Origin: Gammaproteobacteria bacterium
Lineage (GTDB): Bacteria > Pseudomonadota > Gammaproteobacteria > Thiotrichales > Thiotrichaceae
DNA length: 64,000 bases
Assembly: GCA_018822845.1 (NCBI GenBank)
Contig: JAHJJD010000049.1
Coordinates: forward strand, 1 to 64,000
Direction: 5' to 3'
The notes under the pieces are model-generated. The model had not been told where the DNA came from. It searched no databases and worked only from the letters and a program-made list of their open reading frames with translations. Shown in pieces: positions 1-64,000 of the stretch; within the stretch, counting starts at the first letter, position 1; each line of letters starts with the position of its first letter. Position numbers and translations under genes: made by a program.

Positions 1-3
1 ACA

Positions 4-133
4 GTCCCAAAATAACTTCCCTGTATCCAAGCTGCCATGAAGAGGGCGACCACCGGTCGCCCCTACAGGGGATGATCTTCGTAGGGGCGACCGGTGGTCG
101 CCCTCTTGGGGGAGTCGGGGAGTTATTTCAGGA
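4..133. repeat. Nested palindromic element downstream of guaA (inner arms 40-66 / 81-107, outer arms 4-21 / 116-133)
   Basis: Inner arms aagagggcgaccaccggtcgcccctac and gtaggggcgaccggtggtcgccctctt are inverted copies; outer arms gtcccaaaataacttccc / ggggagttatttcaggac are near-complementary. Confidence 0.85.
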
Positions 134-174
134 CAATTCCTTAATCCTACGAATCCCAGTTCAAGAAAAGGAGT

Positions 175-1752
175 TTATTCCCACTCAATCGTGGCAGGCG
201 GCTTCCCGGAAATATCATAAACTACCCGTGAAATCCCCTTGATCTCATTGATAATCCTGCGGGAAACCAGATCAAGATAATCGTATGGCAAGTGCGCCCA
301 GCGCGCCGTCATAAAGTCGATGGTTTCCACCGCCCGCAACGCAATCACGTAATCATAGCGGCGGCCATCGCCAGTCACCCCAACCGATTTCACTGGCAGG
401 AATACCGCGAACGCCTGCGAAGTCTTGTCATACAGGTCATGCTTGCGCAGTTCCTCAATGAAAATGTGGTCAGCCAGACGCAGCAGGTCAGCGTATTCCT
501 TTTTCACTTCGCCGAGGATACGCACTCCCAGGCCAGGGCCGGGGAATGGATGGCGGTAAACCATTTCTGGTGGCAGGCCGAGTTCCACACCCATCACCCG
601 CACTTCATCCTTGAACAGTTCACGCAGCGGCTCGACCAGACCCAGCTTCATGTTTTCCGGCAAGCCACCGACGTTATGATGCGACTTGATCAGGTGCGCC
701 TTGCCGGTTTTTGCCCCGGCGGATTCGATCACATCCGGGTAAATCGTGCCTTGCGCCAGCCATTTGGCATTGGTCAGTTTGGAAGATTCTTCGTCGAAAA
801 TGTCGATGAACATGCCACCGATGATCTTGCGCTTTTTCTCCGGGTCGGTAACGCCCGCCAATGCTGACAGGAAACGCTCTTCCGCATCCACGCGGATGAC
901 TTTCACCCCCATGTGCTCGGCGAACATCGCCATCACCTGATCGCCTTCGCGATAACGCAACAGGCCGGTATCGACGAATACACAGGTCAACTGCGTACCA
1001 ATCGCCTTGTGCAACAATGCAGCGACCACCGAGGAATCCACCCCGCCGGACAGGCCGAGGATCACTTCATCCGACCCCACCTGTTCGCGGACTTTGCGGA
1101 TGTTGTCTTCGATGATATTGGCCGTTGTCCACAAACCTTCACAGCCGCAGATGTCATGTACAAAACGTTGCAGGATGCGCTTGCCCTGTTTGGTATGCGT
1201 CACTTCCGGGTGGAATTGCAGCGCGTACAGCTTGCGGGTTTCATCCGCCATCCCGGCAATCGGTGCGGAATCGGTGCTGGCCATCAGTTTGAAACCTGGC
1301 GGCATTTCCACAACCTTGTCACCGTGCGACATCCACACATCCAGCAGGCCGAAACCTTCCGGGGAAACATGGTCTTCGATTTCACGCAGCAATTCAGTAT
1401 GGCCACGCGCCCGCACTTGGGCATAGCCGAATTCGCAATGGCTGGAAGCTTCCACCTTGCCACCGAGTTGCGCCGCCATGGTCTGCATGCCGTAGCAAAT
1501 GCCCAGCACTGGCACGCCCTGCGTGAACACGGTATCCGGCGCACGCGGCGGTTCCGCATCAGTCACGGATTCGGGGCCACCGGAGAGGATAATGCCTTTA
1601 GCGCCGAAATCAGCCACTGCCTGCGCATCCACATCCCACGGGTAAATTTCACAGTAAACACCCACTTCGCGCACCCGGCGCGCAATCAACTGGGTGTACT
1701 GCGAACCGAAATCAAGGATCAGTACGCGGTCAGCATGTATATTTTGTGTCAT
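175..1752 (-). CDS. guaA: GMP synthase (glutamine-hydrolysing)
   Basis: 525 aa; class I amidotransferase GICYGMQ motif, PP-loop [12 protein letters not shown]-terminal PPATIEWE. Confidence 0.97.
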
Positions 1753-1756
1753 GTGC

Positions 1757-3322
<1,566 letters not shown>

Positions 3323-3359
3323 TTATCTCATTGAAGAACTTTAGGAGAGGAGGAACCCA

Positions 3360-3698
3360 TTGATGAAATTGAAAGCACTGTTTACTGCCGTAGCACTGTC
3401 CGTAATGGTTTCAACTGCGTTTGCCGCAGACGATAAAGTCGCCCTCAAGGGTGACGCATCCGCAGAGCTCAAGGCTGCTTATGAATCTGCCGAAAAAGAA
3501 AACTCTGCCGCCAAGAAAGCCGGTTTTGAGTGGTTCATGGACGGCAAAGCCATGTCCAAAATTCTGGAAGATGGCGTCAAGGCCGCCAATGAAGGCAAGG
3601 ACGAAGACGCCATGAAAACCTTCAAGAAAGTCGAAGCTGCTGGCAAAGCCGCTCAGGCACAGGCTGAAGCCGCCAAGACTGCTGCTCCGCACTTCTAA
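3360..3698 (+). CDS. Small secreted Ala/Lys-rich protein, SoxXA-binding protein (SoxK)-like
   Basis: 112 aa, signal peptide MMKLKALFTAVALSVMVSTAFAA; pattern AEKENSAAKKAGFEWFMDGKAMSKILEDGVKAANEGK resembles SoxK-type proteins. Confidence 0.55.
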   Translation: MMKLKALFTAVALSVMVSTAFAADDKVALKGDASAELKAAYESAEKENSAAKKAGFEWFMDGKAMSKILEDGVKAANEGKDEDAMKTFKKVEAAGKAAQAQAEAAKTAAPHF

Positions 3699-3718
3699 GC
3701 GCTTTCACTGACCCAAAG

Positions 3719-3748
3719 AGAGCCGGGCACTGTCCCGGCTTTTTTGTT
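3719..3748 (+). terminator. Rho-independent terminator
   Basis: agccgggcactgtcccggctttttt hairpin plus T run. Confidence 0.85.
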
Positions 3749-3759
3749 ATGGTTGCCCC

Positions 3760-5097
3760 ATGCAAGCAGAACGCACTATCCTCACCGTATCCCAGCTCAA
3801 CAACGAAGTTGGCCAGCTACTGGCGCAAGGTTTCCCCGCCCTGTGGGTGGAAGGCGAAATTTCCAACTTCGTGCGTGCCGCTTCCGGCCACCTCTACTTC
3901 AGCCTGAAGGATGCTGGCGCGCAAGTCCGTTGCGCCATGTTCCGCAACCGCGCCATGTACATGCAGCTCGCCCCGCGCAATGGCCTGAAAATCATGGTGC
4001 GGGGCAAAGTCGGCCTGTATGAACCGCGTGGCGAATACCAGTTCATTATCGAGCACATGGAAGATGCAGGGATCGGTGCGCTGCAACGCCAGTTCGAGGA
4101 ACTCAAGCGCAAGTTGCAGGCACAAGGTCTGTTTGCCGGGGAACACAAAAAGCCCCTGCCCGCTTTTCCGCGCTGCATCGGCGTCATTACCTCACCAACC
4201 GGGGCAGCTATCCGTGACATCCTCAACGTGCTGAAACGCCGTTGCCCGCAGATTCCGGTCCTAGTCTTTCCAGTGCTGGTGCAAGGGGAAGGCTCCAAGG
4301 AACAGATCGTCAACGCCATCCGCCAGGCTGACCGGGAGCAACGCTGCGATGTGCTGATTCTGGCGCGTGGCGGCGGTTCCATCGAAGACCTGTGGTCGTT
4401 CAACGAGGAAATCGTTGCCCAGGCTGTCTACGCTTGCCAGACACCCATTATTAGCGGCGTGGGGCATGAAATCGATTTCACCATTGCCGATTTCGTCGCC
4501 GACATCCGTGCACCTACCCCATCCGCCGCTGCCGAACTGGTCAGCCCGGACATGGCTGCCCACCAAACCCATTTGCAGCGCCTGTTCCAGCAATTGCAAC
4601 GCAACCAGTTACGCAAAATACAACTGGCAGGCGAGCACCTGCTGCGCCTGCACCAACGGCTGGAAAACCAGCGCCCCACCAACCGCTTGCAGCAGAAAGC
4701 GCAACGCCTGGATGAGCTGGACATGCGCTTGCGCGCGGCTCTTGCCCGCAGCCTGCAACAACGCAGTGCACGGCTGGAAAACCTGCATGCCCGCCTGCAA
4801 ACCCAGTCCCCTGTCCGCCGGATTCGCCAGCAGCAGGAACAGCTTGCCCGCCTCCGCCAGCAACTGGCGCTGCGTATCAACCAGCAACTGGAAAAAGCCC
4901 GCAGCCGTTTACAGATGCAGGCAGGCCAATTGCAGGCGCTCAGCCCGCTGGCGACTCTGGAACGCGGTTACAGTATCGTGCGTAATGCGGAAACGGCCCA
5001 GCTCGTGCGTAGTACGGCAAGCCTGCGGCTGGGGCAAACGGTTGCCACCGAATTGATGGACGGCAGCTTCGAAAGCATCGTCACCCGCATCAACTAA
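3760..5097 (+). CDS. xseA: Exodeoxyribonuclease VII large subunit
   Basis: N-terminal OB fold LWVEGEISNFVRAASGHLYFSLKD; VITSPTGAAIRDIL; LARGGGSIEDLWSFNEE. Confidence 0.97.
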   Translation: MQAERTILTVSQLNNEVGQLLAQGFPALWVEGEISNFVRAASGHLYFSLKDAGAQVRCAMFRNRAMYMQLAPRNGLKIMVRGKVGLYEPRGEYQFIIEHMEDAGIGALQRQFEELKRKLQAQGLFAGEHKKPLPAFPRCIGVITSPTGAAIRDILNVLKRRCPQIPVLVFPVLVQGEGSKEQIVNAIRQADREQRCDVLILARGGGSIEDLWSFNEEIVAQAVYACQTPIISGVGHEIDFTIADFVADIRAPTPSAAAELVSPDMAAHQTHLQRLFQQLQRNQLRKIQLAGEHLLRLHQRLENQRPTNRLQQKAQRLDELDMRLRAALARSLQQRSARLENLHARLQTQSPVRRIRQQQEQLARLRQQLALRINQQLEKARSRLQMQAGQLQALSPLATLERGYSIVRNAETAQLVRSTASLRLGQTVATELMDGSFESIVTRIN

Positions 5098-6103
5098 GCT
5101 GTTCCCAGCTTGCCGCTTTGTTTTGCCAGAACTTCCAGACCGGTGATGGCTGGCAATGCAAAGTGCGCCCATCGCAGGGCGTCAGGCTGACGCTGAATTT
5201 GCCGGATTTCATGCCCGCCAGTGCCGGGGCAAACCAGTTTTCTTCCAGCGTATGCATGACTTGCTGCCAGGCATAGGGGTCATCGCTGACCGAGGGAATC
5301 AGCAGGTCTTCGAGGATGATGGGGTAAATACCTGATTCTAAGCGGCAATCTGCCAAGCTGGTAGCTGGCTGGTATTGGCTATTGGTTGCCACAGCCAGGG
5401 TTTGGGCAGTGGTGGTCAGGCCGGAAAATCCCCCCCAGCCTCCCTTTTGCAAAGGGGGGAGTGACGCAGGGTTACTTGCGCCCCACAACCAAAGGGCATT
5501 GACAGCTGGAATATTGCTGGTGTGCAGCAGCATCTGGATTTCGTTAAGCAGACGATGCCAATAGCGCTTGTCGCCCTGTGGCAACAAGGGAAAGACGCCC
5601 TGCCCCAATGCCTGGGAAATGGGTATGGTGCGCAGACTGGAAGAGGCAACCCTTGCGCCCAGCAAATACCAGCGCCGGGGATGCCTTGCGACCAGTTGCA
5701 GGCCATCTTCCGCCAGATGCCGGTTGAGCAAAACCAGCAGGGTTTCCATTTCCTGCTGACTGATCTGCGGGGGTTCGGCACGCAGCAACACCTGATCAAC
5801 GCCACTTTGCAGGAAAACCGGGTCAGCGCACATCAAGGGCTGTTCTGGCAAGGCAGCAAAATCCAGCAGATAACGGTAGTAAGCAAACGGAATTTCACTA
5901 TCGGCAGGATGCCCGCAAATATGAAAAAGGGTGTTTTCCAACCCGGATACCGGCAGCGTTTCCACCCGCGCATTTGCGCACAAGCGTAATAAATGCCCTG
6001 CATGCGGATGAAAAGCAAAATCTTTGCGCCACAAAGGCAAGGGCTGTAACAGACCGGGAATGATGAAAGAAATGTGAGGCTTTGCAGACAAATCAATGCT
6101 CAT
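5090..6103 (-). CDS. RpfE-like regulatory protein (phosphoglycerate mutase-like family)
   Basis: LNRHLAEDGLQLVARHPRRWYL ... LLNEIQMLLH ... NALWLWGAS pattern of the RpfE family; contains an in-frame palindromic insert. Confidence 0.65.
   Translation of the reverse strand: MSIDLSAKPHISFIIPGLLQPLPLWRKDFAFHPHAGHLLRLCANARVETLPVSGLENTLFHICGHPADSEIPFAYYRYLLDFAALPEQPLMCADPVFLQSGVDQVLLRAEPPQISQQEMETLLVLLNRHLAEDGLQLVARHPRRWYLLGARVASSSLRTIPISQALGQGVFPLLPQGDKRYWHRLLNEIQMLLHTSNIPAVNALWLWGASNPASLPPLQKGGWGGFSGLTTTAQTLAVATNSQYQPATSLADCRLESGIYPIILEDLLIPSVSDDPYAWQQVMHTLEENWFAPALAGMKSGKFSVSLTPCDGRTLHCQPSPVWKFWQNKAASWEQLS
5427..5466. repeat. Palindromic repeat inside a coding region
   Basis: aatcccccccagcctcccttttgcaaaggggggagtg; encodes ASLPPLQKGGWGGF on the minus strand. 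Confidence 0.8.
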
Positions 6104-6254
6104 GGTTCAAAATGAACAAGCCTATGGCCTTGTGCAGCCCTTCCACGTCGGCAATGGATACCGCTTCACCATAAGGTGTTTGCTTATTTTCAAATCCGTT
6201 GCATAGCCAGACATTGGCAAGGCCGCAAGATTGGTAATGGAGCAGATCAGACAT
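6093..6254 (-). CDS. 53-aa ORF resembling the N-terminal domain of small HTH regulators, without an HTH
   Basis: MSDLLHYQSCGLANVWLCNGFENKQTPYGEAVSIADVEGLHKAIGLFILNHEH; below the ORF-track cutoff; overlaps the start of the 5090-6103 CDS. Confidence 0.6.
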   Translation of the reverse strand: MSDLLHYQSCGLANVWLCNGFENKQTPYGEAVSIADVEGLHKAIGLFILNHEH

Positions 6255-6286
6255 AAAACAACCTCATTTTGGTTGGGGCGTGCATG

Positions 6287-6640
6287 TCAGCTAATGATGC
6301 TTGATAGTATTTCAAGCACTTCATCTGTGAGGCTTGCCGGTGCTGTTTCTACTTTCCGCGCCCCTCTGTTTTCAAGGTCAAGCATCCTTACGGCACTGAC
6401 CAATACAACCCCTTGCGTTTCAGTCCCGCACCCCATCAACGGCACGGCAAACCCTGCTACCCGTGCAAGGTTCCCGCCCTGGGTAATCGGCGCTACCAAT
6501 GCAGTACCTACGGTATTGTTAAAATCACGGGGAGAAAGTACCAGTGCAGGGCGCATATCGCCTTGCATTTCCCTGCCTACTGTCGGGTTAAAACTGACTC
6601 GCACAATATCGCCGCGTTCAAATCCTCTGCGCTTTACCAT
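6287..6640 (-). CDS. MazF/PemK/ChpB-type endoribonuclease toxin
   Basis: FERGDIVRVSFNPTVGREMQGDMRPALVLSPRDFN; downstream of a MazE-like antitoxin gene with 7-nt overlap. Confidence 0.9.
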   Translation of the reverse strand: MVKRRGFERGDIVRVSFNPTVGREMQGDMRPALVLSPRDFNNTVGTALVAPITQGGNLARVAGFAVPLMGCGTETQGVVLVSAVRMLDLENRGARKVETAPASLTDEVLEILSSIIS

Positions 6641-6900
6641 ACTTCATTTCCAACCGCTGGCATGTTTTCCCAATCCTTTGCTTCCTGAGGCATGGGTGCA
6701 TCAGGGTCACACTTTGCCAGCAGGTCAGCCAGCTTATACTTTTTCCGTGCTGCCTTTGGTTTTGCCTGCAAAGTGAGGCGGTCGCCTTCCAGCTTCATTT
6801 CCACCTTTTCACCAGCAGCCAGCCCCAGCACTGATAGCCACTGCTTGGGGATAACGACTGCTACAGAATTGCCGACATTGCGTAATGTTGCGGTAGTCAT
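6634..6900 (-). CDS. MazE/ChpS-type (AbrB-fold) antitoxin
   Basis: MTTATLRNVGNSVAVVIPKQWLSVLGLAAGEKVEMKLEGDRL; C-terminal GNEVW; start chosen at 6900. Confidence 0.9.
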   Translation of the reverse strand: MTTATLRNVGNSVAVVIPKQWLSVLGLAAGEKVEMKLEGDRLTLQAKPKAARKKYKLADLLAKCDPDAPMPQEAKDWENMPAVGNEVW

Positions 6901-7110
6901 TTGATCACCTCCTATAAACTTCCTATCCTGCATTGTAGGCAAGTTTTCCAAAAAGAAAACACCAAAATATCAGCACTTGTTTACGATCCTTTCACCTGTT
7001 GGCGCTTTGCCAGTATTTCCGCTGCGTGTTGCTGCTGGTAGGCGGTTATGTCGCCTTCCTCGCTCATTGGTTCCTAGAAGCCTGATACAGATTGACGCAC
7101 CCTGAAACAC

Positions 7111-7147
7111 AAAAACCCTTGCAGATTGCGGCCTGCAAGGGTCTTTT
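7111..7147 (-). terminator. Rho-independent terminator downstream of tRNA-Pro
   Basis: Minus strand: gacccttgcaggccgcaatctgcaagggtttttg. Confidence 0.75.
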
Positions 7148-7179
7148 GAAGCGTTCTGAAACAGCTTGAAACAGTTAGT

Positions 7180-7256
7180 TGGTCGGGACGAGAGGATTCG
7201 AACCTCCGACCCCCACACCCCCAGTGTGGTGCGCTACCAGGCTGCGCTACGCCCCG
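7180..7256 (-). tRNA. tRNA-Pro(GGG)
   Basis: Reverse complement CGGGGCGTAGCGCAGCCTGGTAGCGCACCACACTGGGGGTGTGGGGGTCGGAGGTTCGAATCCTCTCGTCCCGACCA; anticodon loop CTGGGGG; encoded CCA. Confidence 0.95.
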
Positions 7257-7306
7257 ACCGAAGGGGTGCAAGCTTACCGTAACCAGCAAGCAAGCTCAAG
7301 CTGAAT

Positions 7307-7690
7307 TCAGTGCTTGAGGATATAGAGGATACGCTCAAGCTCCTGAATGATTGGCGCAACATCATTGCCATTGACAATGATGGGTTCCAGCGGCGACTCT
7401 GCCTGCGGCGGCATATGCGCGTCTTCCAGCAGTTTCTGGCGTGCACCGCTGATCGTATAACCCTGCTCATACAACAGGGAACGGATCTGACGGATCAGCA
7501 ACACATCGTTACGCTGGTAATAACGCCGGTTGCCGCGCCGCTTCATCGGTTTGAGGGAAGGAAACTCCTGCTCCCAGTAGCGCAACACATGTGTCTTGAC
7601 GCCACACAGGTCGCTGACTTCACCAATGGTGAAGTAGCGCTTGCCCGGAATGGGTGGCAGTTGACTGTTAGGCGTCACCGCTTCCTGCAT
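7307..7690 (-). CDS. MerR family transcriptional regulator
   Basis: [43 protein letters not shown]; usual neighbour of ihfA. Confidence 0.93.
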
Positions 7691-7976
7691 ATTCCTCTAC
7701 TCGCTGTTTGAGCTTTTGCCCAGGCCGGAAAGTCACCACGCGGCGCGCCGTGACCGGTATTTCTTCCCCTGTTTTCGGGTTGCGGCCCGGACGCTGCGTC
7801 TTGTCACGCAGCATAAAGTTGCCGAACCCCGACAGCTTCACGTTTTTACCTGTTTCCAGAGCATCACGGATTTCTTCAAAGAACATTTCGACCAAGTCCT
7901 TTGCTTCGCGTTTGTTCAAGCCCAGTTCTTCAAATAAATGTTCGACCATATCCGCTTTGGTCAGTGTTGTTGTCAT
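7668..7976 (-). CDS. ihfA: Integration host factor subunit alpha
   Basis: [54 protein letters not shown]; downstream of pheT. Confidence 0.96.
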
Positions 7977-7991
7977 GCACTATCTCCCTGT

Positions 7992-10379
7992 TTAACGCAA
8001 CACCGCGCCCACTTCTTTTTGAAGTGAGGCAATGACTGCATCTACAATCCGGTTAATTTCCGCTTCCTCAAGAGTGCGCGAAAAATCCTGTAAAATCAAG
8101 CTTAAAGCGACACTTTTCTGTCCATCTGGTATTCCTTTGCCACTATAGACATCAAACAGATAATAGGACACCAGTTGCGGAATCGCTGTTTTTTTCACCG
8201 CATTTTCCAGTGCCACCGCCAATACATCCTGTTTTACCAGCAAAGCCAGATCACGGCGAATGGCCGGGAAACGGGAAATGGCCTGATACTTCGGCAAAGT
8301 CCGTTGCGTCAGTAACCCCAGATCCACTTCAAACAGGTAAACGGGTTGCTCCAGACCCAGTTTTTCCTCAATACGCGGATGCAAAGCACCCATCCAGCCA
8401 ACCACATCCCGTTGGGTCATGATTTCGGCTGACTGCCCCGGATGCAAGGCAGCATGGGCAACCGGCGCAAAATAAAATTGCGTACCCGTTACCTGCTCCA
8501 GCAAGGCTTCCACATCCCCTTTCAGGTCGTAGAAATCTACCGGACGGTTGGCTTGCCCCCATTGTTCAGGATAAAGATTACCCGTGATCATGCCGGAAAG
8601 CATGGTTCTCTGTTGCGGCTTGCCATCTGCATCCTGATGGAATGCAGGCCCGATTTCGAATAAACGCACCCGATATTGCTGACGGTTCAGATTATAGGCC
8701 ACAGAACGCAACAAGCCCGACCACAGTGTGCTGCGCATGACCCCGAGATCAGCAGAAATGGGGTTGGCCAGGGTAATATTGTCTGCTGTTGGTGCCAGCG
8801 TCAGCTCCATTTTCGGGTCGACAAAACTGAATGTCACCGCCTCCTGATAGCCACGCGCCACCAGCAGGTTGCGCAACCTGCCCTGCCCTACGGCAGTTTC
8901 GCTGGGTTGGGCGATCCGTGGCGCGCGCGCGCGCAGTTCCGCCGGAATCGAGTCGTAGCCACGTACACGCGCCAATTCCTCGATCAGGTCTTCTTCAATG
9001 GTCAGGTCGAAACGCGCCAGTGGAGCCTGCACCTGCCAGCCTGCATCGCTCTTGCTGAATTCGCAGTTGAGACGCGCCAGCACGCCTTCCACGCCAGCAT
9101 CATCCATTACAACACCAAGTACGCGGCGGATGCGTTCAGGGCGCAGCAGGATGGATTTGCGCTCCAGTACGCTGGCGTCCGCGCAGGTATCCACCAGCGG
9201 GCCAACTTCACCGCCGCAGATTTCCACGATCAGTTGGGTCGCGCGTTCCATCGCCTTAAACGGCATATCCGGGTCAACACCACGTTCGAAACGGGCGGCA
9301 GAATCAGTTTGCAAACCATAGCTGCGCGCCTTGCCCATGATTTTGGCCGGGCGGAAATGGGCGCTTTCCAGGAATACATTGCGGGTGGAAGCAGTTACGC
9401 AGGTCGGCTCACCACCCATGATGCCCGCCATCGCTACCGGCTTGGCAGCATCGGCAATCACCAGCGTATCGCTGCGCAGGGTGGCGGTTTGACCGTCAAG
9501 CATGACCAGCGTTTCGCCATCCCGCGCATAACGCACCACGATTCCGCCTTGCAGCGTGTCGAGATCGAAAGCGTGCATTGGCTGGCCGAGTTCCAGCAAT
9601 ACGTAGTTGGTCACATCAACCGTGGCGGAAATGCTGCGGATACCGGCGCGGCGCAGTTTTTCCTGCATCCACACTGGCGTTGGCGCTTGCGGATTGATGT
9701 TGCGGATAATGCGGCCTGCGTAACGCGGGCAGGCATCCGCCGCCTGAATGTCGACCGGGAAAGCGTCGTCATGATGGGCGGCTTGCGCAGGGATTTCCGG
9801 CACATGCAGCGGCACATCCATCACCAGGGCCGTTTCGCGCGCCACCCCGATCATGCTCATGCAGTCACCACGGTTGGCGGTGATCGCCAGCTCGATGACT
9901 TCATCATCCAGTTTCAGGTAGTTGCGGATATCCGCCCCGACAGGCGCGTCTTGCGGCAATTCCAGCAAACCGTCGGACTTGTCAGACATGCCCAGCTCAG
10001 TCGAGGAACACAGCATGCCAAAGGATTCGACCCCGCGCAGCTTGCCCTTCTTGATTTTCAGTTCCTTGCCATCCGGCAACGGCAGCACCGCACCGATCAG
10101 TGCCAGCGGCACCTTGATCCCGGCACGCACGTTTTGCGCACCGCAGACGATTTGCAAGGTTTCGCCCTGCCCGTTGTCGACCTTGCAGACGCTAAGCTTG
10201 TCGGCGTCCGGGTGCTTTTCACGTTCCAGCACATGGCCGACCACGATACCGGTGAAGGCGGTCGCCACCGGGTCACGCGCTTCCACTTCGCAGCCGGACA
10301 TGGTGAGCTTGTCGGCAATCGCATCCAGCGTTTGCGGGGTATCAATCCACTCACGCAGCCATTTTTCACTGACTTTCAT
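7992..10379 (-). CDS. pheT: Phenylalanyl-tRNA synthetase beta subunit
   Basis: MKVSEKWLREWIDTPQTLDAIADKLTMSGCEVE; 795 aa; adjacent to pheS. Confidence 0.98.
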   Translation of the reverse strand: MKVSEKWLREWIDTPQTLDAIADKLTMSGCEVEARDPVATAFTGIVVGHVLEREKHPDADKLSVCKVDNGQGETLQIVCGAQNVRAGIKVPLALIGAVLPLPDGKELKIKKGKLRGVESFGMLCSSTELGMSDKSDGLLELPQDAPVGADIRNYLKLDDEVIELAITANRGDCMSMIGVARETALVMDVPLHVPEIPAQAAHHDDAFPVDIQAADACPRYAGRIIRNINPQAPTPVWMQEKLRRAGIRSISATVDVTNYVLLELGQPMHAFDLDTLQGGIVVRYARDGETLVMLDGQTATLRSDTLVIADAAKPVAMAGIMGGEPTCVTASTRNVFLESAHFRPAKIMGKARSYGLQTDSAARFERGVDPDMPFKAMERATQLIVEICGGEVGPLVDTCADASVLERKSILLRPERIRRVLGVVMDDAGVEGVLARLNCEFSKSDAGWQVQAPLARFDLTIEEDLIEELARVRGYDSIPAELRARAPRIAQPSETAVGQGRLRNLLVARGYQEAVTFSFVDPKMELTLAPTADNITLANPISADLGVMRSTLWSGLLRSVAYNLNRQQYRVRLFEIGPAFHQDADGKPQQRTMLSGMITGNLYPEQWGQANRPVDFYDLKGDVEALLEQVTGTQFYFAPVAHAALHPGQSAEIMTQRDVVGWMGALHPRIEEKLGLEQPVYLFEVDLGLLTQRTLPKYQAISRFPAIRRDLALLVKQDVLAVALENAVKKTAIPQLVSYYLFDVYSGKGIPDGQKSVALSLILQDFSRTLEEAEINRIVDAVIASLQKEVGAVLR

Positions 10380-10397
10380 AAGGTTACTCCGCTTTGT

Positions 10398-11444
<1,047 letters not shown>

Positions 11445-11447
11445 TTA

Positions 11448-11489
11448 AAAAGCAAAAGGCGGGGAGAGGATAAACCTTCCCCCGCCTTT
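11448..11489 (-). terminator. Terminator/attenuator-like hairpin upstream of pheS
   Basis: Minus strand: aaaaggcgggggaaggtttatcctctccccgccttttgcttttt. Confidence 0.75.
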
Positions 11490-11500
11490 TGTTGGTGTTA

Positions 11501-11601
11501 CCCCTCACCCCCCAGCCCCCTCTCCCTCAAGGGGAGAGGGGGAGCAAGAAGGTATCCTCTTAGCCCCTCTCCCCTTGAGGGAGAGGGGTTGGGGTGAGGG
11601 G
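11501..11601. repeat. Nested palindromic element between rplT and pheS
   Basis: cccctcaccccccagccccctctccctcaaggggagaggggg ... cccctctccccttgagggagaggggttggggtgagggg. Confidence 0.85.
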
Positions 11602-11609
11602 TTCTTTCG

Positions 11610-11969
11610 TTAAGCAGCCAGGGCGGATTTTGCCTTTTCTGCTACTGCACCAAACGCCGCGATGTCATGTACAGCCAGATCAGCCAGTACTTTGCGGTCA
11701 AGCGCAATACCAGCTTTTTTCAGGCCATTCATCATGCGGCTGTAAGACAGGCCGAACTGACGTGCACCGGCATTGATACGCACGATCCACAGGGCGCGGA
11801 ACTGGCGTTTCTTCTGACGGCGGTCGCGGAATGCATACTGGCCTGCCTTGATGACAGCCTGGTGTGCAACCCGGTATACACGGCTACGCGCGCCGTAGTA
11901 ACCTTTGGCCAGTTTCAGGATCTTCTTGTGACGGGCATGTGCCGTTACACCACGTTTTACTCTTGCCAT
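11610..11969 (-). CDS. rplT: 50S ribosomal protein L20
   Basis: [55 protein letters not shown]. Confidence 0.99.
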
Positions 11970-11985
11970 GTTTCAAGTCCTCCTG

Positions 11986-12186
11986 TTAGGCGTAAGGCAA
12001 CATTTTCTGGATGCTAGCGTGATCCGCAGCTACAACAAAGTTGTCGCCGGAACGCAAATGACGCTTACGCTTGGTGGACTTTTTGGTCAGGATATGACGC
12101 AGGTGTGACTGCTTGCGCTTGAACAAGCCGCTACCCGACTTCTTGAAACGTTTCGCCGCAGCACGGCTACTTTTCATCTTAGGCAT
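11986..12186 (-). CDS. rpmI: 50S ribosomal protein L35
   Basis: [44 protein letters not shown]. Confidence 0.98.
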
Positions 12187-12260
12187 CTTTGTCTCCTTTT
12201 ATTAAGGTAGATAAAACATCCTGCAAGAGTGCCTCGCCTTAACAGGATGGTGTCAGGAAG

Positions 12261-12354
12261 AAAATCCCCCTCAATCCCCCTTTTTCAAAGGGGGAAGCAA
12301 GAATCCTTGCTTTTCTTTAGCCCCCCTTTGAAAAAGGGGGGATGGGGGGATTTT
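12261..12354. repeat. Palindromic element between infC and rpmI
   Basis: aaaatccccctcaatccccctttttcaaagggggaag ... cccccctttgaaaaaggggggatggggggatttt; nested inverted repeats. Confidence 0.85.
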
Positions 12355-12355
12355 C

Positions 12356-12877
12356 TTAAATTTTCTTTTTCGGTGCCAGCATCATGACCATCTGGCGACC
12401 TTCGAGTCTGGGGAACTGCTCAACAACTGCCAGTTCTTCCAGTTCTTTCTCGACACGCTTGAGGACTTCCAGCCCCAGTTCCTTGTGCGCCATTTCGCGC
12501 CCTTTGAAACGCAGGGTAACCTTGACCTTATCGCCTTCGTCCAGAAACTCTTTCAGCTTGCGCATCTTGATCAGGTAATCGCCCTCGTCCGTGGCTGGAC
12601 GCATCTTGATTTCCTTAACTTGCACCTGTTTCTGGTTCTTGCGGGCCAAGGCGGCTTTCTTGCTTTCATCGAAACGGAATTTACCATAATCCATGATACG
12701 GCAAACCGGTGGTTTCGCATTAGGCACGATTTCCACCAGATCGAGTTCAGCGTCGTAAGCCATTTCCAGCGCGTCCCGCAGGGAGACTACGCCTTTATTC
12801 TCACCTTCAGCATCAATCAGACGAATTTTCGGAACGTTGATATCGTCATTGATACGGTGTTCTTTTTCGAGAGCGAT
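12356..12877 (-). CDS. infC: Translation initiation factor IF-3, probable AUC start codon
   Basis: Frame extends upstream of the listed ATG: (ATC)[66 protein letters not shown]; in-frame TAA two codons upstream of ATC. Confidence 0.9.
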
Positions 12878-12893
12878 AAGTTAAGTCCTCATT

Positions 12894-14816
12894 TTACAAA
12901 AGCGCCAAGCCGCGCGCTGCCATCTCTCCGCTCAGACGTTGCTGGATGTCGGCCAGCGGGAAGGTTCCCAGGTCTTTACCGGAGCGTGTGCGCACGGCGA
13001 CAGATTGCGTTTCCACTTCGCGATCCCCGACCACTAACAGGTAAGGTATACGTTGCATAGTGTGTTCGCGGATTTTAAAGCCAATTTTTTCATTTCTCAA
13101 GTCTGCTACCGCACGGATACCCGCTTGCAGCAGTTGCTTGACTGCATCTTGCACGAAATCAGCCTGTTTGTCAGTGATATTCATCACCACCGCCTGGGTT
13201 GGTGACAACCACAGCGGGAATTTGCCTTCGTGATGCTCAATCAGGATTCCGACGAAACGTTCCAGCGAACCAAACAGCGCACGGTGCAACATGACAGGAC
13301 GTTTGCGGGTATTGTCTTCCGCTACGTAAGAAATGTCGAAACGTTCCGGCAGGTTCATGTCCACCTGCAAGGTACCACACTGCCAGTCACGGCCAATCGC
13401 ATCGCGCAGCACGAATTCCAGTTTCGGGCCGTAGAAAGCGCCTTCGCCGGGGAACAGGCTGTATTCCAGTTGCATGCTTTCCAGCGCATCGGCCAGCGCA
13501 GCTTCCAGCTTGTCCCAGATTTCGTCGGAACCGATACGGTTTTCCGGACGGGTGGACAGCTTGATGCGCACGTTGTCGAAACCGAAATCCTTGTAGATGT
13601 CCAGCACCAGCGCCACCACATCCTTGCATTCCTGCGCCATCTGGTCTTCGGTGCAGTAAATGTGGGCGTCATCCTGGGTAAAGTGGCGCACGCGCATCAG
13701 GCCGTGCAGCGCACCGGATGGCTCGTACCGGTGCACCTTGCCGAATTCGGCCATACGCAACGGCAGGTCACGGTAGCTTTTCAAGCCTTGCGCGAACATC
13801 AGCACCGAACCGGGGCAGTTCATCGGCTTGAGGGCGAATACACGTTCATCTTCCGTAGTCGTGGTGAACATGTTTTCGCGGTAGTTGAACCAGTGGCCGG
13901 AAACTTCCCACAAGGAACGGTCCATCACGTCAGGCGTATTCACCTCGACGTAACCGGCGCGTTGCTGACGCTGGCGCATGTAACCGATCAGCTCCTGGAA
14001 CACCGTCCAGCCTTTCGGATGCCAGAATACCGCACCGGGCGCATCTTCATGGAAGTGGAACAGGTCAAGCTGGCGGCCCAGTTTGCGGTGGTCGCGCTTT
14101 TCAGCCTCTTCCAGCAAGGTCAGGTAGGCTTGCAAGTCTTTCTTGTGCGCCCAGGCTGTACCGTATATACGCTGCAACATCTCGTTATTGGAGTTGCCGC
14201 GCCAGTAAGCGCCCGCCACCTTCATCACCTTGACGGCAGGAATCCTGCCAGTACTGGGGATATGCGGCCCACGGCACAAATCGATGAAATCACCCTGACG
14301 ATAGAGGGAAATCACCTGCCCTTCCGGGATGCTTTCGATGATCTCGGCCTTGTAGGCTTCGCCCATATTTTTGAAGAAGGCAATCGCCTCATCGCGCGGC
14401 ATGATGCTGCGCTCGACCGGGATGTCCTGCTTGACCAGCTCCAGCATCCGCTCATCAATCGCCTGCAAATCTTCAGGCGTGAACGGGCGTGGAGCAGCAA
14501 AATCGTAGTAGAAACCGTTCTCGATGGTCGGGCCAATGGTGACCTGCACATCCGGGAACAGTTGCTTGACTGCCTGCGCCATCAGGTGGGCGGAGGAATG
14601 ACGGATAATGTCCAGCCCTTCTGCGTCTTTGGCGGTAACAATGCTCAAGGTCGCGTCGCCGTCAATCACGTGGCTGGCATCAACCAGCTCACCATCGACT
14701 TTGCCTGCAAGCGTAGCCTTGGCAAGACCTGCACCAATATCGGCGGCAACTGCCAGAACAGAAAGGGGGGATTCGTAGGAACGCTGACTTCCGTCAGGGA
14801 GAGTAATGATTGGCAT
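12894..14816 (-). CDS. thrS: Threonyl-tRNA synthetase
   Basis: [28 protein letters not shown] (TGS domain), [14 protein letters not shown]; start chosen at 14816. Confidence 0.98.
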
Positions 14817-14874
14817 CGTTCTACTCCAGTGGTGATCTATACGAGGGATCACATGGTTGTAATTGAATAAGGGT

Positions 14875-14951
14875 TGGTAGGCGTAATTGGACTCGAACCA
14901 ACGACCCCCACCATGTCAAGGTGGTGCTCTAACCAACTGAGCTATACGCCT
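14875..14951 (-). tRNA. tRNA-Val(GAC)
   Basis: Reverse complement AGGCGTATAGCTCAGTTGGTTAGAGCACCACCTTGACATGGTGGGGGTCGTTGGTTCGAGTCCAATTACGCCTACCA; anticodon GAC. Confidence 0.95.
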
Positions 14952-15178
14952 GTCGTTGAAGGAGGCAGATTATAGCGTGATGACAAGGGAGTGCAAGTGT
15001 TTTTTTCATAACATTAGCTTTACACAAAATCTCCATGAAAAACATGATAATACAACTTATTGGCTATTACATCTGGCATTCACTCGTGATTTGCCATAGA
15101 TTTATGGCTATCGAACTTGAGCAAGGGAAAGCATACCTGACTCCCTGTCAATACAATTAACATTCAGCACCCACTCAA

Positions 15179-16846
15179 ATGAATAGCCCGGTCAAACCCA
15201 CACTCAACCACGGACACACCCTAACATCCTGGGATATGGATTTGCGTCAGCTCTGTGACACTGAGCTATTGTTGAATGGCGCTTTTGCGCCTTTACAGGG
15301 CTTCCTCAATGAAGCGGATTACCGTTGCGTGGTTGAAGGAATGCGCCTTGTCAACGGTCAGTTATGGCCAATACCGATTACACTGGATGTTACACAGCCA
15401 TTTGCTGATAGATTGGAAATTGGGCAAAAAATTGCCCTGCGCGACCCGGAAGGCATTTTAATTGCCACCCTGGCGCTTGAAAGTATCTGGATACCAGATA
15501 AACGCAAGGAAGCACTGAACGTATTCGGTACGGACAATATTTCCCACCCTGCCGTCGATTATCTGTACCACCATGCGGGCGAAGTTTATCTTGGCGGTAC
15601 ACTAAAAGCGGTTGAATTACCACAGCATCATGATTACCGACAACACCGCCATACTCCGGATGAACTCAAAGCTGCTTTCAAAAAGCTGGGGTGGAAACGC
15701 ATTATTGGTTTTCATACCAGCAGCCCAATGCATACTGCCCAGCGAGAGCTGACAGCACGCATTGCACGCGAGCTGGAAGCCAGCCTGTTGATTCACCCGG
15801 CAACTGGCATGGCCCAGGCGGGTGACGCCGGGCACTTTACCCTGGTGCGCTGCTACCAGTATCTGCTGGCATACTACCCGGAACAGAGCACGATGCTGAG
15901 CCTGCTGCCACTGGCAACGCGCATGGGTGGCCCGCGTGAAGCCGTGTGGCACGCCATCATCCGCAAGAATTACGGTTGCACGCACATTATCATTGAGCGT
16001 GACCATGCCAGCCCTGATGCCAATGACTGTAATGGCGAAACATTCTACCAGCCACATGATGCCCAGCAATTGGCCAGGGAATTTGCCGATGAGATTGGCA
16101 TTGGCATCGTCAATGCCCCAAAAATGGTCTACGTGCAGGATCGCACCGAATACGTAGCAGAATCCGAAGTTCGCCTGGGTGAGACGGTACTGGATATTTC
16201 CGGTGCAGAATTCCAGCGTCGTTTGCGTGCAGGCTTGGTGGTTCCGGAATGGTTTTCCTGCTCCGAGGTAGTCAACGAGTTGCGCAAGGTGCATCCTCCG
16301 CGCCACAGACAAGGCTTTACGGTCTTCTTTACCGGACTGTCGGGTGCGGGCAAATCCACCGTCGCCAAGGCACTTACGGTCAAAATGCTGGAGTTGGGCG
16401 GACGCCCGGTGACATTGCTGGATGGCGATGTAGTACGCAAACACTTGTCCAGCGAACTGGGCTTTTCCAGGGAACATCGCGACCTGAATATCAGGCGGAT
16501 CGGTTTTGTCGCCAGCGAGATCAGCAAAAATGGCGGTATTGCCATCTGCGCGCCCATCGCACCGTATGCCGCGACCAGACGCGAAGTACGGGAAATGGTG
16601 AGCACTCACGGCGGCTTTGTGGAAGTGTATGTGGCCACGCCCATTGAAGAATGTGAACGGCGCGACCGCAAGGGTTTGTACGCCAAGGCGCGGGCGGGAC
16701 TGATCAAGTGCTTCACGGGCGTTAATGACCCGTATGAAGTGCCGGAGAGACCAGAACTGCAGCTGGATACCAGCGGAATTTCGCCGGATGAATGTGCGCA
16801 TCAGGTACTGCTGACGCTGGAACGGCAGGGTTTTATCAAGAGCTAA
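15179..16846 (+). CDS. Bifunctional sulfate adenylyltransferase / adenylylsulfate kinase
   Basis: N-terminal SAT (GFHTSSPMHTAQRELTARIARELEASLLIHPATG), C-terminal APS kinase (FFTGLSGAGKSTVAKALTVKMLELGGRPVTLLDGDVVRKHLSSELGFSREHRDLNIRRIG). Confidence 0.96.
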   Translation: MNSPVKPTLNHGHTLTSWDMDLRQLCDTELLLNGAFAPLQGFLNEADYRCVVEGMRLVNGQLWPIPITLDVTQPFADRLEIGQKIALRDPEGILIATLALESIWIPDKRKEALNVFGTDNISHPAVDYLYHHAGEVYLGGTLKAVELPQHHDYRQHRHTPDELKAAFKKLGWKRIIGFHTSSPMHTAQRELTARIARELEASLLIHPATGMAQAGDAGHFTLVRCYQYLLAYYPEQSTMLSLLPLATRMGGPREAVWHAIIRKNYGCTHIIIERDHASPDANDCNGETFYQPHDAQQLAREFADEIGIGIVNAPKMVYVQDRTEYVAESEVRLGETVLDISGAEFQRRLRAGLVVPEWFSCSEVVNELRKVHPPRHRQGFTVFFTGLSGAGKSTVAKALTVKMLELGGRPVTLLDGDVVRKHLSSELGFSREHRDLNIRRIGFVASEISKNGGIAICAPIAPYAATRREVREMVSTHGGFVEVYVATPIEECERRDRKGLYAKARAGLIKCFTGVNDPYEVPERPELQLDTSGISPDECAHQVLLTLERQGFIKS

Positions 16847-16848
16847 GG

Positions 16849-16979
16849 AACGTGCACGAAACAACATCCCTGACTCGGTACAACCGTGAAGAGGGCGTAT
16901 GCCATACGCCCCTACGAAGAACATCCGCTGTAGGGGCGTATGGCATACGCCCTCTTTGGGAAGTTGTTTCGTGCACGTT
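16849..16979. repeat. Nested palindromic element (outer arms 16849-16870 / 16958-16979, inner arms 16888-16915 / 16930-16957)
   Basis: Outer arms aacgtgcacgaaacaacatccc / gggaagttgtttcgtgcacgtt differ at one position; inner arms gaagagggcgtatgccatacgcccctac / gtaggggcgtatggcatacgccctcttt. Confidence 0.9.
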
Positions 16980-17180
16980 TCTAAATACTTGCAATGGAGC
17001 CCCTCCTGACATACTGATATGGCGGAACAGCACAATAAGCCGTTCCGGCCTGAGCATTCTTTCTACCATGCGCTATAATCTGCGGGTTTCTGGCACGAAC
17101 CCCACCTTATGCTGGATTCCCCCAGAAAATTAGTAACCCCATTCATTCCCACCAAGCCATTCGGACGATATATTGGGCTT

Positions 17181-18017
17181 ATGATAGATTTACACAGCCA
17201 TATCCTCCCCGGTCTTTGTGATGGTTCCCAGAATATGGAAACATCGCTGGAGATGGCGCGCATGGCGGTCGCTGGCGGCACTACCCATCTGGCCTGTACT
17301 CCCCACATTTACCCCGGCCTGTACAATAACAACCATGCAGGGATTGCCAATGCCCTAACTAGCTTGCAGGCTGAACTCGACAAGCGGAATATTCCCCTCA
17401 AGCTGATCATCGGTGCTGACGTGCATCTGGTGCCGGAAGTCATGCGGGGGTTGAAACAGGGAGATATTCCAACCTTGAATGGTTCACGCTATTTCCTGCT
17501 GGAGCCATCCCACCATGTGCCGGTAATTGGCTTTCTTGAGCACATCGAGAATTACCTGGATGCTGGTTACGTTCCAGTCATTACTCACCCTGAGCGCCTG
17601 CGTTGGCTGGGTGACAAGTATCAGGACATTCTACAGGCCGCACGGATGGGTGCATGGCTGCAAATCACGGCTGGTTCTATTGCCGGGCACTTTGGCAAAA
17701 CAGCCAGGCTGTATTCGGAAAAATTGCTGCGAGATGGTTATGTACACATCATGGCCTCTGACGCGCACGGAGTGGAAAGACGCCCACCCACCCTCACCGA
17801 GGGTGTCCAGCATGCAATTCGCATATTAAGTGACGAAGCAGAAGTCATGCGCATGGTGGTCGAGCGGCCACAAGCCATTCTGGATGACCTGGAGCCTGAA
17901 GCAGTCCTGCCCTGCATTGCCTTGCAGGCATCCAGCAATCACCCTGAAAGCAGTGAACTTTTTCCTCTCATGCCCAATCAAGCCAGAAAATCATGGCTCA
18001 CCCGCCTGCTTGGTTAA
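17181..18017 (+). CDS. PHP-domain tyrosine-protein phosphatase (CpsB/YwqE-like)
   Basis: MIDLHSHILPGLCDGSQNMETSLEMARMAVAGGTTHLACTPHIYPGLY; ITAGSIAGHFGKTA; MASDAHGVERRPP. Confidence 0.9.
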   Translation: MIDLHSHILPGLCDGSQNMETSLEMARMAVAGGTTHLACTPHIYPGLYNNNHAGIANALTSLQAELDKRNIPLKLIIGADVHLVPEVMRGLKQGDIPTLNGSRYFLLEPSHHVPVIGFLEHIENYLDAGYVPVITHPERLRWLGDKYQDILQAARMGAWLQITAGSIAGHFGKTARLYSEKLLRDGYVHIMASDAHGVERRPPTLTEGVQHAIRILSDEAEVMRMVVERPQAILDDLEPEAVLPCIALQASSNHPESSELFPLMPNQARKSWLTRLLG

Positions 18018-18080
18018 TCATTTTGCCCTATCCGTGCTATTTATTCTACATCCATCAGATTTCCGAGGTGGGCTAATCAA

Positions 18081-19394
<1,314 letters not shown>

Positions 19395-19513
19395 TTAACC
19401 CAGATCATCTGCCCTGTAAGCACGTCGTGCCAATCATGCCGGATTCAACTAGAATTAATTTTTCTGCAAAAAGCGGATACACTACCTCCCGTCATCGTAA
19501 GTCAAGGAAACCA

Positions 19514-20983
19514 ATGGAATTTGACCCTGACCTGAAAGCGCGCCTGCTTTTCCAGCTTAATGAAATTTTACCGGCAGATTGCATCCTGACCGCCACAGAG
19601 GATCTGCGCCCGTATGAATGCGATGGCCTGACAGCCTACCGCCGCTTGCCGCTGGCAGTGGTATTGCCAACCAGCACGGAACAAATCCAGCAAGTTACCC
19701 AGACCTGCGCCCGCCTGAATATCCCGGTGGTTGCGCGTGGTGCTGGCACTGGTTTGTCCGGTGGCGCATTACCGGAAGAAAACGGCATTATCCTTGGCCT
19801 TGCCCGCCTCAACAAAATCCTGGAAATCGACACCAATAACCTGGTAGCACGGGTACAACCGGGGGTGCGCAACCTCGCCATCAGTCAGGCAGTCGACCAA
19901 TACGGCCTGTTTTACGCTCCCGACCCGTCGTCGCAGATTGCCTGCTCCATTGGCGGCAATGTGGCGGAAAACTCCGGCGGAGTGCACTGCCTGAAATACG
20001 GCCTGACCGTGCATAACATTCAGGAAATCAAGATTGTCACCATCGATGGCGAGTTGGTAAACATTGGTTCGGAAACGCTGGATGCGACCGGCTACGACCT
20101 GCTGGCGCTCATGACAGGATCTGAGGGCATGCTGGGTATCGTGGTGGAGGTCACTGTCAAACTGACTGTCAAACCGGAAACCGTACAGGTGCTGATGGCT
20201 GCATTCCCCGAAGTGACCGCTGCCGGTGATGCTGTGGCCGCCATTATCAGCGCCGGAATCATCCCTGCCGGGCTGGAAATGATGGACAACCCCGCCATCC
20301 GCGCTGCCGAAGCCTTCGCCAAGGCTGGTTACCCGGTCGATGCCGCCGCCATCCTGCTATGCGAACTGGACGGCTCGGCAAGCGAAGTGGAAGAACAGGC
20401 CGCCAGCGTCAGCGCCATCCTGCAACGTTATGGCGCGACCAGCATCCATACTGCCAACACCGCCAGCGAACGCGCCAAACTGTGGGCCGGGCGCAAATCC
20501 GCGTTCCCCGCAGTCGGGCGTATTTCCCCGGATTATTACTGTATGGATGGCACCATTCCACGCAAGCATCTGGCACACGTGCTGCAAAAAATCGCGGATT
20601 TCTCACAGCAATACAGCCTACAGGTCGCCAATGTATTTCACGCAGGCGATGGCAACCTGCATCCGCTGATCCTGTATGATGCCAACCGCCCCGGTGAACT
20701 CGAAAAAGCCGAACGTTTTGGCGCAGATATTCTGGCGCTCTGTGTTAAAGTTGGCGGCTCCATTACCGGCGAACACGGCGTCGGGCATGAGAAACTCGAT
20801 TCCATGTGCGTACAGTTTGGTGAGCCATCACTGGAAATATTCCATGCCATCAAACGTGCATTTGATCCGGGTGAATTACTGAATCCGGGGAAAGCTGTCC
20901 CAACCCTGCACCGTTGTGCGGAACTGGGTGCCATGCACGTACATCACGGGCAACTCTCCCACCCTGAATTACCAAGATTTTGA
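19514..20983 (+). CDS. glcD: Glycolate oxidase FAD-linked subunit
   Basis: PVVARGAGTGLSGGALPEENGIILGLARLNKILEID; followed by glcE and glcF. Confidence 0.93.
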   Translation: MEFDPDLKARLLFQLNEILPADCILTATEDLRPYECDGLTAYRRLPLAVVLPTSTEQIQQVTQTCARLNIPVVARGAGTGLSGGALPEENGIILGLARLNKILEIDTNNLVARVQPGVRNLAISQAVDQYGLFYAPDPSSQIACSIGGNVAENSGGVHCLKYGLTVHNIQEIKIVTIDGELVNIGSETLDATGYDLLALMTGSEGMLGIVVEVTVKLTVKPETVQVLMAAFPEVTAAGDAVAAIISAGIIPAGLEMMDNPAIRAAEAFAKAGYPVDAAAILLCELDGSASEVEEQAASVSAILQRYGATSIHTANTASERAKLWAGRKSAFPAVGRISPDYYCMDGTIPRKHLAHVLQKIADFSQQYSLQVANVFHAGDGNLHPLILYDANRPGELEKAERFGADILALCVKVGGSITGEHGVGHEKLDSMCVQFGEPSLEIFHAIKRAFDPGELLNPGKAVPTLHRCAELGAMHVHHGQLSHPELPRF

Positions 20984-21001
20984 GCCGGGAATGACTCTTT
21001 G

Positions 21002-22078
21002 AACATGATTGCTGATAACGACATAACCCAAACAATGCACGAGCAGGTCGTTGCCGCCATCGAAAGCAAACAGCCGCTACGCCTGACAGGTGGCGACACG
21101 AAAGCATTCTACGGCAATGAAACACAGGGAGAGGAGCTGCATACCTCCCGACACACCGGCATCGTCGCTTATGAACCCTCGGAACTGGCGGTAACGGTTC
21201 GCGCCGGAACCTGCACCCAGGAACTTGAAGCGCTGCTGGCCGCCAACGGGCAAATGCTGGCGTTTGAGCCACCCTGCCTGTCATCAAATTCCACCATTGG
21301 CGGCGCTATCGCCTCGGGGCTGGCTGGCCCTGCCCGCCCCTGGCGTGGTGGCGTGCGAGATCATGTACTCGGCACCAAACTGGTGACCGGCAAAGGCAAG
21401 GTCGCCAGCTTCGGCGGGCAAGTCATGAAAAACGTTGCCGGTTACGACGTATCCCGCCTGATGGCCGGTTCGTTGGGCACGCTTGGCCTGATACTGGAAG
21501 TTTCCCTCAAGGTGTTGCCCAGACCCTCGCATGAACTCACGCTGGCGCTGGAAATGCCGGAAACAGAAGCCCACGAAATCGGTCTGGCTCTGCGCAAGGG
21601 CGGTATGCCAATTTCCGCCAGTGCTTATTTCGATGGCTGTTTTTACCTGCGCCTGAGCGGGGCAAAATCTACCGTCAAAAGCGCCGCCAACACGATCGGC
21701 GGGGAAGCCCTGCAAGCACAGGATGAGTTCTGGAAGGCCCTGCGCAACCAGACCCATGAATTCTTCCAGCAGTTTGACCGCCCGTTGTGGCGACTGTCAT
21801 TCCCGCCTGCTACCGGAGCCATCAGCCGCCTGGATGGCAGTTCCCTGATCGAATGGGGCGGTTCCCAGCGCTGGGTTTACAGCAATATCCCGGTCAACCT
21901 GATCCGCAGCATTGCCGAAAAGCACAAGGGGCATGCCACGCTGTACCGGGGCCGTTTGCCCGGTGTCAGCACTTTCCACCCGCAAGCACAGGTATTGTTG
22001 CAGATACAAAAGCGCCTGAAACAGGCGATGGACCCGCACGGCATTTTCAACCCCGGCAGAATGAACAAGGACTGGTGA
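21002..22078 (+). CDS. glcE: Glycolate oxidase FAD-binding subunit
   Basis: FAD_binding_4 pattern; GGAIASGLAGPARPWRGGVRDHVLGTKLVTGKG; between glcD and glcF. Confidence 0.92.
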   Translation, partial: NMIADNDITQTMHEQVVAAIESKQPLRLTGGDTKAFYGNETQGEELHTSRHTGIVAYEPSELAVTVRAGTCTQELEALLAANGQMLAFEPPCLSSNSTIGGAIASGLAGPARPWRGGVRDHVLGTKLVTGKGKVASFGGQVMKNVAGYDVSRLMAGSLGTLGLILEVSLKVLPRPSHELTLALEMPETEAHEIGLALRKGGMPISASAYFDGCFYLRLSGAKSTVKSAANTIGGEALQAQDEFWKALRNQTHEFFQQFDRPLWRLSFPPATGAISRLDGSSLIEWGGSQRWVYSNIPVNLIRSIAEKHKGHATLYRGRLPGVSTFHPQAQVLLQIQKRLKQAMDPHGIFNPGRMNKDW

Positions 22079-22079
22079 C

Positions 22080-23294
22080 ATGCAGACCCGCTTACTGGAC
22101 GAAGTACGGCAAACATCAGAGGGAAAGGTCGCGGAAGAAATCCTGCGCAAGTGCGTGCACTGCGGTTTCTGCAATGCCACCTGCCCGACCTACCAGTTGC
22201 TGGGTGACGAAAATGATGGCCCACGCGGACGCATTTACCTGATCAAGCAGTTGATGGAAGGCAAGCAAGTCGGTGAGAAAACCTTGCAACACCTCGACCG
22301 TTGCCTGCTGTGCCGCAATTGCGAAACCACCTGCCCCTCCGGCGTGGAATACGGCAAGCTGCTTGACATAGGCCGTCATCTGGCTGAGGAACAGATCGGG
22401 CGTAGCGGCAATGACAAAACCCTGCGCAAACGCCTGCGCAAATACCTGCCAAAATCCGGCCTGTTCGGTTTTGGCCTGAGCCTGGGCCGCGCATTCAAAC
22501 CCTTGCTGCCGGACAAGCTGGCAAGCAAGGTGACGCAAGCCCGCCCGGCAGGCCAATGGCCAGCGCCGCGTCACGAACGCAAAATGCTGGTGCTGGATGG
22601 CTGCGTGCAACCCAGCCTTTCCCCCGACATCAACGCTGCCACTGCGCGGGTGCTCGACAAGCTGGGCATCAGCCTGATCAGGGCGCAGGGTGCGGGCTGT
22701 TGCGGCGCGGTCAGTCAGCATCTGGGCGCACCGGATGAAGCCCTTGCCTACATCAAGCGCAATATCGACGCATGGTGGCCACACCTGACCACCACCGGGG
22801 TGGAGGCTGTTGTCAGTACCGCCAGCGGTTGCGGTACCATGATCAAGGATTACAAATACTACCTGCGCGATGACCCGGAATATTTCATCAAGGCCGAGCG
22901 CATTTCCTATCTCGCCAAAGACATTGCCGAAATCATCGCCAGGGAAAACTACCAGAAGCTTGCCACGGCCAAAGGCGCGCGCATTGCCTGGCATCCGCCC
23001 TGCTCCCTGCAACACGGTTTGAAGATCAAGGGTGTGGTGGAAAACATTTTGCAGGATTGCGGTTTCGTCCTGATACCGGTAACGGATGAGCACCTGTGCT
23101 GTGGATCAGCGGGAACCTATTCCATGCTGCAACCGGAGATTTCCCAGCAGTTGCGCAGTAACAAACTGGCGAACCTGATGGAACATAGCCCCGAATATAT
23201 TGTGACCGCCAACATCGGCTGCCAGACCCATCTGGAGGAAACCAGCCCGGTGCCGGTCAAACACTGGATCCATGTACTTGATCAGGAAATTTAA
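22080..23294 (+). CDS. glcF: Glycolate oxidase iron-sulfur subunit
   Basis: Two 4Fe-4S motifs CVHCGFCNATCPTY and CLLCRNCETTCPSG; two CCG-type domains. Confidence 0.95.
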   Translation: MQTRLLDEVRQTSEGKVAEEILRKCVHCGFCNATCPTYQLLGDENDGPRGRIYLIKQLMEGKQVGEKTLQHLDRCLLCRNCETTCPSGVEYGKLLDIGRHLAEEQIGRSGNDKTLRKRLRKYLPKSGLFGFGLSLGRAFKPLLPDKLASKVTQARPAGQWPAPRHERKMLVLDGCVQPSLSPDINAATARVLDKLGISLIRAQGAGCCGAVSQHLGAPDEALAYIKRNIDAWWPHLTTTGVEAVVSTASGCGTMIKDYKYYLRDDPEYFIKAERISYLAKDIAEIIARENYQKLATAKGARIAWHPPCSLQHGLKIKGVVENILQDCGFVLIPVTDEHLCCGSAGTYSMLQPEISQQLRSNKLANLMEHSPEYIVTANIGCQTHLEETSPVPVKHWIHVLDQEI

Positions 23295-23329
23295 GCAGAC
23301 AAGTTCCAGAATTGTTCTATACTAGCCAT

Positions 23330-23426
23330 ATCTGAAGGACGCCCCTGTATCAGGAAGATGTCGGTGAAGATGGCGTTTTACCCGAACGTCATCGGGAAGG
23401 GGAAGCCCCGCTTTGTGCGGGGCTTT

Positions 23427-23428
<2 letters not shown>
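23330..23428 (+). ncRNA. Candidate structured small RNA ending in an intrinsic terminator
   Basis: TATACT -10-like box at 23318-23323; hairpin ATGGCGTT-TTACCCG-AACGTCAT; terminator agccccgctttgtgcggggcttttt. Several GGA motifs. Confidence 0.4.
23404..23428 (+). terminator. Intrinsic terminator at the convergent end of the 3' neighbour
   Basis: agccccgctttgtgcggggcttttt. Confidence 0.85.
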
Positions 23429-25156
<1,728 letters not shown>

Positions 25157-25222
25157 CGGCTTGTAATAAATCTTTCATATTTGATGTGTTACCATCCGGG
25201 CATTCCAAGCAGCAAACTGAAG

Positions 25223-25912
25223 ATGAAAAAACAGATTCTGTGTGTCGAAGACGAAGCGGGCATCCGCAACATGATCCGCTTTTCGCTGGAACGCGAAGGC
25301 TACACGGTGGTGGAAGCTGCCAATGCCAGGGAAGCCCGTTCCTGCGTCGCCGATTCCCTGCCTGACCTGATGCTGATTGACTGGATGCTGCCCGACTTTT
25401 CCGGCCCCGAACTGATCAAGCGGTTCCGCCGCGATGAACTCACCCGCGACATTCCCATCATCATGCTGACGGCAAAATCCGAAGAAGAAGACATGATCTA
25501 TGGGCTTGACGCAGGGGCAGATGACTACCTGGGCAAACCGGTTTCGCTGAAAAACCTCAGCGCCCGCATCAAGGCGCTGCTGCGTCGCAGTGAAGGTTTC
25601 AACGATCAGCGCATCATCATTGCTGGCCGCTTGCAACTGAATCAGGATGCCCACCAGTTACGCATCGACAATGAACCCGTGCATTTGGGCACTACCGAAT
25701 ACCGTCTGCTGGAATTTTTCATGCAGCACCCCGGCAAGGTCTATTCCCGCTCCCAGCTACTGGATTTCGTCTGGGGCCAGACCACCTATATTGAAGAACG
25801 TACCGTGGACGTACATGTATTACGCCTGCGCAAAACCTTGAAACAGTACAACGCCGAGCAGGTCATCCAGACCATTCGGGGCGCTGGTTACCTGTTCAAC
25901 GCAGACGTGTAA
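25223..25912 (+). CDS. phoB: Phosphate regulon response regulator PhoB
   Basis: MKKQILCVEDEAGIRNMIRFSLEREGYTVVEA; REC plus winged helix HPGKVYSRSQLLDFVWG. Confidence 0.88.
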   Translation: MKKQILCVEDEAGIRNMIRFSLEREGYTVVEAANAREARSCVADSLPDLMLIDWMLPDFSGPELIKRFRRDELTRDIPIIMLTAKSEEEDMIYGLDAGADDYLGKPVSLKNLSARIKALLRRSEGFNDQRIIIAGRLQLNQDAHQLRIDNEPVHLGTTEYRLLEFFMQHPGKVYSRSQLLDFVWGQTTYIEERTVDVHVLRLRKTLKQYNAEQVIQTIRGAGYLFNADV

Positions 25913-25929
25913 CCAGTGCCACCATCCGT

Positions 25930-26793
25930 TCAGGGCAAGCCACCAAAGCCGTACTGTTGCACCTTGCGCCCGGCCAGTTCGACCGCGTAATGCAGGGCTT
26001 CCTCCAGTAACCGCCCGGTTGCAAGGGCATGAATCAGACCAGCATTGAAAGTGTCACCCGCCCCTACTGTATCGACCACTTTTTCCACCTGCATGGCAGG
26101 CGCATGGAACACAACACCGAGCTGGTCGATGGCCCATGCACCCTGATCCCCCCAGGTGCAGGTCATCCACACAGTGCCATGCCGGTTTTGCCGGTCGTGC
26201 AGGAAGCTTTCTGCATCACTGAAACCCTGCGCTTGTGCGTAGGCTCGCGGGAACATGGCCAGATCAACCTGTGGAACCAGTTCTTCCAGCCCGTCACGAA
26301 CTTTCTCGATTTCCAGTGAAACCGGCTGGTCAAAAATATTATCGCGGGTATGCGCCAGCATCTTGCCGAGTTCCACCACATTGCGCCCCTCGAAATGCAG
26401 CCAGTCGTAACGCTCCACCGGAATTCGGGCGAAATCCTCGGCCAATAGTTCCGCAAGCTGGCGATGATGCACGATGGTGCGGCTACCATTACGGCTATTC
26501 AGGGTAATGCAGGAAACCGGCGACTCCCCCTGCTGCCGAGTGGCGTAATCCAGCCCGATACCGCTGGCCAGCAGGCTTTCAGCAATACGCCCGCCATCCG
26601 CATCATTCGCCAACACACCCGCCCAATCGCAACGGTGGCGGTGGCTGGCCAGTACACGGGCCGTGTTGGCGGCATTCCCGCCGGTATCCACCCACTTGTT
26701 GAGGGCGCGCATTTCCTCGTCTTCCTGCGGGTAATGGTCGACCACATTCACAATGTCCAGCGTGGCGTTTCCGGTTGTCAAAATAAAGCTCAT
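25930..26793 (-). CDS. PfkB-family carbohydrate kinase
   Basis: MSFILTTGNATLDIVN; WVDTGGNAANTARVLA; VDTVGAGDTFNAGLIHALATG. Confidence 0.92.
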   Translation of the reverse strand: MSFILTTGNATLDIVNVVDHYPQEDEEMRALNKWVDTGGNAANTARVLASHRHRCDWAGVLANDADGGRIAESLLASGIGLDYATRQQGESPVSCITLNSRNGSRTIVHHRQLAELLAEDFARIPVERYDWLHFEGRNVVELGKMLAHTRDNIFDQPVSLEIEKVRDGLEELVPQVDLAMFPRAYAQAQGFSDAESFLHDRQNRHGTVWMTCTWGDQGAWAIDQLGVVFHAPAMQVEKVVDTVGAGDTFNAGLIHALATGRLLEEALHYAVELAGRKVQQYGFGGLP

Positions 26794-26879
26794 AAATTTT
26801 TTTCCAGTTCGTGCAGTAATCCACGGCTTTTGACGGTCGTAATTATTGGGCCAAATGATAACGTGACAGGGGACATATA

Positions 26880-27902
26880 ATGTACAAACTATTGGGGATA
26901 ATTTTTCTCCTGCTGTTGCCATGGCAACACGCGGGAGCAGATTCCGGCTTGACGATGCGTATAGTAGGGGGAAATCCGGCGGGGCAAAATGCCTGGCCAT
27001 CCGTGGTCGCCATCAAGACAACATCTACCGGTGAAGTCCTTTGTGGGGGCAATCTGATTCACCCGCTGTGGGTACTGACCGCAGCACATTGTATCACGGG
27101 CGAAGCTGCGGGTCTGAGCTATGAGTACGGGCCTGCCGACATGGTGATCTTTTCCGGTGCGATTGGGCTGGACTCACCTCAAGGCCGCCATATGCCAGTA
27201 CAGCGTATTGTCGTCCATCCGCAATACAACACCAGCAACGGGGCAAACGATGTCGCGCTACTGATGCTGGCGGCACCACTGGAAGGGGCAACCATGCCCA
27301 TCTACGCCAACGACCCGCCGCCAGGTACGGCAGCAATCGTGGTTGGCTGGGGTGCCCGCACGGCCAGCGCGCCGGGCGGGACACCGGGCAACTTTCCGAA
27401 CCTGCTCCAGCAGGCCACCATTCCCATCGTACCAACCGACGTGTGTAACAGGCCATCATCCTATGGCGGCAAAATCCTTCCCGGCATGTTGTGTGCTGGT
27501 CTGCCACAAGGTGGACGCGATGCCTGCGTAGGTGACAGTGGTGGCCCACTGATGGTGCGGCAGAATGGCGTCTTCCGCCAGGTCGGTATCGTCAGTCAGG
27601 GAGATGGCTGCGCCATGCCCGGCAAGTACGGTATTTACACACGGGTTTCCAACTACGCCAACTGGATTCAGCAGTTTGCCCCACCACCCTATGCCGGACT
27701 ACCGGTTGCACAACCGGATAATCCACGCATGAATTACCCTGGTGGCGCAGGCGCGCTCAACTGGTGGGTATTGGGTGACTTGCTGGTACTGGCCGTGATT
27801 CTGTTGCTCAGGAAGTTTGCAGCAAGTGCAAGGTATTATCGAGCTCCACCTGCTTCCTCAACAGTTTCTTCATGCCAAACGGGACAAACTGGAACAGGCT
27901 GA
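26880..27902 (+). CDS. Secreted trypsin-like (S1) serine protease with C-terminal membrane-sorting tail
   Basis: Signal peptide; IVGGNPAGQNAWPSV, LTAAHC, DVALL, CVGDSGGPL triad motifs; C-terminal PGGAGALNWWVLGDLLVLAVILLLRKF. Confidence 0.92.
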   Translation: MYKLLGIIFLLLLPWQHAGADSGLTMRIVGGNPAGQNAWPSVVAIKTTSTGEVLCGGNLIHPLWVLTAAHCITGEAAGLSYEYGPADMVIFSGAIGLDSPQGRHMPVQRIVVHPQYNTSNGANDVALLMLAAPLEGATMPIYANDPPPGTAAIVVGWGARTASAPGGTPGNFPNLLQQATIPIVPTDVCNRPSSYGGKILPGMLCAGLPQGGRDACVGDSGGPLMVRQNGVFRQVGIVSQGDGCAMPGKYGIYTRVSNYANWIQQFAPPPYAGLPVAQPDNPRMNYPGGAGALNWWVLGDLLVLAVILLLRKFAASARYYRAPPASSTVSSCQTGQTGTG

Positions 27903-29196
27903 CACCGGTCGCACCCAGCAACAGTATACTGCCCAGGACGGCAGTAATGATGGCGTCGGAACCCAGCAGACTGCCAACGCCGAGCAGCCCTGTGGCAAAG
28001 CGCAGCAGGTAGAACGCCAGGGAACCGAGCAGCAGGACGATGGAGGTGTGGATAAACGTACCACCCAACTGGTTGACCCATGACCAGCGGCAGCGCTGTT
28101 GTTCCATGTGCTGTTCGTACTGGAAAGAGCGACGCCTGACTTCGCGCATGATACGTTTTTGTGAAGCTTCCAGAATGATGTCGCCAATCTGTTTTTCACG
28201 TTGACTGAGGGTGACATAAGGCAGGTGCGAGATGACCCTGGCATGCTGCTGGAAAACCTGCCGGAATAACACGCCGGAATCAAGCCCGTCCGGCAGTGGC
28301 AAACTGGCCAGTGGACTCTGCTTCCAGTTGTGATGAACGTAGGTCTTGATGCGATTGACCTTGATGGAACGCAAATCCTGTAACACACCACTGATTTCAT
28401 CCGTATTGCCAAAATCCGGCTCCACTTGCGCCTGCACATAGTAGACGGGAGAACGCGCCACCACCTGCACCAGCCTGCGCACCGCTGCCCCACTATCACC
28501 CGCAACGGCCAGATAGCGGGCACATTCATACAGGTTTTCCATATCCGTTTGCTGCGCACACCCGAGTGCCGCCAGGGACGCCTCCACGGCATTGCCGGGG
28601 TCATGCAAGCCATAATGCGTATCAGCCAGATGACGCAGGGCAAAGGCAGCGAATGCCGGGTCACTACCCTGTGCCAACTGTGCTGCCTGTCCGAAGTGGA
28701 ATGCTGCCTGGGGCAACTTTCCCAGCATGAACAGGTATATCCAGCCCAGTTCGAAATGTGCCCGATGATTTTGGCTGTTGACTTCCAACGAGTTTTTCAG
28801 CAGACACTCAGCAACCAGCACCTGCTTATCTGCATCACTGCCCTGGAAATCCAGGGATTCTGCAAGCTTCTTGCTGGCAAAATCTTCCCGCTCACGCATC
28901 AACCGCAAGCCTTGCATGGAAACATGCGAGGCTACAACTTCAAGCTGGGGGCGCAGACTGCGCAGTACATCTTCGGCACTGCCAAACTTGCGCAGATTGT
29001 TGCGGATACCGGCGTTCAGCAGGCCATAAACACCTTGCCGCTTCATGCCGCGTAGAGGGACAAGATATTCAAGGTTGATGCGATGAAAGACATGTTGTTT
29101 GTGGGCAGGGAAAAACACGCCCTGTGCCTGGGGTACCAGCATTCCATTGTTCACGTCGCCAAATCCATTCTGACATATCGGGGGTTGATGGATCAT
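27808..29196 (-). CDS. Hypothetical protein with helical-repeat middle and C-terminal transmembrane segments
   Basis: Long ORF; two hydrophobic segments (FIHTSIVLLLGSLAFYLLRFATGLLGV and IITAVLGSILLLGATGVSLFQFV); start uncertain. Confidence 0.65.
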   Translation of the reverse strand: MIHQPPICQNGFGDVNNGMLVPQAQGVFFPAHKQHVFHRINLEYLVPLRGMKRQGVYGLLNAGIRNNLRKFGSAEDVLRSLRPQLEVVASHVSMQGLRLMREREDFASKKLAESLDFQGSDADKQVLVAECLLKNSLEVNSQNHRAHFELGWIYLFMLGKLPQAAFHFGQAAQLAQGSDPAFAAFALRHLADTHYGLHDPGNAVEASLAALGCAQQTDMENLYECARYLAVAGDSGAAVRRLVQVVARSPVYYVQAQVEPDFGNTDEISGVLQDLRSIKVNRIKTYVHHNWKQSPLASLPLPDGLDSGVLFRQVFQQHARVISHLPYVTLSQREKQIGDIILEASQKRIMREVRRRSFQYEQHMEQQRCRWSWVNQLGGTFIHTSIVLLLGSLAFYLLRFATGLLGVGSLLGSDAIITAVLGSILLLGATGVSLFQFVPFGMKKLLRKQVELDNTLHLLQTS

Positions 29197-29439
29197 AATA
29201 TAGTCAATTTTTTAAGATTTTTCTATCAAACACAATTTATCTTCCTGATGAAGGCTGCTCACAGGGTGATTGCAACTTCATGAAAAACAGCCGCTTAATC
29301 AAATTTCAGATGGCTTACGGCGGATTATCCCCTTTTTTAGCGGTTGAGTTGAATACCGCCCCCCCTAATCTGTTATGCTTCGCGTTGTATTATGCAATAC
29401 CCTCACATTAGCGATAAACAGAACATTAGGAGCTGGTCT

Positions 29440-30636
29440 ATGCCCTGGAATGAACCGGGTGGAAATCAACAAGACCCTTGGACGGGGAAAAAACGTGGAT
29501 CAGGTGGCAATGATCCCGAAGAATTCATCCGCAAACTCAATCAGAAACTGGGTAAACTGTTTGGCGGCTCTGGCCGTCAGGATGGCCCCGATAACAACAG
29601 CAGCAAAGGGCTCGCCCTGTTAGTGGTGCTGCTGGTTGTGGGTTGGCTGTTGTCAGGTTTCTATACAGTGGATGCCCGTCAGCAAGGGCTGGTACTGCGC
29701 TTTGGTGCCTATCAGCAAACCACTGAGGCTGGCCTGCACTGGCGTTTGCCTTACCCCATTGAAACCGTTGAAGTCATTGATGTCGAGCAGAACCGTAGCG
29801 CCCAGGATCGCAGCACCATGCTGACCAAGGACGAAAACATCGTCGACATCGCTGTCTCCGTTCAATACAAGGTGCGCAATGCGGAAAACTATGCGTTCAA
29901 TGTCCTGAACGTCGACAACGCGGCTGACCAGACCCAGGGCACGATCTATCAGGTCATGCGTGGTGCCACCCGTGAAATCATCGGTCGCAACAACATGGAC
30001 TTCATCCTCCAGGAAGGCCGTGAACAGATTGCCATTGATGCCCAGAACCTGATGCAACAGATTCTGGATGGCTACAAGGCTGGCTTACAAGTCCTCAAGG
30101 TCAACCTGACGTATGCGGAAGCGCCAACTGAAGTAAAGGATGCTTTCGACGAAGCCAACCGCGCCCGCGAAGACAAAAACCGCTTCCAGAACGAGGCTGA
30201 TACCTATTCCAAAAGGGTCATTCCCGAAGCCCGTGGCCAGGCCGCACGCCTGAAATCGCAGGCGGAAGGTTATCGTCAGGAAAGCATCGACAAGGCCGAG
30301 GGCGACGCTGCCCGCTTCAGCCAGTTGGTAGCGGAGTATCGCAAGGCACCGGAGGTAACCCGTGAGCGCCTGTATCTGGATGCAATTGAATCCGTCATGT
30401 CCGGCAGCCGTAAAATCGTGATCGACTCAGAAAAAGGCAACAACATGATGTATCTGCCGCTAGACCAGCTTGGCATCCAGAGTAGCGGAACCCCCGACCC
30501 TGCCGCCGCCAGCGCTGCTGCCAAAACGTTTCAGAACAGCACCAGTGGTGCTGCCAGCACAAGTGGCAGTGACACCAGTAATGATGGCGTGGTTACACGC
30601 CCGTCACGTGAAACCAGCACCAGGGGAGGCCGCTGA
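29440..30636 (+). CDS. hflK: FtsH protease regulator HflK
   Basis: MPWNEPGGNQQDPWTGKKRGSGGND; Gly/Asn-rich N-terminus; SPFH domain; next to hflC. Confidence 0.97.
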   Translation: MPWNEPGGNQQDPWTGKKRGSGGNDPEEFIRKLNQKLGKLFGGSGRQDGPDNNSSKGLALLVVLLVVGWLLSGFYTVDARQQGLVLRFGAYQQTTEAGLHWRLPYPIETVEVIDVEQNRSAQDRSTMLTKDENIVDIAVSVQYKVRNAENYAFNVLNVDNAADQTQGTIYQVMRGATREIIGRNNMDFILQEGREQIAIDAQNLMQQILDGYKAGLQVLKVNLTYAEAPTEVKDAFDEANRAREDKNRFQNEADTYSKRVIPEARGQAARLKSQAEGYRQESIDKAEGDAARFSQLVAEYRKAPEVTRERLYLDAIESVMSGSRKIVIDSEKGNNMMYLPLDQLGIQSSGTPDPAAASAAAKTFQNSTSGAASTSGSDTSNDGVVTRPSRETSTRGGR

Positions 30637-31505
30637 TGGACATCAAGAATCTGTTTGTAGGCGCAGTTGCCCTGATCGTCATGCTGCTTTACACATCCGT
30701 TTATATGGTTGACCAGCGGCAGAAGGCCATACTGTTCAAATTCCGTGAAATCGTTAACGCTGACATCGGGCCGGGCCTGCATTTCCGCATTCCATTCGTC
30801 AATACGGTCAGCAAGTTTCCATCCCAGATACTGACCATGACCTCCAACTCGGAGCGCTTCCTGACGGGGGAAAAGAAATATGTGCTGGTTGATTTCTTCG
30901 TCAAGTGGCGCATTCAGGATGTATCCGCTTTCTACCGTTCCACTGGTGGTGGCCGGATCGCCGATGCTGAAAACCGGCTTGAACAGATCATGAAAGATGG
31001 CCTGCGCAACGAATTCAGCCGCCGTACCATTGAGGAAGCCCTTTCTGCCGAGCGTGACAACATCATGCACGGGCTGGAAACCAAGTCCAATGAGGTGGCC
31101 AAGCAACTGGGCATTGAAATCGTGGACGTGCGGGTCAGCAAGATCGACTTCCCGGATACTGTCAGCAGTTCCGTGTATGAACGCATGCGTTCCGAACGTC
31201 AGCGGGTTGCCGAAGACTTCCGTTCACGCGGTAAGGAAGAAGCGGAAAAACTGCGCGCGGATGCCGACCGCCAGGCCACCATCATCAAGGCCGAAGCCTA
31301 CAGGGAAGCGGAAAAGATTCGTGGTGAAGGCGACGCCAAAGCAGCTGAAATTTATGCCCGCGCCTATCAGCAGGATGCCGAATTCTATTCCTTCTACCGT
31401 AGCCTGAACGCTTACAAGAACAGCCTTGGCAAAAACGGTGACGTAATGGTGCTGGAACCGGATTCCGAGTTCTTCCGTTACTTCAACCAGCAGTACGCCC
31501 CGTAA
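30636..31505 (+). CDS. hflC: FtsH protease regulator HflC
   Basis: VYMVDQRQKAILFKFREIV ... PGLHFRIPFVNTVSKF; SPFH domain. Confidence 0.97.
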   Translation: MDIKNLFVGAVALIVMLLYTSVYMVDQRQKAILFKFREIVNADIGPGLHFRIPFVNTVSKFPSQILTMTSNSERFLTGEKKYVLVDFFVKWRIQDVSAFYRSTGGGRIADAENRLEQIMKDGLRNEFSRRTIEEALSAERDNIMHGLETKSNEVAKQLGIEIVDVRVSKIDFPDTVSSSVYERMRSERQRVAEDFRSRGKEEAEKLRADADRQATIIKAEAYREAEKIRGEGDAKAAEIYARAYQQDAEFYSFYRSLNAYKNSLGKNGDVMVLEPDSEFFRYFNQQYAP

Positions 31506-31511
31506 GCTCCT

Positions 31512-31706
31512 GTGGCTTTCGACTGGAACGATCTGCTCAACGCTGTCGCCCTCCTGCTCATACTGGAGGGGCTTATGCCATTTTTAAGCCCCTCCCGCCT
31601 CAAGCATGCCTATGCGCAATTGCTCAATATGCCGGATAAAACCTTACGAACCATTGGTCTGGTAAGCGTAATTGCTGGTATCCTACTGCTCTTTGTGACT
31701 GACTAG
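31512..31706 (+). CDS. DUF2065 family membrane protein
   Basis: GTG start; DWNDLLNAVALLLILEGLMPFLSPSRLKHAYAQLLNMPDKTLRTIGLVSVIAGILLLFV; between hflC and hisZ. Confidence 0.85.
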   Translation: MAFDWNDLLNAVALLLILEGLMPFLSPSRLKHAYAQLLNMPDKTLRTIGLVSVIAGILLLFVTD

Positions 31707-31713
31707 CCAAACC

Positions 31714-32904
31714 ATGCCGAAGATTGACCAATATTGGGCGCTTCCCGACGGGATCAGTGAAGCCCTGCCCGATGAAGCGGAAGCGCTGGAACAACTGCGC
31801 CGCCGCTTGCTTGACCTGTTCGCCACCTGGGGTTACCGCCTCGTCATGCCGCCATTGGTGGAATTCATGGAATCGCTCAGCACCGGGCACGGCAGCAACC
31901 TCGACGTACAGACCTTCAAACTGACCGACCAGTTGAGTGGGCGCATGATGGGCCTGCGTGCCGACATGACGCCACAGGTTGCCCGCATCGACGCACACAA
32001 ACTAAAAACTGACCAACCCAACCGCCTGTGCTATATCGGCAGCGTACTACGCACCCGCAGTTTTCACCGCGACGGTTCCCGTTCGCCCTTGCAGGTTGGT
32101 GCCGAGCTGTTTGGCCATGCCGGGCAGGATAGTGATTTCGAGGTCATTTCCCTGTTGCTGGAAACCCTGACCGATTGCCAGATTCCCGATCTGGTGCTGG
32201 ACATCGGGCATGTCGGCATTTTCCGCACCCTTGCCCGCGAAGCAGGCATGAGCACGCAGCAGGAAAGCATTTTCTATGACATGCTGGTGCGCAAATCCCT
32301 GCCTGAAGTGGATGCATGGCTGGAAACAGCCGGTTTGCCCACCGACATCAGTTTGTACCTGCGCCAGCTACCGCGTTTGAGCGGTTCGGCAGAAGTACTG
32401 GAACAGGCTGCCAAACTGTTTGCGGGGGCACACCCCGACATTCGTGCGGCACTCGACTACCTGCAAACACTGGTACAGCGTATTGCCACCAGCTTCCCGT
32501 CATGCAGGGTTCACATTGATCTGGCCGAGTTGAGCGGTTATGACTACCATACGGGCATTGTCTATGGTATTTACACGCCAGGCATGGGTCGCGAAATTGC
32601 CCGTGGCGGACGTTACGACGGCATTGGCGAAGCTTTCGGGCGGGTACGGCCTGCGACCGGTTTCAGCACTGACCTGCGCACACTGGCAAGCTTTGCTTTG
32701 CGCGAAAATCGGCATTCTATCGCTGACCGCATCTTCGCCCCAGCCATACAGGATGCGGCACTGGAGCAACTGATCCGCGACCTGCGCAACCAGGGCAAGC
32801 GGGTTATCCGCGCGCTGGACGGGCAGGCAGGGACTCCGGCGGAACTGGGTTGCAACCAGCAGATTACACAGCAAAATGGCCAATGGGCCGTGACGGCTGC
32901 TTGA
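31714..32904 (+). CDS. hisZ: ATP phosphoribosyltransferase regulatory subunit
   Basis: HisRS-like fold (MGLRADMTPQVARIDAH; IARGGRYDGIGEAFGRVRPATGFSTDL); upstream of purA. Confidence 0.92.
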   Translation: MPKIDQYWALPDGISEALPDEAEALEQLRRRLLDLFATWGYRLVMPPLVEFMESLSTGHGSNLDVQTFKLTDQLSGRMMGLRADMTPQVARIDAHKLKTDQPNRLCYIGSVLRTRSFHRDGSRSPLQVGAELFGHAGQDSDFEVISLLLETLTDCQIPDLVLDIGHVGIFRTLAREAGMSTQQESIFYDMLVRKSLPEVDAWLETAGLPTDISLYLRQLPRLSGSAEVLEQAAKLFAGAHPDIRAALDYLQTLVQRIATSFPSCRVHIDLAELSGYDYHTGIVYGIYTPGMGREIARGGRYDGIGEAFGRVRPATGFSTDLRTLASFALRENRHSIADRIFAPAIQDAALEQLIRDLRNQGKRVIRALDGQAGTPAELGCNQQITQQNGQWAVTAA

Positions 32905-34244
<1,340 letters not shown>

Positions 34245-34245
<1 letters not shown>

Positions 34246-35060
34246 TGGAAGAATCCCCCCCATCCCCAGCCCTTCCCCCGCAAGGGGGGAAGGGAGCAGA
34301 GAGCGATCCGGCTCGTCGGTTTGGGGGGATTATCCGCATCTACGGTGAAGCGGCATTTGCCCGCTTCACCACTTCCCACATCTGCGTCATTGGTGTCGGC
34401 GGTGTCGGTTCCTGGGCGGTGGAAGCGCTTGCCCGCAGCGGCATCGGCACACTTACCCTGATCGACCTCGACAATGTGGCCGAATCCAACATCAACCGTC
34501 AGCTTCCCGCGCTCGGCAGCACCGTAGGCCGCGCCAAGGTCGACGTACTGAAGGAACGTTGCCTCGACATCAACCCTGCCTGCCGGATTCATACCATTGA
34601 AGATTTCATCGAGCGCGACAATCTTGCCGCCCTGATCAAACCCGAATTCGATTACGTACTGGACTGCATCGACACAGCCCGCATCAAGGCCGCCCTGATC
34701 GCCCATTGCCGCCGCAACAAAATCCGCCTGATTACACTGGGTGGAGCCGGGGGGCAACGAGACCCGGGCAAAATCCGCCTGAGCGACCTGAGCCGTACCC
34801 TGCAAGACCCATTGCTGTCCAAAGTACGCAAGGAACTGCGCCAGCAATACGGCTTCAGCAGCAACCCCAAACGGCGTTTCGACATCCCTGCCGTGTGGTC
34901 GGAAGAAGCGATGAAGCTGCCGGAAAACGGCCCTGCCTGCGACCTGAGCTGTGCAGGTGGCATCGGCTCGGTGATGACCGTGACGGCCAGCTTCGCCCTG
35001 GTGGCAGTCAGCCACGTACTCGAACGCATTGCCAAGCTGGCTCCTGACAATTCAGGGTAA
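34245..35060 (+). CDS. tcdA: tRNA threonylcarbamoyladenosine dehydratase
   Basis: RFGGIIRIYGEAAFARFTTSHICVIGVGGVGSWAVEALARSGIGTLTLIDLDNV; N-terminus encoded by a palindromic repeat. Confidence 0.93.
34250..34335. repeat. Palindromic element at the tcdA N-terminal coding region
   Basis: aatccccccc ... cccttcccccgcaaggggggaaggg ... tttggggggatt. Confidence 0.8.
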
Positions 35061-35118
35061 TAAACTACACTTGCTACAAGTGCTAGAATTACTGCCTGCA
35101 CTGCCAAAGTAAAGCCTG

Positions 35119-38064
35119 ATGAGGCAAGGAGAACATCCAGACGTGGAGCCGAAAAGCACCAGAACTGCCAATGTCCAGACTGCACTCACTGGCCCCAACC
35201 GCCAACAGCATTTTTGGGAAAGCGTAGCTCGGGTAAACCCCACCCTTGTCACCATTGGCGGGCTGGTTCTCGCCACATTCCTGCGCACTGTCTTCACGCC
35301 GTTGTGGGGCGAGGGTTTTACCTTCATTACCTATTTTCCCATCATCATGCTCATCACCGTGGTGGGCGGATGGAAACACGGTCTGGCGGCCACCCTCATT
35401 GCGTGCCTGCTTGCATTCAGTGTATTTTTGGGCGTCCACCTGCCGTCCCTGGCTGAGGCTATCGCCCTGACAATGTTCGTCCTGGTCAATAGCATGATTA
35501 TTTTTCTTACGGAAATGATCACCCGCGTCAGACGGCAGTCAGATATGGAAGCCGCAGTGGCCAAGGGGCGGATGGAAACCGCCTGGCAGGAAGTCGCGGC
35601 CCTGCGGCAAGCCGAGGAAGCTTTGCATGCGAGTGAGGAACGCTTCCATTCATTGTTCACCAACATGACGGAAGGCTTTTCCCTGCATGAGATCATCACC
35701 GATACACAAGGGCACCCCTGCGATTACCGGTTTCTTGACGTAAACCCGGCGTTTGAACATCTGACAGGAGTGAAGCGCGCGGACTGGGTTGGCAAGCGTG
35801 TGCGGGAGATCCTGCCCGGCATTGAAAACTACTGGATTGACAGCTACGGCAAGGTGGCGCTCACCGGCGAACCTGCCCATTTCGACAAGTACTCCGCCGA
35901 ATTGGGCAAGTGGTATCATGTCTTCGCCTACCGCCCAGCCCCAGAACAGTTTGCCGTCATTTCCACCGACATCACTGAGCGCAAGCAAGCTGAGGATAAG
36001 CTCGGCAAGCTCAACCGCACGCTTCAGGCGCTCACCGCCAGCGGCCATGCCATGCTGGTGGCCAGTGATGAAACCGAGCTATTGAAGGAAGTGTGCAACA
36101 TTATCATTCAGTCTTGCGGGTACTCCATGGTGTGGGTCGGGTTTGCTGAAAATGACACAGACAAAAGCGTGCGCCCGGTAGCCCACGCGGGCTTTGAGGA
36201 CGGTTATCTGGAGGCCATGAACATCACCTGGGCGGCAACCCCACGCGGCCTTGGCCCCACCGGGACGGCCATCCGCACCGCCCAGCCGGTCATATGCCGC
36301 AACATGCTCACAGACCCGCAGTTTGAACCATGGCGGGAACAGGCACTCAAGCGGGGCTACGCCTCCTCCGTCGTGCTTCCCTTGATGAATGCAGGCAAGG
36401 CATTTGGTGCGCTCAACATCTATTCCAGCGAACCTGACCCCTTTTCCGAAGATGAAATCAACCTGCTGACACAACTGACGGATGACCTTGCCTACGGCAT
36501 TGGGGTACGGCGGATGCGGGCGGCCCAGGGGCAGACAGAGGAAAAGCTGCATGAGAGCGGGGAACGCATGGCAAGCATCGTGGCTTCCGCCATGGACGCC
36601 ATCATTTCCATGAATGAACAGCAACAAATCATCCTGTTTAACGCTGCCGCAGAAAAAATGTTCGGCTACAGCGCCAGTGAAGTCATCGGCCACTCGCTCA
36701 CCATGCTGCTGCCCGAACGTTACCGCGCCTCACACGGCAAGTATGTACGCGAATTCGCCACCGCTGGCGTCACCACCCGGCGCATGGGCGCTCTCGGCGA
36801 AATCAGCGGCTGCCGCGCCGATGGAACGGAGTTCCCGATTGAAGCCGCCATTTCCCAGGTGAGGTTGGCCGGGAGCAAAATGTTCACGGTGGTGTTGCGC
36901 GATGTCACCGCCCGCAAGAAGGCCGAACAGGAACTGCTGGAAGCCGACCGACGCAAGGATGAATTCCTCGCCACCCTGGCCCACGAACTGCGCAACCCAC
37001 TCGCCCCGTTGCGTAACTCGCTGTACATTCTGCGCCGCCTGCCAGGCGCTGACAGCGGTCCCGCTACCCAGGTGTATGACATGATGGAACGGCAGGTTGC
37101 CCATCTGGTGCATCTGGTCGATGATCTGCTGGAAGTCTCACGCATCACCAGAGGAAAAATCGAGCTACGCAAGGAACGCACCGATCTGGCCGCCAGCATT
37201 CACAATGCAGTCGAAATGTCGCGTCCGTTAATCGAGGCCGCCGGTCACCATTTCACCCTTGCGTTGCCAGCGGAACCCCTCATCCTTGATGCTGATCCGG
37301 CGCGGCTGGCGCAGATATTTTCCAACCTGCTCAATAACGCTGCCAAATACACCGCCAACCATGGAGAGATCTCGCTCACTGCCTGGCAGGAAGGTGCCGA
37401 AGCCGTAGTGGCAGTGCGGGATAATGGCGTGGGCATCCCGCCCGATATGTTGCCGCGCGTTTTCGACATGTTTACCCAGGTAGACCGCACCCAACGGCAT
37501 TCACAAGGCGGTCTGGGAATTGGCCTGACCCTGGTGCAAAGTCTGGTGCAGATGCATGGCGGGCATATTGAGGCGCACAGCGCCGGGGCGGAACAAGGCA
37601 GCGAATTTCTGCTGCGCCTGCCGCTGGCCGCACTGCCGGGCAGACCAGAAACACCAGCCACCAGCATGGCAACAGCCAGTAATCCGACAGTAAAAATGCG
37701 CATCCTGGTAGTGGATGACAACCATGATGTAGCGGACAGCCTGGGTATATTGCTCCAACTATCAGGCCATGAAGTGCAGGTTGTCTATGACGGGCCATTG
37801 GCGTTGGCGACCATTAGCAGTTACCGGCCCGACGTTGTTCTGCTCGACATCGGCATGCCGGGCATGAATGGCTACGAAGTCGCCCGCCAAGTGCGCAAGC
37901 GGCCTGGCCTCAAGGATTTACCCCTCATTGCCATGACGGGCTGGGGACAGGAAGAAGACCGTCGCCACTCGAAGGAGGCAGGCTTTAACCACCACATTGT
38001 CAAGCCAGTTGACCCCGCCACCCTGGCGCTGGTACTGAAGGAACTTTCCCTGACCCCAAAATAG
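35119..38064 (+). CDS. Hybrid sensor histidine kinase / response regulator (membrane domain, PAS, GAF, PAS, HisKA-HATPase, REC)
   Basis: H-box ATLAHELRNPLAPLRNSL, HATPase NLLNNAAKYT / DNGVGIPPDMLPRVFDMF, REC MRILVVDDNHDVADSLGILLQLSGHEV. Confidence 0.93.
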   Translation: MRQGEHPDVEPKSTRTANVQTALTGPNRQQHFWESVARVNPTLVTIGGLVLATFLRTVFTPLWGEGFTFITYFPIIMLITVVGGWKHGLAATLIACLLAFSVFLGVHLPSLAEAIALTMFVLVNSMIIFLTEMITRVRRQSDMEAAVAKGRMETAWQEVAALRQAEEALHASEERFHSLFTNMTEGFSLHEIITDTQGHPCDYRFLDVNPAFEHLTGVKRADWVGKRVREILPGIENYWIDSYGKVALTGEPAHFDKYSAELGKWYHVFAYRPAPEQFAVISTDITERKQAEDKLGKLNRTLQALTASGHAMLVASDETELLKEVCNIIIQSCGYSMVWVGFAENDTDKSVRPVAHAGFEDGYLEAMNITWAATPRGLGPTGTAIRTAQPVICRNMLTDPQFEPWREQALKRGYASSVVLPLMNAGKAFGALNIYSSEPDPFSEDEINLLTQLTDDLAYGIGVRRMRAAQGQTEEKLHESGERMASIVASAMDAIISMNEQQQIILFNAAAEKMFGYSASEVIGHSLTMLLPERYRASHGKYVREFATAGVTTRRMGALGEISGCRADGTEFPIEAAISQVRLAGSKMFTVVLRDVTARKKAEQELLEADRRKDEFLATLAHELRNPLAPLRNSLYILRRLPGADSGPATQVYDMMERQVAHLVHLVDDLLEVSRITRGKIELRKERTDLAASIHNAVEMSRPLIEAAGHHFTLALPAEPLILDADPARLAQIFSNLLNNAAKYTANHGEISLTAWQEGAEAVVAVRDNGVGIPPDMLPRVFDMFTQVDRTQRHSQGGLGIGLTLVQSLVQMHGGHIEAHSAGAEQGSEFLLRLPLAALPGRPETPATSMATASNPTVKMRILVVDDNHDVADSLGILLQLSGHEVQVVYDGPLALATISSYRPDVVLLDIGMPGMNGYEVARQVRKRPGLKDLPLIAMTGWGQEEDRRHSKEAGFNHHIVKPVDPATLALVLKELSLTPK

Positions 38065-38075
38065 TTTTTTACCCT

Positions 38076-38153
38076 GTGTCAGGTAAAAAACGCTTCGGCA
38101 ACCTGATAATTTTCGCCTTTGCGCTGCTGATCGTATTCCTGATATGGGCGTGA
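38076..38153 (+). CDS. Candidate 25-aa single-pass membrane microprotein
   Basis: GTG-initiated (M)SGKKRFGNLIIFAFALLIVFLIWA; basic N-terminus plus hydrophobic segment. Confidence 0.3.
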   Translation: MSGKKRFGNLIIFAFALLIVFLIWA

Positions 38154-38330
38154 TGAATATTTAGTGACGAGTGGCAACAGTATCCAGATACGATAATCGG
38201 AAAGTAATTATCATCACAACTTCGTAAAAATGCGCTAATCTAATTGAGCTTGTTAGAATGAATATATTTCATCAAATAAATCAGGCAGATAATAAATATC
38301 TTTGATTACTTGCAGCAAGGAACGCTTAAT

Positions 38331-39311
38331 ATGGATTATGCAAAAGATTCTCCCATGAGGCATTTTGCCATTCGCCTCATGCCCATTGCCGATATTTTAC
38401 TCGCACCATTTGTTTACCCCGCTGGCTGGCTGTTAAAGATGGTCAGACGCGCTGGCGTACACCGCATGCCATCCTGCCGGGCAGCACTTTACCACACAGC
38501 GGTTTTCCCCATCGTCGACCATTACTACGAACCCCAGTTTGACCTGCGCAAAATGAAGCGTAGCGCATCGCTGGAACGCCCCCTGACCGGCATCGACTGG
38601 AATATTGATGAACAGCTCGCTTTACTGGATACTTTTACCCATGCAGATGAGCTTAAAAACCTGCCCAGAAACAAAACCGGTGAACTGGAATTCCATCTTG
38701 AAAATACCCTGTTTGAATCAGGTGATGCTGAATATTGGTATCAATTGATCCGGCATAAAAAACCCAAGCGGATTTTTGAAATCGGCAGCGGCAATTCCAC
38801 CCTGATGGCAATAAAAGCACTTAAACAAAATCAACAGGATGACCCTGCTTACCAATGCAAGCATGTTTGTATCGAACCATATGAAATGCCATGGCTGGAA
38901 AAAACGGGGGTTTCCGTCATGCGCAACAAGGTGGAAGACACAGATTTAAGTTTTTTTGCCGAACTGGAAGAAAACGACATCCTGTTTATCGATTCATCCC
39001 ACATCATCCGCCCGGAAGGCGATGTACTGTTTGAATTCCTCGAACTGTTGCCAACCCTGAACAAGGGCGTCATCGTGCATATCCACGACATCCGCTCACC
39101 ACGTAACTATATGCATGAATGGCTGGTGGATGAAGTCAGGCTGTGGAATGAGCAATACCTGCTGGAAGCTTTCCTGACCCAAAACAAGCACTGGAAAATT
39201 ATCGGAGCCATTAATTATTTACGCCACAATCATTACGACCGTTTGCAGGCTGTCGCGCCGAACCTGACCCCCGAGCGGGAACCAGGCTCGTTCTACATCC
39301 AGCGCGTGTAA
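38331..39311 (+). CDS. Class I SAM-dependent methyltransferase-like protein
   Basis: RIFEIGSGNSTLMAIKAL; DILFIDSSHIIRPEGDVLFEFLELLPTLNKGVIVHIHDI. Confidence 0.75.
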   Translation: MDYAKDSPMRHFAIRLMPIADILLAPFVYPAGWLLKMVRRAGVHRMPSCRAALYHTAVFPIVDHYYEPQFDLRKMKRSASLERPLTGIDWNIDEQLALLDTFTHADELKNLPRNKTGELEFHLENTLFESGDAEYWYQLIRHKKPKRIFEIGSGNSTLMAIKALKQNQQDDPAYQCKHVCIEPYEMPWLEKTGVSVMRNKVEDTDLSFFAELEENDILFIDSSHIIRPEGDVLFEFLELLPTLNKGVIVHIHDIRSPRNYMHEWLVDEVRLWNEQYLLEAFLTQNKHWKIIGAINYLRHNHYDRLQAVAPNLTPEREPGSFYIQRV

Positions 39312-39319
39312 CCCAGGCG

Positions 39320-41020
39320 TCAGGTCTTGGGCAGTGTGACCCCGCGCTGCCCCTGATACTTGCCCCCCCGATCCCGGTAGGATGTGTCGCAAACTTCATC
39401 CGACTCGAAGAACAGCATTTGCGCCACGCCTTCGTTGGCGTAAATCTTCGCGGGTAACGGCGTCGTGTTGGAAAACTCCAGTGTTACATGCCCTTCCCAC
39501 TCCGGTTCCAGCGGCGTTACATTCACGATGATGCCGCAGTTATGTACAAAAACACCATCTTCCAGTGCAAAATTTCCTGCTTCTGGTACGGTCAGACAGA
39601 AAACGTCGTGATCACCGGGCACAGAGCGGACTGCTGTAACCTTATGGTTTTGTTTGCCTTCCTGCCGTACACCCCGAAATGCATCCAACACTTGTGGGAA
39701 ACGCCTGAATACTGCACGGTCACACTCCAGCAAACGGGCTGCCCCCCGGATTGAACCCGTCTGATGCAAGGCTTTACTCACGGCTTCCTCCGTTATTTCT
39801 CCGCGCAGGCGCAAATGACGGGCAATTTCAGCCTGACGCTGATGTCTGTCGGGGCTGGCCTGCTCCCAAACAGCTTTCATCCGTTCGCCTTGCCGCACCC
39901 GTTCTGCATAGTCCTGATAGCGGGCAAGCATCGCCTCACGATGTACCTGCCGCGTAGCATCGGAAGGATTGCGACGTGCAGCCAACAACTCCTCACGTTG
40001 CGCAGCATATACATCATCATGCCAAAACCGGCTGGCGCGTTCACTTTGCAAACTGGAGTAACGCTCCGCCCATTCCGGGTTCTGCATCCGCTCTTGCAAT
40101 GCAGCACGAATCGAGGCGCTATGCTCATCAGGATCAAACTCATCGCCATAGTTATCCGCATTATGCAGCCGGATATGCGCCTCAGCATCCATCCGCACAA
40201 TGTTCCACGGATTATTGTTCAGACGGTCAATATCAACATGATGGCGGTGGGTATTCGGCATATCAGCATACAAACCATGACGCAGGTTCCACTCGTCCGC
40301 CAGACGGTGCGTAGGATACAAATGCCCATTCAAGGGCTGGTATACCATCTCGTAACCTCGCGCCAACTGTCGATACAAGGGCATTAACGAAGCACCTGGC
40401 GTTAATTCACCGGCAGCCAGCCAACGGCCATCACGCAACATGAACAAATGGTCAGGTGTTGCAAAGATACTTTTCCCATTATCCAGCCCGACTTCAACCA
40501 GGCTATCACGCCCCACATAGCGGGGTGCATCCAGTTGAGTCACAATCAGGCGTCCATTGGCACCAATGCTATACCCCCAAAACAATTCACCTTGTTCGGC
40601 ACGTACCGCCATTTCTTCCAGGGGCAGTGAAGAGCCATCAACCAAGGCAACACGTGTATCTCCCCGGAAACAACGTGCATAAGTCGATTTACCGAGGCAA
40701 ACGGTCAGTACGCTGCGGGGAATGCGGAAATATTCCACCGTCCGCGCCAATGCAAACGAGTTGGGCGGAATGATGCACACATCGCCCTTGAAGTCGACGA
40801 AACTCTTTTCATCAAATGCCTTCGGGTCGACGATAGTGCTGTTGATATTGGTGAAAATCTTGAACTCGTTGGCACAACGCACGTCGTAGCCATAGCTGGA
40901 AGTGCCGTAGGATACGATCTTTTCCCCATTCATTGTGCGCACCTGTCCGTGCTCAAATGGCTCAATCATGCCCTCGTTTTCGGCCATGCGGCGAATCCAG
41001 TGGTCAGACTTGATACTCAT
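39320..41020 (-). CDS. dcd: dCTP deaminase precursor containing an intein
   Basis: Exteins [22 protein letters not shown]...LGKSTYAR / [31 protein letters not shown]...GVTLPKT rejoin to a 188-aa Dcd. Confidence 0.96.
39539..40672 (-). mobile_element. Intein (378 aa) with HNH homing endonuclease domain in Dcd
   Basis: Cys1 [13 protein letters not shown]; block [58 protein letters not shown]; block [26 protein letters not shown] followed by Cys+1. Confidence 0.95.
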
Positions 41021-41460
41021 TGCTGCACCCCTACGCCGCCCTGACGCTGAAATGGAACCTTGATCAACGGCAAACGCACCGCGCCGGTCAGGTCATATTG
41101 CAGCTTGCGTTCACGCCACGCCACGGGAGCCAGCCGCGCCAACTCGACGAAATCCAGCCTGATGGGAATACTCACCGGCACTTCCTGCCCTGCGCCAATG
41201 CTTTGCTCCTGAACCTGGTCACCGCTAGCGACCGGGTGGCCATTGAGACTTAGACCATACTCAATACCCCTGATAGGCAAAGGAAATGGGTTGGGGTTAC
41301 TGACATTCAAGGTCACAATGGCAGTCCCCTGTGTCAGGGAAATATTCTGCAAACCGATATTCTGGATGGAAACCTTGGGTTGTTCGACGATGCCGGGAAC
41401 ACCGCTACAGGCTTGTAACAATAACGCGGTAAATACAAAAGCAAAGATACGTTTCAGCAT
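41017..41460 (-). CDS. LEA type 2 / WHy-domain lipoprotein
   Basis: Lipobox [34 protein letters not shown]; 4-nt overlap with dcd. Confidence 0.85.
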
Positions 41461-41501
41461 GGCTTTTCTTCATTTGGGATGGATTGCTGAATACTAAACG
41501 A

Positions 41502-41534
41502 AAAAGGCCGTGGCAGGAAATCACCACGGCCTGT
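41502..41534 (-). terminator. Rho-independent terminator of mrp
   Basis: Minus strand: caggccgtggtgatttcctgccacggcctttttcg. Confidence 0.85.
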
Positions 41535-41556
41535 TAAGCTCCCTCAACCGGAAAGC

Positions 41557-42645
41557 TTACACATTCATGATCTTGATGGTCGGGAACTTGGTGCTGTAGT
41601 CCTTGGCCTGACGCGCCAGACGGGCAGACGCCTTGCGCGCAATGCCCTTGTAAAGTTGCGCCGCCTTGCCATCCGGGTCAGCCACCACGCTCGGGTTGCC
41701 ATGATCCACCTGTTCGCGGATTTTGACATCCAGCGGCAAGCCACCGAGGTAGTTCACGTCATACTGTTCCGCCATGCGCTGACCACCACCTTCGCCGAAA
41801 ATATGCTCAACGTGGCCGCACTCGCTACAGATGTGCATGCTCATGTTTTCCACGATACCGAGGATCGGCACCTCCACCTTTTCGAACATTTTCAGACCCT
41901 TGCGGGCATCCAGCAGGGCGATGTCCTGCGGGGTGGTGACGATGATCGCGCCGGAAACCGGAATTTTCTGCGAAAGAGTCAACTGAATGTCGCCCGTACC
42001 TGGTGGCAAGTCGATAACCAGATAATCCAGATCGCCCCAGTTGGTATCGCCCAGCAACTGTTCCAGCGCCTGGGTAACCATCGGGCCGCGCCAGATCATC
42101 GGGGTGTCTTCTTCGATCAGGAAACCAATCGACATGGCCTTGATGCCGTGATTCTGCATCGGCTCCAGGCTTTTGCCATCTGCGGAAACCGGCTGACCAC
42201 TAATGCCGAGCATACGCGGCTGGCTGGGGCCGTAAATGTCTGCGTCCAGAATGCCAACGGTCGCGCCATCAGCTTGCAGCGCCAGCGCCAGGTTGACTGC
42301 GGTGGTGGACTTGCCTACCCCGCCCTTGCCGGAAGCAACCGCGATAATGTTCTTGATGCCATCCTTACGCTTGACGCTTTTCTGCACGGCATGAGCAACC
42401 ACCTGCGTTTCGACGCTAACATCGGCATCCGCCGCGCCTGCTGCCGCCAGCGCAGCCTTGATTTCAGCCGCCAGCTCATCACGGTAGTTGCCTGCCGGAT
42501 AGCCCTGTGCGATACGCACCGCCACCTTGCCACCGTCTACGCTGATGTCCTTGACCTGATGCAGGCTCACGATGTCCTGATCCAGATAACGGTCCTTGAT
42601 TCCTTTGAGTAGCGCTTCAACCTGCTCGCGCGTCATGTCTGCCAT
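41557..42645 (-). CDS. mrp: Iron-sulfur cluster carrier ATPase Mrp/ApbC
   Basis: IIAVASGKGGVGKSTTAVNLALALQADGATVGILDADIYGPSQPRMLG; CSECGH. Confidence 0.97.
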   Translation of the reverse strand: MADMTREQVEALLKGIKDRYLDQDIVSLHQVKDISVDGGKVAVRIAQGYPAGNYRDELAAEIKAALAAAGAADADVSVETQVVAHAVQKSVKRKDGIKNIIAVASGKGGVGKSTTAVNLALALQADGATVGILDADIYGPSQPRMLGISGQPVSADGKSLEPMQNHGIKAMSIGFLIEEDTPMIWRGPMVTQALEQLLGDTNWGDLDYLVIDLPPGTGDIQLTLSQKIPVSGAIIVTTPQDIALLDARKGLKMFEKVEVPILGIVENMSMHICSECGHVEHIFGEGGGQRMAEQYDVNYLGGLPLDVKIREQVDHGNPSVVADPDGKAAQLYKGIARKASARLARQAKDYSTKFPTIKIMNV

Positions 42646-42855
42646 TCGGGTCTCCTCAGTAAGCTAGAAAATCTGAAGGCAATTCTACACCATATATTAG
42701 CAGACTCGAAATAAGCACCCACTCAGGAGAGGGATTCATGAGCGATATACTCAGGAATAGGTAAGAACAAAAATGGAGTAGCCATTGTTTACACCGGTTC
42801 ACATACATACAATCATTGGTCTGCATAGTCCCCACCTCACTGAATAAAGGCATTC

Positions 42856-45315
42856 ATGGCGATCAAGAAATCTGAACTGTATTCCTCCCTGTGGGCTTCC
42901 TGCGACGAACTGCGTGGCGGCATGGACGCCAGCCAGTACAAGGATTACGTCCTGTTCATGCTGTTCATCAAATACATCTCGGACAAATACGCCAATTCCG
43001 ATGACTTCGCCACGCCCGTGAGCATTCCCCAAGGTGGTAGCTTCGCCGACATGGTGAAGATGAAAGGCAGCATCGGCATTGGCGACAAGATCAACAAACA
43101 GGTGATCCAGCCGCTGGTTGAGGCCAATGCCCGCCTTGCCCGCACCGACTTCCCCGATTTCAACGACCCGAACAAGCTGGGGGAAGGCAAGGCGATGGTG
43201 GAACGCCTCACCAACCTGATCAGCATTTTCCAGAAGCCGGAGCTGGATTTCTCCAAAAACCGCGCCGACCACGACGACATTCTCGGTGATGCCTACGAGT
43301 ACCTGATGCGCCACTTTGCGCAGGATAGTGGTAAGAGCAAGGGGCAATTCTATACGCCGTCGGAAGTCAGCCGCATCATTGCCAAAGTCATCGGCATTTC
43401 ACCGCACAATGCGCTGGCGAACACCACGGCTTATGATCCGACTTGCGGTTCCGGCTCACTGCTGCTGAAAGTCGCGGCGGAAGCGGGCAAACGCATTACG
43501 CTGGAAGGTCAGGAAAAAGACGTAACCACCGCCGGTCTGGCGCGGATGAACATGATCCTGCACGATTTCCCGACCGCCAACATCCTCAACGGCAATACGT
43601 TGGCCGCACCCAAGTTCAGGGATGGCGAACGGCTCAAGACCTATGATTACGTGGTCGCCAATCCACCGTTTTCCGACAAGAGCTGGAGTACCGGGCTGAC
43701 ACCCGGCAATGACCCGTTCCAGCGCTTTGAATGGGGTGAGCCGCCTGCCAAACAGGGCGATTACGCCTACCTGCTGCATATCATCCGTTCGATGAAAAGC
43801 AGCGGCAAAGCGGCCTGCATCCTGCCGCACGGTGTGTTGTTCCGGGGCAATGCCGAGGCGGTGATCCGCAAAAAGCTGGTCGAATCCGGCTACCTGAAAG
43901 GGGTTATCGGCCTGCCTGCCAACCTGTTTTACGGCACGGGCATCCCCGCCTGCATTCTGGTGCTGGACAAGGAAAATGCCACCGCCCGCAAAGGCATTTT
44001 CATGCTGGATGCCGCCAAAGGCTTTATCAAGGATGGCAACAAAAACCGCCTACGCGAACAAGACATCCACCGCATCGTCGACACCTTTACCAAGCAAACC
44101 GACACGCCCCGCTATGCCCGCATGGTGGCACATGACGAAATCAGCGACCCGAAAAACGCTTACAACCTCAACCTGCCGCGCTACATCGACAGCACCGAGC
44201 CGGAAGATACCCAAGACATCACCGCCCACCTGCGCGGCGGCATTCCTGAGCCAGACATCAACGCACTGGCTGCCTATTGGCAAGTGCTGCCGACACTGCG
44301 GGCGGCCTTGTTCACCCCGACAGCGCAAGCAGGCTATGCCAAGCTGACCTTGCCAATTGCGCAAGTCAAACCCTTCATCTTGAACCATGCCGAGTTCACC
44401 GCCTTCAAAACCACGGTGACACGCAGCTTTGACGCATGGCGGGTAGACAACACCCCGCACTTGCAAGCCTTTGGCAAAGACGCACACCCCAAAGCCCTGA
44501 TCGACACGCTCGCCGAAGCTTTGTTGAATGCCTTTAAAGCCGCGCCCTTGCTGGATGCTTACGACGTGTACCAACACCTGATGGATTACTGGGCAGAAAC
44601 CATGCAGGACGATGCCTACCTGATTGCTGCCGATGGCTGGGTAGCCACCCCGCAACGCATCATCGACACCGACAAAAAAGGCAAAACCAAAGACAAAGGT
44701 TGGGCGTGTGACCTCATTCCCAAGCCGTATATCGTGGCGCGTTACTTTGCCGCGCAACAAACCGCATTGGAAGCCTTGCAAACCCAACTGGAAAGCGTCA
44801 CCGCGAACTTAAGCGAGTTGGAAGAAGAACACAGCGGCGAAGATGCTGCATTTTCCGGCTTCGAGAAAATCAACGCCGCCGCCATCAAAGACCGCCTCAA
44901 AGAGTTAAAAGCCGAACAAGGCGACTGGAAAGCGGCGGAAGAAGCCGTGCTGAACCAATGGCTAAAACTGAGCGGGCAAGAAGCCACCCTGAAAAAATCC
45001 ATCAAGGAAGCCGATGCCGCGCTGGATAAACTCGCTTATGAGAAATACCCCGCCCTGAGCGTGGCGGAAATCCAGACCTTGGTGATAGATGACAAATGGA
45101 TGGCAGCCCTGACCATCACCGTGCAAGGCGAACTCGATCGCGTCTCGCAAACCCTCACCACCCGCATCCGCGAACTTGCGGAACGCTACGCCACGCCGTT
45201 ACCGCAATTGGTGGAAGAGGTCGCGGGGTTGGCAGCGCGGGTCGATGCGCATTTGAAAAAGATGGGGGTTGACCATAATCCCAATCCCACCAATCCCCGT
45301 AGGGGCAATTCATGA
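42856..45315 (+). CDS. hsdM: Type I restriction-modification system DNA methyltransferase subunit
   Basis: LRGGMDASQYKDYVLFMLFIKYISDKY; DPTCGSGSLLLKVAAEAG; YDYVVANPPFSDKSWS. Confidence 0.97.
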   Translation: MAIKKSELYSSLWASCDELRGGMDASQYKDYVLFMLFIKYISDKYANSDDFATPVSIPQGGSFADMVKMKGSIGIGDKINKQVIQPLVEANARLARTDFPDFNDPNKLGEGKAMVERLTNLISIFQKPELDFSKNRADHDDILGDAYEYLMRHFAQDSGKSKGQFYTPSEVSRIIAKVIGISPHNALANTTAYDPTCGSGSLLLKVAAEAGKRITLEGQEKDVTTAGLARMNMILHDFPTANILNGNTLAAPKFRDGERLKTYDYVVANPPFSDKSWSTGLTPGNDPFQRFEWGEPPAKQGDYAYLLHIIRSMKSSGKAACILPHGVLFRGNAEAVIRKKLVESGYLKGVIGLPANLFYGTGIPACILVLDKENATARKGIFMLDAAKGFIKDGNKNRLREQDIHRIVDTFTKQTDTPRYARMVAHDEISDPKNAYNLNLPRYIDSTEPEDTQDITAHLRGGIPEPDINALAAYWQVLPTLRAALFTPTAQAGYAKLTLPIAQVKPFILNHAEFTAFKTTVTRSFDAWRVDNTPHLQAFGKDAHPKALIDTLAEALLNAFKAAPLLDAYDVYQHLMDYWAETMQDDAYLIAADGWVATPQRIIDTDKKGKTKDKGWACDLIPKPYIVARYFAAQQTALEALQTQLESVTANLSELEEEHSGEDAAFSGFEKINAAAIKDRLKELKAEQGDWKAAEEAVLNQWLKLSGQEATLKKSIKEADAALDKLAYEKYPALSVAEIQTLVIDDKWMAALTITVQGELDRVSQTLTTRIRELAERYATPLPQLVEEVAGLAARVDAHLKKMGVDHNPNPTNPRRGNS

Positions 45316-45326
45316 ATTGCCCCTAC
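45299..45326. repeat. Perfect 28-bp palindrome, copy 1
   Basis: gtaggggcaattcatgaattgcccctac. Confidence 0.97.
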
Positions 45327-45950
45327 AACATCGCTCTCAACACCAATGGCAACCACCGTTACAATCCCGATATTCACCATCGGAGAACAATTCGGCGGCG
45401 GGAATACGATTATTCACAACGGGGAGCGTATTTCATGACGATCTGCACTCGTGATCGTGAATGTTTATTTGGAGAGATTGTAAACGAGACCATGCATATG
45501 AATGAATATGGTCGGATCATTGCCGAGGAGTGGGCAGCGTTAACTGAAGTACAGGATGCAATTGAAATAGGGGAGTTTGTCGTGATGCCCAATCATTTTC
45601 ATGGCATCATCATTTTCACCGTCGATATTGATGATATTGACCATGTTGACCATACCGTAGGGGCAATTCATGAATTGCCCCTACAAGAACAACGTAGAAA
45701 GATGGCATTACCCAAGGTCATTGGACGGTTTAAAATGCGCTCTGCCAAACGTATCAATCTATGTCGCAACACAAGCGGCATACCTGTTTGGCAACGCAAT
45801 TATTACGAACATATCATTCGTGACCAAGCAGACTACACACGCATTGCCGAATACATTACCGACAATCCACGCCGCTGGGTGAATGATTCATTGCATCCCG
45901 ATAACGATAACATGTGTCCTCCCACCAATCCCCGTAGGGGCAATTCATGA
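45312..45950 (+). mobile_element. REP-associated tyrosine (RAYT, Y1/IS200-like) transposase
   Basis: IHHRRTIRRREYDYSQRGAYFMTICTRDRECLFGEI; HUH motif VVMPNHFHGIII; PVWQRNYYEHIIRDQADYTRIAEYITDNPRRW. Confidence 0.93.
45657..45684. repeat. Perfect 28-bp palindrome, copy 2 (inside the RAYT ORF)
   Basis: Identical to copy 1; encodes VGAIHELPL in frame. Confidence 0.97.
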
Positions 45951-45961
45951 ATTGCCCCTAC
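45934..45961. repeat. Perfect 28-bp palindrome, copy 3 (3' end of the RAYT ORF)
   Basis: Identical to copy 1; supplies the C-terminal RRGNS and stop. Confidence 0.97.
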
Positions 45962-46051
45962 AACACCACGCAGACCACCCACAACGGAAACATGCGTAAT
46001 CATCCCCACAACCCCATCCGCAACGGTGATATGTGTAATCTCCCCATCCCC

Positions 46052-46079
46052 GTAGGGGCAATTCATGAATTGCCCCTAC
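46052..46079. repeat. Perfect 28-bp palindrome, copy 4 (upstream of hsdS)
   Basis: Identical to copy 1. Confidence 0.97.
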
Positions 46080-46110
46080 AACACCACCATCACCGAAAGG
46101 GAGGCAAAGC

Positions 46111-47274
46111 ATGGAACTGAAAGTAGGCTACAAACAAACCGAAATCGGCATAATCCCCGAAGATTGGGAAGTCAAATCTATTGAGGAAATCACAACTCGT
46201 ATTGGCGATGGATTACATGGCACGCCATTATATTCATCTAACGGCGAGTACTTCTTTATTAATGGCAATAATATTTATGAAGGAAAAATCGTTGTTACTG
46301 ATGACACAAAGCTAGTTAGTCATGCAGAGTTTATTAAACATCGTAAACCCATCAATGAAACGACAATATTGATGTCAATCAATGGGACAATTGGTAATTT
46401 AGGCTTTTTTAATAATGAAGCATTAGTACTTGGAAAAAGTGCAGCATATTTAAATATTAATCAAAATATATCTAAAAATCTTATTTATTACTCACTTCAG
46501 ACCCATAGTACTAAACAGCAATTTCTTGATGGATTGACCGGATCAACAATAGGTAATCTCGGTTTAACAACAATTCGCCAAACACAAATTCCTCTACCAC
46601 CAACAAGAATCGAACAAACCGCCATCGCCTCCGCCCTCTCCGACATGGATGCCCTGCTGGACGGTCTTGACCGCCTCATCACCAAAAAGCGCAACCTCAA
46701 ACAAGCCGCCATGCAGCAGCTTCTCACGGGCAAAACTCGGTTAGCGGGGTTTGAGGGGGAGTGGGAGGTGAAGCGGTTGGGGGACTTGCTGACTATCTGT
46801 CATGGGAAAAGCCAGAAAGATGTTGAAACTATTGATGGTACTTACCCAATACTAGCTACTGGTGGGCAAATAGGTACAGCTTCACGCGCTCTTTATGATC
46901 AGCCATCGGTACTAATTGGACGCAAAGGCACAATTAATCAGCCTCAATATATGGATACACCATTTTGGACGGTAGATACTCTTTTCTATTCAATTTTGAA
47001 GAATAATAACAATGCAAAGTTTCTTTACTACCGCTTCTGTTTAATTGATTGGATGCAGTTCAATGAAGCATCTGGTGTTCCAAGTCTCAACGCTAGAACG
47101 ATTGAAAGCATAACCATTAAAACACCATTACCTGAAGAGCAAGAAGCGATTGCGGCGGTGCTTGCGGATATGGATGCGGAGATTGCGGCGTTGGAGCAGC
47201 GGCGCACGAAGACACGGGACATTAAGCAGGGGATGATGCAGGAGTTGCTGACGGGGAGGACGCGGCTGGTATGA
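46111..47274 (+). CDS. hsdS: Type I restriction-modification system specificity subunit
   Basis: Two TRD/conserved-helix repeats: IPEDWEVKSIEEITT ... EQTAIASALSDMDALLDGLDRLITKKRNLKQAAMQQLLTGKTRL and FEGEWEVKRLGDLL ... EQEAIAAVLADMDAEIAALEQRRTKTRDIKQGMMQELLTGRTRLV. Confidence 0.97.
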   Translation: MELKVGYKQTEIGIIPEDWEVKSIEEITTRIGDGLHGTPLYSSNGEYFFINGNNIYEGKIVVTDDTKLVSHAEFIKHRKPINETTILMSINGTIGNLGFFNNEALVLGKSAAYLNINQNISKNLIYYSLQTHSTKQQFLDGLTGSTIGNLGLTTIRQTQIPLPPTRIEQTAIASALSDMDALLDGLDRLITKKRNLKQAAMQQLLTGKTRLAGFEGEWEVKRLGDLLTICHGKSQKDVETIDGTYPILATGGQIGTASRALYDQPSVLIGRKGTINQPQYMDTPFWTVDTLFYSILKNNNNAKFLYYRFCLIDWMQFNEASGVPSLNARTIESITIKTPLPEEQEAIAAVLADMDAEIAALEQRRTKTRDIKQGMMQELLTGRTRLV

Positions 47275-47975
47275 ATACACCACAACCTAATGGCTACCAA
47301 ACATGGTTGACCGATGATCCTGAATTTGTGCAGCAGCCTGCTGCACGATTGCCGTGGTTTCATATTTGCACGGTCATGGACAGGTTGCCCATCGCCAGCA
47401 TGATCCCGGACGATGTGGAACGTGAATTACGCTCGCTCGACGAACTGGGGCGGGTGATTCTGATGCTTGCCCACCGTCTGGGTGAAATCAGCAATGAGGA
47501 CATCCAGCACTACCGGCGCGAACACCCCCGCGACATTGGCGTGCGCCTCAAACAACTGGTAACGGCAAACTGGCTGGAGAAAGCCGGGCATGGGCGCGGA
47601 ACCCGTTACCGTTTGCCCGTGCGGGTACAGGTGGATGGTGCATCCCCCGCCAACTCCGAACATTTGAGTGAAGACTCCGAACATTTAGGCAAAAGCTCCG
47701 AACATTTCGAGACTGAACAAGAATTGGCGTTGTTACAGATTGCAGAAAATGTGCGGAACAAACGCAAGGTTTCCAAACCCCTGATGGAAGCAACTATCCT
47801 CACCCTTTGTGCAGCGGATTGGCTGTCGCTGAAAATGTTGGCACATCTACTAAACCGCACCCCTGATTCCCTAAGAAACCACTACATTACGCCTATGTTG
47901 AGTGATGGTCGTTTGCAGGCACGGATGCCCGATAAACCTAATCATCCCAATCAGGCTTACAGGAAGGGGATATGA
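47271..47975 (+). CDS. R-M-associated winged-helix-like protein with SEHL linker repeats
   Basis: 4-nt overlap with hsdS; NSEHLSEDSEHLGKSSEHF; C-terminus LAHLLNRTPDSLRNHYITPMLSDGRLQARMPDKPNHPNQAYR resembles the C-terminal domain of AlbA_2 proteins. Confidence 0.7.
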   Translation: MNTPQPNGYQTWLTDDPEFVQQPAARLPWFHICTVMDRLPIASMIPDDVERELRSLDELGRVILMLAHRLGEISNEDIQHYRREHPRDIGVRLKQLVTANWLEKAGHGRGTRYRLPVRVQVDGASPANSEHLSEDSEHLGKSSEHFETEQELALLQIAENVRNKRKVSKPLMEATILTLCAADWLSLKMLAHLLNRTPDSLRNHYITPMLSDGRLQARMPDKPNHPNQAYRKGI

Positions 47976-49324
47976 ACGAACACCAAACCATCGAGTGGAA
48001 AGAAGTCTGGCGCGATGAATACCTGAAATGGATTTGCGGCTTTGCCAATGCGCAAGGCGGCACGCTGATTATCGGCAAGGATGACAACGGCAACACCACG
48101 GGGCTACCCAACGCCCGCAAATTGCTGGAAGACATCCCCAATAAAGTGCGCGACATCCTCGGCATCGTCGTTGACGTAAACCTGCACACCGAAAACCAGC
48201 GCGATTATCTCGCCATCGTGGTCGAAGCCCATCCCTACCCGGTGAGTTACAAAGGCGAATACCACTACCGCAGCGGCAGCACCAAACAGGAACTCAAAGG
48301 CGCGGCACTCGACGCTTTCCTGCTGAAAAAGCACGGTGTGCGTTGGGATGCAGTTCCCGTCCCCAATATCAGCCTCAAGGATTGCAGCCCGACCGCCTTC
48401 CAGCTTTTCCGCACCAAAGCCACCAAAAGCGGGCGCATGAGCGACGACGTGCTACACGACAACAATGAATCGCTGCTGGAAAACCTGCAACTGCACGACG
48501 GGCGTTACCTCAAACGCGCCACCACCCTGCTGTTTTACGACAAGCCCGAAAAATACGTTTCCGGCGCAACCATCAAGCTTGGCTTTTTCATCACTGACGA
48601 CGAATTGCGCTTTCAGGACGAAATCCACGGCAACCTGTTCCAGCAAGTCGATCAAACACTGGATACACTGTTTACCAAATACCTGAAAGCCCACATCAGC
48701 TACGAAGGCATCCAGCGGGTCGAACGCTTCCTGTTCCCGCCGCTTGCCCTGCGCGAAGCCCTGCTCAATGCCGTGGTACACAAGGACTACAGCAGCGGCA
48801 TCCCCATCCAGATCAGCGTCTACGAAGACCGGATTGTGTTCTGGAATTACGGACAACTCCCCGAACACTGGACGCTCGAACGCCTGCTGGGCAAACATCC
48901 TTCCAACCCATTCAACCCACTGATTGCCAATACCTTCTTCCGCTGTGGCTATATTGAGTCATGGGGTCGTGGTATCGAAAAGATCAACCGCGAATGCGAA
49001 AAGTGGGGCATCCCACCGCCTGAATACGATTACGGTATGTCGGGGCTGATGCTGACGTTTCGTGCCAACCCCGCACAATTGGCGGAATCACTGGGAAAAA
49101 TGTCGGTAAAAACGTCGGTAGAAACACCCAAAATGCCGGTAAAAACGCCCGAGCAAATACTGATAATCCTGGCGGAAGACTCCAGCCTGACACTGGCTGA
49201 AGTGGCTGAAAGGATTGGCAAAACCTTGCGTACCGTAGAGCGTGCAGCCACTAAACTGGTGAAAGCGGGGCGTTTGCGTTATGTAGGCCCGAAAAAAGGT
49301 GGTCATTGGGAGGTCATCGAATGA
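47972..49324 (+). CDS. AlbA_2/Schlafen-type putative ATP-binding DNA-binding protein
   Basis: TIEWKEVWRDEYLKWICGFANAQGGTLIIGKDDNGNTTGLPNARKLLEDIPNKVRDILG; C-terminal HTH. Confidence 0.9.
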   Translation: MNEHQTIEWKEVWRDEYLKWICGFANAQGGTLIIGKDDNGNTTGLPNARKLLEDIPNKVRDILGIVVDVNLHTENQRDYLAIVVEAHPYPVSYKGEYHYRSGSTKQELKGAALDAFLLKKHGVRWDAVPVPNISLKDCSPTAFQLFRTKATKSGRMSDDVLHDNNESLLENLQLHDGRYLKRATTLLFYDKPEKYVSGATIKLGFFITDDELRFQDEIHGNLFQQVDQTLDTLFTKYLKAHISYEGIQRVERFLFPPLALREALLNAVVHKDYSSGIPIQISVYEDRIVFWNYGQLPEHWTLERLLGKHPSNPFNPLIANTFFRCGYIESWGRGIEKINRECEKWGIPPPEYDYGMSGLMLTFRANPAQLAESLGKMSVKTSVETPKMPVKTPEQILIILAEDSSLTLAEVAERIGKTLRTVERAATKLVKAGRLRYVGPKKGGHWEVIE

Positions 49325-49378
49325 CCACAAACCTCCCAACCACCGCCGTAGGGGCGAATACCAACCAAGGATTTGCCA

Positions 49379-52300
49379 ATGCCTGACCAAACCCGCCCGG
49401 AACGCCACACCCAAAACCGAGTAGTCCAACTGTTCACCGACCAGAACCACCCTGACTGGCTGGGCTACCGCTACCTCGGCGACTGGCACAAACGCACCAA
49501 CAACCGCCCTCTTGAAGCGGAATTGTTACAGGCCAACCTGAAACAACGCGGCTATTCCGATGCTCACATTGCCGCCGCCCTGACCAAACTGGAAACCGCC
49601 GCCGATACCACCGGCATCACGCTCTATCAGGCCAACCTGCGCATCTACCAGTTGCTACGCTACGGCATCCCGCTACAAATAGCTGTCGGGCAAGCCCATG
49701 AAACCGTCCACCTGATCGACTGGGACACACCCAAAAACAATGATTTCGCCCTCGCTGAAGAAGTCACCCTCAAAGGTGGCGCAGAACGCCGCCCCGATAT
49801 AGTCCTCTACCTCAACGGCATCGCCATCGCCGTGATTGAGCTGAAACGCGGCTCGGTTGAAGTCACCGACGCCATCCGCCAGCTTGTCAGCAATCAGGAA
49901 AAGATTTTCAACGAAGGCTTTTTCAGCACCGTGCAATTCGTGTTCGCTGGTAACGACTCACAAGGTTTGTACTACGGCACAACCGGCACAGCAGAAACGT
50001 ATTTCCTGGCATGGAAAGACGAAACCGGCAGCATCAACGCCCCCGCCTCCGGTGAATTGCTGGACAAACCGTTGGCGCAACTGTGCCACCCCGTCCGCCT
50101 GCTTGACCTGATGCGTAACTTCATCATCTTTGACGGAGGCATCAAGAAAGTCCCGCGCCCGCACCAGTTTTTCGGCATCAAGGCCGCACAGGAACGCATC
50201 CGCCAACGTGAAGGCGGCTACATCTGGCACACGCAAGGCAGCGGCAAGAGCATCCTGATGGTACTGCTGGCGAAATGGATCATGGAACACGACCCCGACG
50301 CCCGCATCCTGGTCATCACCGACCGCGACGAACTCGACAAGCAGATCGAAGGCGTGATGCGCAATGCGGGTGTCATCGGCGAGGAAGCAGCCTCCCCACG
50401 CATTACTTCCCGCGCCCAGTTCCTTGAAAAACTGACTTCTACCACCCCGCGCCTGCTGTGCGCCCTGATCCACAAATTCGAGCCAGACCTCAAGGGCGCA
50501 GTACCGCGCATCCATGGGCGCTTTTACGTCTTCGTCGATGAATGTCATCGCACCCAGGGCGGCGACATGAACCAGCAAATGAAACAGCGCTGGCTGAAAG
50601 ACGCCATTTTCATCGGCTTCACTGGCACGCCGTTGTTACGCAAGGAAAAGAAAACCACTGAGGCTGTCTTCGGTACGCCGATCCACAGCTACAAGTTCCA
50701 TCAGGCCGTCGCCGACAAGGTAGTGCTGGATTTGAAGTACGAAGCCCGTGACGTACCGCAACGCCTGACCACGCAAAAAGCCGTAGATCGCTGGTTTGAT
50801 CAGGCCACCAGAAATCTCAACAACTTCCAGAAAGCCGTGTTGCGCAAACGCTGGGCGAACATGGAAAAGCTGATGAGCGCCAAGGAACGCAAGGAGCGCA
50901 TCATCGCCAGCATTATTGAGGATTTCAGCCTCAAGACCCGCCTCAACAATGACCGGGGCACGGCGATTCTGGTGGCGGCCTCCATCTACGACGCCTGCCA
51001 CTATTTCCGCCTGTTGCAGAACATGCCTTTTGGCAAGCATTGCGGCATCATCACCTCCTACGAACCCAATGCCAACGCGGTTTCCAAAGAGCCGAAAGAC
51101 AGCGACGAACGCTATAAGTACGACACCTACCAACAGTATGTGCTAAAGGATTTTGCCAGCACCGACAAATACGAGACGGAAATCAAGCGTCGCTTCATCC
51201 ATGAGCCTGCCAACTGCAAACTGCTGATCGTGGTCAGCAAACTGCTGACGGGTTTCGATGCACCTTCCTGCACCTATATTTATCTGGATAACGAACTGCA
51301 CGACCACAACCTGTTCCAGGCCATTTGCCGCACCAACCGTCTGGACGGCGACGACAAGGATTACGGTTACATCGTCGACTTCAAGGAACTGTTCGGCGAC
51401 GTACAGGAAGCGATTGCCGTCTACAGCTCCGACGAACTGGAGCCGGACGAAAACGGCGGCACGGAGGGCAACAACGTCAAGCTCAAGGACTGGCTGCAAG
51501 AGGGCCGGAAACAACTGGATGCTGCCCGTGAAGCCCTGCAATACCTGTGCGAACCCGTAGCGCAACCGCGCCAACTGGAGCAATACCTGCACTATTTCTG
51601 CGGCAACGCCAGTAACCCCGAAGCCCTGAACGAAACCGAAGCGCTGCGCATCCCGTTCTACAAGGCGGTGGCAATGTTTATCCGCGCTTTCGCAGCCATT
51701 TCCCAGCACCTTGCCGAGGCAGGCTACCCGGCGGGTGAAATTGCCCGCCTGAACAGCGAGGTCGGCTTCTTTAGCGAGATTCGCGCCGCCATCAAGCATT
51801 ATTCCGGCGAAGAGATGGATACCAAGCCCTATGAAGCGGACATGCGTCACCTCATCAACACCTACATCCAGGCTGACCCAGCTGATCCGCTGGGCGCAAT
51901 CGACCAATACTCACTGGTGGAATTGATCGTCGAAACCGGCATCCACGACGCCATCGCCCGCAAGCTCAACGAAAAAGGCAAGCTGTCGAAGAATGCCGTC
52001 GCCGAGAGCATCATCAACAACATCCGCAAAACCATCATCCGCAACCAGCTCACTGACCCGCGTTTCTACGCACAGATGTCCAAACTGCTGGATGACCTGA
52101 TCAAACAGCAGCGCGATGATGCGGCATCCTATGAGGAATTCCTCAAAAAAGCCGAAGACCTGATCAAGCAGCAGGCGCAAGGCCAGACCAGCGAGGCCAT
52201 TCCCGCCGAATTGCAGGGCAAGCGCGAAGCCATTGTTATCTATAATAACCTGCCGGACATCCTCGCCAGCATTCAATCCGGGGACAAATCCAGCGAAACT

Positions 52301-52504
52301 CCCCACCCGGAATACGGTAACACCCGTGCTACGCTGGCGCTGAAAATAGACCGCACCATGCGCGAACACGCCCCGGCAAGCTGGCGCGGCGACGAAGCGC
52401 GGGAAAGCCAGGTGCTGAACGCATTGTTCCGCGTCATGAACAAAAACCGTGAAGCCACCAGAGCGCTGTTCGACATCATCAAAAACATGCACGGCTACGA
52501 ATGA
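49379..52504 (+). CDS. hsdR: Type I restriction-modification system endonuclease/translocase subunit
   Basis: [28 protein letters not shown] nuclease motif; [39 protein letters not shown]. Confidence 0.97.
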
Positions 52505-53217
52505 GCGAAACCATCCAGCTAGGCGACATTGCGATTGCTGTCACCCGCAAACGTATCAAGAACGTCCACCTTTCCGTCCACCCGCCGGAAGGCCACGTCA
52601 CCCTGTCTGCCCCGCTCAATACCCGATTGGAGGTAGCCCGCGCCTATGCCATATCCAGACTCGGCTGGATTCGCCAACAACAGGAACAGCTACGCAATCA
52701 GGCACGCGAAACACCCCAAGAATTCATAGGGCGCGAAACCCATTACCTGTGGGGACGTCGCTACCTGCTGAATGTCGAAGAAACCCCATTCCGTCCCAGG
52801 ATTGACATCGACCACAAGCGTATCACCCTGTTCGTGCGTGCCGACACCGACCATACGGATCGGGCAAGGGTTATGCACGAATGGCATAAATCCCTGTTGC
52901 ATGAGCATATCCGCCAACTGCTGCGCAAATGGGAACCGAAACTGGGTGTCAAGGTACAGGCGTATTTCCTGCAACGCATGAAAACCAAATGGGGAAGCTG
53001 CAACCACAAGGCCGGGAACATCCGCCTGAATACCGAACTGGTGAAAAAACCCAAGGATTTGGTGGAGTATGTGGTGGTGCATGAACTGGTGCACCTGCTG
53101 GAACCGACCCACAACGACCGTTTCATTGCCATACTCAGTGAGCATTACCCCCACTGGCGGGAAGCACGCGCCGAACTCAATGAATTGCCACTGGCCGCCG
53201 AAGACTGGCGGGAATAA
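52501..53217 (+). CDS. YgjP-like M48-type metallopeptidase
   Basis: [59 protein letters not shown]; 4-nt overlap with hsdR. Confidence 0.9.
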
Positions 53218-53226
53218 GCCTGATCG

Positions 53227-53943
53227 TCAGTGTTGCAAAACGTACCTTGAAGTACTAACCACCCGCCCAGCAGCATCCACCGCACTGACTGAAACAGAAT
53301 CCCCCACGTACTGCCGCTCAAAGGCAATATTCATCGGCGTAATCGGCTCTGCTGCATAAAACCGTGCTGTCAGGGTATTCCCCTCCACCCGCAGCCACAC
53401 CACCAGCGGCGTTTGCAAACTGTTTTCCAGCCGCAAATCCTTGTAACCATAAACCACCGTGGCATCCGAACCCAGCGGCGTGAAACGCTCATCCTCTTTG
53501 TAAAAATCCACCGAATGGTGGTGCCGCTCAACAATCCTCAGGCTTCCCAGCAGCGCAAGGTGATAGAGGATGCTGGAAAGCTGGCACAAGCCGCCGCCAA
53601 AGTCCTTTTGCAACTTGCCGCCGATAATGTTGCGCCCTTCTTTGTAACCACGCTGTTCAGACGCCTCGCCAATCAGTTGCCAGAACGACAAAATGGCTCC
53701 CGGCTCCCACAGCAGCAAATGCAAGCGGTCTGCCGCCAGAGTAATGTTATGGATTTTGTTTTCGACCATGGAGCTTGGCATGATGGGCTGTACCAACTCG
53801 ATGTAGTGCGGGAATGCCTGAAGATCAGCTACCTTGCGCCTGACCCAGCGGAATGCAGTGCCGTTTGCCACATCAGCAACACGGCGCAAGGCAAGTTTGA
53901 GGTATCTTTTCAGCTTGCGCATAAGCATTCCCACAGGAATCAC
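53227..53943 (-). CDS. VanW family protein
   Basis: GAILSFWQLIGEASEQRGYKEGRNIIGGKLQKDFGGGLCQLSSILYHLAL. Confidence 0.88.
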   Translation of the reverse strand: MIPVGMLMRKLKRYLKLALRRVADVANGTAFRWVRRKVADLQAFPHYIELVQPIMPSSMVENKIHNITLAADRLHLLLWEPGAILSFWQLIGEASEQRGYKEGRNIIGGKLQKDFGGGLCQLSSILYHLALLGSLRIVERHHHSVDFYKEDERFTPLGSDATVVYGYKDLRLENSLQTPLVVWLRVEGNTLTARFYAAEPITPMNIAFERQYVGDSVSVSAVDAAGRVVSTSRYVLQH

Positions 53944-54081
53944 GGTATCAACGAATTTAGCAGCTTATGGAACCCATTGATACTGTGCAGCAAAGCAGAC
54001 GCCCACAGTTTTCTTGACGGCTATCTGCCGCCCCGCCATTATTGCAGGGCAATATTTTCACCCGGACAACAAGGCAAAGCC

Positions 54082-54969
54082 ATGCAAACCACCAAACCCG
54101 TCATCGGCTGGATCGGCCCCGGCATCATGGGCAACCCCATGTGCAAAAACCTGATGAAAGCAGGTTTCCCGCTCGCGGTTTACGCCCGCCGCACCGAATC
54201 CGCGCAGGAACTCACCGACCTCGGGGCCAGCTTCTACGCCAGCCCCGCTGAACTCGCTGCCAACGTCGACATCATCATTTCGATGGTTTCCGACACACCG
54301 GATGTGCAAGCCGTCCTGCTGGGTGAAAACGGCGTCATGGCAGGCGGCAAACCGGGCCTGCTGGTGATCGACATGAGCACCATTTCCCCGGTCGCTACCC
54401 GTGAAATCGCAGCGCAACTGGCGGAAAAAGACATCCGTTTCCTTGATGCGCCTGTTTCCGGCGGCGATGTTGGCGCAATCGCCGGAACCCTGACCATCAT
54501 GGTTGGCGGTAATGCAGCAGACCTGGAATACGCCCGCCCTGCCCTCGAAGCCATGGGCAAAACCATTACCCACATCGGCGGCCACGGCGCAGGCCAGCTA
54601 ACCAAAGCCTGCAACCAGTTGATTGCCGCACAAACCGTGATTGCCGTCAGTGAAGCGTTTGAACTGGCGAAAGCCGCTGGTGTCGACCCAGCCAGGGTGC
54701 GCGCTGCCCTGCTGGGCGGTTTCGCTTATTCGCGCGTGCTGGAACTGCACGGCCAGCGGATTCTGGATGAAAACTTCCAGCCCGGTTTTATGGCCAAACT
54801 GCACAACAAGGACATGCATATCGTCACCGATACACTGGCCACTTTCGGCCTCAACCTGCCCGGCACGCAACGCGCCGCCGATTACATGCAGGCGCTGGTG
54901 GATCGGGGCGACGGGGATCTTGATTCCTCCGCGCTGGCCAAAATCGTGCAACAACAGATACATTCGTAG
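54082..54969 (+). CDS. NAD(P)-dependent beta-hydroxyacid dehydrogenase (2-hydroxy-3-oxopropionate reductase-like)
   Basis: IGWIGPGIMGNPMCKNLMKAGFPLAVYAR; FLDAPVSGGDVGAIAGTLTIMVGG; GAGQLTKACNQ. Confidence 0.92.
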   Translation: MQTTKPVIGWIGPGIMGNPMCKNLMKAGFPLAVYARRTESAQELTDLGASFYASPAELAANVDIIISMVSDTPDVQAVLLGENGVMAGGKPGLLVIDMSTISPVATREIAAQLAEKDIRFLDAPVSGGDVGAIAGTLTIMVGGNAADLEYARPALEAMGKTITHIGGHGAGQLTKACNQLIAAQTVIAVSEAFELAKAAGVDPARVRAALLGGFAYSRVLELHGQRILDENFQPGFMAKLHNKDMHIVTDTLATFGLNLPGTQRAADYMQALVDRGDGDLDSSALAKIVQQQIHS

Positions 54970-54985
54970 ACGGCTTATTGAAGGA

Positions 54986-55702
54986 ATGAACATGCAAATC
55001 CAGAACCCTGACGCCATCACCCGCTGTAACGAACTCGACCTGATCGGCCAGAAACTGCCACTGGCAGGCGCAACCGTACTTGAACTCGGCTGCGGCACCG
55101 CCCGCATGACGCGCATGATCGCGGAACGCTTCCCGGTTGCACGCATCATTGCCACTGAAGTCGACCAAATCCAGCACGCCCGCAATATGGGCAGCGAACG
55201 CCCGGCCACCATCGAATTCAAATCCGGCGGCGCACAGGCCATCGACGCCCCCGACAACAGCATAGACGTGATTTTCATGTTCAAATCCCTGCATCACGTA
55301 CCACCCCAACTGATGGCGCAAGGCTTGCAGGAAATTGCCCGCGTGCTCAAACCCGGCGGGCTGGCGTGGATTTCCGAGCCAGTGTACGCAGGTGCTTTCA
55401 ACGACATCCTGCGCCTGTTCCATGACGAAAAGGTCGTGCGTGAACTGGCTTTCCAGGCTGTGTGTGATGCGGTGGAAAGCGGTAGGCTGGAACTGGCCGA
55501 ACAAATTTTCTGTAACACCGAATCGCGCTTTACCGGCTTCGACGAATTCGACCAGCGCATTCTTCAGGTCACGCATACCAATCACCAGCTGGATGCCGGG
55601 CTGTACGAGGAAGTCAAAACCCGCTTCAACGCGCATGTAGGGCCGGATGGCGCACGCTTCGAGAATCCGATGCGCTTCGACATCCTGCGTAAACCGCTCT
55701 GA
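54986..55702 (+). CDS. Class I SAM-dependent methyltransferase
   Basis: TVLELGCGTARMTRMIAERFP; VIFMFKSLHHVPPQLMAQGLQEIARVLKPGGLAWISEPVYA. Confidence 0.88.
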   Translation: MNMQIQNPDAITRCNELDLIGQKLPLAGATVLELGCGTARMTRMIAERFPVARIIATEVDQIQHARNMGSERPATIEFKSGGAQAIDAPDNSIDVIFMFKSLHHVPPQLMAQGLQEIARVLKPGGLAWISEPVYAGAFNDILRLFHDEKVVRELAFQAVCDAVESGRLELAEQIFCNTESRFTGFDEFDQRILQVTHTNHQLDAGLYEEVKTRFNAHVGPDGARFENPMRFDILRKPL

Positions 55703-55765
55703 AAGTTAGCCCACGGATAGTCGGGACTTGCGGCAGTTTTGTGGATAATCGTTAGAATGATCAGC

Positions 55766-56074
55766 ATGATGAAACGGGTCTACACTTCCGCCACTCCGAT
55801 GATGGCTGGCTTTATCAGGGACGTTCTGGAAAACGCCGGAATCCGCTGCACGCTGAAAAACTATTTCCTCGGCAGTGGCGCAGGCGATTTGCCCATCAAC
55901 GAAACCTGGCCCGAAATCTGGGTAAACGCCAAGGATGAATCCTGCGCCCTGGCCATCATCCGCCTTACCCTGGAAACGCAGGCCAATGCGCCTGCCTGGA
56001 CATGCCCCCAATGCAAAGAACTTATCGAGGGACAATTTCATAGTTGCTGGAAATGCGGTTACACGCCACAATAA
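55766..56074 (+). CDS. DUF2007-type protein with C-terminal zinc ribbon
   Basis: MMKRVYTSATPMMAGFIRDVLENAGIRCTLKNYFLGSGAGDLP; CPQCKELIEGQFHSCWKCG; start uncertain. Confidence 0.78.
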   Translation: MMKRVYTSATPMMAGFIRDVLENAGIRCTLKNYFLGSGAGDLPINETWPEIWVNAKDESCALAIIRLTLETQANAPAWTCPQCKELIEGQFHSCWKCGYTPQ

Positions 56075-56106
56075 TCCTCATAGATTAATTATATCATGGG
56101 GAATCG

Positions 56107-56778
56107 ATGAAATTTTTAGGCATGATTTTGTCTTTTAGTTTAATCACGGGCACAAGCCTGCTTCACGCAGATGACAAGCAGGCTGAAATACTGAATGACC
56201 CGCAAGTCGATACTGTAATCACATTTACGGCTTCAGTCTCCACAGAGACGCTGACGCAATCAAGTGCAGAAACAGCAGCAAGGCAAGGCGACGACAGCAT
56301 CTGGGGAGCTACCGACTACAAACACGGCTTCCAGATTTTCCCGGACAAGCAGTTGCCCCCCGCCCTGAAACTCACCGATACCGAGGGTAAAGCCCACGAC
56401 CTGCAAGACTATCGCGGCAAAGTCGTCCTGCTCAATTTCTGGGGAATACATTGCCCACCTTGCATCAAGGAAATCCCTTCGCTGGAAAACTTGCAGAAAA
56501 AGTTCTCGCCGGATGACTTCGTGGTGCTCAGTGCCAACGTGGGTGAAGGCGAAGAAGAGGTCATGATGTTCCTCGACAACTTCACTACCGGCTACCCGGT
56601 TATGCTTGACCCCAACGGCAGCACACTCAATGACTGGAAACTACAGGCATTCCCTGCCACCTTCATCATCGACCGTGACGGTTACCTGCGGCTGAGCTAC
56701 TCCGGCGGGCTGGAGTGGGACCAACAAGGCGTGGTTGACTTTCTGGCGGCGGAAATGCAGTTGCAGGCAGCGAATTAA
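56107..56778 (+). CDS. TlpA-like redoxin/thioredoxin-family protein
   Basis: Signal peptide; DLQDYRGKVVLLNFWGIHCPPCIKEIPSLENLQKKF. Confidence 0.9.
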   Translation: MKFLGMILSFSLITGTSLLHADDKQAEILNDPQVDTVITFTASVSTETLTQSSAETAARQGDDSIWGATDYKHGFQIFPDKQLPPALKLTDTEGKAHDLQDYRGKVVLLNFWGIHCPPCIKEIPSLENLQKKFSPDDFVVLSANVGEGEEEVMMFLDNFTTGYPVMLDPNGSTLNDWKLQAFPATFIIDRDGYLRLSYSGGLEWDQQGVVDFLAAEMQLQAAN

Positions 56779-56798
56779 ATCGCCACCTGCCTGTCAGC

Positions 56799-58154
56799 TT
56801 ACTCCAAACGTGAGTGCGTGGCTGTCACTACCTCAGCCAGCTCACGTTCAACTTCCTCATCCAGCACAATATCGCCAGTAGTGAGACCGGCATCGGGATC
56901 GTTATAGACATCCAGATCCAGCTTGCCTTCGCTCTTGGCGACAATGGTGGAAACCACTGCGTCGCCCGAAACGTTCACTGCCGTGCGCATCATGTCGAGC
57001 AGACGGTCGACGCCCAGGATCAGGCCGATTCCCTCTATCGGCAAACCAACCTGCGCAAATACCATTGACAGCATGACCAGACCCACTCCCGGCACGCCTG
57101 CTGTGCCGATGGATGCCAGCACCGCCATCGCAATCACGGTCAGGTAGCCACTCATACCCAGTTCCACCCCGTATATATTGGCGATGAAAACGGTCGCCAC
57201 ACCCTGCATCATGGCAGTGCCATCCATATTGATGGTTGCACCAAATGGAACGGTAAAAGAGGCCACCGAATTGTTTACCCCCAGCCGCTCGGTCACAGTA
57301 CGCATGGTGACAGGTATGGTTGCGTTGGAACTGGCCGTGCTGAAGGCAAACACCTGCACATTGCGGATTTTACTGATGAAACGCATGGGGCTAAGGCCGG
57401 AAAAGACTTTCAGCGTCACCATCAGGGTGATGAACAAATGGAACAGCAGGGCGAGAACCAGCACCAGCACGTAACCAATCAACACTTTCAACAGGTCGAA
57501 ACCCAGTTCCGCCATCGCTTTGGCAATCAGGGCGAAGACCGCATAGGGCGCGACGGCCATCACGATCGTCACCATTTTCATCATCACTTCATTGCCGATT
57601 TCAGCGCCTTCAATAAAGCTTCTGGCCTTTTTGCCCACCATCAGGATGCTGATGCCAACCAGAATGGCGAAGAAAATGACCTGCAACATTTCACCATTCA
57701 CCATGGCCGCAATCGGGTTGGTGGGGATGATATTGATGAAAACGTCGGTCAGCGGCGGTGCTTCCTTGCCGCTAAAGCTGGAGTCGGTGCTGGCCTGCAT
57801 GCCCTGGCCAATACCCGCCGTTACCGCAAACAGGATTGCTGTCGCAATCGCCACCGCCGTGGTCAGGATGTACAGGGCGAATGATTTGACGCCGACCCGC
57901 CCCAGGGTATTCAGGTTGCCTATGCCGCATACCCCACAAATCAGCGAGAACAGCACCAGCGGTACAACCAGCATCTTCAGGGCGTTGACGAACATCTTGC
58001 CAACCACCTGGAACAGGCCATCGACAATATAGACATTGATGAAACTGCCGGGTGCATTCAGCCCCGTATAGTTGATGAACAGGCCGACGATAATGCCGAG
58101 CGCCATGCCCATCAGCACCTTGGCGGTCAGGCTGACTTTGGTGGGTTGATCCAT
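56799..58154 (-). CDS. Dicarboxylate/amino acid:cation symporter
   Basis: MDQPTKVSLTAKVLMGMALGIIVGLFI; FSTASSNATIPVTMRTVTERLGVNNSVASFTVPFGATINMDGTAMMQG. Confidence 0.94.
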   Translation of the reverse strand: MDQPTKVSLTAKVLMGMALGIIVGLFINYTGLNAPGSFINVYIVDGLFQVVGKMFVNALKMLVVPLVLFSLICGVCGIGNLNTLGRVGVKSFALYILTTAVAIATAILFAVTAGIGQGMQASTDSSFSGKEAPPLTDVFINIIPTNPIAAMVNGEMLQVIFFAILVGISILMVGKKARSFIEGAEIGNEVMMKMVTIVMAVAPYAVFALIAKAMAELGFDLLKVLIGYVLVLVLALLFHLFITLMVTLKVFSGLSPMRFISKIRNVQVFAFSTASSNATIPVTMRTVTERLGVNNSVASFTVPFGATINMDGTAMMQGVATVFIANIYGVELGMSGYLTVIAMAVLASIGTAGVPGVGLVMLSMVFAQVGLPIEGIGLILGVDRLLDMMRTAVNVSGDAVVSTIVAKSEGKLDLDVYNDPDAGLTTGDIVLDEEVERELAEVVTATHSRLE

Positions 58155-58331
58155 GCGTAACTCCTCTGCGTTTTTACTGGTGGTGTTAATTGTAGGCGTA
58201 AAGGGGAAGCAGTCTGGCATTTATAGGGGTGGGGGACAAATTTACCGATGTTGCGCACAGCTTCCCGAAGTAGCGAAACAGCCCGCAACCTGCTACGCTT
58301 TCCGCCTCCTAAAGGATTGCCAGATACAGCC

Positions 58332-60479
58332 ATGACGCCAAGAAAAATACTCATTACCAGCGCCCTCCCCTATGCCAACGGCCCGATCCATATCGGCCAC
58401 ATGGTCGAATATATCCAGACCGACATTTGGGCGAGATTCCAGCGACTGCGTGGCAATGAATGCTATTACGTGTGTGCCGACGATACCCACGGCACGCCCA
58501 TCATGCTGCGCGCCCAGCAGGAAGGCATCACCCCGGAGCAACTGATTGCCCGCATGGGTGAGGAACACAGGCGTGATTTTGCCGGTTTCAACATTGGCTT
58601 CGACAACTACTACAGCACGCATTCCGACGAAAACCGTTACTTCGCCGAATTCATCTACAAGGCAGCACGTGACAACGGGCATATTGAGCAGCGCACCATC
58701 CGCCAGGCTTACGATGAGCAGGCGAAAATGTTCCTGCCCGACCGCTTCATCAAGGGTGAATGCCCACGCTGTGGTGCTGCCGACCAGTACGGTGACAACT
58801 GCGAAGTGTGTGGCGCGACCTATTCCCCTACTGACCTGAAAAATGCCGTTTCCGCCATTTCTGGCACAACGCCGGTTGAAAAGGAAACCGAACACTATTT
58901 CTTCAAGCTGGGGCATTTCGAAGCCTTCCTGCGCGAGTTCCTCGCCAGCGGTGCAGTGCAGAAGGAAATCGCCAACAAACAGATGGAATGGTTTGAGTCC
59001 GACAACGGCCTGAGCGACTGGGACGTTTCCCGCGACGCGCCTTACTGGGGTTTCAAAATCCCCGATACCGACGACAAGTATTTCTACGTATGGCTGGATG
59101 CGCCAATCGGCTACCTGGCCAGCTTCCGCAATCTGTGCGACCGCACCGGGCTGGATTTCGATGCTTTCTGGAAAGCAGATTCCAGCGCGGAAGTGCACCA
59201 CTTTATCGGCAAGGACATCGCTTATTTCCACACCCTGTTCTGGCCTGCGCTGCTGCATGGTGCCGGTTTCCGTACCCCGACAGCGGTCAACTGTCACGGT
59301 TTCCTGACCGTCAATGGCGCGAAAATGTCCAAGTCGCGCGGCACGTTCATTCAGGCAGAAAGCTACCTCAAACACCTGAACCCCGAATGGCTGCGTTACT
59401 ATTACGCCAGCAAACTCAGCAATGGCGTGGATGACATCGACCTCAGCCTTGAGGATTTCGTCGCGCGGGTCAACAGCGATCTGGTCGGCAAGGTCGTCAA
59501 CATTGCCTCGCGTTGCGCCGGTTTCATCAATAAGCGCTTTGCCAGCAAACTGTCTGATGCGCTACCGAATAACGAACTTTATCAAGAGTTTAGCAATTCG
59601 TCCGAACGTATTGCCGAACTTTACGAAAACCGTCGTTACAATCAGGCGATGCGTGAAATCATGGCACTGGCTGACAAAGCCAACCAGTACGTCGATGAGC
59701 AAAAACCGTGGGTACTGGCGAAAGACCCGGAAAAGCAGGCTGAAGTGCAGGATGTCTGTACGCAGGGCATCAACATGTTCCGCGCCATCGTCTCTTACCT
59801 CAAACCGGTGCTGCCGCAACTGGCGGCGGATGCGGAAAGTTTCCTGAATGCAGGGGAACTGAGCTGGACAAGCGTCGCCCAGCCGCTGCTGGGGCAGGAC
59901 ATTGCCACTTTCAAAGCCCTGATGACCCGTGTTGAGCCAGCAATGGTAGCAGCCATGATCGAAGACAATGCTTCGACTCCGCTCAGCAACCGTACTTCGA
60001 CTCCGCCCCATGCTTCGACTCCGCTCAGCAACCGTACTTCGACTCCGAGCAACCGGGCAGAAGATGAGCGTTCCCTGAGCGTTAGCACTGACCGTTCCCT
60101 GAGCGGAGTCGAAGGGAACATAACTGGCCCGCTGGCAGACGATCCCGTCGGCCCCACCATCGAATACGACGATTTCGCCAAAATTGACCTGCGCGTTGCT
60201 AAAATCATTAAAGCCGAACACGTCAAAGGCGCAGACAAGCTGGTACAACTGACCCTTGATCTGGGCGGCGAAACCCGCAATGTATTCGCGGGCATCAAAT
60301 CAGCGTATGATCCTGCCGATCTGGAAGGTCGCCTGACCGTAATGGTCGCCAACCTTGCCCCGCGCAAGATGCGTTTCGGCGTATCGGAAGGCATGGTACT
60401 GGCAGCAGGCCCCGGCGGCAGTGACCTGTTCATTCTGACCCCAGACAGCGGCGCAGCCCCTGGAATGCGCGTGAAGTAA
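58332..60479 (+). CDS. metG: Methionyl-tRNA synthetase with C-terminal tRNA-binding domain
   Basis: [43 protein letters not shown] motif; [28 protein letters not shown]. Confidence 0.98.
59968..60119. repeat. Direct and inverted palindromic repeats in the metG linker
   Basis: 38-nt identical direct repeat at 59968-60005 and 60010-60047 (atgcttcgactccgctcagcaaccgtacttcgactccg), then inverted ctgagcggagtcgaag. Confidence 0.9.
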
Positions 60480-60500
60480 CCATAACGCCAGAAGACCATA

Positions 60501-62750
60501 GTGATGTTAGGGAACCTGTTCAAGCCGAAATGGCAACACACGGACGCGAAAGTACGCATCCAGGCGCTGGACTCGCTGGCTGGCGACAGCGTGGAAATGA
60601 TCAAGCTGGCGCAAACCGACCCGCACAGCACAGTGCGCATGGAAGCTGTCGTTCGCCTGACCCATCTGCCCACACTGGTGCAGCTTGGCCATGCCGCCGG
60701 TTCCATCGGTGAGCGCGCCCGCCAGCGGCTCATCGGCCTTGCTTCCAGCGACCACCATCATGACCATTTGCTGGCTGATGTTTTCCACTGGTTGCAAAAT
60801 CCTGCCCTGCTGCGCAGCATCGCCCGCGACCCCATGCGTGGCATCAAGCTGCGCCATCACGCCATCGGCGTACTGGAAGATCAGGAACTGCTGTTTACCA
60901 TCGCCAACAACGAAACATCCAGGGAAATCCAGTTTCTGGCTGCCAGCCGCATCAGCGACCTGGACCAACTGAAAACACTGGAAAAGACCCACGGCAAGAA
61001 TAACAAGCGCCTGCGCCAACTCCTCAAGGAACGCATGGAGCAGGAGCAGAAACAGCAGCAACAGCAAGCCCACATCGAAAACCTGTGCAGCGAAGCCGAA
61101 ACGCTGGGCAAAAACAGCAGCTGGGAACAGGACAAAACCCGCGCCCGCGTCCTCCAGCAAAGCTGGAACCAGATAGCGAAGCAGGCAGACACCAGCCAGC
61201 AACAACGTTTTGACAGCGCACTGGAAGAGTTCCGCCAACGTCTGGCCGTTTACACAGCCGAACAAGCTGAACGCAACCGCCTGCGCGCAGAACAGGAAGC
61301 AGAACAGGCTCGCCTGCAAGCCGAAGCCCAATTGCTGGCAGAACAGGCCGCCCAGGCCGAACGTGAAAGACTCGAACAAACACAACAACAACAGGCTGAA
61401 GAACGCAGACGCATCAAGCAGCAGCAGGAACAACGGGAAGAAGCCTTAAAAAACCTGCATAATGACCTGAAAAAACTGGAATCCCTCCTTGAGGAAGAGC
61501 AGTACGGTGAAGCCATCGACCTGCATAACCACTTCACACAGCGCATCAAGGAAACACCTGACTTACCCGGCAAGGACAAGGCATTCTTCCATCGCCGCAT
61601 CCAGATGCTCGCCCCCTACATCCACGAATTGCAGGACTGGCGTCGCTGGGGCACTGATCAGGTACGCAAGCAACTGATTGAAACTGCCGAACACCTGCGC
61701 ACAGACGATGGGCTTGACCCGGTAGAACGCGCCAAGCAAGTACAGGCGCTGCGCGATGAATGGCGCAAGCTTGCCCACATGGAGCCCGGCCAGCAACGCG
61801 CCCTATGGAAAGAATTTGACGCCAATGCCAGCGCCGCTTACGAGCCCAGCAAACAGCATTTCAATGAACAGGCGCAGCAACGCGAAGCCAACCTTGCCGC
61901 CCGCAACCAACTCTGCGCCCAACTGGAAACCCTGGAAACGGCGACCGACTGGGAAAATGTCGACTGGCGCACCTTGCAAGCCGAGGTCAACAAACTGCGC
62001 AAGCAGTGGAAGACTGCCGGGAATATCAACCACAAGGACTGGAAACAGGTAAACCAGCGCTTCAACGCCGCCATGGACATGCTGGAAAGCCACTTCAAGG
62101 TTGAACGTGAGCGCAACTGGCAGGAACGTGCACAACTGGTCACTGAAGCCCAGGCACTGCTGGAAAACGCTGATACCCAGCAAGCCATTGAGCAAGCCAA
62201 GGAATTGCAGTCACACTGGCAGATTACCCTGGCCTCCCGCCCCGCTGACGAACAGCGCCTGTGGAAACAGTTCCGTGAGCCGATCGACGCACTGTTTGCC
62301 CGCTCCCGTGAAGAGCGCCAGCAGAAACGCGCTGAATACGATTCCCATCAGGCCGAAGCTGCCCGTCTGGAAGCCGAGAAACGTCAACGCGAACTGGAAC
62401 GCCAGCAACAAAAGCAGGCAGAACTGGCTGCGCTGACCGAACAATCCGCCGCGCAGAAACAGGCGGACACTGATCCGGCCATTCAGGCTGACAATCAGGC
62501 CAAAGGTGAACAACTGTGCATGCAGATGGAAATCCTGCTGGAACTCGACACCCCAACCGAATTCCAGAAAGCGCGCATGCAATACCAGCTAGCCAAACTG
62601 TCAGAAGCCATGCTCAGCCGTAAGGAAACAGCCAGCCCGGCAAGCCAGGCGCTGGATCTGTTGAAACAGTGGTATGCATTGGGCGGAATGCCAGCAGACG
62701 CATTTGCCAGCCAGACCGCCCGCATCGAAACAATCAGGCAGGTTCTGTAG
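60501..62750 (+). CDS. DUF349 domain-containing protein
   Basis: Long coiled-coil Gln/Glu-rich protein with repeated W-centred modules (DWENVDWRTLQAEVNKLRKQWKTAGNINHKDWKQVNQRFNAAMD). Confidence 0.85.
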   Translation: MMLGNLFKPKWQHTDAKVRIQALDSLAGDSVEMIKLAQTDPHSTVRMEAVVRLTHLPTLVQLGHAAGSIGERARQRLIGLASSDHHHDHLLADVFHWLQNPALLRSIARDPMRGIKLRHHAIGVLEDQELLFTIANNETSREIQFLAASRISDLDQLKTLEKTHGKNNKRLRQLLKERMEQEQKQQQQQAHIENLCSEAETLGKNSSWEQDKTRARVLQQSWNQIAKQADTSQQQRFDSALEEFRQRLAVYTAEQAERNRLRAEQEAEQARLQAEAQLLAEQAAQAERERLEQTQQQQAEERRRIKQQQEQREEALKNLHNDLKKLESLLEEEQYGEAIDLHNHFTQRIKETPDLPGKDKAFFHRRIQMLAPYIHELQDWRRWGTDQVRKQLIETAEHLRTDDGLDPVERAKQVQALRDEWRKLAHMEPGQQRALWKEFDANASAAYEPSKQHFNEQAQQREANLAARNQLCAQLETLETATDWENVDWRTLQAEVNKLRKQWKTAGNINHKDWKQVNQRFNAAMDMLESHFKVERERNWQERAQLVTEAQALLENADTQQAIEQAKELQSHWQITLASRPADEQRLWKQFREPIDALFARSREERQQKRAEYDSHQAEAARLEAEKRQRELERQQQKQAELAALTEQSAAQKQADTDPAIQADNQAKGEQLCMQMEILLELDTPTEFQKARMQYQLAKLSEAMLSRKETASPASQALDLLKQWYALGGMPADAFASQTARIETIRQVL

Positions 62751-63666
62751 AAGAATCTGCCACCTCTTCCCCGTTAAAACAGCGCATCAGGTCAGCCAGC
62801 ATGCGGCTGACTTCGCCTGTCATCAGCGCGAACTCGATGTCCAGCTTTTCTGCATGAGACTGTGGGTCAGCATCCTTGAGGCTTTCTTCCAGCACATCCA
62901 GGAAACGCACCCGGCGGATACCCAGATCGTCGCCCAGGATGAAACTGATTTTCTCATCCCACACCAGCCCCAGTTTTGAAACCATCTTGCCTGCCGCCAG
63001 ATTGGCCTGTACTTCTTCTGCCGTGAGCTCGTGGCGCTTGAATACCGCCACACTTTGCTCTTCACCCTGACTGCGCAACTCGCAATCTTCACCGAGGGCA
63101 AACGGGGCAGGCAGACTGCTTTCATCCGCCAGCCATTGCGTCATCAGACTGGCCGGGCTGCTATCGGTCTTGGGGGGAACCACTGGCAAACTGCCAATGG
63201 TACTGCGCAGCAAATGGGTCAGGCGCTCACCCTGCGTATTGGAAGAAGTATTGATCACCATCCAGCCGTGCTGTGGATCAATCCATGCATCAATCTTTTT
63301 GGTACGGGTGAAAGCCTGCGGGAGTAATTCAAATTCGATTTCGTCGCGCAAATCCTGTTTCTCGCGCTTGCCGATCTTGCGCCCTTCCTTTTCCTCGATT
63401 TCGGCGACGGTGGCATCCAGCTCTTCACGGATGACAGAAGCAGGCAGCATCCGCTCCTGATGTCCCAGTGTCAGCAGCAGGTAGCCGTTGGCTGCGTGCA
63501 CCAACTGATCGCTGTTTCTGCCGAAGGGAGAAGTCCAGCCGGAATTTTCGCGCTGTTCCTTGCCACAACCCTGGAATGGCCGTGATTCCAGCGCTTCATG
63601 CAATTCTTCGGGGGAAAGGGTGAACTCGCTGCTGAACTGGAGCAGGTACAGGTTTTTAAACCACAT
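62734..63666 (-). CDS. rdgC: Recombination-associated protein RdgC
   Basis: MWFKNLYLLQFSSEFTLSPEELHEALESRPFQGCGKEQRENSGWTSPFG. Confidence 0.95.
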   Translation of the reverse strand: MWFKNLYLLQFSSEFTLSPEELHEALESRPFQGCGKEQRENSGWTSPFGRNSDQLVHAANGYLLLTLGHQERMLPASVIREELDATVAEIEEKEGRKIGKREKQDLRDEIEFELLPQAFTRTKKIDAWIDPQHGWMVINTSSNTQGERLTHLLRSTIGSLPVVPPKTDSSPASLMTQWLADESSLPAPFALGEDCELRSQGEEQSVAVFKRHELTAEEVQANLAAGKMVSKLGLVWDEKISFILGDDLGIRRVRFLDVLEESLKDADPQSHAEKLDIEFALMTGEVSRMLADLMRCFNGEEVADSSTEPA

Positions 63667-63725
63667 GGCACGGCCTTTTATTGATTAAGTGGAAGCCGGA
63701 TTATGCCGGAGAACACCCCCCAAAC

Positions 63726-64000
63726 TCAAACAAACGGTATTGTGCCAAAGCTGCTCCATGGGTTACCACAGCGTAACCAGTTCTGCGCCAATGAGCCATA
63801 TACGGCGCGGTAATCCTGGGTAACGTGCAGGTTGCCACCTGCATCCAGCTCGTTCAGGCGCGGCGCATCGCCGTAGATGCCGCCACGTACCTTGCCACCC
63901 ATCACCAGTTGCACAGAAGCGCTACCATGATCAGTGCCACCCCCGTGATTTTCCTGTACCCGGCGACCAAACTCTGAATAGGTCACGAGCAGCACATCAT
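63726..64000 (-). CDS. DUF1501 family protein, C-terminal part (5' end beyond the window)
   Basis: LLVTYSEFGRRVQENHGGGTDHGSASVQLVMGGKVRGGIYGDAPRL. Confidence 0.85.
   Translation of the reverse strand, partial: DVLLVTYSEFGRRVQENHGGGTDHGSASVQLVMGGKVRGGIYGDAPRLNELDAGGNLHVTQDYRAVYGSLAQNWLRCGNPWSSFGTIPFV

Follow-up and report, generated by a model that had tools for sequence, protein, structure and literature searches.

A RAYT gene and its double-foot palindromes at the hsdM/hsdS junction of a type I restriction-modification operon

Introduction

RAYTs, also termed TnpA-REP, are encoded by widespread, usually low-copy genes whose benefit to the host is not settled. According to Quentin et al. 2018 (PMC6006769), TnpA-REP subclass 2.4 is characterized by double-foot REPs and by a REP carried in frame in the gene itself, as a rule between the sequences encoding the HUH and Tyr motifs, and W-Q-E-H-R residues are linked to recognition of GTAG. 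Cognate REPs dispersed in the genome are usual but not required, and REPtrons without a corresponding REP family have been reported (PMC3733652). In type I restriction-modification (R-M) systems, translational coupling of hsdM and hsdS is documented for EcoKI (PMC3510504). The window analysed here, the whole stretch of 64,000 nucleotides, contains a RAYT located within a type I R-M operon. A RAYT with double-foot REPs and an in-frame internal REP is a described type; the empty site, the operon junctions made by palindromes and the recurrent association with type I R-M genes reported below go beyond that description.

Results and Discussion

The hsd operon of the window is of type I by sequence, with intact and co-directional hsdR, hsdM and hsdS genes. 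All are on the + strand: hsdM (42856..45315, methyltransferase subunit; N6_Mtase 1e-95, HsdM_N; PADLOC MTase_I), hsdS (46111..47274, specificity subunit; Methylase_S 8.9e-40) and hsdR (49373..52504, restriction subunit; HSDR_N, SWI2_SNF2; PADLOC REase_I). Two cargo genes, also +, lie between hsdS and hsdR, one encoding a Fic-like C-terminal-domain protein (47271..47975, 4-nt overlap with hsdS) and the other a Schlafen/AlbA_2-domain protein (47972..49324, 4-nt overlap with the Fic-like gene). A preliminary description of this DNA had placed a RAYT gene between hsdM and hsdS, and an ORF encoding a 212-aa HUH Y1 nuclease is indeed found there, in the same direction, at 45312..45950. Elsewhere in the window, a dCTP deaminase ORF (39320-41020) contains an in-frame intein-like domain (Pfam Intein_splicing 4.8e-13).

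The assignment of this protein as a RAYT is based on motifs, profiles, an alignment and a structural model. It has HFH at residues 95-97, a YITDNP motif in which Tyr 181 is, from the alignment, the presumed catalytic residue, and a conserved WQ..YEH..R region; the HUH motif with a single catalytic Tyr in a Y---NP context defines a class 2 RAYT. The match to NCBIfam NF047646 (REP_Tyr_transpos) has an E-value of 2.4e-18 and 66.4 of the 80 bits required by the curated cut-off, Pfam Y1_Tnp also falls just under its cut-off, and a profile of the RAYT family matches TnpA-REP in the PDB (4er8) weakly (1.4e-6 over 32 positions). The AlphaFold model (pLDDT 78.7) has the strand and helix order of the family, and the stretches derived from palindromes (the N-terminus, residues ~116-124 and the C-terminus) fall within its low-confidence parts; the second of these, VGAIHELPL, is modelled as a loop that separates HUH from Tyr. 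Palindromes with GTAG feet flank the gene (copies 1, 3 and 4 below). With a double-foot REP and an in-frame REP between HUH and Tyr, the RAYT has the features of TnpA-REP subclass 2.4, an assignment by features and not by tree position. An IS200/IS605 insertion sequence was considered and rejected, as the genome has one copy and one 46% identical relative and not multiple near-identical copies that move as a unit with subterminal hairpins, and PADLOC does not match the RAYT to any listed defence gene. The relative (G000:C101:6979-7566, locus L148) appears, from the sizes of flanking ORFs, to be in the same place in three other genomes (G001, G009 and G010), consistent with vertical retention, unlike the RAYT in the hsd operon.

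Four exact copies of a 28-mer, GTAGGGGCAATTCATGAATTGCCCCTAC, each a perfect palindrome, are present in the window at 45299..45326 (copy 1), 45657..45684 (copy 2), 45934..45961 (copy 3) and 46052..46079 (copy 4), precisely where the preliminary description had located them. Allowing up to 3 mismatches, the window contains no further site (shuffles predict 0) and nor does the rest of the genome (3,999,244 bases in 130 contigs, 99% complete), and a loosened search for GTAGGGGC-N(0-24)-GCCCCTAC added just three sites, each single and none with this core. The 28-mer is therefore not scattered genome-wide, and such scattering was what would have spoken against its proposed pairing with the RAYT; the view that these are the cognate REP palindromes of the RAYT is supported by all four genomic copies being at that gene. 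With four copies only, a genome-wide family of intergenically dispersed REPs is rejected; the genomes that host relatives of this RAYT have 0-94 copies of this class of palindrome. Three other genomes of the genus each have one exact copy, apparently by sequence in the same place, between pyruvate kinase- and phosphoglycerate kinase-like genes (in two of these genomes the listed ORFs include the one for pyruvate kinase), and the palindrome is thus old in the genus, though not abundant.

Clustering of the palindromes around the RAYT had been recognized, but not that copies 1 and 3 hold start and stop codons or that copy 2 is inside the ORF. One reading frame of the palindrome is open and encodes VGAIHELPL, a second has TAG followed by an ATG (MNCPY), and the third reads RGNS-TGA. 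hsdM enters copy 1 in the RGNS-TGA frame and terminates at the TGA at 45313-45315, which overlaps the RAYT ATG (45312), the first start codon in the RAYT open frame. Copy 2 is read in frame within the RAYT gene as VGAIHELPL. In copy 3, the TGA and ATG have the same arrangement, with the RAYT stop codon overlapping the start of a predicted 57-codon mini-ORF (MNCPYN...VGAIHELPLQHHHHRKGGKAWN; 45947..46120, +). Copy 4, which precedes hsdS by 31 bp, is read by this mini-ORF in the VGAIHELPL frame, and the end of the mini-ORF (...AWN-TGA, 46120) overlaps hsdS within the former hsdM/hsdS overlap, ATGGAACTGA. The window thus has three stop/start overlaps where an empty hsdM/hsdS junction has one. Stop or start codons inside palindromes also occur, at one or other end, in three loci of RAYT relatives (L034, L049 and L011). 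Copy 1 is predicted to fold into a hairpin with a 12-bp stem and a CAUG loop (-20 kcal/mol, z -5.1), placing the AUG in the loop and AGGGG within the stem. Transcription terminators were rejected as an explanation of the palindromes, which have no following U-run, and there is no terminator-like match on the + strand of the cassette.

The preliminary description had proposed comparing hsd loci with and without the RAYT, and a sister genome (G003, ~95% DNA identity) provides the empty site, at the hsdM/hsdS overlap. Based on blastn and junction sequences, an 839-bp cassette (45272..46110, +) is absent from G003, in which only GT separates flanks that match those of the cassette. In G003, the end of hsdM (92% protein identity) overlaps the start of hsdS by 10 nt (...GGGGGTTGTATGGAACTGA...), and an overlap of this type, GTGGAAGTGA, is also present in a more distant genome (G048). 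HsdM ends ...KMGVVWN in G003 and has DHNPNPTNPRRGNS in place of VWN in the window, and the earlier statement that no hsd frame was destroyed therefore holds for the integrity of the operon but not in the sense that hsdM is unchanged. hsdS has the same start codon as in the empty-site strain, has its own GGGAGG ahead of this ATG, and has no REP inside. The insertion in the window has neither a target-site duplication nor any other sign that a unit had transposed, and the cassette may thus have been brought in by homologous recombination, perhaps along with a different first target-recognition domain of hsdS. This domain (46172-46612 in the window) cannot be aligned with its G003 counterpart, and its flanks are 93-98% identical. 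A plasmid source was sought, with no match to the cassette among 72,556 plasmid records. The hsdM/hsdS junction is a site for cargo, as in another sister genome (G004, L142:3592-4716) it is occupied by a different gene, encoding 374 aa with no Pfam or PADLOC match, that has a 4-nt overlap with the hsdM stop and, after it, a single palindrome of a different core. The empty-site operon of G003 (L141) has DarT- and DarG-like genes, so named by sequence, between hsdS and hsdR (8017-9702).

We consider it probable that a REPtron with subclass 2.4 features entered the hsdM/hsdS junction as the 839-bp cassette and has been kept as a translationally integrated passenger. A ribosome leaving hsdM would stop at a TGA that overlaps the new ATG, with AGGGG preceding within the hairpin, and an AUG in the loop with AGGGG in the stem would suit opening of the hairpin by a ribosome arriving from upstream. 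If the palindrome ATG does serve as a start codon, ribosomes could be relayed through the overlaps from hsdM to the RAYT, the mini-ORF and then hsdS, keeping hsdS expressed. By analogy with E. coli TnpA-REP, the RAYT may nick and rejoin single-stranded palindromes. Its maintenance would presumably depend on riding horizontally moving R-M operons and not on a role in restriction.

Among the 80 best matches to the RAYT from one scan of 85,462 species genomes, the commonest class of neighbour is type I R-M genes. This sample was ordered by resemblance to a RAYT lying in an R-M operon itself, and may be enriched in RAYTs closely similar to the query. With local HMMs, hsdR, hsdM or hsdS was found within 3 kb of the RAYT in 17 of these 80, from many phyla, and in all 17 the hsd genes are on the strand of the RAYT. 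The gene orders include R-RAYT-S (L052, L072, L075), R-RAYT-S-M (L035), M-Fic-RAYT-S-R (L024), S-RAYT-R with other genes between (L034, L039) and R-RAYT-M (L067), and searches of the genus and phylum added two complete operons, both M-S-RAYT-R (G008 and G203; loci L140 and L150). RAYT and hsd genes overlap by 4 nt in L060, L071, L072 and L150. In L029, hsdS and the RAYT are separated by a reverse transcriptase gene (RVT_1; 1292-2821), and this gene is bracketed by a 63-bp repeat that extends into the hsdS 3′-end. No description of a recurrent link between RAYTs and type I R-M across phyla was found in the literature searched, which was mostly non-subscription and included the text of PMC6006769.

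It has to be asked whether an ordinary REPtron simply landed here by chance, with the R-M association reflecting no more than the usual exchange of genes in defence islands. The hsd operons of the genus do swap cargo, as with the 374-aa gene of G004 and the different genes found between hsdS and hsdR in G003, and most of the RAYT relatives have non-defence neighbours. However, hsdS is within 3 kb in 11 of 50 loci against at most 0.27 expected from the hsdS content of the host genomes themselves, an excess of about 41-fold (Poisson P about 1e-14), and canonical RAYTs have no such link, with hsd genes at none of 36 loci, all from the phylum of the window, for the same flank (Fisher P 0.0013). 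A chance landing is therefore improbable. A single origin of the association is not favoured either. On a RAYT tree built without the palindrome columns, it requires 15 changes (one of them spurious, as the window is represented by two entries, of which L098 bears the label 'no'), at least 8 of which are forced by well-supported branches, and the shuffled mean is 18.4; the association is scattered with slight clustering. The data do not separate hitchhiking, target preference and function.

The internal palindrome is a general feature, present in the RAYT gene in 66 of 81 loci (the 80 relatives and the window) and read in two different frames among lineages. Of the 41 loci that have an internal as well as a flanking copy, 31 have identical half-cores in the two, as compared with 6.8% of cross-locus pairs, a comparison that also reflects common descent as related RAYTs share cores; 0 of 5000 permutations were as low. 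Palindromes are also found within hsd genes. In L052 and L075, a REP doublet of ~112 bp is present upstream of the RAYT, in frame within it and downstream of it, and again in the reading frame of hsdS, ahead of the second recognition domain. Single in-frame palindromes occur in hsdS of L027, L037 and L072, hsdR of L072 and hsdM of L035. L010 has a 132-bp repeat of a REP and the hsdS 5′-end, and in L035 82 bp from the hsdR 3′-end recur as direct repeats flanking the RAYT cassette (2746-2827 and 3806-3887). The L010 repeat and the REPs in hsdS of L027, L037, L052, L072 and L075 are suggestive, but only suggestive, of palindromes acting as recombination sites beside hsdS, a role raised in the preliminary description.

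Such sequences could point to a functional partnership between the RAYT and type I R-M, with HUH activity and palindromes diversifying hsdS and so changing specificity, by REPs entering the spacer between the target-recognition domains and hsdS ends being duplicated or shuffled. The REP peptides and doublets in HsdS, several just before the second recognition domain, the L010 repeat and the difference in the first HsdS domain between the window and G003 are all in agreement with this. However, hsdS domains also vary in type I systems that lack RAYTs, and the window hsdS has no REP. REPs are also present in other neighbouring genes, 19 in 269 kb as compared with 9 in 73 kb of hsd genes (doublets excluded), a modest difference in counts that include small dubious ORFs, and many genes are known to contain REPs in frame (PMC3733652). 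We regard such a partnership as distinctly improbable. The broader proposal, that this RAYT lineage is a recurrent type I R-M accessory in many phyla, wired into translation by its palindromes, which remodel hsdS and change specificity, is tentative and unlikely to hold in full. That the RAYT and palindromes form a regulatory device, the hairpin hiding the RAYT start and lowering hsdS output relative to hsdM, would fit the position of the AUG in the hairpin loop and that of AGGGG in its 12-bp stem, but is very improbable given that hsdS retains its own GGGAGG and that palindrome positions relative to hsdS vary among other R-M loci.

For a passenger integrated through translation, a 28-bp palindrome that provides a stop codon, a sequence resembling a ribosome-binding site and a start codon suggests how an operon with overlapping genes might be entered without silencing the gene downstream, and the repeated, phylogenetically scattered link to type I operons provides a concrete setting in which to ask what RAYTs do.

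Comparison with known systems

Subclass 2.4 REPtrons, as described in PMC6006769, are like this locus in their double-foot REPs (GTAG...CTAC), flanking REPs, in-frame REP between HUH and Tyr, and wide but patchy taxonomic spread. They differ in that the REP of the window is not dispersed in the genome, and the available text of that paper makes no mention of restriction genes, hsd association or stop and start codons made by REPs. E. coli TnpA-REP (PDB 4er8) shares the HUH Y1 fold and the W-Q-E-H-R region linked to GTAG recognition but belongs to another subclass, with weak profile similarity, and the canonical RAYTs tested were without R-M neighbours. Di Nocera et al. 2013 (PMC3733652) documented in-frame REPs that decorate proteins, some at gene ends, whereas the relatives of the RAYT described here include cases with REP-bearing hsdS and hsdR next to the RAYT. 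In EcoKI (PMC3510504), as in the window, a stop codon overlaps the start of the following gene, hsdM with hsdS, but here two further overlaps, both made by palindromes, have been placed in between.
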